Shown here in pieces: positions 1 through 46,721 of a stretch of 46,721 nt of DNA. Each line of letters starts with the position of its first letter. Position 1 is the stretch's first letter. This DNA comes from a virus: the IMG/VR virus record IMGVR_UViG_3300028794_000009, positions 1 through 46,721 of that record; one strand, 5' to 3'. The notes under the pieces are model-generated. The model saw only the letters and a program-made list of their open reading frames with translations, did no database searches and was not told the DNA's origin. Made by a program: the position numbers and the translations under genes.

Positions 1-681
1 CCGGTCTTATCTCGTCCAAATGGCTTTGCGGAATTTTGTAACGCAGCGCGCGGCGTCATGGTGATAGCCGAGGAGCCATTGACGCAGCAGGCGCTTATTG
101 CCCTCACCGGACTATCCGGACCGGCCGTGCCGTGGCCGAACATGAAACACGTTCTATCGAAAGTCGGGATTAAGTTTATCCCAGGACATGGCTATTGGCG
201 GAACCACATCTATTCTGACGCCGCGCTTAACGTCGTGACGACGGCGAGCAGCCCGCGCCGCATGTCCGTCGTGGTCGAGATGTTTCAGCAGCAAGGCTGG
301 CCGATCGCCGGGCGCACGGCTGGCGAGCGCGGCAATCTATCGTCGCGGCAGATAGCGCAGCGCGTCGCATCCGGAAACCTGTTTATCCGGTCTCTTGGCG
401 GTGGCCTGTATGTGCCGGCAGATCAGCAGGGCAAATTGCCGATGTCGTCAGACGTGGCAAAAGCAATGCTTCTGCTTGGCCCGCGCACTTCCGTTTGCGA
501 TCAGGACGACTTGCGGCTGTTTCGCGTCCTCATGCTGATGGGCAAACTAGGCTATGCCGTCACACGTCTCGCCAGGACGCAGCGTCTAGGCAGGCGTTGC
601 CAGATTGCCAGCGCCGTGTTTACCGATAAGGGGCTGAAGTATCTTGCGCAGATGGCGGGACGGCCGGAGGAGTTTTTTTGA
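1..681 (+). CDS. Hypothetical protein, N-terminus cut by window edge
   Basis: The frame is open from base 1. The first in-frame ATG (base 58) has no Shine-Dalgarno sequence, so the true start probably lies outside the window. The 226 visible residues are basic and globular, with no signal peptide or membrane segment. The segment after ATG 58 has a helix-rich look that could be a winged-helix fold, but I do not recognise a family. The stop overlaps the TTG start of the next gene (TTGA), which places it in the same operon as the primase-helicase. It may be the C-terminal part of the gene starting at 46508: joining the two window ends over the shared CCGG keeps the frame open. Confidence 0.6.
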   Translation, partial: PVLSRPNGFAEFCNAARGVMVIAEEPLTQQALIALTGLSGPAVPWPNMKHVLSKVGIKFIPGHGYWRNHIYSDAALNVVTTASSPRRMSVVVEMFQQQGWPIAGRTAGERGNLSSRQIAQRVASGNLFIRSLGGGLYVPADQQGKLPMSSDVAKAMLLLGPRTSVCDQDDLRLFRVLMLMGKLGYAVTRLARTQRLGRRCQIASAVFTDKGLKYLAQMAGRPEEFF

Positions 682-878
682 CCGCCCGCTATGTCACTCT
701 ACCGACTTCGGCTGAAGTTTTTATCCATGAGTGCGAGATTTGCGGTATTGCTAATGCGCCGTTTGGGTATAACGTGAGCCTTCGCAGGGGAAATCTCGGA
801 CAATGGTATTGCCTGAAGCATAGGCCCGACCCGCTAACTGCCACAACGCGGAACGATGATGACCGAAATAGATTTTGA
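678..878 (+). CDS. Small putative zinc-binding protein (66 aa)
   Basis: The protein has a CxxC pair (CEIC, residues 19-22) and, about 23 residues later, a CxxH (CLKH), which fits a four-ligand zinc finger. It starts at TTG, overlapping the previous stop as TTGA; the purine-rich GGCCGGAGGAG just upstream supplies a ribosome binding site. Its end overlaps the primase-helicase start by 23 bases, so the two are translationally coupled. A DNA- or protein-binding helper for replication is plausible from position only. The function is unknown. Confidence 0.6.
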   Translation: MTARYVTLPTSAEVFIHECEICGIANAPFGYNVSLRRGNLGQWYCLKHRPDPLTATTRNDDDRNRF

Positions 879-3357
879 TAAAATCAAGCGCGACTATTCT
901 ATGCCGGAGATCGCCAGTAAAGGCGGCCTCAAGCTAGACGCGAACGGCCACGAGTTTATAGGGTGCTGCCCGTTCCACGGCGAGAAAACGCCGAGCTTCA
1001 CCATGTATCCGTCGCAGAACGGCTGGAGCTTTCACTGCTTTGGGTGCGGCGCCCACGGCGATAATCTTGATCTGGTGCAGGAGCTATACCAAGTCGGTCA
1101 TCGCGAGGCGGCCGAGATTATCACCGGTGACGATATGTCCTATAAGCCGGTTGCTAAGGACTTCACGTTTACCAAGGACGCCTACCACGGCTATTCGATT
1201 GTCTCGCCGCCAGAGCACGCGCCGCCGTTGCTGGTCGGCGTGCGTACGCCGCCAATCCTCAACCCAAAGCGACTGGATAACGACGGCAAGCCAAAGGTCG
1301 TCACCTACACTCCGAAGGAAGTCTACCCTTACCGCGGCAAGGATGGCACGCTGAAGGGCTACGTTATCCGAGTGGAGTTCGATGGCCGCAAGATCACGCC
1401 CGGCGTCTGGTGGACCGTCAACAAGGAAGTTGGCTTTACCGGCTGGAGCCATGGCAAGCTACCAGAACCGCGCCTGCTCTATAATCTTCACATGCTGGTC
1501 GATCGCCCGCAGGCTCAAGTGCTGTTGGTCGAAGGCGAGAAATGCGCCGATCGCGCAAACCAGGTTATCGGCGACAAGATCGTGGCTGTCACATGGCCGG
1601 GCGGCGGCAAGTCGATTGCAAAAGTCAACTGGAAATATCTCAAAGGCCGTTCCGTCGTGGTCTGGCCTGACAACGATACGGAAGGCTGGCGCACGACACT
1701 CGGCTATTGCGAGAGCGGACGGTGGGTCAAAGGCATTGTCGAGCTTCTGCATGAAGCAGGCGCCGAGCGCGTCAAGGTCATCCACATCACGCGGAACGAA
1801 CGCCCCGACGGATGGGACATTGCCGACGCCGTGGACAAGGACAAGCTGTCAGGCGAGCACATCGGCCTGATCATCAGAAGCCAGATCCAGGAGTGGAGCG
1901 CCGCCAGGCTGCACACATGGAAAGAAAAGGAGATCGAGAACTATGCCAAAGGTACGGCAGCGCAGCAGGATACTGCTTCCATGGGCCAAGCTTCCGGGAT
2001 GGAGGAAGGCCGAACGATTGAAGGGACAGTTAGACCGGCACGACTGGAAGGCGATGAACGAGGAGAGGCTAGCGAAGCTGATAGCGAGCCTCGACAAACG
2101 AGGCAGGTAAGAGGCTTTCACATCTCCGATGAGACATGGAGACAGCATCTTATCATGAAGGCAGACGGCGACGGATTGAAGCCGAACAGCTTGCAGAATT
2201 ACGCGCTCTTGCTGCAATACGAACCCCGTTTTGCCAACATCTTCGCGCTGAATGAGTTCTCAAAAAAAGTCTACCTCATGCGCCGCCCACCGTGGGACGT
2301 ATCAGGGGATCTCGCGAAGTGGACACCGCGCCCGACCAGCGACAGCGATGCAGTAGCCGCGGCGTGCTGGCTGGAATATTGCGGCATGTCGCCGAAGGTT
2401 TCGGACGTTGAAAAAGTCATGCTTCGCGTTGCCGCTCACAACAAATTCAACCCGGTTACGGACAAGCTCGACACGCTGAAATGGGATGGCGTCAAGCGCC
2501 TGCAGGAAGACAAGGACGCGCCCGGCTGGCTATCGTATTATCTCGGCGCCGACGATACGCACATCAACCAGATTTTCGGGATGAAATGGCTTGTCGGCGC
2601 CGTAGCCCGTGCCTATCAGCCCGGCATTAAGATGGACACGATGCTGATCCTCGAAGGCGCGCAGGGATTGAAGAAGTCCACGGCCTTACGCATAATCGCC
2701 GACGCCATCGCGCCGAACCTGTTCACGGACGAAATGAGCGACCCGTCATCGAAAGACGCCGGTATGCAGATGCAAGGCGCGTGGGTAGTTGAAATCGCCG
2801 AGCTTGACGCATTCCGCGCCGCCGAGGTGACAACGCTCAAGGCGTGGCTTGCCCGCCAGGTCGATCGCTTTCGCCCGCCCTATGGCCGCCTTGTCGCCGA
2901 GTTCCCGCGCACCTGTGTATTCGCCGGCACTGTCAACCCGTCGGGCGCAGGATACCTGAAGGACAGCACTGGCAACCGCCGCTTCTGGCCGGTAAAGTGC
3001 GCGGCGATCGATATCGACGGATTGGCAAGAGACGCTGCGCAGTTATGGGCCGAAGCCGTTCACTGCTACCGCAATGGCGCGCAATGGTGGCTTGAGGAAG
3101 AAGAGGAAACGCTTGCCCGCTTCATCCAGGATCAGCGTTATGAAGAAGATCCGTGGTCGAGACTGATCAAAGACAGCGTTGTCGGCAAGACGCACGTGCG
3201 CGTTGTTGACGTGATGAAGGATCTGGATATTCCGAAAAAGGATATGAACGTCTTCGTTAACCATCGTATCGCGAAGTATCTGCAAAAGCAGGGCTGGATC
3301 AGGACGAAGGTTGACGAGGAAACTGTTTTTCACAAGCCGGAAGAGGAGTTATTGTGA
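856..3357 (+). CDS. Primase-helicase: CHC2 zinc finger, TOPRIM, VapE-type ATPase
   Basis: This is a large replication protein. Residues 37-65 form a CHC2-type zinc finger (C38, H41, C61, C64), as in DnaG-family primases. A TOPRIM-like segment follows, with the acidic motif VEGEK (E226, E228) and WPDND about 45 residues later. The C-terminal third resembles the virulence-associated E (VapE) ATPase family. Its P-loop is GAQGLKKST at 601-609, followed by the family-like DPSSKDA and NRRFWP segments. It would prime and unwind phage DNA for the host polymerase, since no phage DNA polymerase is visible. The linker near residues 365-415 is charged and low in complexity. The start is ATG ATG at 856/859; the end overlaps the next ATG. 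Confidence 0.9.
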   Translation: MMTEIDFDKIKRDYSMPEIASKGGLKLDANGHEFIGCCPFHGEKTPSFTMYPSQNGWSFHCFGCGAHGDNLDLVQELYQVGHREAAEIITGDDMSYKPVAKDFTFTKDAYHGYSIVSPPEHAPPLLVGVRTPPILNPKRLDNDGKPKVVTYTPKEVYPYRGKDGTLKGYVIRVEFDGRKITPGVWWTVNKEVGFTGWSHGKLPEPRLLYNLHMLVDRPQAQVLLVEGEKCADRANQVIGDKIVAVTWPGGGKSIAKVNWKYLKGRSVVVWPDNDTEGWRTTLGYCESGRWVKGIVELLHEAGAERVKVIHITRNERPDGWDIADAVDKDKLSGEHIGLIIRSQIQEWSAARLHTWKEKEIENYAKGTAAQQDTASMGQASGMEEGRTIEGTVRPARLEGDERGEASEADSEPRQTRQVRGFHISDETWRQHLIMKADGDGLKPNSLQNYALLLQYEPRFANIFALNEFSKKVYLMRRPPWDVSGDLAKWTPRPTSDSDAVAAACWLEYCGMSPKVSDVEKVMLRVAAHNKFNPVTDKLDTLKWDGVKRLQEDKDAPGWLSYYLGADDTHINQIFGMKWLVGAVARAYQPGIKMDTMLILEGAQGLKKSTALRIIADAIAPNLFTDEMSDPSSKDAGMQMQGAWVVEIAELDAFRAAEVTTLKAWLARQVDRFRPPYGRLVAEFPRTCVFAGTVNPSGAGYLKDSTGNRRFWPVKCAAIDIDGLARDAAQLWAEAVHCYRNGAQWWLEEEEETLARFIQDQRYEEDPWSRLIKDSVVGKTHVRVVDVMKDLDIPKKDMNVFVNHRIAKYLQKQGWIRTKVDEETVFHKPEEELL

Positions 3358-3650
3358 TGTTAAGCAGCCGAATAGACCCACCATTCAAGGAGCAAAGCTT
3401 TGACGACTTTCAGCAATGGATTAATCACGCTTCTGTCTGGCTCACACGCCATCCAGAGTACTGCAATACAGAACATGGCGAAGCAAAAGGATGGCGAGGC
3501 AACCACTTTACGCCGCTCTGCTATGATGGCTTTGGCCGCCGATGCAGGAATGGATCTGATTTTATGCGAGCGCGAGACGAAGGCGCGTTTCCTGTCTGGT
3601 GGATATGGCCTGATCAGATCCCTGATCTGGTGACAGCGAGGAAAAGCTAA
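3357..3650 (+). CDS. Hypothetical protein (97 aa)
   Basis: The gene starts at ATG 3357, overlapping the primase-helicase stop by one base (TGATG), with AGGAG about 10 bases upstream. A GTG three bases earlier is an alternative start. It is rich in aromatic residues, ending with a WWIWPDQIPDL segment, and has three cysteines but no clear metal motif. No membrane segment is seen. It overlaps the next gene as TAATG, so it belongs to the same operon. I do not recognise a family. Confidence 0.6.
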   Translation: MLSSRIDPPFKEQSFDDFQQWINHASVWLTRHPEYCNTEHGEAKGWRGNHFTPLCYDGFGRRCRNGSDFMRARDEGAFPVWWIWPDQIPDLVTARKS

Positions 3651-4012
3651 TGTCCACCGTCCCATGCAATGGCTGCACTATATGCTGCAAGGGAGAACTT
3701 CTTGTGCTCCACCCGCAGGCCGGTGACGATCCGGAGACCTACCTAACGCGCGAGGTTACAAACCCGCTTACCGGCGAACCAGCGCTTGCGCTCCAGCAAA
3801 AGGACAACGGCGATTGCATCTATCTCGGCGAGACAGGCTGCACGATCCACGGTCGAGCGCCGGCCATATGCCGAGAGTTTGATTGCCGCAAGTTCTTTCT
3901 GCGCGCAGGCGACAGAGCGCAGCGCCGTCAGTATGTTAAGCAGGGAGTGATAACAAAAGAGCTTTTGGAAGCAGGCCGAAAGCGCCTGCATACTCTTGAC
4001 CGTACCGACTGA
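3650..4012 (+). CDS. YkgJ-type cysteine-cluster protein (CxxCxxCC)
   Basis: The N-terminus has the CxxCxxCC signature (C6, C9, C12, C13). This is followed by C56, C64, H67, P71, C74 and an FDC triplet ending at C79, the pattern of the YkgJ/YcgN family, a putative zinc- or iron-chelating domain. Its biochemical role is not established. At 120 residues it is a normal-length single-domain member. The TAATG overlap couples it to the upstream gene, and it closes the rightward replication operon just before a strong hairpin. Why a phage keeps this protein next to its primase is unclear; metal loading or redox sensing is only a guess. Confidence 0.8.
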   Translation: MSTVPCNGCTICCKGELLVLHPQAGDDPETYLTREVTNPLTGEPALALQQKDNGDCIYLGETGCTIHGRAPAICREFDCRKFFLRAGDRAQRRQYVKQGVITKELLEAGRKRLHTLDRTD

Positions 4013-4076
4013 TATGTTAAAACAAATCCGCTGTAGTCTGTGGCAGGGCTTTAGCGGTCTCCTCCTCGGGAGAAAC

Positions 4077-4106
4077 GGGCGGCGCTCAGGTCATCAGGCG
4101 CCGCCC
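4077..4106. terminator. Bidirectional terminator-like hairpin between convergent operons
   Basis: There is a perfect 9-bp GC stem, GGGCGGCGC (4077-4085) pairing with GCGCCGCCC (4098-4106), around a 12-base loop. On the plus strand it is followed by AAAATCTTTA, and on the minus strand by GTTTCTCC, so neither T-tract is ideal. It sits where the rightward operon ending at 4012 meets the leftward operon ending at 4094; the left-arm side overlaps the last codons of the VRR-NUC gene. Confidence 0.55.
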
Positions 4107-4423
4107 AAAATCTTTAAGGCGTCTTCCACCGATCGAGCAACGCCAGCCACACCACCGCCGGCAATCACCCAACGCTCCCATTTCTTTTGTCCCTCGCTTT
4201 GCGTATCGCGGCCAACCTTGATTTCTATCGAGGCAAACCGGCCGCTTGCCGTCCATCCGATCAGGTCGCCGCCGCCGCCATCGGCCGGGCCAACGCCATA
4301 TTTGATCTTGCGTTTCTTGCCCTTGTAGCTCGCCAGATATGAACCCGTGTTATTGCGGAACAGCCGTGCACCAGCATCAGACGCCGCCAGGACGATCGCT
4401 TCTGTAAGCTCGTGGGTGTTCAT
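4094..4423 (-). CDS. VRR-NUC domain nuclease (109 aa)
   Basis: This is a small stand-alone nuclease of the PD-(D/E)xK superfamily. A glycine-rich GGGGD segment puts the acidic residue at D53. The ExK pair follows at E67-K69 (EIKVG), and the downstream GQKKW fits the family's Q/K-containing helix. Phage VRR-NUC proteins are thought to process branched or recombining DNA. I chose ATG 4423 because GTGGAG lies just upstream and its ATGA overlaps the stop of the previous gene; an in-frame extension to 4459 looks spurious. It is the last gene of the leftward helicase operon, so repair or recombination in concert with the helicase is likely. Confidence 0.85.
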   Translation of the reverse strand: MNTHELTEAIVLAASDAGARLFRNNTGSYLASYKGKKRKIKYGVGPADGGGGDLIGWTASGRFASIEIKVGRDTQSEGQKKWERWVIAGGGVAGVARSVEDALKILGGA

Positions 4424-4614
4424 GCTCCACCTATCGGGCGGTAGCCCACGCCGTTGCATTCGATATAACCGCCCTTTGCAAGCTCGAACAGCATAAAGCC
4501 AGTGTTCAAAAGCTTTGTCGCTGGCACGTAGCCAGCCGGATATTTACGGCACTCGAACCGCCAGCACTCCATGAATTCCTGCATTTCCTCGCGCATGATT
4601 TCATACTTTTTCAC
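4420..4614 (-). CDS. Hypothetical protein (64 aa)
   Basis: The gene starts at GTG 4614, which overlaps the helicase TGA as GTGA, with a purine-rich GAGAGGGCGGGG upstream. The stop overlaps the VRR-NUC ATG as ATGA. The N-terminal 16 residues are acidic and Met/Glu-rich, and the rest contains two cysteines and hydrophobic patches. No domain is recognised. A longer in-frame reading beginning inside the helicase gene is less likely than this coupled start. Confidence 0.6.
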   Translation of the reverse strand: MKKYEIMREEMQEFMECWRFECRKYPAGYVPATKLLNTGFMLFELAKGGYIECNGVGYRPIGGA

Positions 4615-6113
4615 CGCCCCGCCCTCTCGAAAAACTCCAGCTGCTGCTTGGCCTTGAATTCTTTCTCTTTCCGGGCGCGTTCCCTCAGCGTCCACATGTG
4701 ACCAGACCAACCCTCCGGATTATTATAGCCGCGCCGCTTGCCGAGCGCTAGAAGCTCCTCGAACGACCTGCACTCCCATTCTTCCATCTTCTTCGCGCGC
4801 TTCACGGCCTCGCGGTCAATCTCCTGTAGGTCGCCGTCAACGTGCTCAATCTCTGCACGCTTGGCGGCTCCTCCGCCTAGAAGATCATCGCCATTCCTAA
4901 AACCGCAGTGGCGACAGACGGCAGTATTGCGCGCCAGTTTCGCGCCGCAGCCAGCACACTCCATCAGCGCGCCGACTTCGCGCCGCGCGCCGCCCTTCAG
5001 CGACCATTCTATTTCATCGTCAGGGAGAAAATTGTGCGTCTGGTAACAACCGCCGTGGTCGAGGATAATGCCAGGATAATCCTTTGCGCGCATCGCTCGC
5101 ATTTCCATCTGGATCAGGAGCGGCAGGCTCATCGTCGGCCGGCACAGGCCAACCGTCTCGATCGTCACCGGCAAGCCAGCTTGTGCGGCCAGATCATAGC
5201 CTTCAGTCGCAATCCCGACGTTGGTCATGACATCAATCTCACCGCGCGCCATAGCGACGGCAACGTTGCGCCGCATGTCCGTCGAGCTGTCAGCGTCAAT
5301 GTGTTCGGCCCGAATACCCGCCGAGTTGAACGCTTGCGCATAGCGCTTGCTTGTGTCGATCGTGGTAGCAAAATAAATGGCTTTCGTGTTGAGCGCGTAT
5401 TTCTTGTAGCTAGCAACAATGTCGCCGATGATGACGGCTTTGTTCATCTCCGCATCAACTTCATCGATCGCGTAATCACCCCCGCGAATATGCACCCCGG
5501 CAAGATCCGGCGTCGTCGGCGAGAAATATCGATAGTCGGAAAGGCGGCCAGACTTGATCAGCGCCGCGACTGGCGGCCCTAACACGATATCATCGTATAC
5601 CTCGTCAAGTCCGCGCCCGTCAGATCGAAAGCCAGGCGTCGCGCTTAGCCCGATGAATGTAGTGTCGGGCCATTCATCGACTACCGCGCGCCACGTCCTC
5701 GCCACAGAGCGATGACTTTCATCAACAAAGCATAGCGTGGGCGCCTTGATCTTTTTCATTCTCGATCGCATCGACGCAATCATGCCGATGTGCGCAGGCG
5801 TCCAAGGATTAAGCCAGCGACCAGCAGCAAGAAACGAGTGGTCGATACCGGCGCCCGCGAAAGTCTGGCTTGTTTGTTCCACAAGAAAATCACGATGAGC
5901 GAGAAACACAACGCGCCCGCCTTTATCGAGCGCCGACTTTGCAATCAGCGTGGCAACGAAGGTTTTCCCAAACCCGCACGCCGCCTGCACCATTAGCCGA
6001 GGCTTGCGCTTAATGCCCTTGGCTGTAAGCCGTGACTGGATCTCGCGCAGCTTTTCGCGCGCGTCATTGATGAGTTTGATTTGGTCCTGATCAGGGAGCA
6101 TTGAAAAGCTCAT
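4611..6113 (-). CDS. SF2 DNA helicase with C-terminal zinc ribbon
   Basis: This is a DEAD/DEAH-like superfamily 2 helicase of the SSL2/type III restriction helicase group. Walker A is CGFGKT at 46-51, Walker B is DESH at 131-134, motif III is SAT at 157-159 and a motif VI-like QMEMRAMR is near residue 345. A zinc ribbon follows (C386, C389, then CxxC about 12 residues on), and the C-terminal tail is basic and charged. At 500 residues the length is normal. ATG 6113 is preferred over an upstream in-frame extension that would add a hydrophobic leader lying wholly within the preceding gene; ATG 6101 is the alternative. It probably remodels replication forks or recombination intermediates with the RecT system. 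Confidence 0.88.
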   Translation of the reverse strand: MSFSMLPDQDQIKLINDAREKLREIQSRLTAKGIKRKPRLMVQAACGFGKTFVATLIAKSALDKGGRVVFLAHRDFLVEQTSQTFAGAGIDHSFLAAGRWLNPWTPAHIGMIASMRSRMKKIKAPTLCFVDESHRSVARTWRAVVDEWPDTTFIGLSATPGFRSDGRGLDEVYDDIVLGPPVAALIKSGRLSDYRYFSPTTPDLAGVHIRGGDYAIDEVDAEMNKAVIIGDIVASYKKYALNTKAIYFATTIDTSKRYAQAFNSAGIRAEHIDADSSTDMRRNVAVAMARGEIDVMTNVGIATEGYDLAAQAGLPVTIETVGLCRPTMSLPLLIQMEMRAMRAKDYPGIILDHGGCYQTHNFLPDDEIEWSLKGGARREVGALMECAGCGAKLARNTAVCRHCGFRNGDDLLGGGAAKRAEIEHVDGDLQEIDREAVKRAKKMEEWECRSFEELLALGKRRGYNNPEGWSGHMWTLRERARKEKEFKAKQQLEFFERAGR

Positions 6114-6312
6114 GCCTAGCGTGGACAATGGTATCCGGACGCCCAAGCATGACGACACCAGAAAGGCCAAGACCGATAATATTATAATTGCGGTCAACCT
6201 GAATTATAGGGTCGCAGCCAGATACCCACCTTTCTAGGCAGTCACGAATGACGGCTTCGTCATACGCCATCTTCTCGGCTATCTTGGCCGACACATAACT
6301 ATTGCGGTCCAT
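6091..6312 (-). CDS. Hypothetical protein (73 aa)
   Basis: ATG 6312 is preceded by AAGGAG at a good distance. The first half is helical and charged, the second half is more hydrophobic and probably beta. The end overlaps the helicase start by about 22 bases and the beginning overlaps the NrdR-like gene by 14, so it is tightly packed in the leftward early operon. There is no family match by eye. Confidence 0.6.
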   Translation of the reverse strand: MDRNSYVSAKIAEKMAYDEAVIRDCLERWVSGCDPIIQVDRNYNIIGLGLSGVVMLGRPDTIVHARHELFNAP

Positions 6313-6589
6313 CCAGAATTCTCCTTATCCGCCCAGCCGTACACCCAAGCTTTTCCGCTATCGCTATCGGGCTAAACCCTCGCGACCGGAGCGCACGCAC
6401 CTGATCTTTCGTGATTGCCGGCCCGGTCTTTTTCTCCGGCTTTTTCTTGACTTCAATTGCCGTCTCGATCGTAGAGTACCGAAACCCACAGACACAAGAG
6501 CGACGACGCTTTACCGCGTTTCCGTATGGTCGGCTATCAAGGACATTACTGTAGAGCGACGAGCAGACCGGGCATATAATCCCGCTCAT
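6299..6589 (-). CDS. NrdR-like zinc ribbon fused to a helix-turn-helix
   Basis: Residues 1-43 closely follow the N-terminal zinc ribbon of NrdR. C6/C9 are followed by the DSRP segment (18-21), a KRRR stretch (27-30) and C32/C34-G with aromatic residues. The second pair is CVC here rather than CxxC. NrdR's ATP-cone domain is absent. Instead a Lys/Pro-rich linker (48-58) leads into a helix-turn-helix near residues 60-92, of the kind seen in resolvases and sigma-like regulators. This suggests a small DNA-binding regulator. ATG 6589 overlaps the previous stop as ATGA. Whether it reads NrdR boxes in the host or phage genome cannot be judged here. Confidence 0.72.
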   Translation of the reverse strand: MSGIICPVCSSLYSNVLDSRPYGNAVKRRRSCVCGFRYSTIETAIEVKKKPEKKTGPAITKDQVRALRSRGFSPIAIAEKLGCTAGRIRRILDGPQ

Positions 6590-6864
6590 CCCGTCACCGT
6601 CACGTCAAACGGACGGCCACATACCTGACAAACATTATCCGGCAAGCAGCCGCGCACCTGAAGCATGAACTGTTCGGCGTTGTCTTCCGGCTTGTGCGCG
6701 GCGGCATAGCGCAGGATTGCGTTGCTGTATTTCACCGGCACCTCGCCCGTATAGCGCCAGCCATAATTCTTGTTTGTTATCAGGCTTGGCGCCACGCCGG
6801 CAGCATCAGCCAAGCGGCGCAGGGAGCCGAATAGGTGCCCCAGGGTTTCGACTTTATTTTGCAT
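6586..6864 (-). CDS. YdaS/Cro-like HTH regulator with C-terminal CxxC
   Basis: The 92-residue protein starts at ATG 6864, behind a GGGGGT ribosome binding site. Residues 7-45 have the pattern of YdaS/Cro-type HTH proteins: a 'GSLRRLADAAGV' helix pair, then a recognition helix beginning at SLIT and a conserved-looking VPVKYSNAI helix. The C-terminus has CQVC, perhaps half of a metal site shared in a dimer. It lies second in the leftward operon, just downstream of the divergent promoter region, the usual place for a Cro-like repressor that controls its own promoter. An in-frame upstream extension to 6912 looks unlikely. Confidence 0.65.
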   Translation of the reverse strand: MQNKVETLGHLFGSLRRLADAAGVAPSLITNKNYGWRYTGEVPVKYSNAILRYAAAHKPEDNAEQFMLQVRGCLPDNVCQVCGRPFDVTVTG

Positions 6865-7039
6865 TGTCCAGACCCCCCACACTCGGAACCTTACGCCATT
6901 CCTTGGCGCCATTGACCAGTTCGACCCACAACTGTTCTAGAACATGGCTGTTCCACCGCAGGCTGTTAGTCGGCTGCCACGCCTCCGCTCGGCTGACTTT
7001 CGTCTCATGGATCTTTATTGTCTTGCCGTCATCAATCAT
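6854..7039 (-). CDS. Hypothetical protein, first gene of leftward early operon (61 aa)
   Basis: ATG 7039 has a strong AGGAGAG ribosome binding site and is the first gene after the divergent control region. The protein is short and tryptophan-rich (four Trp) with no recognised motif. The stop overlaps the following HTH gene's start by 11 bases, so the two are probably coupled. A regulatory or host-takeover role would fit the position, but nothing in the sequence shows it. Confidence 0.6.
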   Translation of the reverse strand: MIDDGKTIKIHETKVSRAEAWQPTNSLRWNSHVLEQLWVELVNGAKEWRKVPSVGGLDNAK

Positions 7040-7075
7040 TTAATTCTCTCCTGATCACTCCATATGTGCATTTTG

Positions 7076-7107
7076 ATATTGACACGCCAGCCGCACTGCG
7101 TCAATAG
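7076..7107. promoter_or_regulatory. Overlapping divergent promoter-like elements
   Basis: ATTGACAC (7078-7085) and GCGTCAAT (7098-7105) form an inverted pair with one mismatch and a 12-base spacer. On the plus strand TTGACA (7079-7084) can act as a -35 with a weak -10 near 7102-7107. On the minus strand TTGACG (7104-7099) can act as a -35 with CAATAT (7081-7076) as -10. The two promoters would occupy the same DNA, so polymerase binding in one direction should block the other. TGATCA palindromes flank the region at 7052, 7111 and 7124; the last covers the start of the rightward gene. Confidence 0.4.
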
Positions 7108-7122
7108 TAATGATCATAGTTG

Positions 7123-7419
7123 ATGATCAAAACTGAAACCTGCCAAATGACCACAGATATCATGTCCGCCCTGACTTTTATTAAACACAACATCATCACG
7201 CAAAGCGAGTGGCGCCGCAATGGCAAGCCTGCCTATGGCGAGCCGAGCAAATGGAACGAATTTCGCATGGGCAATAAGTCAATGCAGATGACGATTTCGA
7301 AGGAAACCCAAGCCGCAATTCGCAGGTTCACGGAGATAGGGCCAGACGCTGCAAAAGGTGGGAGCTTGTACGTCGTCAACGCGGCCGGCTTGGCGTATCT
7401 GGAGGCTAACAACCAATGA
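7123..7419 (+). CDS. Hypothetical protein, first gene of recombination operon (98 aa)
   Basis: The frame starts at ATG 7123, or at TTG 7120, without an obvious ribosome binding site. Later ATGs at 7147 and 7162 are alternatives. It may be translated from a nearly leaderless message, given promoter-like elements only about 20-40 bases upstream. The protein is basic in its first half and ends in a short helical segment (AAGLAYLEANNQ). No domain is recognised. The stop overlaps the exonuclease ATG as ATGA. An operator-like TGATCA lies across the start. Confidence 0.5.
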   Translation: MIKTETCQMTTDIMSALTFIKHNIITQSEWRRNGKPAYGEPSKWNEFRMGNKSMQMTISKETQAAIRRFTEIGPDAAKGGSLYVVNAAGLAYLEANNQ

Positions 7420-8222
7420 CCATTATCGCCAACACGAACGAAGAATACCACGCCTCTGAAGGCATATCCAAATCTGGACTTTGGACGCTTTGGAGCAAGA
7501 CGCCGTTCCATTTCCGCTACGGCGAGCGCGTTGAAAAAGCGCACTTCGATCTAGGCTCGGCGTCGCACGCCGCTATCCTGGAGCCGGAAGACTTCGAGCA
7601 GAAGTTTTATCGCGGCCCCGACGATCGGCGCGGCAACAAGTGGAAAGAGGCTGGCGATTTCTGCGACGCGCACGGCATGACATTACTTACATCGAGCGAC
7701 TACGATTTGGCGCTCGCCATGCGCGACACCGCCGCCGCCTGCCTGCCATTGCAGCAGATGCTTGCCGGTGAAGTTACGGTCGAGCAATCGGCCTACAAGG
7801 TAGACGAGGAAACCGGCCTTATCGTGCGTTGCCGCCCCGACATCTACAACGGCACGCATAAGCTTATCCTCGATCTGAAGACGGCGGCGAGCGCGGCCAA
7901 GCCCGCGTTTCAGAAGGCCGTCGCGGACTACGGATATCACGTGCAAGATCCGATCTATACGGACGTGTGGTCAGGCGCAGGCGGCGGCGAGGTGGAAGGC
8001 TTCTTCTTCGTTGTAGTCGAGAAGTCCAGCCCGCCAGTGATTGCGGTCTACGAACTGGACAAGGCCGCCGTTGCCGAGGGCTACGAGATCTACCGCAAGG
8101 CGCTCAAGCAATATGCCGAGTGCGCCGAGGCAGACACATGGCCCGGCTATCCCGATGAAATCCAGACGATCAGCCTGCGCCCGTTTGACTACAAGGTGAC
8201 GGAAGCGCCGAGGAGAGATTGA
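7416..8222 (+). CDS. RecE-like PD-(D/E)xK exonuclease (DUF3799 type)
   Basis: The 268-residue protein matches the RecE C-terminal nuclease group. The N-terminus has the typical 'EEYHA..GISKSGLW' opening and a GSASHAAILEP helix. The catalytic core shows D142 in RPD and D153-x-K155 in LDLKTA, followed by a helix and a glutamine/tyrosine region (YHVQDPIY). Such enzymes resect double-stranded ends from 5' to 3' to make single strands for the paired annealing protein. RecT is encoded three genes downstream in the same operon. The ATGA overlap with the preceding gene fixes the start. Confidence 0.9.
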   Translation: MTIIANTNEEYHASEGISKSGLWTLWSKTPFHFRYGERVEKAHFDLGSASHAAILEPEDFEQKFYRGPDDRRGNKWKEAGDFCDAHGMTLLTSSDYDLALAMRDTAAACLPLQQMLAGEVTVEQSAYKVDEETGLIVRCRPDIYNGTHKLILDLKTAASAAKPAFQKAVADYGYHVQDPIYTDVWSGAGGGEVEGFFFVVVEKSSPPVIAVYELDKAAVAEGYEIYRKALKQYAECAEADTWPGYPDEIQTISLRPFDYKVTEAPRRD

Positions 8223-8223
8223 G

Positions 8224-8505
8224 ATGGCAGAGACTATCAAGGAGAAGAGCATGAGCACTGACATCGACTGCGGCGGGGCGGCATTCCCATGCGAAGGAGG
8301 CATGGACGGCGGCCTCTACCCAGACCCCGGCATGAGCCTTCTCGACTACTTCGCCGGTCAAGCCATGATCGGGATGATGCAGGGAATGCGACCATATTCC
8401 AACGAATGGGATAGAAGCGCTTCCGACGCATACAAGCAAGCCGTCGCAATGCTCAAGGCCCGAGACGCCATCCTCACCCCCTCCGTAAAGACGAGGGGGG
8501 ATTGA
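8224..8505 (+). CDS. Hypothetical phage protein (93 aa)
   Basis: AGGAGA lies at a good distance from ATG 8224. A second in-frame ATG at 8251 also has AAGGAG in front, so two starts are possible. The 'GMSLLDYFAGQAM' segment, followed by a helix ending in AMLKARDAIL, is a pattern common in small proteins of unknown role in proteobacterial phages. Its stop overlaps the next short gene as TGATG. It sits between the exonuclease and RecT and may assist recombination, but this is positional inference. Confidence 0.6.
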   Translation: MAETIKEKSMSTDIDCGGAAFPCEGGMDGGLYPDPGMSLLDYFAGQAMIGMMQGMRPYSNEWDRSASDAYKQAVAMLKARDAILTPSVKTRGD

Positions 8506-8642
8506 TGCCGCGCACCCGCCTCGCCCTCACTCGCCTATTCATCACGCTCGCTATGGCCGCCTGCCCCGATGGGACTGGCATTTATTCACGACTGCTTGCA
8601 ATCAATGAAGTTGTCAAGCACTACCAAAGGAAACCCCAATGA
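8505..8642 (+). CDS. Small hypothetical protein between exonuclease and RecT (45 aa)
   Basis: This short frame fills the gap exactly. Its ATG overlaps the previous stop by one base (TGATG) after a GAGGGGGG ribosome binding site, and its TGA overlaps the RecT ATG as ATGA. The N-terminal half is basic and hydrophobic (FITLAMAA), the C-terminal half charged. The overlaps at both ends are the main support for it being a real gene. No function can be assigned. Confidence 0.5.
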   Translation: MPRTRLALTRLFITLAMAACPDGTGIYSRLLAINEVVKHYQRKPQ

Positions 8643-9667
8643 CTGGAACACAAATCGCAGCACGTAGCGCCGCTACTCTCATCGACGTATTCGAGCGCAA
8701 GCAGCCGGAAATGGAAAAGATGCTTGACGGCACGATTTCCATCGATCGCTTTATGCGCATCGTCAAAAACGCCATTCTCAAAGATCCGGAAGTCGCCGAG
8801 GCAGATCCAACCTCAGTGTTTCTCGAAGTCCAGAAGGCCGCCCAGGATGGTCTTGTGCTCGACGGACGTGAGGCGGTATTGACACGCTTCAAGGGCCAGA
8901 AGAAGTTTCGCGATCCGGTAAGCGGCAAGGAGGAATGGCGCACCGTCGTCAACGTCGCCTATATCCCGATGATCGCCGGGATTAAAAAGCGCGTCATGAA
9001 TTCCGGCATGATTAAATCGTGGTCCGTCAACCTGGTATACGAGCGCGAGCTTGACGTTGACAAGGAGCTAGGCCGCCGCCGCTTTGCCTACTATGCCGGC
9101 GATAACCCGCGGATCGAGCACGAGCCGATTATTTTCGGCGACAAAGGCGATATCGTCGCCGCCTATTCCGCCGCGAAAATGTCAGACGGCACCTATCATC
9201 ACGAGGTTATGACGATCGCGCAGCTTCGCGCCATCAAGAGCCGCACCAAGTCGAAGAAGCAGGACGGCACCATCACCGGACCGTGGGCCACCGATGAGGA
9301 CGAGATGTTTCGCAAGACCGTCGCGCGCCGCCACTCGAAAAGCTTGCCGATGTCCAACGAGGACCGCCGCATTGTCGAGCGCGTTGACGCCCTCTATGAC
9401 TTCGAGCGCGATGCCGACGAGGTTTACAGCGTCAAGGAGGACGCCGAGCCGCCGAAGCCAGTAGCCAACAAAAAGGCAGGGAGCGCCGCTGACAAGCTCA
9501 AGGCTGCGAAAGCCACCAAGAGCCAGCCGGAGCAGCCCGCGCCCACGGACGGCCTGGAGGACGGCGAGACGGTCACGATTGACGGCGAGATTATCCCGGC
9601 AGACGCAGAGCGCGTGCCAATCGACAATGACGGCTATCGCGACGAGATGCCGGAAGACGTGTTTTAA
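8639..9667 (+). CDS. recT: RecT-family single-strand annealing protein
   Basis: The 342-residue protein has the RecT core over roughly residues 40-250. It includes helix-rich 'FLEVQKAAQDGL', the basic 'VAYIPMIAGIKKRVMNSG' segment and the C-terminal 'WATDEDEMFRKTVARRH' helix typical of the family. RecT binds single-stranded DNA made by the partner exonuclease and anneals it to a complementary strand. The tail after residue 270 is Lys/Ala/Pro-rich, then acidic, as in other phage annealing proteins that contact host SSB or exonuclease. The start is set by AAAGGA and the ATGA overlap. Confidence 0.92.
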   Translation: MTGTQIAARSAATLIDVFERKQPEMEKMLDGTISIDRFMRIVKNAILKDPEVAEADPTSVFLEVQKAAQDGLVLDGREAVLTRFKGQKKFRDPVSGKEEWRTVVNVAYIPMIAGIKKRVMNSGMIKSWSVNLVYERELDVDKELGRRRFAYYAGDNPRIEHEPIIFGDKGDIVAAYSAAKMSDGTYHHEVMTIAQLRAIKSRTKSKKQDGTITGPWATDEDEMFRKTVARRHSKSLPMSNEDRRIVERVDALYDFERDADEVYSVKEDAEPPKPVANKKAGSAADKLKAAKATKSQPEQPAPTDGLEDGETVTIDGEIIPADAERVPIDNDGYRDEMPEDVF

Positions 9668-9700
9668 CCGGGCGCCGCGCCCATACCCGAGGAGAAGAAT

Positions 9701-9916
9701 GTGTCTAAATTCGTAGTAGACTTCAGGAGTGTTGGCCGTAGCACGAAAGTGATTGAGGCTGACAACCTGACCAGAGCCAACCTCAAGGCTGAAACTATGT
9801 GCGAGGCTGGTGGCCTTTGCCTTGATGAAGCCGAGGTTACAATCAACTTCACGTGCCGGCCGATGATCAAGGTCGTGAACGACAACAGGGAACCGAAGGT
9901 AATCACTCTCGGATAA
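9701..9916 (+). CDS. Hypothetical protein (71 aa)
   Basis: It starts with GTG 9701 behind GAGGAGAAG. The protein is small and mixed alpha/beta, with three cysteines spread through the second half and no metal motif. It lies between recT and the last gene of the operon with a normal intergenic gap. No family is recognised. Confidence 0.6.
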   Translation: MSKFVVDFRSVGRSTKVIEADNLTRANLKAETMCEAGGLCLDEAEVTINFTCRPMIKVVNDNREPKVITLG

Positions 9917-9948
9917 CCCCTACCACCCCGCCACAACAGGAGACCCCT

Positions 9949-10302
9949 ATGGCAAAAGCACCGACCGCCCAAACCCCTGCCCCCGTGATGCCCCAGGCCG
10001 AGCAGACAACAACCGTCAGCGGATATGCAATCCAGATCCTCGCGTTTATCCCGATAGGCAAGAAGGATCTGGAAAAGCAGGTCGCAATCCCGACACTGTT
10101 GCTCGACATTCAGAACGGACACAAGACCATCGCCGATCTGGCGCCGTACCTGCATGACCACGAAATGCGCCAGAACTTTATCAACAAGCGGTTTCCGATC
10201 GCCACCGCTGCGAAGATGCTGGCCCCGGCCGAGCCACCGAAGACGGACAACAGCGAGCCGATGACGGACGCACCAAAGCTTCAGGACGGCGACGAGGAAT
10301 AA
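9949..10302 (+). CDS. Hypothetical protein, last gene of recombination operon (117 aa)
   Basis: ATG 9949 follows a GGAGA ribosome binding site. An in-frame extension to 9853 would overlap the previous gene and has no ribosome binding site, so the shorter form is preferred. Residues 1-22 are a Pro/Ala/Thr-rich disordered tail. The middle (25-80) is a compact helical domain containing 'AIPTLLLDIQNGHKTIADLAPYL', and the end is acidic. The tail-core-tail layout suggests a small DNA- or protein-binding accessory factor. The name and role are unknown. A rho-independent terminator follows. Confidence 0.6.
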   Translation: MAKAPTAQTPAPVMPQAEQTTTVSGYAIQILAFIPIGKKDLEKQVAIPTLLLDIQNGHKTIADLAPYLHDHEMRQNFINKRFPIATAAKMLAPAEPPKTDNSEPMTDAPKLQDGDEE

Positions 10303-10323
10303 CAGTTACGACGAGGACGAGAG

Positions 10324-10354
10324 GAAAGGCCGCCGCGAATGGCGGCTTTCTTTT
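10324..10354 (+). terminator. Rho-independent terminator of recombination operon
   Basis: GAAAGGCCGCC (10324-10334) pairs with GGCGGCTTTC (10341-10350) with one bulged base, followed by TTTT. It lies 22 bases after the last rightward gene and faces the convergent late operon ending at 10463. The intervening 10355-10462 stretch shows only weak overlapping stems around 10413-10446 and no gene. Confidence 0.8.
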
Positions 10355-10462
10355 GTCAGTCACACCCCAATTGATATCATGTTGTGGGTAAGGTCAGCTC
10401 AAATGCACATGGTCAACGGCATAAAGACGATGCCGGTCTTTGGGTCTTTCAAACGCATGGCT

Positions 10463-11830
10463 CTAAGTCCCGTATTTCCCCGCGTGCGGTGCGGATATCT
10501 TGATCTGTCCGCTTACGGCGCCAACGGCGAACTGTGCGTAGAATAGAAACAGCGGCGTGTTGTTGGCAGTTTCTTTCAAAGGCAGGAGACGTGCCGGGGC
10601 GTTCACGACTTCAGTCATGGCGCCGTACAGTGCTGTGCCGCCGTGGTTCTGGTCGAAAATGTAACCCAAGCCACCACGGACCGCCCAGCCGTCGAGGCCG
10701 ACAATCGGCCCGACGCCGCCCGGTCCCGTGATCTCAACATTCATTTCCCCCTCCATCCATTCTCCAATCAATAGTGAGAACGGCGTGGTGGACTGCCGGA
10801 AGAATAGGTTGGCGCTGGCGTTGCTGCACGAACCGGAGATGTCGAATTGTATCTTGCGGGCGCCGCTTTCTGTCACAATGGACGCTGTGATCGTAGCGCC
10901 TGTGTCGTTCTGAATGCGCCAGCTATCCGGGCAGACTGATCCGCCCACAAAGCCGCCAGTGATCGAACCTGCTGTTCCGCTAAGCGTCGGGTTTGTCAGC
11001 GCGTTGGTCGGCAATTCTTCAGTGACGCTCGTCGTGACGAAGCTCATGGCCGCGTAGATATTGGTCGCCATCTGCCGCGTGCCCTTGACGGTGGCGTGCA
11101 GAAGATCGCTCTGGTTATAGAGCGTGGCGTCAGACTGCGGCATCGTGGCGTCGTGGTTGACGACAGTAAGCCGCCTGCCAGTGAGCGCCGCAACACCCGC
11201 ATTGAAATCGAGGCGCTGCTGATTGAGTGTGATCCCAACACTATCGCCACGAGGAAGGATGCAGGAGAAGATGACGTGGATGCCGGCTGCGTTGTATTTG
11301 TCGATGGCTTGCGTGATGTTGCTCATCATCGTCGCCAGAGACGCACCGAACTGGAGATCATTGGTGCCAACGTGAATGATGATGTATTTCAGCCCCGGCA
11401 TGGCGGCGATGTTGCCGTCAGCTTGGGCTAGGATGTGGTCAGTACGCTCGCCGCCGTTGCCGACGGTGCCACCTAGCAACAGGGGCGGATAATTTACACG
11501 ACCGCCTGAAACAATCGACAGCCAGCCAGCGATTGAGCACCCGTCTGTTCGGGCTGTCAGGCTATCGCCCTCGAACACGCCGAGAGCACCCTTCGCAAGC
11601 GGGAAGATCGGCCCGTACCCCCCGCCCGATATAGAGGCGGTAAGCAGCCGGATAACATCGGCCCGCGAGCTACCTATCGAGACGTTGACGCCATTGGCAA
11701 TCATTGCCTGGAGGATCTTCCCCCAAATCTTTTCCTGCGTTTCCCCAAGCGTTAGCGCTTCAACGCCCGCGTCAATTACGTATTGCCGAACGCTCGACCA
11801 GAAGTTTTTATCGAATACACCGTCGCCCAT
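10463..11830 (-). CDS. SGNH/GDSL-family hydrolase, probable virion-associated esterase
   Basis: The central domain carries the SGNH blocks: GDSL with nucleophile S90, GTND with N157, and DLLH with D242 and H245. These enzymes deacetylate or de-esterify carbohydrates and lipids. The first 75 residues are a separate helical domain that could attach the enzyme to a tail or fibre. The region after about 260 is beta-rich ('NALTNPTLSGTAGS'), like a carbohydrate-binding jelly roll. Its place in the late operon, below the tailspike, fibre and lysis genes, suggests a surface-polysaccharide esterase on the tail; this is inference. Upstream GAGG supports ATG 11830. Confidence 0.85.
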   Translation of the reverse strand: MGDGVFDKNFWSSVRQYVIDAGVEALTLGETQEKIWGKILQAMIANGVNVSIGSSRADVIRLLTASISGGGYGPIFPLAKGALGVFEGDSLTARTDGCSIAGWLSIVSGGRVNYPPLLLGGTVGNGGERTDHILAQADGNIAAMPGLKYIIIHVGTNDLQFGASLATMMSNITQAIDKYNAAGIHVIFSCILPRGDSVGITLNQQRLDFNAGVAALTGRRLTVVNHDATMPQSDATLYNQSDLLHATVKGTRQMATNIYAAMSFVTTSVTEELPTNALTNPTLSGTAGSITGGFVGGSVCPDSWRIQNDTGATITASIVTESGARKIQFDISGSCSNASANLFFRQSTTPFSLLIGEWMEGEMNVEITGPGGVGPIVGLDGWAVRGGLGYIFDQNHGGTALYGAMTEVVNAPARLLPLKETANNTPLFLFYAQFAVGAVSGQIKISAPHAGKYGT

Positions 11831-11881
11831 TAGCCAAGCCTCGTTACGTTTCGCGGACCATACTATGCAACGCCAATGTCA

Positions 11882-12190
11882 TCAAGCATCGTCCGAGGCT
11901 GGCGGCAGCTTCGTTTTCTTCACCCACTGGACAATGATGTGACCGGCAATGAACCACGACGCGGCGCCTGCGATGATGGCCCCGGCCATGACGCGGTTAG
12001 AAGTCTCCGGCCAGCCGAACCAATCGAGCGCCACAAAGTAGAATGAATACCCTGATATGCAGGCAAAGAAGAACCGGGCGATTGCATCCCTGATGTTCAG
12101 CGGCCTAACGTAAAGTAGCGGGAGAATTGCCCCCGCTACCGCTCCTGCCGCTTTGTAAATCTCAGGGTCGCCCCGCTCCATCCTCGTCAC
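11882..12190 (-). CDS. Small membrane protein, three predicted segments (102 aa)
   Basis: Three hydrophobic segments lie near residues 12-28, 36-57 and 65-86. They are followed by a lysine-rich cytoplasmic tail (VKKTKLPPASDDA). GTG 12190 overlaps the previous gene's stop as GTGA, so the pair is coupled; ATG 12178 is an alternative. The size, three segments and basic tail fit a class I-like holin, and the lysis genes are close by, but several membrane proteins in this cluster could play that part. Confidence 0.6.
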   Translation of the reverse strand: MTRMERGDPEIYKAAGAVAGAILPLLYVRPLNIRDAIARFFFACISGYSFYFVALDWFGWPETSNRVMAGAIIAGAASWFIAGHIIVQWVKKTKLPPASDDA

Positions 12191-12708
12191 CACTTTCGGA
12201 GCGGTTGCGGCTCATGTGTTCGGGCGTGTGCGTGACGGAGAGTGCGAGATAAAACACTGCCGCGATGATTAACCACACTACTGTCATTCCCCGATACCAA
12301 GTCCATGAACCCGACGCCGCCAATCATGGCAAGGGCCAGGTAATTAAGCGCCTCAAGGACCACGCCAAAGTTAACTTGCGTCAACGGCGGCGGGAACCCG
12401 GTGAGAACCCCAAACAACTGTACAATATCAGCCGTTACCATGAAACCCATGGTTGTGCAAAGTCCATAATATTCCCATTTCTCCCTATGGTGTTCACGTA
12501 TTAATACAAGAACCGCGCCATCAAGCAGCAAGCCCACCAGTTGCGACGGCGGCCACGTGCTGCCAACTGGTGCGAGCTTCAGATACGCGACCGAGAGCAC
12601 ATAAGACGCAGCCAGCGCAGCCACCCACAAGGAGGCTCGCGGCGTTTTCCATGCCATCGCCATAACGATTGCGAATGCTGTCAACTGCGCCCAATTGTAC
12701 CAATACAT
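12187..12708 (-). CDS. Polytopic membrane protein (173 aa)
   Basis: ATG 12708 is preceded by GGAGG at eight bases and follows the upstream stop closely (TGATATG). A longer TTG-started form from 12744 also has a GGAGG and cannot be excluded. Five or so hydrophobic segments cover residues 8-130, with a basic His/Arg-rich C-terminal tail. No enzyme motif is visible. It is coupled to the three-segment protein downstream, so both may act together in the membrane during lysis or superinfection control. Confidence 0.6.
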   Translation of the reverse strand: MYWYNWAQLTAFAIVMAMAWKTPRASLWVAALAASYVLSVAYLKLAPVGSTWPPSQLVGLLLDGAVLVLIREHHREKWEYYGLCTTMGFMVTADIVQLFGVLTGFPPPLTQVNFGVVLEALNYLALAMIGGVGFMDLVSGNDSSVVNHRGSVLSRTLRHAHARTHEPQPLRKW

Positions 12709-12709
12709 A

Positions 12710-13042
12710 TCAACGGCCTCCGGATAGTGGACCAACTCCACCAATGGTAACGCCTCCGGCCGTGGTGACGTTCCCTAGATCGGCGTTATTGTCTTGGCAG
12801 ATCTCCACCTGAAGATGATGGAGTTCGGCCAGTTGCCTTGCCGCCGCCGCGACAGAGCCGGCCGCCTCGCGAGCCAGCGCAATGACCAGCTTTGCTTTCG
12901 TGCCGCGAACCATACCAAGCTCAACGCCGCGCACGGTCACGTTTACATTCTGGATGGCAAAGTCATAAGCCTTCGCCAAATGCTTGTCGGCGCCTGCCTG
13001 AGCAAGAACGCCAGCGTCCACGACTTCTGCAATAGTGTCCAT
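12710..13042 (-). CDS. Hypothetical protein (110 aa)
   Basis: ATG 13042 follows AAGGAA. The protein is alanine- and valine-rich and mostly helical up to residue 85, then glycine-rich at the C-terminus. It has no membrane segment or signal peptide. It lies between the spanin genes and two membrane proteins. I do not recognise a family. Confidence 0.6.
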   Translation of the reverse strand: MDTIAEVVDAGVLAQAGADKHLAKAYDFAIQNVNVTVRGVELGMVRGTKAKLVIALAREAAGSVAAAARQLAELHHLQVEICQDNNADLGNVTTAGGVTIGGVGPLSGGR

Positions 13043-13069
13043 TTCAAATTCCTTTGTAGCTCGATTGAT

Positions 13070-13330
13070 TTAGTTTCCTTCCAATGCGCTTGCTGCGTCC
13101 GCGAGAGCCTTATGTCTGATGCCGCATTCATCCAGCGACGAACGATCTTTGCTCCAAAGAACGATAGCGTCATCGTATGCCATATCCCCCGCAGGAATAC
13201 CAGCAGGAGCGCGGCAATCCATCTTGAGACTATGCGGGATCGTCGCCAGTACTGGCTTACTTTTTACGGAGGGCGTCGAGCACGCTGCTAGGCACAACAA
13301 TAGAGCAAGCAGGATTGGTTTTCCGTACAT
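13070..13330 (-). CDS. Rz1: Rz1-like outer-membrane spanin lipoprotein
   Basis: The 86-residue protein starts at ATG 13330, inside the Rz gene in another frame. Residues 1-17 are a short lipoprotein signal with lipobox LAAC, and C17 is the lipidated residue. The mature part is soluble with two further cysteines. In gram-negative phages such a lipoprotein joins the Rz protein across the periplasm and fuses the two membranes at the last step of lysis. The overlapped Rz/Rz1 arrangement is classic. AAGG is found about 10 bases upstream. A longer in-frame reading to 13501 lacks a signal and is rejected. Confidence 0.82.
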   Translation of the reverse strand: MYGKPILLALLLCLAACSTPSVKSKPVLATIPHSLKMDCRAPAGIPAGDMAYDDAIVLWSKDRSSLDECGIRHKALADAASALEGN

Positions 13331-13559
13331 CTGCAATGGCCTTTTCGACGTTGGATGAAGTCTGGCTTGCGATCTTTTCGAGCGCCTGCTTTTCGATTGT
13401 GTTGATTTTTGCTTGAGCGGTAACGCGCGCCTTCTCGGCCTCAAGCGCGCCGATGCGCTGCGCCTCTTTGAACCCGGCAGTATAGACGCGCTCAGCGGCA
13501 ACCCATATCCCGGCGCCTATGGCGATGGCAAGCGCGGCGATGATGATGATGCGGTTCAT
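13257..13559 (-). CDS. Rz: Rz-like inner-membrane spanin
   Basis: Residues 4-22 form one N-terminal membrane anchor, followed by a periplasmic coiled coil (about 30-80) rich in Ala, Glu and Lys. The C-terminal end is a short proline- and cysteine-containing tail of the usual Rz type. It would pair with the Rz1-like lipoprotein, whose gene begins within this one. GAGG lies eight bases before ATG 13559. The 100-residue length is at the short end for Rz proteins. Confidence 0.82.
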   Translation of the reverse strand: MNRIIIIAALAIAIGAGIWVAAERVYTAGFKEAQRIGALEAEKARVTAQAKINTIEKQALEKIASQTSSNVEKAIADVRKTNPACSIVVPSSVLDALRKK

Positions 13560-13568
13560 GGCGCGGCC

Positions 13569-13658
13569 TCAAGCTGTTGCGAGGATGATAACGACCAGCA
13601 GGCAAAATGCCAATGCCAGGATAATCTTAATTTTCTTGTTGTGGAAGAATACGCCCAT
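13569..13658 (-). CDS. Tiny single-segment membrane protein in the lysis cassette (29 aa)
   Basis: This short frame encodes a basic N-terminus (HNKKIK) followed by about 18 hydrophobic residues ending at the C-terminus. It overlaps the end of the upstream 99-residue gene by 32 bases and stops 10 bases before the Rz start, filling the gap. AAAAGG lies about 12 bases upstream, which is rather far. Placed between membrane proteins and spanins, it could be a small holin or antiholin. Its size makes the call uncertain. Confidence 0.4.
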   Translation of the reverse strand: MGVFFHNKKIKIILALAFCLLVVIILATA

Positions 13659-13926
13659 TGTCTTGACTGGCCTTTTCTTCTGCCTTGCCTTCAAGCACTC
13701 CGCGCGCGTGGCTTGAGGCGACCATAGACAACCTCAATTCAGCGAGCGCGGCTTTGAGTTCTTCCCGCGTTGACGATAGGTTGCCGTCCACGGCGAGAGT
13801 GATCTGGCTTATCTTGTCGTCGCGCTTTGCCCCGCGCCACGCGTTCCATAGCGTCGCGGTCAGTGAGCAGACTGCGGTAATAGCTCCGAATACCGCCGTG
13901 GCAAGGATGACATCTTCTGTGCTCAC
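13627..13926 (-). CDS. Membrane-anchored small protein, holin-region (99 aa)
   Basis: It starts at GTG 13926, overlapping the previous stop as GTGA. One N-terminal hydrophobic segment (residues 6-26) is followed by a charged, coiled-coil-like region to the end. This shape resembles small phage proteins found beside endolysins, some annotated as holin-like. The coupled order endolysin, two-segment protein and this gene supports a lysis role. Which member forms the membrane lesion cannot be told. Confidence 0.6.
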   Translation of the reverse strand: MSTEDVILATAVFGAITAVCSLTATLWNAWRGAKRDDKISQITLAVDGNLSSTREELKAALAELRLSMVASSHARGVLEGKAEEKASQDNGRILPQQEN

Positions 13927-14213
13927 TGCTTTACCTCAACCGTTGTCTCGGCAGTCGATGGTGTCGACTGATCAATGGAGCTTTGCGCGGTCTTGGCTTT
14001 GTCCTTGTTCTTGTCGTCCCACGAACCCAGGAACACATATCCGTTTACGAGGGCAAGCTGTGCGAAAAACCCCGCCTGCACCAGATCGCGAGATAGCGCG
14101 TTATCTTGGCCCCATATTGCCACGTAAAGAATAACGATATCGCAAACGATGAGCGATGAGAACACCGCCCATCGGCGCCAAAGCCAAGACCGCTCAAACA
14201 TAGAGGGTATCAT
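13923..14213 (-). CDS. Two-segment membrane protein, candidate holin (96 aa)
   Basis: ATG 14213 overlaps the endolysin stop as ATGA; ATG 14201 is an alternative. Two hydrophobic segments lie near residues 14-35 and 45-64. The C-terminal tail of about 30 residues is charged, then Ser/Thr-rich. Two segments, a charged tail and direct coupling to the endolysin make this the leading holin candidate. I see no named family. Confidence 0.6.
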   Translation of the reverse strand: MIPSMFERSWLWRRWAVFSSLIVCDIVILYVAIWGQDNALSRDLVQAGFFAQLALVNGYVFLGSWDDKNKDKAKTAQSSIDQSTPSTAETTVEVKQ

Positions 14214-14848
14214 GCCCCCGCGCCCTCGATCGCAGCAAGAAACTTCTTGGCATAGGCGGCGATATCGTTCGCCCGGTCCAGCCCATTGATAATCCGGCGC
14301 GCGTTGACCCAATCGGTTTTCGTCGCCGTGAAATAGTCGGCCAGCTTCTTGCCGGTAAAGCGCCCGTTGATCATGCCATCAAGCATAATGCGAACAGCGC
14401 AGCCCATCTGCAGCGCCTTGTCAGGGTCATCGGCAATCCCAAAAAGCTTGTAATTGTCGCGGCCGGTGATCTGGCATAGGCCGCGCCCGCGATACTTCCA
14501 CCCGTCGCCGCTCGCCTCATCGCCGTTGCCCATGCGGTTTGCGTAGGCCCGATTGGCGATCTTCACAGGATTGCGTGCGTAAGAAACCGCCACCTGCGGC
14601 GTGAAGTATTTTGGGAATGTGCCCACCAAGCCATTAGCCGAGTAGTTCAGGTTTTCCGAAATCGGCTCAAACTTGCCGCCAGTCTCAATCATCGGAGTGG
14701 CGAGGATATAGGCAAGCCAGCGGTCATCAGTCAGCCCGCGCGTTTCCCACTCGTCAAGGATGGCGTTCATGCCGTCTACTTGGGCCTGGCTGAGCTTGCC
14801 GCCAAACACTGAAGCGCGAACGGCTGGAAAGAATTTGGCGCGGTCCAT
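14210..14848 (-). CDS. Endolysin, glycoside hydrolase family 19 (chitinase-like)
   Basis: This is a single-domain GH19 lysozyme-type enzyme that would cut peptidoglycan glycan strands at the end of infection. The family's catalytic ETGG motif gives E55. The 'YRGRGLCQITGRDNY' segment and the downstream helix with 'NARRIINGLD' are characteristic. There is no signal peptide, so export needs a holin, and candidates follow directly. ATG 14848 is chosen because AGGAG sits six bases upstream; ATG 14854 is too close to it. The 212-residue length is typical. Confidence 0.93.
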   Translation of the reverse strand: MDRAKFFPAVRASVFGGKLSQAQVDGMNAILDEWETRGLTDDRWLAYILATPMIETGGKFEPISENLNYSANGLVGTFPKYFTPQVAVSYARNPVKIANRAYANRMGNGDEASGDGWKYRGRGLCQITGRDNYKLFGIADDPDKALQMGCAVRIMLDGMINGRFTGKKLADYFTATKTDWVNARRIINGLDRANDIAAYAKKFLAAIEGAGA

Positions 14849-14865
14849 AGTCATCTCCTGTTAAA

Positions 14866-16494
14866 TTACCGTCCGCGCGTGTCCACCCACCCGCGCGCGC
14901 TGATGCGAGTGGTAAGCGTAGCATCAGACGCGGATAAGCGATAGCGGATCTGCGCCGACGTGTTCGTGAACACCTCATACCAGCCAGTGGCGCGAGCACT
15001 CGCCAGCGCCGCGTCATTCTGTAGAAGCGCAGTAAAGATTGAGACACTTGGAACTGCGTCGGCATTAGCCAGGTCGCTGACAAGCAGATAGTACGATGTC
15101 GTGTTCCCGACCGTCTCGATCAGTGTTTGCATAATGCGAGCGCGCAACCGCAAACCAGTCGGCACGCCGATTGCAGCAGTCACCGCGGATGTTCCGGGAT
15201 TGGTCGAACTGATTTCGTTGGAAAAATTAACGAGCGTAAACACGTCGCCGTCCTGCGTGAAGGCGACAAGCCCGCCACCCGCCCGTATAATCGAACCTAT
15301 CCGGCGATATAGGGTATAGTTCGTCGGCAGGGTCGGAGCCGAAGCCGAGGCGCTGAAGATAACGTCCACAACGCCAGTGTCAGGGCGCTTGATGAGATAC
15401 ATATGCCATGTGCCATCAGCGATGGCGCCAGTGTCGCGACCGCCTTGATTTGTCCCTACGGCCCAGGCAGCATCGAGCCGCTTGGTAAGGGCTCCAACGA
15501 GCACCATAAGATCCGCGTTGGTGCTGTTCGCGGCAATCCCTGCCGCAACATCGATATCGTTGGTGGCGTCTGCGACGTTGTTTGATAGCGTCAAACCCGC
15601 GAGGTAGTTCGAGAACGCACCAATACCAGCCGCCGCAATCGTGGCGATGGCGCCAGTGAGGGAGAGTGTTGGGTCGCCCGCAACGCCGTCCGCATTGGTT
15701 ACGGCAATCTGACTTGCAGTCCCGGCGATCGACCGCGCCACATAGGTATTATTTGCGGTCTGTACGAAAAGACCATTGGTGTTGAAGACAGCGAACGCGG
15801 CCAGCCCGGCGTCATATCCTTGCACGGTCACGCCGAGGTTTGCCGTCGTCAGCGCGCCGTCGAGATTAAGCTGGATGATAGCCCACTGCGCGCCAACCGT
15901 GGCCTGGTTCCCCGCCGCCGTGCCATCGGTCATGCACATAACCATATCGCCGTTCTCGACGTTCACGCCAGACGCGCCACCGATCTTACCGGCGACGGAC
16001 ACGCGATAGGTCCAACCACGATCGGCGGCCGGGTAGTTCGGATTTGCCGAGCAGTCAAGAACGCCCTTGAACACCATAGCGTCGTTGGCGCCTATCAGCG
16101 CATCGCAATACGCCTTGACCGCCTTCTGTGTCGGCACACGCGCGTCACTGTTGGACGCAAGCGTTGTGCTTGTATCGAGCGAGGCGCCGGCCAGCAATTC
16201 GGCGTCTAGCCCACTACCCGCGCCGTCTACCGTCTTGATTTTGGCGAGAGCATCAGCGGCGGTATACGTGGCGGCCGGCAGATAATAGGCGCCGTGCTGC
16301 CCGTCGAGCAGATCCGCGTCCAAGCCCGAGCCAGAGCCGTCCACCGTCTGGAGCTTGGTCATAATTTCAGCAGCCGTATCCGTCCCAACAACAGCATCAC
16401 CCATGATGACCGTCCCATTAGGGCCAGCCTTCAGGAACTTGCCATCCACAAGAGCCTCAAGCCACTTTGGCGCCACATCTCCAACCGAAGGCAT
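14866..16494 (-). CDS. Tail fibre or accessory receptor-binding protein (542 aa)
   Basis: The N-terminus contains two copies of a short repeat of the DGSGSGLDADLLDG type (about residues 52-67 and 89-104), well known in phage tail fibres. The rest is Ala/Thr/Gly/Val-rich beta sequence, with a C-terminal domain that may bind receptor or carbohydrate. There is no enzyme motif. It lies directly below the tailspike gene, 11 bases away, suggesting that the spike and this fibre form a branched host-recognition apparatus. The gene start is short of alternatives. Confidence 0.75.
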   Translation of the reverse strand: MPSVGDVAPKWLEALVDGKFLKAGPNGTVIMGDAVVGTDTAAEIMTKLQTVDGSGSGLDADLLDGQHGAYYLPAATYTAADALAKIKTVDGAGSGLDAELLAGASLDTSTTLASNSDARVPTQKAVKAYCDALIGANDAMVFKGVLDCSANPNYPAADRGWTYRVSVAGKIGGASGVNVENGDMVMCMTDGTAAGNQATVGAQWAIIQLNLDGALTTANLGVTVQGYDAGLAAFAVFNTNGLFVQTANNTYVARSIAGTASQIAVTNADGVAGDPTLSLTGAIATIAAAGIGAFSNYLAGLTLSNNVADATNDIDVAAGIAANSTNADLMVLVGALTKRLDAAWAVGTNQGGRDTGAIADGTWHMYLIKRPDTGVVDVIFSASASAPTLPTNYTLYRRIGSIIRAGGGLVAFTQDGDVFTLVNFSNEISSTNPGTSAVTAAIGVPTGLRLRARIMQTLIETVGNTTSYYLLVSDLANADAVPSVSIFTALLQNDAALASARATGWYEVFTNTSAQIRYRLSASDATLTTRISARGWVDTRGR

Positions 16495-16505
16495 ATTCTA
16501 TTCTC

Positions 16506-18950
16506 CTAGAGTATGATGCCGTTTGCATCTGCTTTGTTTGTCGTGGCGGTAACGATCAGCGTCCCGCCCCATGCCACGCTGCTATCGATGCGAATGGTGT
16601 TCGCCGCGACGTTGATGTTCGCCGCTTCCATGCTCGCCTGATTGGCCGTGGTGCGCTCGCGCGTAACAATGCCGATGCAGTCGCCTATACGGGCGCTGAA
16701 TGGCAGCATGTTCGTAAAGTCGAACGTGTGTTGCAGCGAACTGGCGAAATCCTTCTTCAGGCGGATAGGGTTCGCCTGTGGCTGGATGTTGTTCGCGAAT
16801 GTGTTGTTGGCAAAATAGATACCGTCAATGCCAGTCCGATCGAAGTTGCCGGACGGCTGGATTTTTGTAGGATAAGCCAAGGCGGAGCCGTCATTGCGGA
16901 AGGCGCAATTTGTGACCACGACATTGAGAATAAGCAAGCCCGTACTCGCCTGGTAGTCCCGACAAGTGATAAAGCCAAAGCTGGCCTCACCGCTATTCAG
17001 CAACGTCTTGACGTTGTTGACGGTCAACCCGCCCAGGCTCACCGCACCAACGGCGCTTTCGTTCGAGATCTCGATGAAGCATTTATCCAGATACAGATTG
17101 TTGATCACGCTCCCGACTTGCCCGGCAGTGAACTTGATGCCTTGCGTGTGTTCGGGCGTGTCGCCGCCTCCGCTTGCCCCCTGGAAAACGTGGACGTGCG
17201 ACAGGATGTTTGTCCCGCCGTCGAACCTCATCCCGACTGAGAAATAAGCGAACGTTGCGCCCATGACCTTGTTATCACCGCCGCGGCAGCGAATGCCATT
17301 GCGAACGCGCGCTGCTGGCAAAATCGCGCCGTCATTGACGAGGAAATAACAGCCGCCACAAATCTGCAAGTGCCCGTCGATGCCGCAGTCAATGCCATAC
17401 AGATTATCAAGCGCGTTATTGCGCCCGCGAAAATCGGTCAGGAACAAATCGAATGTGTCATATTTAATCCAGTTGGCGAGGCTACTCCCGATCATCGAAA
17501 CGTTGATGATATGCAAATCGCTCGAACTGCTAAGCGCCGACATGCCGTCGATCATGTAACTGTTGATGGCCCACGATGCGCTTGCGACCGCTGTCAGCTT
17601 GCCGTTGTAGATCGAGCGCCGGGCAGATCCTCCAGTGTTCGGGATGAATACCGTGGCGGAAAGATTGATGTTGAAGCCCTCAAGATCCAGGTCATGGCGG
17701 TATTCGCCGCTGTCCGTATAGAGTTTGTTGATTGCCGCCTGAAACGCCGCCTGCTCGTCGCCGCCGCTCTGCGCCAGAAAATTCGAAAAGCGCAACGGGC
17801 GAACGCCGTCGATAGCGGTTTCAGTGTAGGCGGGAGAGGTGATCGGCCCGGCGATATCCTGCATTCCGGTTTCAGCCAGCAGGACGGCTTGAGCTAGAAC
17901 GGCGGCGTCCGACGCGATAAGTAGCCCGTCAACTTCAGACTTCGTGTAGGACGTAACGGCCGACGTGGCATTGTACCCGAGCCATGAAATAATATCGCCG
18001 ACCGTCGCACCAACGGCGAGCGTAATGTTTGGCGTGGCCGCCGTGTAGCTCCCGGCCGCCATCTTGATGCCGTTCTTGAATACGGCGATATCAGTAAAGG
18101 CGCCAGGCACAAAGGCGGTCTGTCCGCCCGTCGCCGTCGCCTGCCCCTGCACAATGCCACCATAAGACAGCGCGAAGGGAGACGCCCACGACGCGCCGGA
18201 GTAAACGCGGATATTGCCGAGCGTGGTTGAGAAATACATATCGCCGGCATGAAGCGCGGAGCCGTCATTCCTCAGTACGGGATCGACCGCCCACGGCCCT
18301 AGATACACGTCGGAAAAATTCGTCACGTCGGTAATGTTGGCGGCAACAGTCGTTATTTGCGGGATAGCCAGAGCGACGGGAGGGATGCTATCGGCGATGG
18401 CCGCGATCGCAATAATCTCATCGTGCAAATCGCCGATCTGCTCGATGCTTTCAACGTCAGGCCCATTGATGAGTGTGCCGTCAGGCCCGCCGACGATCAC
18501 ATGATTTTCAAGAATGGTTTCCGTAATGACTGGCGGCGTTGCACCTACCTGCACCTTGACGGAATATTGCGCCTCACGCGCAAGCTGCTTGATCTGGAGC
18601 GACAGAAAGTCAAGCGCTTGCTCATGCAGTAGCGGCGAGAAACTGCCCTGCGCCGTGAAGTCGGTATCCTGCTCGTAGTTAATGCGCGTTGAGATCCACA
18701 CCTGTTTTCCGGCGATGACCGCCGAGCCGACAGCCGGATAAACGACAACGCCGCCCGTGTTGTTGTCTATGTATTGAGGATCAACCGTATACCCGGATGT
18801 GATGTATTGCAGGTTCAGACCGTTGGTGTCATCCCCCACCAAGATAAGCACCTGGCTTTCGGCTGTAATCTTGAAGCCAAAATCCCAATCTTTGTTTGAG
18901 CCGTCAGCGGCGAAGGGTCCGGAGAGCATTAGCCCTGTGTTGACGGTCAT
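16506..18950 (-). CDS. Tailspike: T7-fibre-like head-binding domain plus beta-helix
   Basis: Residues 1-150 resemble the N-terminal virion-attachment domain of T7-type tail fibres ('GPFAADGSNKDWDFGF' opening, then 'VLVGDD'-like beta strands). A linker follows to about 370. From 'VRPLRFSNFLAQSGGDEQAAFQAAINKL' onward the protein has the pectate-lyase-like right-handed beta-helix look, with many Asn/Gly turns and short repeating strands. Such spikes recognise and often depolymerise surface polysaccharide. No catalytic pair can be placed with confidence. The start is preceded by GAGG and lies just inside an inverted repeat. Confidence 0.82.
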   Translation of the reverse strand: MTVNTGLMLSGPFAADGSNKDWDFGFKITAESQVLILVGDDTNGLNLQYITSGYTVDPQYIDNNTGGVVVYPAVGSAVIAGKQVWISTRINYEQDTDFTAQGSFSPLLHEQALDFLSLQIKQLAREAQYSVKVQVGATPPVITETILENHVIVGGPDGTLINGPDVESIEQIGDLHDEIIAIAAIADSIPPVALAIPQITTVAANITDVTNFSDVYLGPWAVDPVLRNDGSALHAGDMYFSTTLGNIRVYSGASWASPFALSYGGIVQGQATATGGQTAFVPGAFTDIAVFKNGIKMAAGSYTAATPNITLAVGATVGDIISWLGYNATSAVTSYTKSEVDGLLIASDAAVLAQAVLLAETGMQDIAGPITSPAYTETAIDGVRPLRFSNFLAQSGGDEQAAFQAAINKLYTDSGEYRHDLDLEGFNINLSATVFIPNTGGSARRSIYNGKLTAVASASWAINSYMIDGMSALSSSSDLHIINVSMIGSSLANWIKYDTFDLFLTDFRGRNNALDNLYGIDCGIDGHLQICGGCYFLVNDGAILPAARVRNGIRCRGGDNKVMGATFAYFSVGMRFDGGTNILSHVHVFQGASGGGDTPEHTQGIKFTAGQVGSVINNLYLDKCFIEISNESAVGAVSLGGLTVNNVKTLLNSGEASFGFITCRDYQASTGLLILNVVVTNCAFRNDGSALAYPTKIQPSGNFDRTGIDGIYFANNTFANNIQPQANPIRLKKDFASSLQHTFDFTNMLPFSARIGDCIGIVTRERTTANQASMEAANINVAANTIRIDSSVAWGGTLIVTATTNKADANGIIL

Positions 18951-18953
18951 ATT

Positions 18954-19000
18954 GTCGCTGCCTCAAGCAAGAGAAAAGGTGAAGGGCCGGTGGCAGCGAC
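18954..19000 (-). promoter_or_regulatory. Inverted repeat before tailspike gene
   Basis: GTCGCTGCC (18954-18962) and GGCAGCGAC (18992-19000) are a perfect 9-bp inverted pair around a 29-base loop. They fill the gap between the 2062-residue protein gene and the tailspike start at 18950. The stem's downstream arm includes part of the tailspike ribosome binding site, and no T-run follows, so it does not look like a terminator. RNA processing or translational control are the likely options. Confidence 0.5.
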
Positions 19001-22000
19001 CTATTTATGTTGCCTTGTTAGCACAAGATCCGACAGTTTGAAATCGTCTTGTTCGATGGCTTTCCAAACATTATTCGTCGTCGTGGCAAGCTGTCCAGTC
19101 GGAAGCTTCAGCGCATAGCCGGTTGTCTCCAGCGTTTGCTTGACCAACTCGCGCGCGCTCACGTCCTTATCTGGATTGATGATCTTCTCCATCATCTTGA
19201 TAGGATCAACGAAGATTTCCGACACGGTGCGGCCGGCCGGCGAGAGATTGTAGCCGAACCCGCTATCAACCGCCCCGAAGGCGTCACGCACCAGAGGCAC
19301 GGCAATGAGCGGATAAAACGCCACCTTGCGCGCCGCCCACTTCGCCCAACTGTCATCATCGCCGGACGGACCTTTGCCGACGATCAAATCGGCCAGGAGC
19401 GCCGGGCCAATCGTCATGAACACTTGCCGAGCGAGCAGAGACGGAAAGTCAGAGTACTCGCCGTTCTCGATCGCGCGCCGAGCGTCGCGGCCCCATGCCC
19501 GCTGTCTGTTATAGTAGGCCGAGAAATACGAATAGAACATCGTCAAGAGTTTGACGCCTTCCGGCCCGCGCATGATCGCCGGGAGATCCTTGGCGCCACC
19601 AGAGCCACCCGTAAGCCGCACGACTTGATCAGCCTTGGCAACTGCGCCGTCCTTATCGCCGGGATACTGCGCCAAGTGCTCCTTATAGGCCGCCATCCAC
19701 GTCGGCACGGTCACGACGCGATCCATGTAGCCGATACCGACATAGGCGAACTTGCGCACCTGATCGAGCACGGCGTTTTTGCCGGTCAGCTTGCGGATCT
19801 GGTCGCGGATATCGCGGTCAAGGTTTGCCGACCGATGTCGCATTTCTCCCGATAGCTCATTCACCATCGCGCTCGACGCCAGCGGATGGCGCATAAAATC
19901 TTTCATGCTGCCTGCAAGCGCCTTGGGGTTGACCATTTCAGCCGAGGACGAATAGCCGACCACCTGCGTAATCATGGTGGACAACCTGAAGCCCATACCG
20001 ACCATCGTTGCCCGTGAACGCACGCCGCGCAGCACTTTGTTGACCGCGCTAAGGCCGTCGTTCTCTGTGCGGTCATGTGCGATTGCCTGCAGCCACGGCA
20101 CAAACTGGCGATAGATTTCCTTGCCGTAGCGGTTTTCAATCTCCGCCCGCACGTCGGCATTCGTCAGCATCTTGTTTGCGTCAATGATCGCCTCGCGATG
20201 TGTCAGATCATGAATGACGGAAATCAGGTGATTGCCGGCCGCGTCCAGATCGAACAGCAACGGACGAGTGTAAGCCTTCGTGCGTTCCTTGACGAAGCCG
20301 TGAAACGTATCCGGGCGCAGATAGGTGTTCTCAAACATCTTGTCAGCGTTTGCCGCGTTGCGATCCTCAACATCAGCCGATCGGTTTGGATCGTAGATCA
20401 GCGGATAATAGCCGCCTTGCAGCTTTCCATATGGCGTATCGACCTCGCGCGGCTGGACCTTGATAGGTTCAACGCCGGTCAGACGCTTTTGCAATGCTGC
20501 GATTTCCGGCCACAATTCGTTGACGATATCCCAAATCTCTTGAACGGCCTGCCATTCTTCGGCGTTGAGATTGTCGGTCAGACGCTTGATCGTCGCATCG
20601 TCCCACACCTCGCCGCGCTTCATCTTGTCAAGGTTGCCCTCATTGCCGAGGTTCAGCGCTACGGCCATGACTTCCGAGCGGTGCATTTTCTGCGTCACGC
20701 CTTCAGCGCCAACCCTTTCGTTAAGGCGCCGCTTGTCAAGCTTCTCCAGCGTGCGGATGAACTTAGCCGTATACTTGGCCTGTAGATCGTTCTCGCGCGC
20801 TTGTGCGTCCGCTATAGGCCGCCAGATCGTCCGGTTAAGTGGCCCGTTCACGTCGCCGCCGTCCATCCAGTCAATCACTTGCTCGATCTTCATCAGCGAG
20901 GCGTCAGCGCTCTTGAGGAGAGAAAGTGCCTTGTCGCCCTCAGTAGGGTTGCGCGTTGCCGGTGTTTTCTTTTCTGCCTGCGATGCCTGGATAGATGCTA
21001 CGACCTCATCGCGCGCAGAGGCGAACTCGCGCGCGGCCTTGTTCGACAACAGCCGATCCTTGAGCCGCCCCAGATGTTCAATGTTCTTCACGGTATCGCG
21101 CAGCCCTAGAAGATCGTCCACAGTCATATCGCGGTAAGGCTTGCGGAAGGCGTCGTCTCGCAGCGCGTCAGGGATCTGGACGATTGCGCCAAGCTCCTCC
21201 TGTTTTGTGATCCACGCGGCAAGCTTCGTTCTGCGCTGGCCTTCAGTGAGAGATATGGACTTGCGGAAGTCGAACCGCTCTAGCAGCGCCTCGATCTGAT
21301 CGAGATATTCCGCATCGATCTTCGTCGGACGCTTGCGCCCGGTGAATTTTGCCAGATAGTTGATCGTGCTTTCAACGTCCTTTTTCGCGTTGACCGCTTC
21401 GAGCGCCATGTAATGGTTGACAAGCTGGCGCTGCTTGGCCTCAACCGCAGCCTTCCAATCCTGCTTGAACACAGCCCGCTCGAAGTCCTGCGCCGCCTTG
21501 CTGTTGGCGTTCATGTAAAGCTTTTGCCGCATAGCCTCACGGATAGGCTTATCACGGATCAGACGCCGCGCCGCACGCTGCGCATCTTCCTTTCGCAGTT
21601 TCGTCGCCACCATGCCCTTACGCACGGCCACCTCAAGCTCCTTGTTTAGAAGCTCGCCGGTTTCGTCGCTGGTCATTGCTTCCGTCGCCTCGCGGATACG
21701 CGCGACAGCATCGCCCATCAGGTCGCCGAATTTCTCCTTCATGCGCACATCGGTTTCGCTGGCGATCGCGCGACCAAGAGACGGCACACTCATCATCTGC
21801 GTGAGCATTTCATGGCCGGAGGAGAAATCAAAAAGCTCTGCCATGTAGTCCGGATGCACGCCGCCCTTTGCGCGATACATCGGCGGGACCGAGCGAGGCA
21901 TACGTTCAAGAGCGCCCTCGCCCATGACTGAAACGATATCATCACGATCGAGAAACAGCCGCTCAGCCGGGCCAGCGTTGCCGCCCCATTCTCCAGTGCG

Positions 22001-25000
22001 AAGATAGTTCATGACGCGATAAACAGGCTGCTGCGAAAGATCAGCGGTGACGCGCTCGCGGATTTCGCGCTTTGCCTCGCGCCATTCCGCCGATGTCTCG
22101 CGCGCCACATCGGCCATCATGCGAGCGTCCATTTGCCGCTTGGCACCATCGACCGCGCGCCCGGCGACGGCCTGATAGTCCTGCCACTGCGCATCAGTCA
22201 TGAACTCGCGCAGCGCCGAGACAGGCTTGAATTCCGGCGCCGTGGTGGCCGCATGGATTTCGCTGTCCGTCGCAATCAGCCGGTCCATGACACCACGGAT
22301 CTTGTCATTGATCGGAGCGTTGAGCGCTTGCACCTGCTTGTAGACGAACACCAGCCACGAGCGGAACCGGGCCATGATGCTCGCGACTTCCGGAGATGGC
22401 GCCTTGCCTTCGAATAGATACGCCTCGAAGGTGCGCGCAAATTTCTCGTGTGCTTCAACCGGAATTGTGTCGGCTTCCGTTATGCCGAGATAGTCCTTGG
22501 TGATCGCCCAATCCGTCATCAACTCGCCGGGAGCGCCCTGACTGCTCGCCAGATCCTTGAACACCTCAAGAAAGAAATGGCCGCTTTCATGCAGGAACGT
22601 CGAAAGGTTCGCTTCATCGAACAGATTGATGACCGACCGACCTTCGGAAAGCTGGATGGAGCCGCGCTTGCCGCCTTGGAACAACTCCCGCCCCTGAAAC
22701 ATCGCCCCACTGGTCGCGTCTCTATTCGTGACCTTGGCAATCTCGGCCTTGATTTCCTCGTCACTCATGCGCGCCGGATCAAGCCCCAACTCGTCAAGCG
22801 TATCGGCGAAGGCGACAAGTCCGCCAAGCTCCGCGATATCGGCGCCCTGCTGCACCTGCGCAGAATAGCGCTTCTGTCCGCCAAGCTCCTCGCCGATCGC
22901 GTCGTATAGATCGTTCGGCGTCGGACGCTCTTGCAGGTTCGGGAAATATCCCTCCTCCCAAAGCTGGCGTGCCATATCGTCGGCAGTGTTCGCGTTCGAC
23001 GCGCCGCCGCGCATGTCGCCGTTCTTCTTTGGCGGACGGACAAACCTCTTGCCCTTCAGGCCCATGGCCTTAAGCTCGCCGCCTGTGTCTTCAATGCCGC
23101 CACGCTCTGCCACGCGATCGAGCAGCGACGCTCCTTTGGCTTTCTCGACCTGCTTGCGGATGGACGGAATACGACCACTTCGAACAGCGGCAAGCGAGAT
23201 ATCGAGCGCATCGAGCGGCTTGTATGTTCCACCCGGCAAAGCCCGGTTGATATCGAAGCCGTACCGATTGTAAATCTCTTGCGGGTCAAAGCCGGTCCGT
23301 TCCGACATCACGCGGAAGAACGTCGAATAGAGCTTGGAGTATTGCGCCGCCTGGTCAGGCACAATCCCGGCGTCCATAGCCTTCTGTTTCACGTCGTCAG
23401 CAATGAATTCCGTTCCGCTGGTCTGTTTGGCCGATACCTCAGACTGTGCCTGGTGATCGGACACAAGACTTTCCTGCGCCGCCTGCCATGCTTCGTTGAA
23501 CACTTCAGCGTCGCTGATCGTCATGCTGTCCGGGTTGATCTTCATATACGGTCGCAGCGCTTCGGCCGCTGGCGTCGCCGCGATCTTCGCATAGAAAACA
23601 TCGATTGGAATATGCACGTCGCGCCCGATCGCGGATGCCTCGTTCCATTCGTCGCGGATGCCGACCGCATCAATGAACTGGTTCATGTCCTCGACGTTCT
23701 GGAAAAGCGTCTTGATGCCTTCAGGCTGAACGAACACGCCGGGCACCGGCCCATCTTCCGCGAGATGCTTGACGCCCTCTTGCGCCTTTTCTGGCAGGCG
23801 CTTCAATAGCTCATCTTCAACCGCGTGCTGCACGATCGTGTCGATGATGACGCTATCACGCCCGGCTGAATTGGCCTTCTTCAGATCGGCGCCGAGCCGC
23901 GTACCAGCCAGCGCCGGGCCAAGAATTACCATCGTCTTTGCGGTCTGGTTGGCCGTATCGAGCAACTGCGACGCTACCTCATCAGCGCCGATGGCGCCGA
24001 ACTGCGCGCCCTGCTGCGTGTTGGCATATTGCTTCGCCATTTCCTGCGTGAAGATCTGCACGGCCTGCTGTGCGACTTCAGTGCTGATTTCCGTAATGCC
24101 AGCCTCGCCGACGCCTTTCGCGAACGTCTTGAACGCCTCGCGCACGCTTGGAATAGTCAGCGCTTGAGCAACCGCGTCCTTGGTAAACATGCCGGTCAGC
24201 TTGTCGGCACCAGGAACGAGCGACGCAATCTTCTCAGTGCCTACCACTTCAAGGCCAGCGCCGAGCGCGCCGGTAACGTAGGCAGCCACCTTGGCAACGT
24301 CGTCGTCCATCGGAACGCCGTTCTCGTCCTTCATGTTTTTGAACTGGAAATAAGCCGGGCCAGCGGTCTGTTGAAAGCTGTAGAGATACGCCGCCGAGAT
24401 GGCGCCTGCCCGCCCGGTCCACATACCAGTAGCAAGCGCAGCACCAGGCACCGTTACTACTTCTTCAGGCGTTGCGGCCTGTGGGCCAAGCTGCCCGGCG
24501 ACCGCTGCCCACGTTGCACCGGTAGCCGCGCCACCAGCGAAGCCAGCCGCGCCGCCCTTGGCACTCTCAAACAGATATGAGGCGAGGGTTGGCAACTGCT
24601 GCGCCGTCGTTACCCACGCATCTTGCAGCCAGCTATCGGCGCCATAAGTGCGCGGTTCCATGCCGTTGAAAAGCTGGTCAGCCCGCGCAAGCTCGTCAGG
24701 AGTTGCCACGCCGCGCATTGCGTCCGTAGACACGCGGCCGAACTCGACCTGATCGCGGCCAGCCGAGAACGATTGACCGAACGAAGCGGCCATCCACCCA
24801 AGCCCCGACAGATGGCGAAGCTCATCAACCTTGATTGCGGCGGGATTGTCGCCTTGCGCAAACCATTGCCCAAGCTCCGGCACCTTGTCGCCGATATCCT
24901 GGATATCCTTGGTTTTCTGCTGCCGTTCAAGCTCCGGAAAGTTGCGGTCAACAAAGCCGACATCAAGCCCGACCTTATCGGACATCGCCTTAAGCTTCTG

Positions 25001-25189
25001 GTATTGGTCGGGATTGGCGTCCTTGGCCTTGATCGCCGCGATGTTCTGCGGAAGCTTGGCAATCGTGCCGACTTCATCGATCGCGTCAGACAGGAGCGGG
25101 TTGGCCGTTGGTGTCGGATCTGGCTTGTACGTGCCGCCCTTATCCATTTCGGTGAAGACGCTATCGAATAGTGACTGTTCGTCGGCCAT
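19001..25189 (-). CDS. Giant internal virion (ejection) protein with HExxH peptidase-like domain
   Basis: The 2062-residue protein is third of three ejection-protein genes, the place of T7 gp16. Residues 200-330 hold glycine/alanine-rich hydrophobic stretches that could line a membrane channel. HESGH at 867-871, followed by a glutamate-bearing helix about 50 residues on, looks like a zinc metallopeptidase of the kind found in large polyvalent phage proteins. Long charged helical regions cover 1000-1550. The C-terminal 350 residues resemble the LPD38 type, with an amphipathic 'LLADLIVGKGPSG' segment and 'FGYNLSPAGRTVSEIF'. It would be carried in the head and injected with the DNA. It starts at TAATG, coupled to the gene above. 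Confidence 0.8.
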   Translation of the reverse strand: MADEQSLFDSVFTEMDKGGTYKPDPTPTANPLLSDAIDEVGTIAKLPQNIAAIKAKDANPDQYQKLKAMSDKVGLDVGFVDRNFPELERQQKTKDIQDIGDKVPELGQWFAQGDNPAAIKVDELRHLSGLGWMAASFGQSFSAGRDQVEFGRVSTDAMRGVATPDELARADQLFNGMEPRTYGADSWLQDAWVTTAQQLPTLASYLFESAKGGAAGFAGGAATGATWAAVAGQLGPQAATPEEVVTVPGAALATGMWTGRAGAISAAYLYSFQQTAGPAYFQFKNMKDENGVPMDDDVAKVAAYVTGALGAGLEVVGTEKIASLVPGADKLTGMFTKDAVAQALTIPSVREAFKTFAKGVGEAGITEISTEVAQQAVQIFTQEMAKQYANTQQGAQFGAIGADEVASQLLDTANQTAKTMVILGPALAGTRLGADLKKANSAGRDSVIIDTIVQHAVEDELLKRLPEKAQEGVKHLAEDGPVPGVFVQPEGIKTLFQNVEDMNQFIDAVGIRDEWNEASAIGRDVHIPIDVFYAKIAATPAAEALRPYMKINPDSMTISDAEVFNEAWQAAQESLVSDHQAQSEVSAKQTSGTEFIADDVKQKAMDAGIVPDQAAQYSKLYSTFFRVMSERTGFDPQEIYNRYGFDINRALPGGTYKPLDALDISLAAVRSGRIPSIRKQVEKAKGASLLDRVAERGGIEDTGGELKAMGLKGKRFVRPPKKNGDMRGGASNANTADDMARQLWEEGYFPNLQERPTPNDLYDAIGEELGGQKRYSAQVQQGADIAELGGLVAFADTLDELGLDPARMSDEEIKAEIAKVTNRDATSGAMFQGRELFQGGKRGSIQLSEGRSVINLFDEANLSTFLHESGHFFLEVFKDLASSQGAPGELMTDWAITKDYLGITEADTIPVEAHEKFARTFEAYLFEGKAPSPEVASIMARFRSWLVFVYKQVQALNAPINDKIRGVMDRLIATDSEIHAATTAPEFKPVSALREFMTDAQWQDYQAVAGRAVDGAKRQMDARMMADVARETSAEWREAKREIRERVTADLSQQPVYRVMNYLRTGEWGGNAGPAERLFLDRDDIVSVMGEGALERMPRSVPPMYRAKGGVHPDYMAELFDFSSGHEMLTQMMSVPSLGRAIASETDVRMKEKFGDLMGDAVARIREATEAMTSDETGELLNKELEVAVRKGMVATKLRKEDAQRAARRLIRDKPIREAMRQKLYMNANSKAAQDFERAVFKQDWKAAVEAKQRQLVNHYMALEAVNAKKDVESTINYLAKFTGRKRPTKIDAEYLDQIEALLERFDFRKSISLTEGQRRTKLAAWITKQEELGAIVQIPDALRDDAFRKPYRDMTVDDLLGLRDTVKNIEHLGRLKDRLLSNKAAREFASARDEVVASIQASQAEKKTPATRNPTEGDKALSLLKSADASLMKIEQVIDWMDGGDVNGPLNRTIWRPIADAQARENDLQAKYTAKFIRTLEKLDKRRLNERVGAEGVTQKMHRSEVMAVALNLGNEGNLDKMKRGEVWDDATIKRLTDNLNAEEWQAVQEIWDIVNELWPEIAALQKRLTGVEPIKVQPREVDTPYGKLQGGYYPLIYDPNRSADVEDRNAANADKMFENTYLRPDTFHGFVKERTKAYTRPLLFDLDAAGNHLISVIHDLTHREAIIDANKMLTNADVRAEIENRYGKEIYRQFVPWLQAIAHDRTENDGLSAVNKVLRGVRSRATMVGMGFRLSTMITQVVGYSSSAEMVNPKALAGSMKDFMRHPLASSAMVNELSGEMRHRSANLDRDIRDQIRKLTGKNAVLDQVRKFAYVGIGYMDRVVTVPTWMAAYKEHLAQYPGDKDGAVAKADQVVRLTGGSGGAKDLPAIMRGPEGVKLLTMFYSYFSAYYNRQRAWGRDARRAIENGEYSDFPSLLARQVFMTIGPALLADLIVGKGPSGDDDSWAKWAARKVAFYPLIAVPLVRDAFGAVDSGFGYNLSPAGRTVSEIFVDPIKMMEKIINPDKDVSARELVKQTLETTGYALKLPTGQLATTTNNVWKAIEQDDFKLSDLVLTRQHK

Positions 25190-28101
25190 TACTGCCCCGT
25201 CGCTTTAAGAATTAACCTCCTGTATATATCGGCTTGCTCTGCGGCGGTAGGGGCGCGATTGTATTTCTTCGCGAACATCTGCCGGATCTGCGGCACGAGA
25301 TTTTCAGGTGGCTCCGGCGCTGCGCCGAGACCAACGCGCACCATGTCATTGTAGAAGCCCACGGCCGGATCTTCGCCTGGGGCGTCACCAAAGATCTTTG
25401 TGTATGCGGTCGCCACGGCCGGTTGCTTGTCTTCCGGAATATCCGTAACCGTTTCGGCAACCGTGAAGTTTGCCTTCTCCTCCGGCGTCAGCTCGAACAC
25501 CATCTTAGACGGATCAGTTGCCCAATCCTTTTGAATTGTCCCTTCAATCACAAGTCCGTCCGCAAGCTTCTGGATCTCGATCGCGTCCGGAGCCTTGCCG
25601 TTCTGCGCAGTGTACGCGGCTATGCTTTGGTCCATCGCGCGGTTAAACAGCGCCATGGTCTTTGCGCCCTCGCTGCCCGGCTCAGTCTTCAGGCCGAGCG
25701 TATCCGCCATACCACTGACGATCTGCGTCCGCGTCCGCATTCCGGAGCTTGCTTCGTCCTTCGTATTGGTGCGCGTAACGGCGGCCTGCCGATCGGCCCA
25801 CATCTTGAAGTCCTGCTTCGAAAGCTTGTCGGCATAATCGATCAGATCGATATCCTTCAACTGCTCAGGCCGCAGCTTGCTTAATTCGTAATAGGTGCCT
25901 TCGTCAGATGTATCGTCGCCGTCCTTGCCGAACTTGGTTTCAACCGTGATCAGCTTGTTAACCCGCTCCTCGCCAAGCTGCTGAAGCACGGATACAGGCA
26001 TATCCTTAACTGACTGCCCTTGCAGGATCTTGCCAAACACCTCTTTCGACAACTGGTCTTTTTGAAACTCAGCGTCTTTAACGTCGCCGTTCCACTTCTG
26101 CGTCAACTGGCGTTCGACCTCAGCAAGCAGCGGCGGATTGTCCGCGTAACGCTCCCGCGCCTCATCAAGCCAGTCATCAATATTTGATTTCGACTGTTCG
26201 ACCGTGAACGGCTGATTAATCTGCGTATATAGGGCCGCGGCCGATGGCCCCTGCCCGTCCGTGGCAACGCGGCCGATGTTCTGGCTCATAGCGTCATTGA
26301 TGGCGTCGCGACCTTCCACGGGCTTGTCTGTGAACGCCTGGTTAATTCTGGCCGTCGCCACGTCGTCACGATTGACACGGGCGCCCTTGCGAGCGCCTTC
26401 AGTCTCAATGTGCCAGTCTTCATTACCGAGCGGAAACGTCAGGCCGTAGCGCGTGGCATTTGCGGCCACCCAATCCTTGACCTCTTTCGGCGCGCCGGAA
26501 TATTCTCCGCCGTTCCAGCCTAGATCGGCGGCAGATCCTTTGTTGTGCTGGCTATTGCCTGGAGGAGCCACCCACTTACGAGCGGCTTCAGGCGAGCCGT
26601 ATTTCTTGAGCGCCGCCGCCCATAGTTCGGCTTGGCGCTCGTTCGACCGCGCCCCCGACAGAATATCAAGTCCGCCCTTCACGTAATCAGGTGCGTCATT
26701 CATCATCGCAGCCAGCCCGTCGCGAAGCAAAGGCTGCATGTCGTTGATGTAACTCGCCGGCTTGTCCTTGTGCAGCTTCGTCATCAGAAACGCAGCGCTG
26801 TCACCAGCATAGCGATTGCCGACAGCGCCCGGTCGCACGGCTTGCTGAATACCCTTCGAGCCTTCTTCTTCCGTCTTGCCGCTCAGATCCACGCCGAGAT
26901 AGGCGCCCATGACCTTCTTGACATAGCCATAGGTCTCCGAGCTTTTCGGCAACACGGAATAATCCCGGCCGCTGTTGAGAAACTTCTCAGCATTTTGCGG
27001 CCCGGCATTGTAGGCGATAAGCGCGGCTTCAAGATCGCCATTGTTGGCGACCAACTGTTTGTTGAGATATGAGGCGCCGATCGTGCGGTTTGCCTTCTGC
27101 CCTTCCGGCGTCGCCCAATACGTTGACAACTGCTCGTCAGTCATGGCCGCAACGTTCTTCATGCCGAGTTGCCCGGCGACCTCGCGCGCGGTGTCAGGCA
27201 TGACCTGCATCAAGCCTTGTGCGCCAGCGTCAGACGTGGCCGTAGGATCGCCAGCGCTTTCGGCCGTCTCGACCGCCTTGAAAATCGAGATAGTCGGGCC
27301 AGTGCTGGCGATGTCCTTGACGGCGGTATCCGCCGATCGAGCGCGCGAAACGCTGTCAATTATCGTATATGCTTTGGCGTGGTCCGCGCCGTTCACCTCA
27401 GCCTTGTGCGCCTCGTAATAATCGAGCGCTTGGCCTGGGCTGTCCTGCACCATACGCTGAATGACCGACAGGTGAAGCGCCGAGATGCTGCCACGTTCGA
27501 GCGCCTTCACACCCTCGTCAGATAGGCCGTCCGGATTGGCGCGGATCATCGCCCGCGCGGCGTCCATGTTCGCGGCAAGTGCTTTCGGCGAGTTGTAATT
27601 GACGACAACATCATCCTGAATATTCGACAGCGCGGAAGTCTTGGCCTCGGTGCGCGCGGCTTTGGCCTGGTTGAACTCGAAGCCCGCCGCTGTATCGCCG
27701 ACACTCTCGCTCTTGCGCGCCCACATGCGTTGAAAGGCAAGCTTCTGCTCGTCCGTCTTCAGGCCGCCCATGATTTCGGCGCCGATGGTTTCAGATGTTC
27801 GCTCGGCCGACTGCGTGACGCCCTTGGCGTTGGCACCTTGCTTGTTCAGCAGTCCGGTTTCAGGAGCATACATCGCTTGACGGATACGGCGCGAGCCGTC
27901 TGTGTAAGCGTCCATGACCTGCGCGGCGTCGTTCTTCTGTTCTTCTTCGCGGAAGGCGCCGGCCACATCGCTGATATTGGCGCCGACATTCTGGAGCGCG
28001 CGCCCCTGCGCCGCCCCGAACGTATCGGCGGAGACCTGAATAGGCCGCATTGCGTTGGTGCGCTGCGTGCCGCCTGGATCATAGACAGGTACAGAAGGCA
28101 T
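25189..28101 (-). CDS. Ejection protein with lytic transglycosylase and M15-like peptidase domains
   Basis: The 970-residue virion protein carries two cell-wall enzymes. Residues 265-390 form an SLT-type lytic transglycosylase: catalytic E281 in ETAES, then GLMQVMP and AYNAGP. Residues 455-575 match an M15 D,D-carboxypeptidase/endopeptidase: SQHxxGxAxD with H519 and D526, and EDWH ending at H564. The first 250 residues and the last 400 are helical, as in T7 gp15/gp16-like proteins. It would open both glycan strands and cross-links under the adsorbed particle. The start has GGGAG at eight bases, and it is coupled by TAATG to the giant protein downstream. Confidence 0.88.
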   Translation of the reverse strand: MPSVPVYDPGGTQRTNAMRPIQVSADTFGAAQGRALQNVGANISDVAGAFREEEQKNDAAQVMDAYTDGSRRIRQAMYAPETGLLNKQGANAKGVTQSAERTSETIGAEIMGGLKTDEQKLAFQRMWARKSESVGDTAAGFEFNQAKAARTEAKTSALSNIQDDVVVNYNSPKALAANMDAARAMIRANPDGLSDEGVKALERGSISALHLSVIQRMVQDSPGQALDYYEAHKAEVNGADHAKAYTIIDSVSRARSADTAVKDIASTGPTISIFKAVETAESAGDPTATSDAGAQGLMQVMPDTAREVAGQLGMKNVAAMTDEQLSTYWATPEGQKANRTIGASYLNKQLVANNGDLEAALIAYNAGPQNAEKFLNSGRDYSVLPKSSETYGYVKKVMGAYLGVDLSGKTEEEGSKGIQQAVRPGAVGNRYAGDSAAFLMTKLHKDKPASYINDMQPLLRDGLAAMMNDAPDYVKGGLDILSGARSNERQAELWAAALKKYGSPEAARKWVAPPGNSQHNKGSAADLGWNGGEYSGAPKEVKDWVAANATRYGLTFPLGNEDWHIETEGARKGARVNRDDVATARINQAFTDKPVEGRDAINDAMSQNIGRVATDGQGPSAAALYTQINQPFTVEQSKSNIDDWLDEARERYADNPPLLAEVERQLTQKWNGDVKDAEFQKDQLSKEVFGKILQGQSVKDMPVSVLQQLGEERVNKLITVETKFGKDGDDTSDEGTYYELSKLRPEQLKDIDLIDYADKLSKQDFKMWADRQAAVTRTNTKDEASSGMRTRTQIVSGMADTLGLKTEPGSEGAKTMALFNRAMDQSIAAYTAQNGKAPDAIEIQKLADGLVIEGTIQKDWATDPSKMVFELTPEEKANFTVAETVTDIPEDKQPAVATAYTKIFGDAPGEDPAVGFYNDMVRVGLGAAPEPPENLVPQIRQMFAKKYNRAPTAAEQADIYRRLILKATGQ

Positions 28102-28104
28102 AAA

Positions 28105-28641
28105 TTAACTCCCCGTCACAGTGCGAAGGCCGTTCCATCCGCTCGAATTGTTGCTTCCGGTCTTGTACCACGACGAGGCAAGTAGATCTTTCGTGCCCCC
28201 AAGGATAGTGCCGAACGCGCCCATGGTCGCAGCACTCTGCGCACTATCGCCTTCCATCCTCGCTACCTGCGCATCAGCAAGCAACGCCTGTTCTTCGCGC
28301 TTGGAGTTGTCGCGGATACGCATCGCATCAAGCTCGCCGAGCATGGCCGTGTCGCCGAGAATGTTCAGCGGAGAACCGGAGCCGATATCGACATTGCCGG
28401 CCGCCATGACCGCTTTCTGACGGCTGAGGAGTGCATTGTTCTTGCGGCGCTGCGCCTCTTCTTCTTCGGCCCCTCGCTTCAATGCGTCCTCTGCCAGCAT
28501 GGCGTTATTCTTGGCGCGGAAGTCAGCAGCCTTTTGCGCTGCCTGCCCTTGCTGGATTTGACCGATGGCTGACACGGCAGTGCCGGCAAGGCCGACCAGC
28601 GAGGAGATGGCGGGAAGTGCGCCGAGCGCTGCAAAGCACAT
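28105..28641 (-). CDS. Internal virion protein, T7 gp14-like (178 aa)
   Basis: ATG 28641 has AAAGGG at eight bases; an in-frame extension to 28719 is inside the previous gene and rejected. The N-terminal 35 residues are hydrophobic and glycine/alanine-rich, then comes a long helical region rich in Ala, Gln and Lys with 'IQQGQAAQKAADFRAKNNAM', typical of T7 gp14-like core proteins. These form the outer-membrane part of the DNA ejection channel. It is first of the three ejection genes, matching the T7 order 14-15-16. Confidence 0.75.
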   Translation of the reverse strand: MCFAALGALPAISSLVGLAGTAVSAIGQIQQGQAAQKAADFRAKNNAMLAEDALKRGAEEEEAQRRKNNALLSRQKAVMAAGNVDIGSGSPLNILGDTAMLGELDAMRIRDNSKREEQALLADAQVARMEGDSAQSAATMGAFGTILGGTKDLLASSWYKTGSNNSSGWNGLRTVTGS

Positions 28642-28642
28642 G

Positions 28643-29101
28643 TCAAAAACCCTTTGTGAAGCGGATAAACGGCGCGTTAGAAAATCCCATAGGCGTAGGC
28701 TCACCCATATCAAATCCAAGCCACTTAAGCCAGCGTGCCGTTATGTGGTTTTCAGCGAGGACGAAATTCTCCATTTGCGGAAACGCCTGCTCGAACAGCC
28801 GCGCATATTTGATGGAGTGTTTGCCGAACGTGCGATAGTGCCGCTCGATCGCATTCGTTCCGATCAGCCACGGAACGCCGACCGTGGAAAGAGGCGTGCG
28901 GCGATTGATGCCGAACACGCAGATAAGCTCGCCACCCTCGAAGCCGCTCCACATGCGAACCGCTCCAGATGCCGTCATGTCGAAGGCGCTAGGTGGGGAT
29001 AGCCGCGTCAGCATGTAAAGCTCGCGCTCGTCTACCTCTCTCAGATTGCCGAGGATGACCGCACGATGGCTTTCCTCATAAGGCACGACACTACCCACCA
29101 T
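28643..29101 (-). CDS. T7 gp13-like phage protein (DUF2833, GNAT-like)
   Basis: The 152-residue protein matches T7 gp13/DUF2833 in style. It has a central 'MWSGFEGGELICVFGI' strand pair, 'GVPWLIGT', and a C-terminal 'ARWLKWLGF' helix-strand, which together look like a minimal acetyltransferase fold. In T7 the protein is needed for particle assembly, though its enzyme activity is not established. It lies exactly between tail tubular B and the gp14-like gene, as in T7. Its start overlaps the end of tail tubular B by 11 bases, with GAGG upstream. Confidence 0.78.
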   Translation of the reverse strand: MVGSVVPYEESHRAVILGNLREVDERELYMLTRLSPPSAFDMTASGAVRMWSGFEGGELICVFGINRRTPLSTVGVPWLIGTNAIERHYRTFGKHSIKYARLFEQAFPQMENFVLAENHITARWLKWLGFDMGEPTPMGFSNAPFIRFTKGF

Positions 29102-31418
29102 AGACCTCTTCGAGCGTGAAGGAGAGCACCGTCAGCGGCAAGGGCTGCGTTTGAATGACCGCTGCCGCTGTCTCCTCCTCCCAATCCTGCACCCACTCGC
29201 AAAGGATGATGGCAGAGTGAAGCCGTTCCGGCTCGTCATAGTTCTCGTCAGTCCTGCCCTCATAGGCCCACACTTTATCTGGAGTTGGCCCGAACATGAA
29301 GCCCCGGCTATCCGCAACTTGGATGAAGGCGCGCGGGATCGCCCGCTTTATGCCGACCGTGTTCGCTTGCGGGTTCACCATATCGAGCGTGTAAATGGTT
29401 GAGGTGTAAGGCAGGCCAACATGAATATTGGCAAAACTTCTATCGAACGACACGCTTCCAGCCGTCACGGCCTTGCCCTCGTATACAATGCCGTCGCACA
29501 GACAAACCACCGCGCGCCCCTCCAGATGAGTAAGCCCGGTCACTGTATCGGTGCAGAGCAGCGCGGTCGCAGGCGCGTCGAAGTAATAGGGGGCAAACTG
29601 CGCGATATCGACCGGAACGCCGTCTTGCGTAGGAATGAATGTGTTTGTCGTCGCCGTCGAGACGATATAACGCCCGGAAAGAGATCCGACGACATCGCCG
29701 TCCGGATTGAGATAATTCCACCCGGTAATCTGGATTTCATCGCCGTTCGAATACCCATGCGCCGGCAGCGTAACCTTGCTGATGTTGTCCGTCACCGTGA
29801 AGCTTTGCCCCTCGCGGTAGGTCAGCCCTGCGTCAACATAGAACGCCGAGACCTGCGAGACCGATCTTTGCGGCAGATATTCGATGTTCTTTTTGTAGAC
29901 GTTGTTCTCAAGTCGGCCGACGATGAAATAGGCCGTATCGATCGAGCCTTCCGGAACAACGCACACGTCAAGAAACTGGCCTTTGGTTGAGTGGCGACCC
30001 CACCCCCAAACGTCATGCTCCTTAAGATACGTCAGCGACAACGCCGTTCCATCGCTCATCACGCACCAGATAATCCCGTTTGGCTTTGAGGCATAATCCC
30101 ACGCGATAATCGACCGATCTTTAAACAGGTGATTGGCGAGGAGAGCGAGATTGTTGGCGTGATAGCGATCGATCTGGATTGAATACTCCATCTCAAGCAC
30201 CGCCTTTTCAGATGACGGCACGAACAGCAACTGCTCACCGGCAATGATTGGCTTGAGCACCGAACTTGAGCCATAGAAGCTTTGCGGCTCAGGCAGGATT
30301 GACGACGGCGTGATAACGTCGCCATCGCGGCCAGTCACACGCCATTCGCCGGAGCGCGTGAAGACGATCAGCCCTTTCTCGATCGCGACCATGTGAAAGA
30401 TGTCTTGTTTCTTCTGCGCTGCGAGCGTGAACGTCACCGCGTCGTCATCCTTGGCCGGCTTTGAAACCTGCATGGAAGAAAAGTTACCGCTGGCTGTCAT
30501 CCAGATTGTTTGCGGATTGTTCAGCGTGGCGGCGAACACGCGCCGTTGCTGGCAGAACGAAACGACGGATGGGCGATTGTTCACGCCGCTATTGAAAGGA
30601 TCGCGCGCGGTAATAGGCCCATCGGCAAACGACGGCTGAATGCCATCGTCGCGGAACGTCACGTCGCCGTCAGTGTAGCCGATGAAGCCATAGACGCCAT
30701 TTTCGCGCTTGTAGACATTGTAGCCGGTTGCCCCGGCGACGGCAGGCCAAGACAGATCGACGTAGTTTTTCTCAAACCCGAACACCAGATCATCAGATGC
30801 CACGGTCACGGACGGCTTGCTTTCCTCACCATTCGAGGCGAGCGTTGAAACCCGGTATACGTATGCCTGCGGAAGTTTGTCGGAACTGTAGCCGGTATAG
30901 CCTTCAGTCGTTACCTGCGACAGCGACACCGGAGCCGTCGCGCTTGGAGAGAAATCAAGCTCTGCCGACAGATCCCAAACCGTCGGCGCGGTGCGGCGCA
31001 GTTCCCGAGGACGGAAATTTGGATGCACGATCGTCAGCACGTCATTCGACTGCGCCGTGTAAAGGTCGCTGATATCCGTGCTTGCGTACGGCGTCACGGT
31101 CTCAACCCGATCACCAAGGCCATCGACCACGGCGCCGCCCCGGTAGAAATAGCGGAAGTATAAATCACCCTCCTCGATCAAGAACGCCTGATCGTCGGCC
31201 GCCTCGAATTTTGCAAGCCGCGTGATCTTCGTGCTGTTCTTGACGCGAGACATGAATTTCAGCCCCGGCCGGTTTGAAACGCCGCCGTATGCGTGAACGT
31301 ACATGTTCTCAAGCAGCCGCACACCCACCTGATACTTGGCGAGATCCTTGCGGCTATAGAGATCCGGCGAAATCTCTCCGGCAGTGAATGACGGTTGTGT
31401 AAGGCGGCTATCTGGCAT
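29091..31418 (-). CDS. Tail tubular protein B (T7 gp12-like nozzle)
   Basis: The N-terminus has the strong family pattern 'PSFTAGEISPDLYSRKDLAKY', a conserved LxN and 'GGVSNRPGLKF', found in gp12-like tail tube/nozzle proteins of podoviruses. At 775 residues it is the expected size and mostly beta. It forms the tail end through which DNA leaves, joining the gp11-like adaptor above to the spike proteins. The start is coupled to the gp11-like gene by TAATG. Confidence 0.88.
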   Translation of the reverse strand: MPDSRLTQPSFTAGEISPDLYSRKDLAKYQVGVRLLENMYVHAYGGVSNRPGLKFMSRVKNSTKITRLAKFEAADDQAFLIEEGDLYFRYFYRGGAVVDGLGDRVETVTPYASTDISDLYTAQSNDVLTIVHPNFRPRELRRTAPTVWDLSAELDFSPSATAPVSLSQVTTEGYTGYSSDKLPQAYVYRVSTLASNGEESKPSVTVASDDLVFGFEKNYVDLSWPAVAGATGYNVYKRENGVYGFIGYTDGDVTFRDDGIQPSFADGPITARDPFNSGVNNRPSVVSFCQQRRVFAATLNNPQTIWMTASGNFSSMQVSKPAKDDDAVTFTLAAQKKQDIFHMVAIEKGLIVFTRSGEWRVTGRDGDVITPSSILPEPQSFYGSSSVLKPIIAGEQLLFVPSSEKAVLEMEYSIQIDRYHANNLALLANHLFKDRSIIAWDYASKPNGIIWCVMSDGTALSLTYLKEHDVWGWGRHSTKGQFLDVCVVPEGSIDTAYFIVGRLENNVYKKNIEYLPQRSVSQVSAFYVDAGLTYREGQSFTVTDNISKVTLPAHGYSNGDEIQITGWNYLNPDGDVVGSLSGRYIVSTATTNTFIPTQDGVPVDIAQFAPYYFDAPATALLCTDTVTGLTHLEGRAVVCLCDGIVYEGKAVTAGSVSFDRSFANIHVGLPYTSTIYTLDMVNPQANTVGIKRAIPRAFIQVADSRGFMFGPTPDKVWAYEGRTDENYDEPERLHSAIILCEWVQDWEEETAAAVIQTQPLPLTVLSFTLEEVYGG

Positions 31419-32014
31419 TATCTCACCGACTGGTAAAACGGTTCAGTGTCCGTTTCTTCTTCATCTTGATTTGCATCGGCCGCGCTTGCGATAGCCTTTA
31501 GCATCGTCCATTTCTGAAACGCGCCGTCCTGGAGCTTTTGGTTTTTGGTGATTGGCATTGCGATCTTAGAGGCGAGAAGCCACGCCAGCGCGTCAACGAA
31601 ATCAAGGTCGAATTCAGCCGGGTTTTCCGTATCGACCGAGTAGACAAACACGGCCTCATCACGGTTGGTGTTGATCTGCTTGCCGATGCCGCTCGCGTTG
31701 CGCGTGACCTTGAAGGCCGCCGTTCGTTCATTCGCCGTCGTCCGCTGGATTTCATGCACCCGCAGAGCGTCGGCCGGATATGAATAAGCGAAGCTCCAAG
31801 GCGGCATAGGTGACGGAACCTGGACGCCTGTTTTCCACTTCGTGGCGCATGACCACGGTGCGGCGGCCAGCGCCTCGATCCGAGCGGCGTCGTAGTGATT
31901 GCGGAGTGCTATCGACTTTGGGTCCATGCCGTTGATATTGGCAACCGGCGTTGAACCGATGTTCGCCAGGGCCATGTTGCAGATCTTCACTTTGTCGATG
32001 TTAGCCATTTCCAT
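31418..32014 (-). CDS. Tail tubular protein A (T7 gp11-like adaptor)
   Basis: The 198-residue protein shows the gp11-like opening with 'ICNMALANIGSTPV', a mid-protein aromatic 'APWSCATKW', and the C-terminal 'FVDALAWLLASKIAMPIT' helix common to the family. It would form the ring between portal and nozzle. Two starts are possible, ATG 32014 (GGAG four bases upstream) and ATG 32008 (ten bases). The gene overlaps the upstream stop and continues into tail tubular B. Confidence 0.82.
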   Translation of the reverse strand: MEMANIDKVKICNMALANIGSTPVANINGMDPKSIALRNHYDAARIEALAAAPWSCATKWKTGVQVPSPMPPWSFAYSYPADALRVHEIQRTTANERTAAFKVTRNASGIGKQINTNRDEAVFVYSVDTENPAEFDLDFVDALAWLLASKIAMPITKNQKLQDGAFQKWTMLKAIASAADANQDEEETDTEPFYQSVR

Positions 32015-32330
32015 ATAGCTCCGTCGCTACGTCTTTCATCTCGCCCTCTTGATCCAGACAGATCTTGGTTATCTGGATAGACAGCGACCGGCGCTTAACG
32101 CCGTTGGCGACATTGATGCTGTCCTCCGTAATCATGCCTTCAGCGCAGATCATCACCGGATCTCCCGCATCGAAGTCACCAATCCCAAGCTTTTGAATTG
32201 TCTCATTGTCGAGATAGAGGCGCAGACCATAAGGATAATCGTCCATGGCCGACGTAGACGGCTTCTCCCATGCCTCAGCCTCTTTCTTCTTATCGGCTTC
32301 AGTGCGGGCAACGCTGACAAGGGCTTTCAC
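32001..32330 (-). CDS. Hypothetical protein in head-tail region (109 aa)
   Basis: It starts at GTG 32330 after AGGAG. The first third is charged and helical; the rest is beta with a 'YPYGLRLYLDNETIQKLGI' segment often seen in small phage structural proteins of unknown role. It overlaps tail tubular A. Position between capsid accessory genes and the adaptor suggests a head or tail component; no name can be given. Confidence 0.6.
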   Translation of the reverse strand: MKALVSVARTEADKKKEAEAWEKPSTSAMDDYPYGLRLYLDNETIQKLGIGDFDAGDPVMICAEGMITEDSINVANGVKRRSLSIQITKICLDQEGEMKDVATELYGNG

Positions 32331-32345
32331 GGCAATCTCCTATAG

Positions 32346-32370
32346 AAAACGGCGGGTCTAAGCCCGCCGT
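32346..32370 (-). terminator. Rho-independent terminator (leftward)
   Basis: On the minus strand ACGGCGGG pairs with CCCGCCGT around a six-base loop (stem 32349-32370), followed by a short T-run. It lies between the 141-residue and 109-residue genes. Tail genes continue downstream without a new obvious promoter, so it probably attenuates rather than stops transcription, giving head proteins a higher yield than tail proteins. Confidence 0.7.
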
Positions 32371-32399
32371 CACGTTATCAGATATTCGTTCAAGAGCAA

Positions 32400-32825
32400 T
32401 CAGCTTTGAGATCGGCTCGCGTCGTAAGCTTTGATCTCTTCTTTCGACGCCTCGCGCATCCACGAGCCAGGCACGCCGGAGAACAGGAAGATATCGCCGG
32501 GCTTCTGAAGCGAACCAGACGCATAACCTTCTTTGGTCGCGATCATCATCACCTGCGATACCGGGTCCTGAAGCTCCGGCATGTCGGCGTTCTTGGCGGA
32601 GGCATACATTTCACCCCTGCCTTCGAGATAATCCTGGGAGAATTTCGGGCGGGTAGCGTCAGGCACAGCCTCGTCAAGCTGCGCCTGAGTGATGGTGTCG
32701 TTGCGGGCCAACTGGCGGACGCGCTTCAGCGACGGCTTGCCGTTTTCGGTCCAGTCGCTGTCCTTCTTGGCGTCGAGCGCCTTGACGGCATTCAGCACGA
32801 CCATCAACACATTTTCGTCAACCAT
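32400..32825 (-). CDS. Hypothetical structural-region protein (141 aa)
   Basis: ATG 32825 begins a hydrophilic, mostly helical protein with a tyrosine/glycine patch near the middle and a segment 'KPGDIFLFSGVPGSWMR' near the end. It is flanked by two terminator-like hairpins, so it has its own small transcription segment within the head region. A weak ribosome binding site (AGGATTACC) is upstream. It could be a head accessory or minor head protein. Function unknown. Confidence 0.6.
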   Translation of the reverse strand: MVDENVLMVVLNAVKALDAKKDSDWTENGKPSLKRVRQLARNDTITQAQLDEAVPDATRPKFSQDYLEGRGEMYASAKNADMPELQDPVSQVMMIATKEGYASGSLQKPGDIFLFSGVPGSWMREASKEEIKAYDASRSQS

Positions 32826-32856
32826 GGCGGTAATCCTCGTTCATGTTTCGTATAGC

Positions 32857-32885
32857 AAAAGAACTCCCCCGAGCCGGAGGAGTTC
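32857..32885 (-). terminator. Terminator-like hairpin after cement protein gene
   Basis: On the minus strand GAACTCCTCCG pairs with CGGGGGAGTTC (one wobble pair) around a three-base loop, followed by TTTT. It begins four bases after the cement gene's end, so it should cap the capsid/cement message at its 3' end. Confidence 0.75.
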
Positions 32886-32889
32886 CCTG

Positions 32890-33330
32890 TTAAGCTACAT
32901 ATGCCGTCTGGACAGCAGCGACAACGCCGGCAGTGACCGCGCCGGCCGTCATCGGGCCAGTGGCGACGATGTAGTTCATGCGGAGATAGCGCAGCGTGCG
33001 GCGCGGGATGATATCGACAGCCATCTGATATCCGGCCACCAGCGAGGCTTTCGGGATGGCTTCAGACGTGTAGAGGATGACTGGAGAGGTAAAGGCCGCG
33101 TCCACGCTGGTCTGTACCTGAAACTGCATTGTTGCAGCGCCAGCCGCCGTCATGTCCGCCACGACCTGCGCCAGAAGCGGGATCCGCTTGCCCTTGCCGA
33201 GATCCTGCGCCAGCGCGGCGGCGCCCTTGTAGATGGTGCCGGGCGCGCCCTGGTCGATGATGTTGGTCGAAACAGCCGTTGCCGTGATGGCCTGCGCGTC
33301 CGAGAGTTTTAGAGTGCGGTCGAAAATCAT
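32890..33330 (-). CDS. Bbp16-family capsid cement protein
   Basis: The 146-residue protein resembles Bbp16 of Bordetella phage BPP-1. Its N-terminus 'LKLSDAQAITATAVSTNIIDQG', beta-rich core and C-terminal 'YLRMNYIVATGP' fit that family of minor capsid cement proteins, which lock hexamers and pentamers together on the mature head. It lies directly after the capsid gene as in BPP-1. AAAGGA precedes ATG 33330. The neighbouring hairpins suggest it is made in large amounts with the capsid protein. Confidence 0.8.
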   Translation of the reverse strand: MIFDRTLKLSDAQAITATAVSTNIIDQGAPGTIYKGAAALAQDLGKGKRIPLLAQVVADMTAAGAATMQFQVQTSVDAAFTSPVILYTSEAIPKASLVAGYQMAVDIIPRRTLRYLRMNYIVATGPMTAGAVTAGVVAAVQTAYVA

Positions 33331-33345
33331 GGAACCTATTCCTTT

Positions 33346-33385
33346 GCGAGTTGTGGTTGAGTTGCTGTCCTTTTACACAACTCGC
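33346..33385 (-). promoter_or_regulatory. Inverted repeat between capsid and cement genes
   Basis: GCGAGTTGTG (33346-33355) and CACAACTCGC (33376-33385) are a perfect 10-bp inverted pair with a 20-base loop. The capsid stop codon lies at the edge of one arm and the cement ribosome binding site just after the other. No T-run follows, so an RNA-processing or coupling element is more likely than a terminator. Confidence 0.5.
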
Positions 33386-34413
33386 GCTTCGGTTGAAAGC
33401 AAGGCATCGACTTCGCGGATCGGGATGCCGCGATAGCTCATGATTTCCTCGCCGGCTACCTCCATCGGACGCAGGCGGATGAAGCTGTCAGACGCTCCGG
33501 CGTTGCGGCCAAGCTGGTCGAGATAGGCCAGCGTGTCGCGGTTCATATAGATAACCGTGCGGCCGAGGTTCGACGCCGGGCTGCCCTTGATATTAGCGCC
33601 TGGACGCGCCACGCGGCGGCCCTGAAGCTTGTAGTAACCGGCAGCGAGGAAGTCGTAGAGCTTCAGCGTGCCAGCAGCCATCGCGGCGGCCGAGATGTTG
33701 GCGATACGAGCATTCCAGCGGAAGTCCTTGACTGTAAGGCCGGCGTGCCAGGTAAATTTTTCTTCCATCGCATAGAACGGATTGCCCTGCGCGTCGAGAA
33801 TGCGCTGTTTGCCCATGTCCTCGCGCTTGACACCTGCCTGCGTTCCCTTCGGGTAGATCAGCGACGTGGTGTCTTCACCCCAAGTCACGAACCAGATTGA
33901 GGAATTGTCGGAGCCAGCGCCGCCAGCGTCAACGATCTGGTTGCCTGCGCCTGCGCCTCCCTTGATACCGTAGCGCGCCGACAGGCCGAGAATGGTTTCT
34001 GGCGCCGTTGCGGTAGAGCGGTAGAAAAGAGCGCTTGCCATTTCCTGCGACATGGCCTCAAGAAAGCCCTTGGCTTCACCGAGCCGGACGCCGGCAGCAT
34101 TTGGAGAGATGTCGAGGAGGCGAGTGTCAACCGTGGAAAGAGCTTCGAGGAAGCCGGTCGTATCATCGACCTGTTGCTTGCTGGACTTGCTCTGCGGCGT
34201 ACCTTTGTAGAGTTCGCCCCAGGTGACAGTGGGAAGGCCGGTGCGGATGGTGTGACGGTGAAACGTCCCCATGTTGCACTCGATCGCGATGGCGTCGTCA
34301 AGAATGGGGTTGGTGAGGTTCAGAAGCTCGATGATGGTGGCGATCGTCTTGCCATCTTCGGTGGACTTCATCATGTCAATGAGGTTTAGATATGTGTTGC
34401 CAATAGTGGCCAT
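33373..34413 (-). CDS. Major capsid protein (Bbp17-like)
   Basis: The 346-residue protein has the size and layout of BPP-1-type major capsid proteins. It has a helical N-arm ('TIATIIELLNLTNPILDDA'), an E-loop-like 'TGLPTVTWGELYKG' region, a spine helix with 'AKGFLEAMSQEMASALFY' and a C-terminal P-domain ending in 'SYRGIPIREVDALL'. It would form the HK97-fold shell. Gene order scaffold, capsid, cement supports the call. Its start codon lies within one arm of a 15-bp inverted repeat, and AAAGG lies in the loop, so translation may depend on RNA folding. Confidence 0.88.
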   Translation of the reverse strand: MATIGNTYLNLIDMMKSTEDGKTIATIIELLNLTNPILDDAIAIECNMGTFHRHTIRTGLPTVTWGELYKGTPQSKSSKQQVDDTTGFLEALSTVDTRLLDISPNAAGVRLGEAKGFLEAMSQEMASALFYRSTATAPETILGLSARYGIKGGAGAGNQIVDAGGAGSDNSSIWFVTWGEDTTSLIYPKGTQAGVKREDMGKQRILDAQGNPFYAMEEKFTWHAGLTVKDFRWNARIANISAAAMAAGTLKLYDFLAAGYYKLQGRRVARPGANIKGSPASNLGRTVIYMNRDTLAYLDQLGRNAGASDSFIRLRPMEVAGEEIMSYRGIPIREVDALLSTEARVV

Positions 34414-34466
34414 AGCCGTTCTGCCTTTCGTTTCGTCAACTGATACCGCGTGGCAGAACGGCTATG
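34411..34466 (-). promoter_or_regulatory. 15-bp inverted repeat enclosing the capsid start codon
   Basis: CATAGCCGTTCTGCC (34411-34425) and GGCAGAACGGCTATG (34452-34466) are perfectly complementary arms around 26 bases. In the leftward message the second arm ends with the capsid ATG, and the AAAGG ribosome binding site is at the loop edge. A stem this long should hide the start codon unless it is cut, melted or bound. There is no following T-run. The gap 34467-34505 shows nothing else certain. Confidence 0.65.
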
Positions 34467-34505
34467 ATGCATTTGCTTTACACGATATTATTGTGACGCG
34501 CTAGC

Positions 34506-35237
34506 CTACTTCCCATAAAGAATTGTGGCCGCGTCTTCCTTCGCTCCAGACGCGCCGCCGCGTTCGGCCCGGCCCTCGCCCATCGACTTGCCGGCGCGAT
34601 ACATGAACCGGATCATTGACGGATGATTGCCAAGCCCGGTCTTATCGAGCAGCACGCCTAGCTCCTCATCGCCGAACGTCGAGAGGCTTTCACGCGCCAC
34701 GGCCATCTTGGCGTCGTAGTCGTTGCCGCCTAGCTCCTTGTCCGCTTTCACGTCCTTGGCCCAATTGGCGATAGTCTCCGCCGTGCGTTCCGCCTGCTTT
34801 TCCTGGAGTTTGGTTTGGATGGCAACCAGCTTTTCGGCGCCTTTCTGGCTAAGCCCAATTTCCTTGGCGGTCGTCTCGAATTCGGTCTTTACTTCGGCGT
34901 CGATTTCATAGCCTTCAGGCGTCTTGAGATCGTAGGTTTCCGGCGCGCCGAGATAGTCATTCGCGGGCTTTTCTTCCGTCTTTCCTGCCTTGGCGTCGTG
35001 CTCTGCCTTGGCCGCTGCGTTTTCTTCATCCGTCTTGGCCGGATCGGCGACGAATTCAGCCGGAGCAGCAGGCGCAGGCGGCGCGGTCTTGTCTGTCAGG
35101 ATCGTGGCCCCAGGCGCAGCGGCAGGAGCGGCGGCTACGGGTGGGGCTTCAACGGCAGGCGCAGCAGCAGGAGGCGTATCGCTGCCCGTGCCGTCTTCAG
35201 GCGCCCACGTAGGATTGAATGACTTGAAAATGTTCAT
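34506..35237 (-). CDS. Putative scaffolding protein
   Basis: The 243-residue protein has a Pro/Ala-rich disordered N-terminal half (about 15-65), then acidic, helical and coiled-coil-like sequence with 'GLSQKGAEKLVAIQTKLQEKQAERT'. The C-terminus is glycine-rich and charged. This is the common shape of phage head scaffolds, and the gene stands between portal and capsid. AAGGAG and the TAATG overlap with the Bbp19-like gene fix the start. I see no protease motif. Confidence 0.78.
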   Translation of the reverse strand: MNIFKSFNPTWAPEDGTGSDTPPAAAPAVEAPPVAAAPAAAPGATILTDKTAPPAPAAPAEFVADPAKTDEENAAAKAEHDAKAGKTEEKPANDYLGAPETYDLKTPEGYEIDAEVKTEFETTAKEIGLSQKGAEKLVAIQTKLQEKQAERTAETIANWAKDVKADKELGGNDYDAKMAVARESLSTFGDEELGVLLDKTGLGNHPSMIRFMYRAGKSMGEGRAERGGASGAKEDAATILYGK

Positions 35238-35548
35238 TACGAATTCTCCTTGATCATGTCCGCGACGTTGGCGGCTGACAACGATGTTAGCTCACTCCAG
35301 AGCGCGACGGCAACCACATGGCGCCCGGCAAGGGCTGATGTGCTTTCTCCGGTGGCGCCGAGATAGTCGCGGAACATACCGCAATTTTCTAGCACGCGAT
35401 AGAGCACGCAACGCCCCTCTTTCGTGGACAGTACGGCACCAAGCGAGGAGCTATAGCGCCGATCCTTTGCCTTTGCCGTCTCGCGCTTGAGTGCGACCTC
35501 ATCGCGATCGGCTGGCGTCATGTCGTCGTCGTCCATGTTGACGGTCAT
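35237..35548 (-). CDS. Bbp19-like phage protein
   Basis: ATG 35548 overlaps the preceding tiny gene as ATGA; an upstream GTG-started extension is less likely. The protein has the Bbp19 pattern: 'SSSLGAVLSTKEGRCVLYRVLENCGMF', then 'GESTSALAGRHVVAVALW' and a C-terminal helix. In BPP-1-like phages a homologue lies between portal and capsid genes; its job is not established. It is coupled by TAATG to the scaffold gene. Confidence 0.72.
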   Translation of the reverse strand: MTVNMDDDDMTPADRDEVALKRETAKAKDRRYSSSLGAVLSTKEGRCVLYRVLENCGMFRDYLGATGESTSALAGRHVVAVALWSELTSLSAANVADMIKENS

Positions 35549-35619
35549 GACAGCCACCACAGCAAGAGGACGCCCGCCACCAAGATTATGTCAAGCATGT
35601 CTACCTTAAACCTAATCAT
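35545..35619 (-). CDS. Tiny single-segment membrane protein between portal and Bbp19 genes (24 aa)
   Basis: The frame begins at ATG 35619, overlapping the portal stop as ATGA, and ends at TGA overlapping the Bbp19 ATG, again as ATGA. GGGAG stands about nine bases before the ATG. After a short charged N-terminus (RFKVDM) the rest is a hydrophobic helix with two tryptophans. Exact fit between neighbours is the chief evidence. It may serve only as a coupling peptide or may have its own role in the membrane. Confidence 0.5.
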   Translation of the reverse strand: MIRFKVDMLDIILVAGVLLLWWLS

Positions 35620-37349
35620 GCGCCAGCGCTCCCGAGGATATCAGCAAGCAGGTTCGAATTACCCCCGCGCGCCGTATCCGTCTCGCTCAACACCTTGGCA
35701 GTATCGGCGCCCTGAGCGGCCACTGCCATGCCCTGCGCTGCCTTCTGCTGGTTCTCGCGCTCCTTGCGGATCTTGTCGGCCTCTTCGTCACTGCGCACCG
35801 TGGAAGCAGGCACGCCGATTAGGTCGGCATATTCATCAACGGTCTGGTCCATATCCCACTTATCGAGGATAGCAGGATTGCCAGCGGACAGATTACCAAC
35901 GAAGCCGGCGAACCGTTCCATGCTCGATACGCCTATGGACTTCTGCGCCACGGCAAGCAGTGAGGTGTACTCGACCTTGAGCGGCACGCCTTCAAGCTCA
36001 GGCGGCGGCGGCGGGATAACGCGCTTGCGCAGCAGGATGCCGAACACGCGATCGACCTCAACGTTCAGCCCCTCATAATGTGTGCGCTCCAGCACCGGGC
36101 CAAGCGCGATAAGCTTTTCTTCGTGCCGTTCCTCGATCTCGCGTGCCGTGATCTGGCGACGGTCGGACTGTTCGAGCATCAGAAATAGATCGGTGAAATA
36201 GCCGGTATTGATCCGCATTTCGTGGCGGTTGATCTGCTGTTCTGTCACCGTGACCGCATTTGGGTCGATCTGGTATAGCTGATAGCCGCGCGCGTTGCCG
36301 CCCTGCCCGAACATGTTGTCCGGGAAATACGTCGGCTGACCTGCGTTGTGGTTCAGCACCTCGCGCCGCATCGACTGCGGAAGCGCCATCGTCGGCGCCG
36401 TCATCTTGTCGATAAGCTGACCGTTGCGCTTTTCGAGCGCCTGCAGAGATTTGGTGGCCGGGAGAACGAGCGAGCCAGGACCATCGCCGTATACGTCGCC
36501 GTTCTGCACGTCCCACCGCGGCGCGCTGATCGGGTTCTCGTGATAGCCCTTGACTTCCATAACCGCGTCATCGCCGCTCGATCCGAGGTGGATATAGACG
36601 GACGTAAACGGCATTCCTCGCACGCCGAGCGCGCCACGCTCCTGATAGATGTTTGGCTCGATCGCGTGACAGATGTCGAACAAAACGTTTTTCTCGCCGC
36701 GGTCATAGGTCTCACGGATAACGCGGCTGCAATTGTCATAGCCGAACTTCTGCATGCACTGCATCGTTGACCACTTGAATTCACGATAGAGAACCGTGAC
36801 CATGCCGCGGTAATCGATGTCCATGAAGTATTCGCCAGGCGACGCCACGATGCAGTTGATCGCGTTCTCAAAGTCCTCGTCCATGATGATTGGGCCTTGC
36901 CCAAAATCACCCATGTCACGATAGGAAGTTTGCTTGACGTGGTAATAGTTCGAGACGGCAAACGCGCGGTAAAGCATCCGTTGCGCAATGTCTAGCCAGC
37001 GCTTGACCGATGCAAACTCATTCATTGCCGGGTCAGGCGTGGTCAGCTTCAGCCACGGACGCGAGGGAGAGGAGACACCGGCGAGCATACCGGCGCCGAG
37101 CGTGCGGCTTGCGAACGTCGCGGTTTCGTTGAGCACCTTTTTCGAGCGGCGAAACTTGCGCTGTTCGTCAAGCAGATACTTGCCGCGCCGGATCTGAATG
37201 TAATCGGAGATGTCTTTCCACTCACTCAGAAACTCGCTGCGCTCTGTCCGCATACGCTCAAGCCTATCCTTGCGCGTCGTGCAGATATCGCGGTCGCCGT
37301 AGTTCTTTGGGATCGGAAACGACGTGAATGGCCTGACCTGTTCGGGCAT
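35616..37349 (-). CDS. Portal / head-to-tail connecting protein (T7 gp8-like)
   Basis: The 577-residue protein matches the head-to-tail connector family of podoviruses. Its N-terminal 'RMRTERSEFLSEWKDISDYI' helix leads to 'SRTLGAGMLAGVSSPSRPWLKL', a family hallmark. Further on are 'GPGSLVLPATKSLQALEKR' and the C-terminal 'RRQITAREIEERHEEK' wing/stem helices. It would form the dodecameric vertex through which terminase packs DNA. It follows a 63-residue gene by only three bases and is the main early gene of the structural transcript. Confidence 0.93.
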   Translation of the reverse strand: MPEQVRPFTSFPIPKNYGDRDICTTRKDRLERMRTERSEFLSEWKDISDYIQIRRGKYLLDEQRKFRRSKKVLNETATFASRTLGAGMLAGVSSPSRPWLKLTTPDPAMNEFASVKRWLDIAQRMLYRAFAVSNYYHVKQTSYRDMGDFGQGPIIMDEDFENAINCIVASPGEYFMDIDYRGMVTVLYREFKWSTMQCMQKFGYDNCSRVIRETYDRGEKNVLFDICHAIEPNIYQERGALGVRGMPFTSVYIHLGSSGDDAVMEVKGYHENPISAPRWDVQNGDVYGDGPGSLVLPATKSLQALEKRNGQLIDKMTAPTMALPQSMRREVLNHNAGQPTYFPDNMFGQGGNARGYQLYQIDPNAVTVTEQQINRHEMRINTGYFTDLFLMLEQSDRRQITAREIEERHEEKLIALGPVLERTHYEGLNVEVDRVFGILLRKRVIPPPPPELEGVPLKVEYTSLLAVAQKSIGVSSMERFAGFVGNLSAGNPAILDKWDMDQTVDEYADLIGVPASTVRSDEEADKIRKERENQQKAAQGMAVAAQGADTAKVLSETDTARGGNSNLLADILGSAGA

Positions 37350-37352
37350 GGA

Positions 37353-37544
37353 TTATTGCCCCAATAGCGTCTTTGTCGTCGTGTTGACGCCGCCCCCGCC
37401 CGTGAGGATCGTGGAGTTTGCGCCTTGAGCAGCGCGCGCCTTGGCTACGGTGCTGTCTCGCTTCTGTTGCACCTGCGGATCTACGATCTTTGCAGGCTCC
37501 TGGATCTCCGGTGGATTGTAGTCAGGCGTCTTGACAAAGCACAT
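37353..37544 (-). CDS. Small hypothetical structural-region protein (63 aa)
   Basis: ATG 37544 has AAGGAA at about eight bases. It is first in the structural transcription unit, just below a promoter and a folded leader. The first half is Pro/Lys/Gln-rich; the end is glycine/threonine-rich ('GGGGVNTTTKTLLGQ'). Small proteins of this composition often precede the portal gene in podoviruses, but no function is agreed. It is three bases from the portal gene. Confidence 0.65.
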   Translation of the reverse strand: MCFVKTPDYNPPEIQEPAKIVDPQVQQKRDSTVAKARAAQGANSTILTGGGGVNTTTKTLLGQ

Positions 37545-37565
37545 GCCGGAGTTCCTTCAAAGTTA

Positions 37566-37616
37566 GTGGCCCGCGTTCGCCTCACGCGCGAGGCAAGGGA
37601 GCGCCCATGCGGCCAC
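37566..37616 (-). promoter_or_regulatory. Folded 5' leader of structural transcript
   Basis: On the minus strand GTGGCCGC and GCGGGCCAC (near-perfect, one bulge) enclose a second stem, GCCTC with GAGGC. The two-stem structure lies between the putative promoter and the 63-residue gene. It could protect the 5' end of the long structural message. It does not fit a tRNA or a riboswitch that I know. Confidence 0.45.
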
Positions 37617-37620
37617 CTCA

Positions 37621-37650
37621 GCCATACCGCACTCGCCGCCATGCTGTCAA
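37621..37650 (-). promoter_or_regulatory. Putative sigma-70-type promoter for head and tail genes
   Basis: On the minus strand TTGACA (37650-37645) is followed after 18 bases by TATGGC (37626-37621). The -35 is perfect and the -10 weak. It comes immediately after a strong terminator, the expected place for a new transcription start, and points to the portal-scaffold-capsid genes. No phage RNA polymerase is seen, so host polymerase use is expected. Confidence 0.55.
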
Positions 37651-37651
37651 T

Positions 37652-37676
37652 AAAAAGCCCGGCGCTAAGGCCGGGC
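37652..37676 (-). terminator. Rho-independent terminator (leftward)
   Basis: On the minus strand GCCCGGC pairs with GCCGGGC around a six-base loop (37657-37676), followed by TTTTT. It ends the packaging/accessory transcript about 75 bases after the RTX-like gene. The stretch 37545-37750 otherwise holds only the promoter and leader described here. Confidence 0.85.
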
Positions 37677-37750
37677 AGTTTGTGCGGGGGAAACAGTCTT
37701 AGGGAGGTTGCGCAATCATACTGCGCCACGTCGCGGCATTGGTCAAGCGC

Positions 37751-38206
37751 TTAGATGAAGTCGAAATCGCTCAGGCTAAACTCTTCGCCTGGATCGCTGT
37801 GGACGGTGATGGTGGAAGTTACCCCGCCCTCGACATCGACGGTAATCCGTAGTTCATGATGGCCGAAGCCAATCCATTGGGTGTTCACGCCGTCGTCTGT
37901 GTTGTCGATCGTCATAAAGTCGCCTGGCGTCCAAAATACTTCAGCGTCCCAACCAACATCGTTTGTCTTGCCAGCTTTGAAAAAGTATGTATCAGCATTG
38001 GCCCCGCCGTCCATCAGCGCGCCACCATACAGGCTGCGCATCTCATCGTTGCCAGCGCCACCATAAAACTTATCTGTTCCGGCAAAATGATCGGTGGCCC
38101 GATCGGCGAGCAGGTCATCGCCATTGTTGCCGCGCATGATGTCTTGTTCGGAACTGCTTCCATAAATCACATCATCGCCATTCGTGCCGTTGATTGTATT
38201 GGTCAT
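37751..38206 (-). CDS. RTX-like calcium-binding repeat protein (151 aa)
   Basis: Residues 6-75 contain several imperfect glycine/aspartate nonapeptides of the hemolysin type (GTNGDDVIYG, GNNGDDLLA, GGAGNDEM, GGANADTY), which bind calcium and fold as a parallel beta-roll. The C-terminal half is beta-rich and acidic. Such repeats are usual in secreted bacterial proteins; a free-standing short one in a phage is odd. AGGAG sits six bases before ATG 38206. There is no signal peptide. It could decorate the virion or modify host surface behaviour, but this is a guess. It is the last gene before a terminator. Confidence 0.78.
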   Translation of the reverse strand: MTNTINGTNGDDVIYGSSSEQDIMRGNNGDDLLADRATDHFAGTDKFYGGAGNDEMRSLYGGALMDGGANADTYFFKAGKTNDVGWDAEVFWTPGDFMTIDNTDDGVNTQWIGFGHHELRITVDVEGGVTSTITVHSDPGEEFSLSDFDFI

Positions 38207-38245
38207 GCCATTCTCCTCTCAGGTTAAGGGAAATGCACTGCACTG

Positions 38246-38644
38246 CTAGGACATTAGCGTCCACTCTTTCTCATGCCACGCACGAGAATAGATGCCACTA
38301 TCGCGGAACTGCCAGAAACGGGATACGCGCTCCGTCTCGCGCGGCAGGACGAGCGTCCAGCACTCGCCATTCGGTAGCTCCTCAATCCTGTGGATATGCT
38401 TCGCAGGTATTTCGAAGCTGTCGCCGACCTCGCGAGGTATCAGGCGGCTCGTGCCGTTCAGTCGATTAAACACACGCTCGACATACCCGCCGTGAAGAAT
38501 GATGCTACGAAACCCCCAAGGATGATCGTGTGGGTCGCCGTGGTCGATATCGGAGAAGCGATGCAGGACCGCAGCGAACGGTGCGCCGTCCAAGTGGTAT
38601 TTGTCGAATACGTCGCTCATGTGTTCGTTGTAAAGGCCGATCAT
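38246..38644 (-). CDS. Cupin-like protein (132 aa)
   Basis: The protein has the beta-barrel pattern of a cupin. A histidine cluster 'HGDPHDHPW' (H35, H39, H41) is followed by 'IILHGGYVE', and a second motif 'IPAKHIHRIEEL' has H83 and H85. These could bind a metal. Cupin-type proteins are common in alphaproteobacterial phages, but the substrate is unknown; sugar epimerase, dioxygenase or pure binding are all possible. ATG 38644 overlaps the HTH gene's stop (TGATG), preceded by AGAGGG. Confidence 0.7.
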   Translation of the reverse strand: MIGLYNEHMSDVFDKYHLDGAPFAAVLHRFSDIDHGDPHDHPWGFRSIILHGGYVERVFNRLNGTSRLIPREVGDSFEIPAKHIHRIEELPNGECWTLVLPRETERVSRFWQFRDSGIYSRAWHEKEWTLMS

Positions 38645-38838
38645 CAGTCAAGCCCTCTGACGCCGCCAGTCAGGCGGTTATCCCACTCCTCTTTCGCCTG
38701 GGCGCTCATCTCGTGATGCACGTGGCCGGTCATGCGGCAGATTTCAGCGCGCGAAACGTTGGTACGCTCTGCTATGCCGGCCGGCGTCATGCCTGTGGCG
38801 TAAAGCTCGAAGATCTTCAGTTGCAATGAAAGGTCCAT
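38644..38838 (-). CDS. Small helix-turn-helix protein (64 aa)
   Basis: The 64-residue form starts at ATG 38838, which overlaps the upstream stop as TAATG. Residues 5-40 make a clear helix-turn-helix ('YATGMTPAGIAERTNVSRAEI'). The remainder is charged. It could be a late-gene regulator or a packaging-related DNA-binding protein. A longer in-frame reading to 39009 is arginine-rich and overlaps another gene, so it is rejected. Confidence 0.6.
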   Translation of the reverse strand: MDLSLQLKIFELYATGMTPAGIAERTNVSRAEICRMTGHVHHEMSAQAKEEWDNRLTGGVRGLD

Positions 38839-39086
38839 TACTTTTCGCCGCCGCTCAGTTGTGGCGTCAGCGCATGAAGCTCGCAGGCCATGCGCCAGTT
38901 TTGCAATTCGGCCTGCGCGTCTGGCGGGACCGTGTTGCCTTTTACGCCGATGCCGGTTGCAGCCACTGTATCGGTCTGTACTTGCCAGACGGCGATACGT
39001 TGCAGGCACTCGTGAGCGTCATAGGGCAATGGCCCCCATACGCCGCCGATGCCGTGCATAGTGTAAAGGATCATGTAAAGTTTCAT
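38838..39086 (-). CDS. Hypothetical protein (82 aa)
   Basis: ATG 39086 follows AGGAAA. The protein is mixed alpha/beta with a short hydrophobic N-terminus (KLYMILYTMHGIGGVWGP) too polar for a membrane segment, then a central 'HECLQRIAVWQ' helix. Phages often carry similar small proteins of unknown role. It is coupled to the HTH gene and 15 bases from DUF3309. Confidence 0.6.
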   Translation of the reverse strand: MKLYMILYTMHGIGGVWGPLPYDAHECLQRIAVWQVQTDTVAATGIGVKGNTVPPDAQAELQNWRMACELHALTPQLSGGEK

Positions 39087-39101
39087 GGCAGTTTCCTCGG
39101 G

Positions 39102-39254
39102 TTAAATCTTGCCCATCAGAAAGAGGACAAGAAGGATGACGAGCACGACACCGATTAGGCCGCTCGGGCCATAACCGAAATTTGTGCTATACGACCACGT
39201 AGGCAGGCCACCAACGAGGATCAGCACGAGCAGGATGATGATAAGCAGTGTCAT
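39102..39254 (-). CDS. DUF3309-type small membrane protein (50 aa)
   Basis: This 50-residue protein has two hydrophobic segments flanking a central 'GGLPTWSYSTNFGYGPSG' loop, the hallmark of the DUF3309 family that is frequent in alpha- and betaproteobacteria. The function is unknown. The frame fits the gap between terminase and the 82-residue gene. No strong ribosome binding site is seen (GGAGCG about 10 bases upstream). A phage copy probably came from a host genome. Confidence 0.75.
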   Translation of the reverse strand: MTLLIIILLVLILVGGLPTWSYSTNFGYGPSGLIGVVLVILLVLFLMGKI

Positions 39255-39272
39255 GCGAAGGCGCTCCGGTTA

Positions 39273-40799
39273 TCAATCAATGCCTACCACGTTTGAGAAC
39301 CGCTCGCCACTGATTTCGCGCCTGGTGCGCTCCACATCACGCGGGCCAACCGGAACGGCAAACGTAAGGCCGAGACCATCGGCGCGATCCGGGCTTTCCT
39401 TCTTGTCCTGGTGCTCGCGCATTTCGTCCTTGCTTTCGATCTTGATAGCCGTCCCACGCTTGCCTTGAACCATCTTGTATTCGCGGCTGGTAAGTTGGCG
39501 GGATAGAACCGGATCATTCGGGATAGTCACGCCCTCGCCTTGCAGCCACTTGCGGATAGACGCCATCATGTACGTAGCCATGTCAGCGTAATCGTCCTCT
39601 GGAGACACGCCGCCGAAATGCACCTCATTGACGTTCGGCACCTGCCAGTTGCGCAGGTTGTCGACCACGGCGCCGCCCAGGCCGCCACCGCCGTCCACGT
39701 TGATTGCGTCTGGCATGATGTCGTCGGCCAGAGCCTTCAGGCGCAATGATAGCTGGTGGGTATCGAGACCGCGAAAGATCATCGGATCTTTCCACCGAGC
39801 AGTTCGCCCGCGTCTGATGTAGACCGTCGTTTCATCGGAACCGAAGCGCGCCACGTCCACGCCTACAATGATTGGATCGATCGTGGAGAACAGCACCTCG
39901 CGCTTTTCGTCCCGTGCGGCGGTCACGATGTTGGACGGTATGAACTGCTTGTCAGATGTCACCGGAAATTCTCCAAGCACGCGGACCTTGACGAAATCAC
40001 TATCCAGGCCGTGATCCTCGATCCACTGGTTAATCAGGACTTTGTTCGTCATCCTCGCCGTGCGGCTGTCAACGTTGTACGTCTTGAAGCGATGGCGCAT
40101 CTCGTGGTGGCTATCGAAGAAATAGCCGCTGGCTTTGGTCGGGTTGGAGAACATGAACATCATCGGTTCACCGTCCGTCAAACCGCCTTGCGCCGTCTCG
40201 CAGATAATGCGCGGCACCTCGCTTGCTTCGTCCAGGATATAGAACACGGTCGATGTGGACGCATGAAGCCCGGCGAACGCGGCCGGCCGGCTTGCGTCCC
40301 ACGCCATGCCGTCGAGGCGCCACGTTTCCGGATTGTTGCGATGCACGATCTTCATCGCGCCACGACCTGATGTCATGCGAAACCAGCGCCGGGTTTTGCA
40401 TCGCCGCATCCATTTAACAATCTCCGGCCATGTCGTGGTCTCGAGCTGCGGGATACTGTTCGCCGTCACGCGCCCGCGACAGAACGGCCTGGTCGAGAGG
40501 ATGAAGCCGGAGACCATCGACACCAGCCCGCTCTTGCCAACGCCGTGGCCTGATACCGTGGACGTAAGGTAAGGCATGACAGGCGCATGGCCGTCAAAGC
40601 CTCTAAGACGGATCTCCTCGCCCCAATCGCGCAGAAACCCGGCCTGCCATACATCAGGACCATGGTGGCCGCTAAGCTCCCCATAGTCCCAATCATATGC
40701 CCACTTCACCCATTCCAGCGGATCTTCGGCAAGCTCGCCGCACGTCTGGCGATAGATGGCGTCAAGCTTGCGCTCGTCTATGGCGGCGTAGTCCAGCAT
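39273..40799 (-). CDS. terL: Terminase large subunit
   Basis: This is the ATP-driven DNA packaging motor and nuclease. The ATPase domain has Walker A SGHGVGKSG (K89) and Walker B YILDE (D190, E191), followed by the 'FMFSNPTKASG' coupling segment. The nuclease domain begins 'IVGVDVARFG' with D315, and later acidic residues include the DRADG segment near the C-terminus. At 508 residues it is of usual length. It would act with TerS and the portal. The DNA end type cannot be told from sequence alone. Confidence 0.94.
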   Translation of the reverse strand: MLDYAAIDERKLDAIYRQTCGELAEDPLEWVKWAYDWDYGELSGHHGPDVWQAGFLRDWGEEIRLRGFDGHAPVMPYLTSTVSGHGVGKSGLVSMVSGFILSTRPFCRGRVTANSIPQLETTTWPEIVKWMRRCKTRRWFRMTSGRGAMKIVHRNNPETWRLDGMAWDASRPAAFAGLHASTSTVFYILDEASEVPRIICETAQGGLTDGEPMMFMFSNPTKASGYFFDSHHEMRHRFKTYNVDSRTARMTNKVLINQWIEDHGLDSDFVKVRVLGEFPVTSDKQFIPSNIVTAARDEKREVLFSTIDPIIVGVDVARFGSDETTVYIRRGRTARWKDPMIFRGLDTHQLSLRLKALADDIMPDAINVDGGGGLGGAVVDNLRNWQVPNVNEVHFGGVSPEDDYADMATYMMASIRKWLQGEGVTIPNDPVLSRQLTSREYKMVQGKRGTAIKIESKDEMREHQDKKESPDRADGLGLTFAVPVGPRDVERTRREISGERFSNVVGID

Positions 40800-40802
40800 G
40801 GG

Positions 40803-40985
40803 TTAGCCCGGCTTTTGGTTTGCCGTGGCAAAGTCCGTGTTGGCCGTGGCGCGGTCGAAGTGGCGGAATAGCGCGCTAATCGGAGGCACAACGTCGAGCT
40901 TCAACGTCACCTTGCCAATGCGGCAGTGCCGAGCGTGAACATTCACAAACTCCTCAACCGCCGATGTCTCGCCGTAGCCGGTCAA
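40803..40985 (-). CDS. Small hypothetical protein before terminase (60 aa)
   Basis: It starts at TTG 40985, which overlaps the previous stop as TTGA and has GGAGG eight bases upstream, the same type of junction as at 678. The protein is mixed, with HARHCRIGKV near residue 20 and no domain. It ends three bases before terL. A packaging accessory role is possible from position alone. Confidence 0.55.
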   Translation of the reverse strand: MTGYGETSAVEEFVNVHARHCRIGKVTLKLDVVPPISALFRHFDRATANTDFATANQKPG

Positions 40986-41314
40986 TGGACTACCCTCCGG
41001 CCGAGACGCTCACGGCCAAGCCAGTCGTTGGCAAGCGCCGCGTGCGACACGTCGTTGCGAGCGCGCAGTTTGAAATGGGCGAGCAAGCCCATGCCCTGCC
41101 TGTTCGCCTCTTCAGCGCACCAGCGGCCGAAATACATGTCGAGCAGATTGCGGATAGCCTGCCCGTTGCGAAGCTGCATGGCGGTCATGGCGGCGGCGAT
41201 GGCTTCGGTAGGGTCATGCAGATCAGGCGGCGGCGAGCCGTCAAGGCCGATCATCGGCTCGCGGTGCTCAGTCAGCATGTCATAGATATCGGTGGCGTCA
41301 TCATCAGTCATCAT
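40982..41314 (-). CDS. Hypothetical protein between terminase subunits (110 aa)
   Basis: The start lies among a run of ATGs (41320, 41314, 41311) overlapping the end of terS; 41314 has GAGGA at the best distance. The N-terminus is very acidic. The middle is helical ('AIAAAMTAMQLRNGQAIRNLLDMYF'), and the end is basic. It is coupled at both ends. No family is recognised; its place between terS and terL suggests a packaging or DNA-end factor. Confidence 0.6.
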   Translation of the reverse strand: MMTDDDATDIYDMLTEHREPMIGLDGSPPPDLHDPTEAIAAAMTAMQLRNGQAIRNLLDMYFGRWCAEEANRQGMGLLAHFKLRARNDVSHAALANDWLGRERLGRRVVH

Positions 41315-41945
41315 TGTCATCGTCCTCGGTTTCGACAGGTCCACGCGCCTGCTTTGCTCTAAGTCTATAGCGACGAAGCTCCTCGGCTTCCTCCGCTACA
41401 TTGCTCGTTTCGATCACGTCTGTAAACAGCTTGTGGTGACGGCCAAGCATCTCGACCGCGCGTGCCTTGTCGTGCAGTTTCAGCTTTACGCGCTTGCCGG
41501 CTGGCAGACCATCCTTGTCGTAGGACAGATCAACCGTGATTTCCTGGATGGCCGCCGCCTGGGCGCGCGTCACGCCGCTTAGATCAATCTCGCCGTGATC
41601 ATTCAGATAATCGAGATGGTTGGCGTGCATAACCTTGGCAAGCTCGCCGAGCACGGTTTCTTTGTCCGTGGTTAGCTGCGCGGCGGCAAGCTCGTTCTGG
41701 TACAGGACGAAATCAATGAGCCACGGCTGGCGCAGATAGCTATCCGCCTTCAGATGCAGATCGCGTTCGGTCGGCATTTCGCTCGTCTCGATCGGGAAGG
41801 CGCGGCGGTATGCCTTGGCCTGCGATAGCGTGCGCAGATACTCGCGGGCAAATAGCTCCTCTTCCGGCGACCAATCGTGAGCGAGCCACGGCCGGAGCGT
41901 TTCGTCTTTGTCGCCAGGTGCGAGGGCGAGGGGATATTCGTTCAT
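41304..41945 (-). CDS. terS: Terminase small subunit
   Basis: The 213-residue protein has the Terminase_2-like layout. An N-terminal HTH region ('EELFAREYLRTLSQAKAYRRAF') is followed by long central helices, a beta segment ('VTRAQAAAIQEITVDLSYD') and a C-terminal 'KARAVEMLGRHHKLF' helix, typical of small subunits that recognise phage DNA and regulate the large one. The C-terminal tail is highly acidic. Its ATG overlaps the preceding tiny gene as ATGA. The order terS to terL supports the call. Confidence 0.85.
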   Translation of the reverse strand: MNEYPLALAPGDKDETLRPWLAHDWSPEEELFAREYLRTLSQAKAYRRAFPIETSEMPTERDLHLKADSYLRQPWLIDFVLYQNELAAAQLTTDKETVLGELAKVMHANHLDYLNDHGEIDLSGVTRAQAAAIQEITVDLSYDKDGLPAGKRVKLKLHDKARAVEMLGRHHKLFTDVIETSNVAEEAEELRRYRLRAKQARGPVETEDDDNDD

Positions 41946-42025
41946 CTGATAGCCGCCTGTATGATAGCCGTCCAGAACAGCGCGCAGCCGAGAACGACGA
42001 TGATGTAGATCTGGACCTCTGTCAT
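41942..42025 (-). CDS. Tiny single-segment membrane protein before terS (27 aa)
   Basis: ATG 42025 overlaps the stop of the upstream membrane protein as ATGA, and the TGA overlaps the terS ATG as ATGA. The first five residues are polar (MTEVQ), the rest a hydrophobic helix with one Trp. The GGTGG stretch about nine bases upstream may act as a ribosome binding site. Fit between neighbours and hydrophobicity support a real gene of unknown role. Confidence 0.5.
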   Translation of the reverse strand: MTEVQIYIIVVLGCALFWTAIIQAAIR

Positions 42026-42285
42026 GTCACCACCAGGTGACAAACGGCGGCAACGCTGAAGATCACCGACGCGGCCCATGTGGCCGATGCCATCTTAACT
42101 AGCCAATCTTCGCGAGCGGTGATGGCCATCGCAAACGCCGCCTGGCACACATACGCCGAGCACACGGCACCAAGCATGAGCAGCACCGCAACTCGATCGC
42201 CGAGCACCAGAGCGACGACCGTCAGGAGCACGAGCGTAACCAGCCCATAAACCAGCGCGGCAATCTCAAAATCACGCCCGCTCAT
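42022..42285 (-). CDS. Membrane protein with three predicted segments (87 aa)
   Basis: ATG 42285 has AGGTG at five bases and overlaps the previous stop as ATGA; a longer reading to 42417 is inside that gene. Hydrophobic segments lie near residues 8-26, 30-52 and 64-86. The size and layout resemble small holins or immunity proteins. It is the second gene of the leftward late transcript, far from the lysis cassette, so a role in superinfection exclusion should be considered. Confidence 0.6.
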   Translation of the reverse strand: MSGRDFEIAALVYGLVTLVLLTVVALVLGDRVAVLLMLGAVCSAYVCQAAFAMAITAREDWLVKMASATWAASVIFSVAAVCHLVVT

Positions 42286-42446
42286 GAAATCACCTCGTCC
42301 ACACAGAAGCCCGTAGACGAGCGCGAAGAAATTTGCGATACTAGGTACCAGCCAACACGCTCGTCGCGTCTGGCGAGGCTCGCAGGCCGGTTTACGGGGC
42401 CATCTAGAGCGATACATGCCTCCGGTCGGTAAATAAGGGTTTTCAT
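42282..42446 (-). CDS. Small hypothetical protein, first gene of late transcript (54 aa)
   Basis: ATG 42446 is preceded by AGGAAAA; an in-frame extension to 42506 lies in the AT-rich control region and is less likely. The protein is polar with two cysteines and several arginines, no membrane segment and no motif. It is the first gene leftward of the control region and overlaps the membrane protein gene as ATGA. Confidence 0.55.
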   Translation of the reverse strand: MKTLIYRPEACIALDGPVNRPASLARRDERVGWYLVSQISSRSSTGFCVDEVIS

Positions 42447-42592
42447 TTTGGCAGTTTTCCTCGCGAATTGAGGATCAACGCTATCACTGCGCCCTATTTT
42501 GGTCAATCCGTAGAACGCCTATCCTAGAGTTGCAAATAATAGTCTATAAAAGTGGGCCAGTAAATGGTTTGCTTATGTTTCGTTTTATAGCC

Positions 42593-42609
42593 GGATATAT
42601 ACAAAACGG
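42593..42609 (-). repeat. 17-bp motif copy, inverted partner of 42782-42798
   Basis: Read on the minus strand this is CCGTTTTGTATATATCC, identical over 17 bases to the plus-strand copy at 42782-42798. The pair is 172 bases apart and in opposite orientation. A looser relative (ATTTGTATCAT on the minus strand) lies at 42621-42631. Confidence 0.7.
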
Positions 42610-42757
42610 TACATTTATAATGATACAAATAACCAACCTCAATGAATTCAATCACTTAAGCCCATTTTATGATACTTTCTGGCTTTTTGCCCTGATTATA
42701 CATCCTGATCACCCCATCGACACAACCGACCTATGTAACTGATATTATTATTTTCGG

Positions 42758-42772
42758 CCAATTTGTATATAG
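42758..42772 (+). repeat. Control-region motif copy
   Basis: CCAATTTGTATATAG matches the consensus with two changes. It lies 10 bases upstream of the perfect copy at 42782, so two copies are in tandem, about two helical turns apart. Confidence 0.6.
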
Positions 42773-42781
42773 TTGTGCACG

Positions 42782-42798
42782 CCGTTTTGTATATATCC
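42782..42798 (+). repeat. 17-bp motif copy
   Basis: CCGTTTTGTATATATCC is the best copy of the motif. It is the perfect inverted partner of 42593-42609. Confidence 0.7.
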
Positions 42799-42859
42799 TG
42801 TTATAGAATAAAAGTTTTCGAAATCATTTACCGGCCATTCCCTATAGATTTAGATCATA

Positions 42860-42874
42860 CCATTTTGTATGTAT
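42860..42874 (+). repeat. Control-region motif copy
   Basis: CCATTTTGTATGTAT differs from the best copy at two positions. It lies just upstream of the putative -35 at 42882, a position suited to activation or repression. A further inverted copy (CCATTTTTGTACA, read on the minus strand at 42915-42903) covers the putative -10. Confidence 0.6.
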
Positions 42875-42881
42875 TTTCCGG

Positions 42882-42910
42882 TTGACAGGTGATCATGAAC
42901 TGTGTACAAA
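42882..42910 (+). promoter_or_regulatory. Putative rightward early promoter
   Basis: TTGACA (42882-42887) is followed after 17 bases by TACAAA (42905-42910). A TGATCA palindrome lies in the spacer (42890-42895), and motif copies flank and overlap the promoter. The first gene starts 79 bases downstream with a strong GGAGGAG. This would drive the rightward operon and, on a circular molecule, the primase-helicase genes as well. Confidence 0.55.
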
Positions 42911-42988
42911 AATGGGGTGCCTGCCAGAAAGTATCATTTTTGATTATGAGTGTGGCCAGGGCTAGACAGACACCCGGAGGAGATAACC

Positions 42989-43288
42989 ATGAGCACCATA
43001 ACTGCCCTTATTACCGTAGGCCGTACGCTGCCGACCGGCATTCACACCCCATACTGCGATAGTATCAACGTCACCCCGATCCACGAAGCCGCTTGCATCT
43101 TGCAGGAAAAGGCCGCGCATCATACGATGATGATGGAGCACTATCGCGTCGACCTGGAGCGCTGGCGGGCGGATGGCTACAGCGAGCCGATGGCGCATTA
43201 CCAATACAGCGCCGGCTATTGCCTTCAGCACCAGCGCGACGCCGCCCGCGCATCCGCCGCAGCACGCACATTGATGGGGGTCGAATAA
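42989..43288 (+). CDS. Hypothetical protein, first gene of right early operon (99 aa)
   Basis: ATG 42989 has GGAGGAGATA at the ideal distance; an in-frame start at 42950 has none. The protein is His/Ala/Met-rich and helical in the second half. Residues 5-25 are more hydrophobic but contain charged residues, so no membrane segment is called. It has four or more histidines in the middle (EKAAHHTMMMEHY) that could bind metal. No family is recognised. Confidence 0.65.
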   Translation: MSTITALITVGRTLPTGIHTPYCDSINVTPIHEAACILQEKAAHHTMMMEHYRVDLERWRADGYSEPMAHYQYSAGYCLQHQRDAARASAAARTLMGVE

Positions 43289-43289
43289 C

Positions 43290-43694
43290 ATGACCGAGTT
43301 CGCCATCATCGCCGCACATGGATTTACACACGCCTTCGAGCTTGTGCTTGAAGATGGCAACCGCGTTTGCGGCGGAGCCAACAGCCTAGAGGACGCCCGG
43401 CTTGCTCGTATTGCCGCCACGCGCGAAGAGATGAAGCACGGGCGCCGGCCGATCGGCGCGCAGGAATTCAAGATATCCCGTAAGGAGGTGGTTTTGATGG
43501 GTGCAAAGCTTTATATTCGCCGCAATGGATCATTCGGGGCGTCGTGCGACGGAACCTTAGATACAGGTCACCATATTACCGAAGATAGCGGGCGCTTCAC
43601 CGTGTACCATCTTGACGGGGATAGTGTGCTTTGTCGCGATGCCCCACGGTCTGAAGCCGAGGCTAGTATTGAGATGGATTGGCGTAAAACGTAA
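43290..43694 (+). CDS. Hypothetical protein with internal start signal (134 aa)
   Basis: The full frame starts at ATG 43290 with GGGGGT upstream. In the middle a near-perfect ribosome binding site, TAAGGAGGT (43481-43489), stands before an in-frame ATG at 43497, so a second product of 65 residues is likely. The first part is alpha/beta ('LVLEDGNRVCGGANSLEDARLARI'); the second, from 'GAKLYIRRNGSFG', is beta-rich. No family is recognised for either part. Confidence 0.6.
   Translation: MTEFAIIAAHGFTHAFELVLEDGNRVCGGANSLEDARLARIAATREEMKHGRRPIGAQEFKISRKEVVLMGAKLYIRRNGSFGASCDGTLDTGHHITEDSGRFTVYHLDGDSVLCRDAPRSEAEASIEMDWRKT
43481..43499 (+). promoter_or_regulatory. Internal ribosome binding site with start codon
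   Basis: TAAGGAGGT followed seven bases later by ATG matches the 16S rRNA 3' end over nine bases, better than the site of the full gene. It lies in frame within 43290-43694 and would give a separate C-terminal protein. Confidence 0.6.
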
Positions 43695-43721
43695 ATCAAA
43701 ATCACCACGAGGAGAACCACC

Positions 43722-43985
43722 ATGCCAAGCTTTGATGACTACCGCCGCGTATGGCAGCAAGAGCGCGAAGAACTGGAGCGCATCACATGGCCGGAGCCGG
43801 TCAGGATCGATCTGCATCCGGTCGCGCTCGAAATTAACGAAGATCTCGCCCAGGAGACGCGCGCCAAAAACCGCTATTATTTTGCTATGGCAACCGTGGC
43901 GCTTATGGGTGTAGCCTTGTGCCTTGGCCTTGCTGCGCATTCCATGCCGCGCGTCGAGCGGGCCAGCGTGGAGGATGTTCGATGA
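43722..43985 (+). CDS. Single-segment membrane protein (87 aa)
   Basis: GAGGAG precedes ATG 43722. The N-terminal 50 residues are charged and helical, and residues 53-72 form one membrane segment ('FAMATVALMGVALCLGLAA'). The short tail is charged. It would be anchored with its large domain in the cytoplasm. It lies in a run of small early genes, so interference with a host membrane process is possible. The stop overlaps the next ATG as ATGA. Confidence 0.6.
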   Translation: MPSFDDYRRVWQQEREELERITWPEPVRIDLHPVALEINEDLAQETRAKNRYYFAMATVALMGVALCLGLAAHSMPRVERASVEDVR

Positions 43986-44134
43986 GGCGCACCCGCGTTG
44001 AATACCCTGTCCCGTTGAGTGTCGCGGAGATTGACAAGATCCTGTCGATGCTGCGCAAGGCGGACCAGGAGCGGACGAGGCTTGGCTTGCGTCTCAAGCG
44101 CATATTTTTTGAAGCGAGGAAGGAGCAGACATGA
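43982..44134 (+). CDS. Small basic protein (50 aa)
   Basis: ATG 43982 overlaps the previous stop as ATGA with GAGG upstream, and the stop overlaps the next ATG as ATGA. The protein is arginine/lysine-rich and helical ('EIDKILSMLRKADQERTRLGLRLKRIFFEARKEQT' region is a charged helix). It might bind nucleic acid or form a coiled coil. A longer reading that begins earlier in this frame overlaps the previous gene and is rejected. Confidence 0.55.
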   Translation: MRRTRVEYPVPLSVAEIDKILSMLRKADQERTRLGLRLKRIFFEARKEQT

Positions 44135-44415
44135 CCATTTCACTGAAGGCCGCCGCCCAGGCGGAAGCCGAGCGAGACGCGGCGCAACTATTATCGCTCG
44201 AAAACCACAATCTCGCAGCCTCGAACAAAGCTCGCGCCATTGAAGCCACCACCCGAGCCGAGACAGCAGAGCGCAAGCTAGCCGAGGCCGTGGAGGCGCT
44301 GCGGCGGATAGGAAACTATCCTCGGCATTCTCGACTAGACCAAGCTGAGAACGAGGATTGGATGGCGCGATCCGCACGCGAAGCAGCCGCAAAAATCTCA
44401 GGAGACCAGACATGA
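44131..44415 (+). CDS. Coiled-coil-like hypothetical protein (94 aa)
   Basis: Residues 5-60 are Ala/Glu/Arg-rich with a heptad-like spacing, suggesting a coiled coil. A short C-terminal segment carries one Trp. It is coupled by ATGA at both ends. Similar proteins of unknown role occur widely in proteobacterial phages. No function is assigned. Confidence 0.6.
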   Translation: MTISLKAAAQAEAERDAAQLLSLENHNLAASNKARAIEATTRAETAERKLAEAVEALRRIGNYPRHSRLDQAENEDWMARSAREAAAKISGDQT

Positions 44416-44738
44416 CCGAGGAAACGAAGGTGCGCGAAGCTCTGACGTTTTATCGCGATGCATGGAGCATGAAACCTAACAAACGCTACGGCGGCCTTGA
44501 ATGGTCACCCAAAGAAACGTTGTTGGACGATTGCGGCAACAAAGCCCGTGAAGCTCTAGCCGATACGGAAGCGTCGGTGCCTGACGATGTTGCCAAGCTC
44601 GTTATTGCGGCTCGCATCGTCGCATTCGAAGATCAATCACCAGAAGCCCTCAAGGCATTGGATGTCGCTAGCGAAGCGTTTGCTTCTCGCGTCCCGTGGG
44701 AGAATGAGACCTCCAGCATTCCAGGAGAACAGCCGTGA
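44412..44738 (+). CDS. Hypothetical protein (108 aa)
   Basis: ATG 44412 overlaps the previous stop as ATGA. The protein opens with an acidic-then-aromatic segment ('TEETKVREALTFYRDAWSM') like those of small early phage proteins. A 'GGLEWSPKETLLDDCGNKAREAL' segment and a C-terminal helix ('DVAKLVIAARIVAF') follow. It is coupled to the next gene as ATGA. No family is recognised. Confidence 0.6.
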   Translation: MTEETKVREALTFYRDAWSMKPNKRYGGLEWSPKETLLDDCGNKAREALADTEASVPDDVAKLVIAARIVAFEDQSPEALKALDVASEAFASRVPWENETSSIPGEQP

Positions 44739-45616
44739 CCATAACAGAGGAAATGATCGAAGCCGGTCTTGCACGGTATTCTGAAGGAGGCTGCTCTGGT
44801 CTTGATGACCGCGAGCGCCGCGAAGTAGTGGCCGATATTATCGAAGCCGCCATGTCTAGCGCACCTACACCACCAGACAAGACGGGCCGCTGTGTTCGAT
44901 GTGACGGAACCGGTGTCGGGTACGACGGTCGAGTTTGTATGCGATGCGATGGAGCAGGGAGCGCACCTACACCACCCGCCACAGCCGTGAGTGATGGTGC
45001 CACGGAAAAGCATCGGTGCGACATCGCGTTCCTATTGAGTGTCATCGACAGTATGAACGAGGCAACCGGAGAGACACTGCTTGGTGCCGATGACTTAGCC
45101 ATCGTCAACGAAATTCGCGACGATGCTGGGGCACCGTTTCGTGGTGCCATCGCATCCAGCCAACCCGCTACGGAAGCCACCCAAGCCGACAGTGAACGAT
45201 TGCGAGCGGCGTTAACGCGGCTGGTTCGAAACGGGCAAAAACAAGGATGGAATGATCAATACGACGATGACATGGACTTCGCCCGCGCCGCCCTCGCACC
45301 TACACCACCCGCCACAGCCGTGAGTGAGCAAACCCGTCGAGAGAACGAATGGGCGGCTTTCCACGCTTGGTGGGAAGAGAGCGGGCATAAGGCGGACCCT
45401 ATCTTCACCCTGACGATGGAGAATTGTGCTCACGCAGCTTGGCAGGAACGCGCCGCCCTCGCACCAGTACCCGCGAGAGAGGCGGTGGAGGTGAATGATC
45501 TGCGAAAGGCATTCATGGCTGCTGTGGCGCACGGCGGTATTCAGAACGCGGAACAGGCCGAGCGGGCTTTTCAAGCGTACCTCGTCCGATCCCGCACCAC
45601 AGAAGAGAAGGGCTGA
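44735..45616 (+). CDS. Mosaic protein with CxxCxGxG zinc motif and repeated linkers (293 aa)
   Basis: Four modules are joined by short proline/threonine linkers. The N-terminal helix-rich segment (1-42) is followed by a DnaJ-like pair of CxxCxGxG motifs (CVRCDGTG and CMRCDGAG, about 53-75), which probably bind zinc. Two charged modules follow (about 85-185 and 195-293). The linker APTPPATAVS occurs twice, encoded by a perfect 32-bp DNA repeat, with partial copies at two further places. This suggests that gene segments were shuffled at the linker. No enzyme motif is seen. Confidence 0.6.
   Translation: MTITEEMIEAGLARYSEGGCSGLDDRERREVVADIIEAAMSSAPTPPDKTGRCVRCDGTGVGYDGRVCMRCDGAGSAPTPPATAVSDGATEKHRCDIAFLLSVIDSMNEATGETLLGADDLAIVNEIRDDAGAPFRGAIASSQPATEATQADSERLRAALTRLVRNGQKQGWNDQYDDDMDFARAALAPTPPATAVSEQTRRENEWAAFHAWWEESGHKADPIFTLTMENCAHAAWQERAALAPVPAREAVEVNDLRKAFMAAVAHGGIQNAEQAERAFQAYLVRSRTTEEKG
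44963..44994 (+). repeat. 32-bp direct repeat, copy 1
   Basis: This sequence, encoding the linker APTPPATAVS, recurs exactly at 45296-45327, 333 bases on and so in the same frame. A 14-bp partial copy lies at 44870-44883. Confidence 0.75.
45296..45327 (+). repeat. 32-bp direct repeat, copy 2
   Basis: Identical to 44963-44994 and in the same reading frame. Recombination between the copies would remove exactly 111 codons without shifting the frame. Confidence 0.75.
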
Positions 45617-45620
45617 CGGG

Positions 45621-46329
45621 ATGGCTACGCTTAAGGTGCTCGACCTGTTTAGCGGAATAGGCGGCTTCGCTCTTGGGTTGGACCGTGCGGGAGGTTTCAA
45701 GACAGCCGCATTCTGCGAAATCCGAGGCTTTCAAAGAGCGATCCTGCACAAGCATTGGCCCCATGTCCCTCAAATAGATGACATCCGCATGATCCATTTT
45801 TTTGGTTGTGATGTCATTTGCGGCGGGTTCCCTTGCCAGCCTTTCAGCACAGCCTCACGGGGGCGCCGAGTTGCCGAAAACCTTTGGCCGGAAATGCTGC
45901 GAGTGGTGCTCATCAATAAACCCGCGATCGTCATCGCTGAAAATGTACAGAAGGAGCCGGTCGAAAATGCCGCCACTGATTTACGAAGAAATGGTTATTC
46001 CGTCACAGTCAGAAATATATCGGCAGATGACTGCGGGGCGCCCCATGGTCGAAGCCGTTGGTGGGCCATTGCACACCCCTACAACGAAAGCGAATTTCAA
46101 TGCGCCCTCGATGCAGAAGTTGGCCAAGCTGCCGGAACTATGTGCTGGCCTTTGGACCGCAGAAGCCTACGCGAACGCAATTCGAATTCCTTATGGGTTA
46201 CCCACCGGGATGGACGAAGCTGCAAGAATAGCTCTTGGCAACTCCATCCTGCCTCAAATTCCGGAGGCGATTGGCAGGGCTTTGATCTCGTGCAACCGCC
46301 CCAACCTCTCCAGTGCGGAGGAACGCTGA
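45621..46329 (+). CDS. DNA (cytosine-5) methyltransferase, split by a frameshift
   Basis: The first frame from ATG 45621 has motif I DLFSGIGGF, motif IV GGFPCQPFS with the catalytic cysteine, ENV of motif VI, and a motif VIII-like 'GAPHGRSRWW'. The C-terminal motif X, 'ARIALGNSILPQIPEAI', is in the plus-one frame, which closes at TGA 46329. A +1 shift between about 46075 and 46145 would restore one protein of about 235 residues. That is short for the family, with little room for a target-recognition domain. Unshifted, the first frame runs on to 46418. The cause may be decay, programmed shifting or a sequence error. Its likely use is protecting phage DNA from restriction. Confidence 0.8.
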
Positions 46330-46418
46330 TGGCTGACCTAGCCGCGCGAATTTCGATTGAGGGCCATGGGGCCTACGAACCGCGCTTCGAATGCGAAGTT
46401 CCAGGCGGTGCAGAATGA
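46329..46418 (+). CDS. Small hypothetical protein (29 aa)
   Basis: ATG 46329 overlaps the methyltransferase stop (TGATG) and has GGAGGA at seven bases. The frame is the same as that of the first methyltransferase part, so it would be swallowed by that reading frame if the shift is ignored. The protein is polar. The TGA overlaps the next ATG as ATGA. The strong ribosome binding site is the main support. Confidence 0.45.
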   Translation: MADLAARISIEGHGAYEPRFECEVPGGAE

Positions 46419-46507
46419 AGCTCGCAATCGCCCTTTCCATCATTCTCGCTCTGTATCTGGTGGTGCGCTTTTATGGCGGCAGTCCACTTTTAACTGGAGG
46501 TGGCTAA
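46415..46507 (+). CDS. Tiny single-segment membrane protein (30 aa)
   Basis: ATG 46415 overlaps the preceding stop as ATGA. Residues 3-18 are hydrophobic ('LAIALSIILALYLVV'), with a charged/glycine-rich short tail. It ends directly at the start of the last gene (TAAATG). The AGGCGG 12 bases upstream is a weak ribosome binding site. It may be a real membrane peptide or a coupling peptide. Confidence 0.45.
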   Translation: MKLAIALSIILALYLVVRFYGGSPLLTGGG

Positions 46508-46721
46508 ATGCCAACCACTGATGACCTCTGCCATTACATCGCCGAAGAATTTAACTCCATTCCAGACGATCGAGCGCCGATTGAGCGGTTTCTGACGCAG
46601 GCGATCAAGGATGGATATGACGAAGCCTGGACGATATCACGCGAGGCGTTGACAAACGGCCTGCATCTGCTTGGGCTGCAATACAGCGGCGGACTGCTCA
46701 TGAAGCCGGTAACGGAGCCGG
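46508..46721 (+). CDS. Hypothetical protein, 3' end cut by window edge
   Basis: ATG 46508 has an ideal GGAGGT ribosome binding site. The 71 codons visible are acidic then mixed, with no motif. The last four bases, CCGG, equal the first four of the window. If these are the same site, the frame runs straight into the open frame at base 1 and gives a 296-residue protein. If the ends are simply joined without overlap, the frame stops at base 41. Confidence 0.6.
   Translation, partial: MPTTDDLCHYIAEEFNSIPDDRAPIERFLTQAIKDGYDEAWTISREALTNGLHLLGLQYSGGLLMKPVTEP

What the first reader, a model, noticed from the sequence alone, without database searches (positions are those of the whole stretch)
34411..34466. 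A perfect 15-bp stem hides the major capsid start codon
The arms CATAGCCGTTCTGCC and its complement enclose the capsid ribosome binding site and include its ATG. The capsid gene needs very strong translation, so a stem that covers its start is paradoxical unless it is cut by RNase III (as in T7), melted by coupling from the scaffold gene, or bound by a protein to time capsid production.
Basis: partly seen in the sequence, partly recalled or inferred. Interest (0 to 1): 0.6.

Follow-up and report, generated by a model that had tools for sequence, protein, structure and literature searches.

The report
Conserved hairpin over capsid start codon
In a small group of uncultured phages, the messenger RNA for the main shell protein folds back on itself over the place where ribosomes must start; relatives keep the fold although its letters have changed, so it is probably a built-in brake or timer on shell production, of a kind known from a few other phage genes.

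Summary
A perfect 15-bp inverted repeat (34411-34425/34452-34466) forms, on the minus-strand mRNA, a -29.1 kcal/mol hairpin whose base is the ATG of an epsilon15-gp7-type major capsid gene and whose top holds the GG of its Shine-Dalgarno sequence. Chance is unlikely (2 of 300 shuffles of the whole window contain any 15-bp repeat; none of 3000 leader shuffles reaches it at this place). Relatives show that it is a selected RNA structure. In the portal/tail-defined clade, every phage whose capsid start is available (6 leaders, 4 lineages) has a 66-118 nt leader with a stem at the same place but with different letters: GCGACTGCC, (G)TGACTACC, GCCTGC(C). Five pair positions show two-sided changes. 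The other 242 leaders lack it, bar one possible chance case (L239); most have 2-35 nt between genes. RNase III, scaffold-ribosome melting, split-RBS and riboswitch readings are not supported. Best reading: an RBS-sequestering brake on capsid translation like that of T4 e and soc. Removing the 5' arm restores (W, L213, L149, L131) or partly restores (L134, L219) ordinary accessibility. How it is released is unresolved; no conserved promoter was found in the loop. New member of a known kind, on an unexpected gene.

The parts
34452..34466 (-). 5' arm of the hairpin (mRNA CAUAGCCGUUCUGCC)
   Evidence: perfect complement of the 3' arm; fold on the minus strand
34426..34451 (-). 26-nt loop with A-rich 3' half (GACGAAACGAAA)
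   Evidence: loop length varies 26-39 nt in relatives
34411..34425 (-). 3' arm of the hairpin (mRNA GGCAGAACGGCUAUG), contains the start codon
34424..34428 (-). Shine-Dalgarno match AAAGG, GG inside the stem; 10 nt before the ATG
   Evidence: sequence; relatives carry AAAGG, AAGGGG or AAAAGGAG at the same place
34411..34413 (-). capsid start codon, bottom three pairs of the stem
   Evidence: ORF list, conserved N-terminus
33373..34413 (-). major capsid protein gene, epsilon15 gp7 type, 346 aa
   Evidence: Pfam GP7, NCBIfam MCP_gp7_epsi_15, PDB 8cjz/3j4u/3j40
34414..34505 (-). 92-nt capsid leader between upstream stop and capsid ATG; most relatives outside the clade have 2-35 nt
34506..35237 (-). 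upstream gene, scaffold by position (phrog_458), ends ILYGK-stop like its homologues
34475..34482 (-). TGTAAAGC block; a TAA(A)GC-like block recurs 17-19 nt upstream of CTRCCA in clade leaders; role unknown
   Evidence: sequence comparison
33346..33385 (-). second hairpin, 10-bp stem GCGAGTTGTG/CACAACTCGC with the capsid stop codon in its loop, before the cement (Bbp16-like) gene

Best explanation
It is a cis-acting RNA hairpin in the capsid leader that sequesters the ribosome binding site. On any mRNA that contains the 5' arm (for example a long polycistronic mRNA running through portal and scaffold), the 5' arm pairs with the SD-to-ATG segment and blocks 30S binding, so capsid translation is uncoupled from the genes upstream. 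Capsid is then made mainly from mRNA on which the 5' arm is absent or held away. By analogy with T4 e and soc, I think the most likely release is an mRNA whose 5' end lies in the 26-39 nt loop (internal start or cleavage). Shown: the structure, its conservation by compensatory change, its near-restriction to one clade, its effect on predicted RBS accessibility, and that removing the 5' arm removes most of that effect in four of six leaders. Inferred: that it represses in vivo. Guess, about 0.35 on its own: the 5'-end-in-the-loop release.
For: Stem of 15 bp at -29.1 kcal/mol covering SD and ATG. Same-place stems in all clade members with the capsid start in hand: L213 9 bp (0 of 3000 shuffles), L149 9 bp (0 of 3000), L131 8 bp (1 of 3000), L134 and L219 6 bp (126 and 142 of 3000, so weak on their own). 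Pairs 3, 6, 7, 8 and 9 counted from the loop have two-sided changes with pairing kept; pairs 1, 2, 4, 5 are invariant. RBS opening energies rank 1, 2, 8, 9, 10 and 17 of 248 homologous leaders (W 23.2, median 7.2 kcal/mol). With the 5' arm gone they fall to 5.8 (W), 6.8 (L213), 6.4 (L149), 6.2 (L131), 10.4 (L134) and 9.0 (L219). The phages form one portal clade, SH-aLRT 100. Loop length varies (26-39 nt) while arms covary, as for RNA rather than a DNA dyad. T4 genes e, soc, 49 and I-TevI are precedents (PMC3014915, PMC2988022).
Against: No conserved promoter places a start in the loop, and the consensus scan shows none there on the minus strand. A major capsid gene needs strong expression, so a brake of this strength is only sensible if it is regularly bypassed, and no bypass has been shown. 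The clade is small (6 leaders, 4 lineages), L134/L219 stems are short with a bulge, and the weaker stems give opening costs that a few unrelated leaders also reach. No transcript or protein data exist.
Confidence: 0.6

Rival explanations
1. The hairpin is an operator for a phage protein (free capsid or scaffold, or another RNA-binding protein) that holds or opens it and so adjusts capsid synthesis to the pool of assembling subunits.
For: Inner stem CTRCC/GGYAG and the unpaired A after it are the same in all clade members, as expected for a recognised core. RNA operators at translation start regions are known for T4 gp32 and gp43.
Against: The invariant core is partly explained by the SD itself. 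The stem occludes without any protein. No RNA-binding protein specific to the clade was looked for.
Confidence: 0.15
2. Static down-tuner: a fixed structure that sets the capsid to scaffold ratio after the two genes were moved apart, without any timing.
For: Opening costs in L149, L131 and L134 (about 13-14) are only about 6 kcal/mol above the family median, a moderate reduction.
Against: W at 23 and L213 at 19 kcal/mol are far beyond tuning. Lowering the capsid, the most abundant virion protein, is hard to rationalise.
Confidence: 0.12
3. mRNA processing or stability element (RNase III site or 5'-terminal protective stem), paired with the hairpin after the capsid stop.
For: The capsid cistron is flanked by hairpins at both ends in all clade members. 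A TAA(A)GC-like block lies upstream at nearly constant distance and could be a start site.
Against: Relatives' stems of 6-9 bp are short for RNase III (general knowledge). A cut in the 3' arm parts SD from ATG. The 3' hairpin also occurs in many relatives without the 5' one. A protective stem need not cover the SD and ATG.
Confidence: 0.08
4. Chance or assembly artefact, or a neutral inverted duplication.
For: 15-bp repeats do turn up in 2 of 300 shuffled windows; L239 has a 10-bp AT-rich one that may be chance.
Against: Same-place, differently spelled stems in four lineages from separate assemblies.
Confidence: 0.04

Closest known systems
T4 genes e, soc, 49 and intron gene I-TevI: RBS-sequestering leader hairpins relieved by late-promoter transcripts (PMC3014915, PMC2988022)
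   Same: Helix covers SD and/or AUG of a late gene on a longer transcript; predicted accessibility returns, fully or in part, when the 5' arm is missing.
   Different: Gene is the major capsid gene of an epsilon15-type phage; no late promoter was found in the 5'-arm region; the stem in W is perfect over 15 bp; arms covary in sequence across the clade.
T4 genes 25 and 38: hairpin between a distant SD and the AUG that improves initiation (PMC3014915)
   Same: Leader hairpin next to the AUG, confined to one phage clade.
   Different: Here the SD lies in the loop and 3' arm at normal spacing, and in W the AUG itself is paired, so the hairpin cannot bring a distant SD closer.
T7 RNase III processing sites (from general knowledge)
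   Same: Stable hairpin between late genes.
   Different: T7 sites lie upstream of the RBS and use longer duplexes; here relatives have 6-9 bp and the stem is on the RBS.
BPP-1, phiV10, Carin1 and Vibrio 1.185 capsid loci
   Same: Homologous capsid gene and gene order (upstream gene, capsid, Bbp16-like or cement gene).
   Different: Upstream stop to capsid start is 11-19 nt in those fetched (37 in Caulobacter phage Jess A), too short for the leader.

Membership tests
T4 e/soc-type RBS-sequestering leader | SD and/or AUG paired in a stable helix | tested here: met
T4 e/soc-type RBS-sequestering leader | helix selected (pairing kept through changes in relatives) | tested here: met
T4 e/soc-type RBS-sequestering leader | RBS becomes accessible when the 5' arm is missing | tested here: met
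   opening energy falls to 5.8-6.8 in W, L213, L149, L131; only to 9.0-10.4 in L219 and L134; family median 7.2; prediction only
T4 e/soc-type RBS-sequestering leader | late promoter in the 5'-arm region giving a start downstream of that arm | tested here: inconclusive
   best sigma70-like matches 7-8 of 12 and no better than elsewhere; host and promoter type unknown
T4 e/soc-type RBS-sequestering leader | translation repressed on the long transcript in vivo | not testable with these tools
   needs reporter or infection data
T4 gene 25/38 split RBS | SD upstream of the helix, AUG just downstream | tested here: not met
   SD in loop/3' arm, AUG inside the helix in W
RNase III processing site | duplex long enough for RNase III, conserved in relatives | tested here: not met
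   6, 8 and 9 bp in relatives; the length requirement is from general knowledge; cleavage itself not tested
Translational coupling to the upstream gene | stop codon close enough for terminating ribosomes to melt the helix | tested here: not met
   39-70 nt from upstream stop to 5' arm in W, L213, L131, L134; 16 nt in L149
Riboswitch-like toggle | upstream anti-sequestering partner for the 5' arm | tested here: not met
   no helix above chance; no Rfam match in the window

The most novel reading that the evidence does not exclude
The leader is an autoregulatory RNA operator: assembling or free head proteins read or open the hairpin, so that major capsid synthesis in these phages is matched to head assembly.
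Probability: 0.15. Interest if true: 0.75.

Novelty: new member of a known kind. Interest (0 to 1): 0.5.

Why it matters
Major capsid genes are usually thought of as simply expressed as strongly as possible. A conserved structure that shuts the start of this gene on long transcripts implies that some tailed phages time or ration shell protein at the level of translation, and the clade gives several natural versions for a plain reporter test.

Tried and rejected
RNase III site: relatives' stems too short. Scaffold coupling: stop mostly too far from the 5' arm. Split RBS as in T4 gene 25: SD and AUG positions do not fit. Riboswitch-like toggle: no partner above chance. Leader peptide: small ORFs exist (W ATG at -59, 28 codons; L213 MRLPALEGS; L149 MQNFNKG) but start, frame and stop are not conserved. 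DNA operator: arms change sequence and spacing varies 26-39 nt. Intrinsic terminator: no T run after the stem. Known RNA family: no Rfam match. Mobile or repeated element: three other partial matches (3 mismatches each) in the window, 1.7 expected by chance; no DNA match in phage or plasmid collections; 50 scattered exact matches of the 15-mer in viral contigs, which I took as chance and did not inspect. MAFFT alignments of the leaders misplaced the arms or were given wrong coordinates and were not used; pairs were counted on hand-anchored arms. 401 genomes of the order of the Sphingomonas MAG gave 6 capsid homologues; the five new ones show no such hairpin.

Full report
Observation. The inverted repeat is as described: 15 perfect pairs, 26 nt between the arms, and on the minus strand, where the capsid gene lies, a hairpin of -29.1 kcal/mol with z = -6.9. 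The bottom three pairs are the ATG at 34411-34413; the top two pairs are the GG of AAAGG, the best Shine-Dalgarno match. Under the settings it is the only perfect repeat of 11 bp or more in the window; 2 of 300 locally shuffled windows contain any repeat of 15 bp or more. None of 3000 shuffles of the leader comes near it at this position.

Genes. The protein is an epsilon15-gp7-type major capsid protein (Pfam GP7, NCBIfam MCP_gp7_epsi_15, solved relatives 8cjz, 3j4u, 3j40). It is followed by a Bbp16-like gene, at the place of the cement protein of Carin1, and preceded by a scaffold-like gene and the portal gene. The start is conserved in relatives, so the ATG in the stem is very probably the true start.

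Relatives. Searches with capsid, portal and tail proteins gave 248 distinct capsid leaders including the window's. Most relatives outside the window's clade have the capsid ATG 2-35 nt behind the stop of the upstream gene, and the GenBank phages fetched have 11-37 nt. The nearest phages by portal (54-61% identity, plus a partial one at 48%; others at most 44%) form one clade with the window, SH-aLRT 100. L213 and L219 lack a portal on their contigs and are placed by the tail protein (48% and 55%). In every member whose capsid start is available there is a 66-118 nt leader with a stem in the same place: W 15 bp, L213 9 bp, L149 9 bp, L131 8 bp, L134 and L219 6 bp plus a bulge. L131 and L149 are close to each other, as are L134 and L219, so this is four lineages. 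Outside the clade one leader, L239, has a 10-bp AT-rich stem in the same place, with its 5' arm inside the upstream gene.

Selection for pairing. Counted from the loop, pairs 1, 2, 4 and 5 are the same everywhere (CTRCC/GGYAG). Pairs 3, 6, 7, 8 and 9 change on both sides with pairing kept; the exceptions are one G-U in L134 and one lost outer pair in L131. Shuffling the leaders gives 0, 0, 0, 1, 126 and 142 of 3000 for W, L213, L149, L131, L134 and L219. So the evidence is strong for three lineages and weak for L134/L219 taken alone. Loop length varies from 26 to 39 nt, which fits an RNA stem and not a fixed DNA dyad. The pair table rests on arms anchored by hand, because the automatic alignments misplaced them.

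Effect on initiation. The energy needed to open -15 to +5 around the ATG is 23.2 kcal/mol in W and 18.9 in L213, ranks 1 and 2 of 248 (median 7.2); the other four rank 8, 9, 10 and 17. If the RNA starts just after the 5' arm the cost falls to 5.8, 6.8, 6.4 and 6.2 in W, L213, L149 and L131, and to 10.4 and 9.0 in L134 and L219. In the first four the 5' arm alone accounts for the occlusion; in L134/L219 other structure contributes.

Mechanism. A stem that shuts SD and ATG on every mRNA carrying the 5' arm is the arrangement of T4 e, soc, 49 and I-TevI; for e and I-TevI, late transcripts that lack the 5' arm are described as translated (PMC3014915, PMC2988022). I take translational sequestration as the most likely function (0.6) and release by an mRNA end in the loop as the most likely route (about 0.35). 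The weak point is that no conserved promoter is visible there and the host and its promoters are unknown. The alternatives, a protein-bound operator, a static tuner and an mRNA-processing element, are set out separately. RNase III, scaffold coupling, split RBS, leader peptide and riboswitch toggle were tested as far as sequence allows and are not supported.

Novelty. The kind is known. Its use on a major capsid gene, in a separate phage group, with covarying arms across lineages, I did not find described in the held papers; that is a limited library and no proof of absence. All functional statements here are predictions from sequence.

Noticed in passing
window 33346-33385 (-), and the equivalent place in L387, L388, L389, L390, L391: A hairpin directly after, or overlapping, the capsid stop codon, before the cement gene. 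In the wider family capsid-cement gaps of 40 nt or more have a median best hairpin of -16.8 kcal/mol against -6.6 for shorter gaps. L134 and L219 differ there by compensatory changes. No T run follows in the window.
   Followed up: partly
window 34475-34482 (-): TGTAAAGC; a TAA(A)GC-like block recurs 17-19 nt upstream of CTRCCA in the clade leaders, outside the scaffold frame in W. It also gives the best promoter-like score of several leaders. Meaning unknown.
   Followed up: partly
L134 and L219 leaders (L390, L391): ACCATTCCG and CGGGATGGT flank the 5' arm, so a pseudoknot is possible in place of the plain hairpin.
   Followed up: no
L239 (also L236) upstream of capsid: A 10-bp AT-rich repeat TTTCAATTCT/AGAATTGAAA with the 3' arm ending at the ATG and the 5' arm inside the upstream gene; outside the clade, may be chance or convergent.
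   Followed up: no
L043 leader: CTCCTTG/CAAGGAG stem of 7 bp over the Shine-Dalgarno of a more distant capsid gene.
   Followed up: no
L044, L133 and L191, capsid N-termini: The reading upstream of the usual capsid start looks like a hydrophobic N-terminal extension in frame with the capsid gene.
   Followed up: no
L233 upstream of capsid: A long poly-G/poly-C stretch that looks like an assembly or sequencing artefact.
   Followed up: no
L130 and L213: Two contigs from the same sample (3300030606), one ending just after the portal gene, one starting upstream of the scaffold-capsid region; possibly one phage, but the ends do not overlap.
   Followed up: partly
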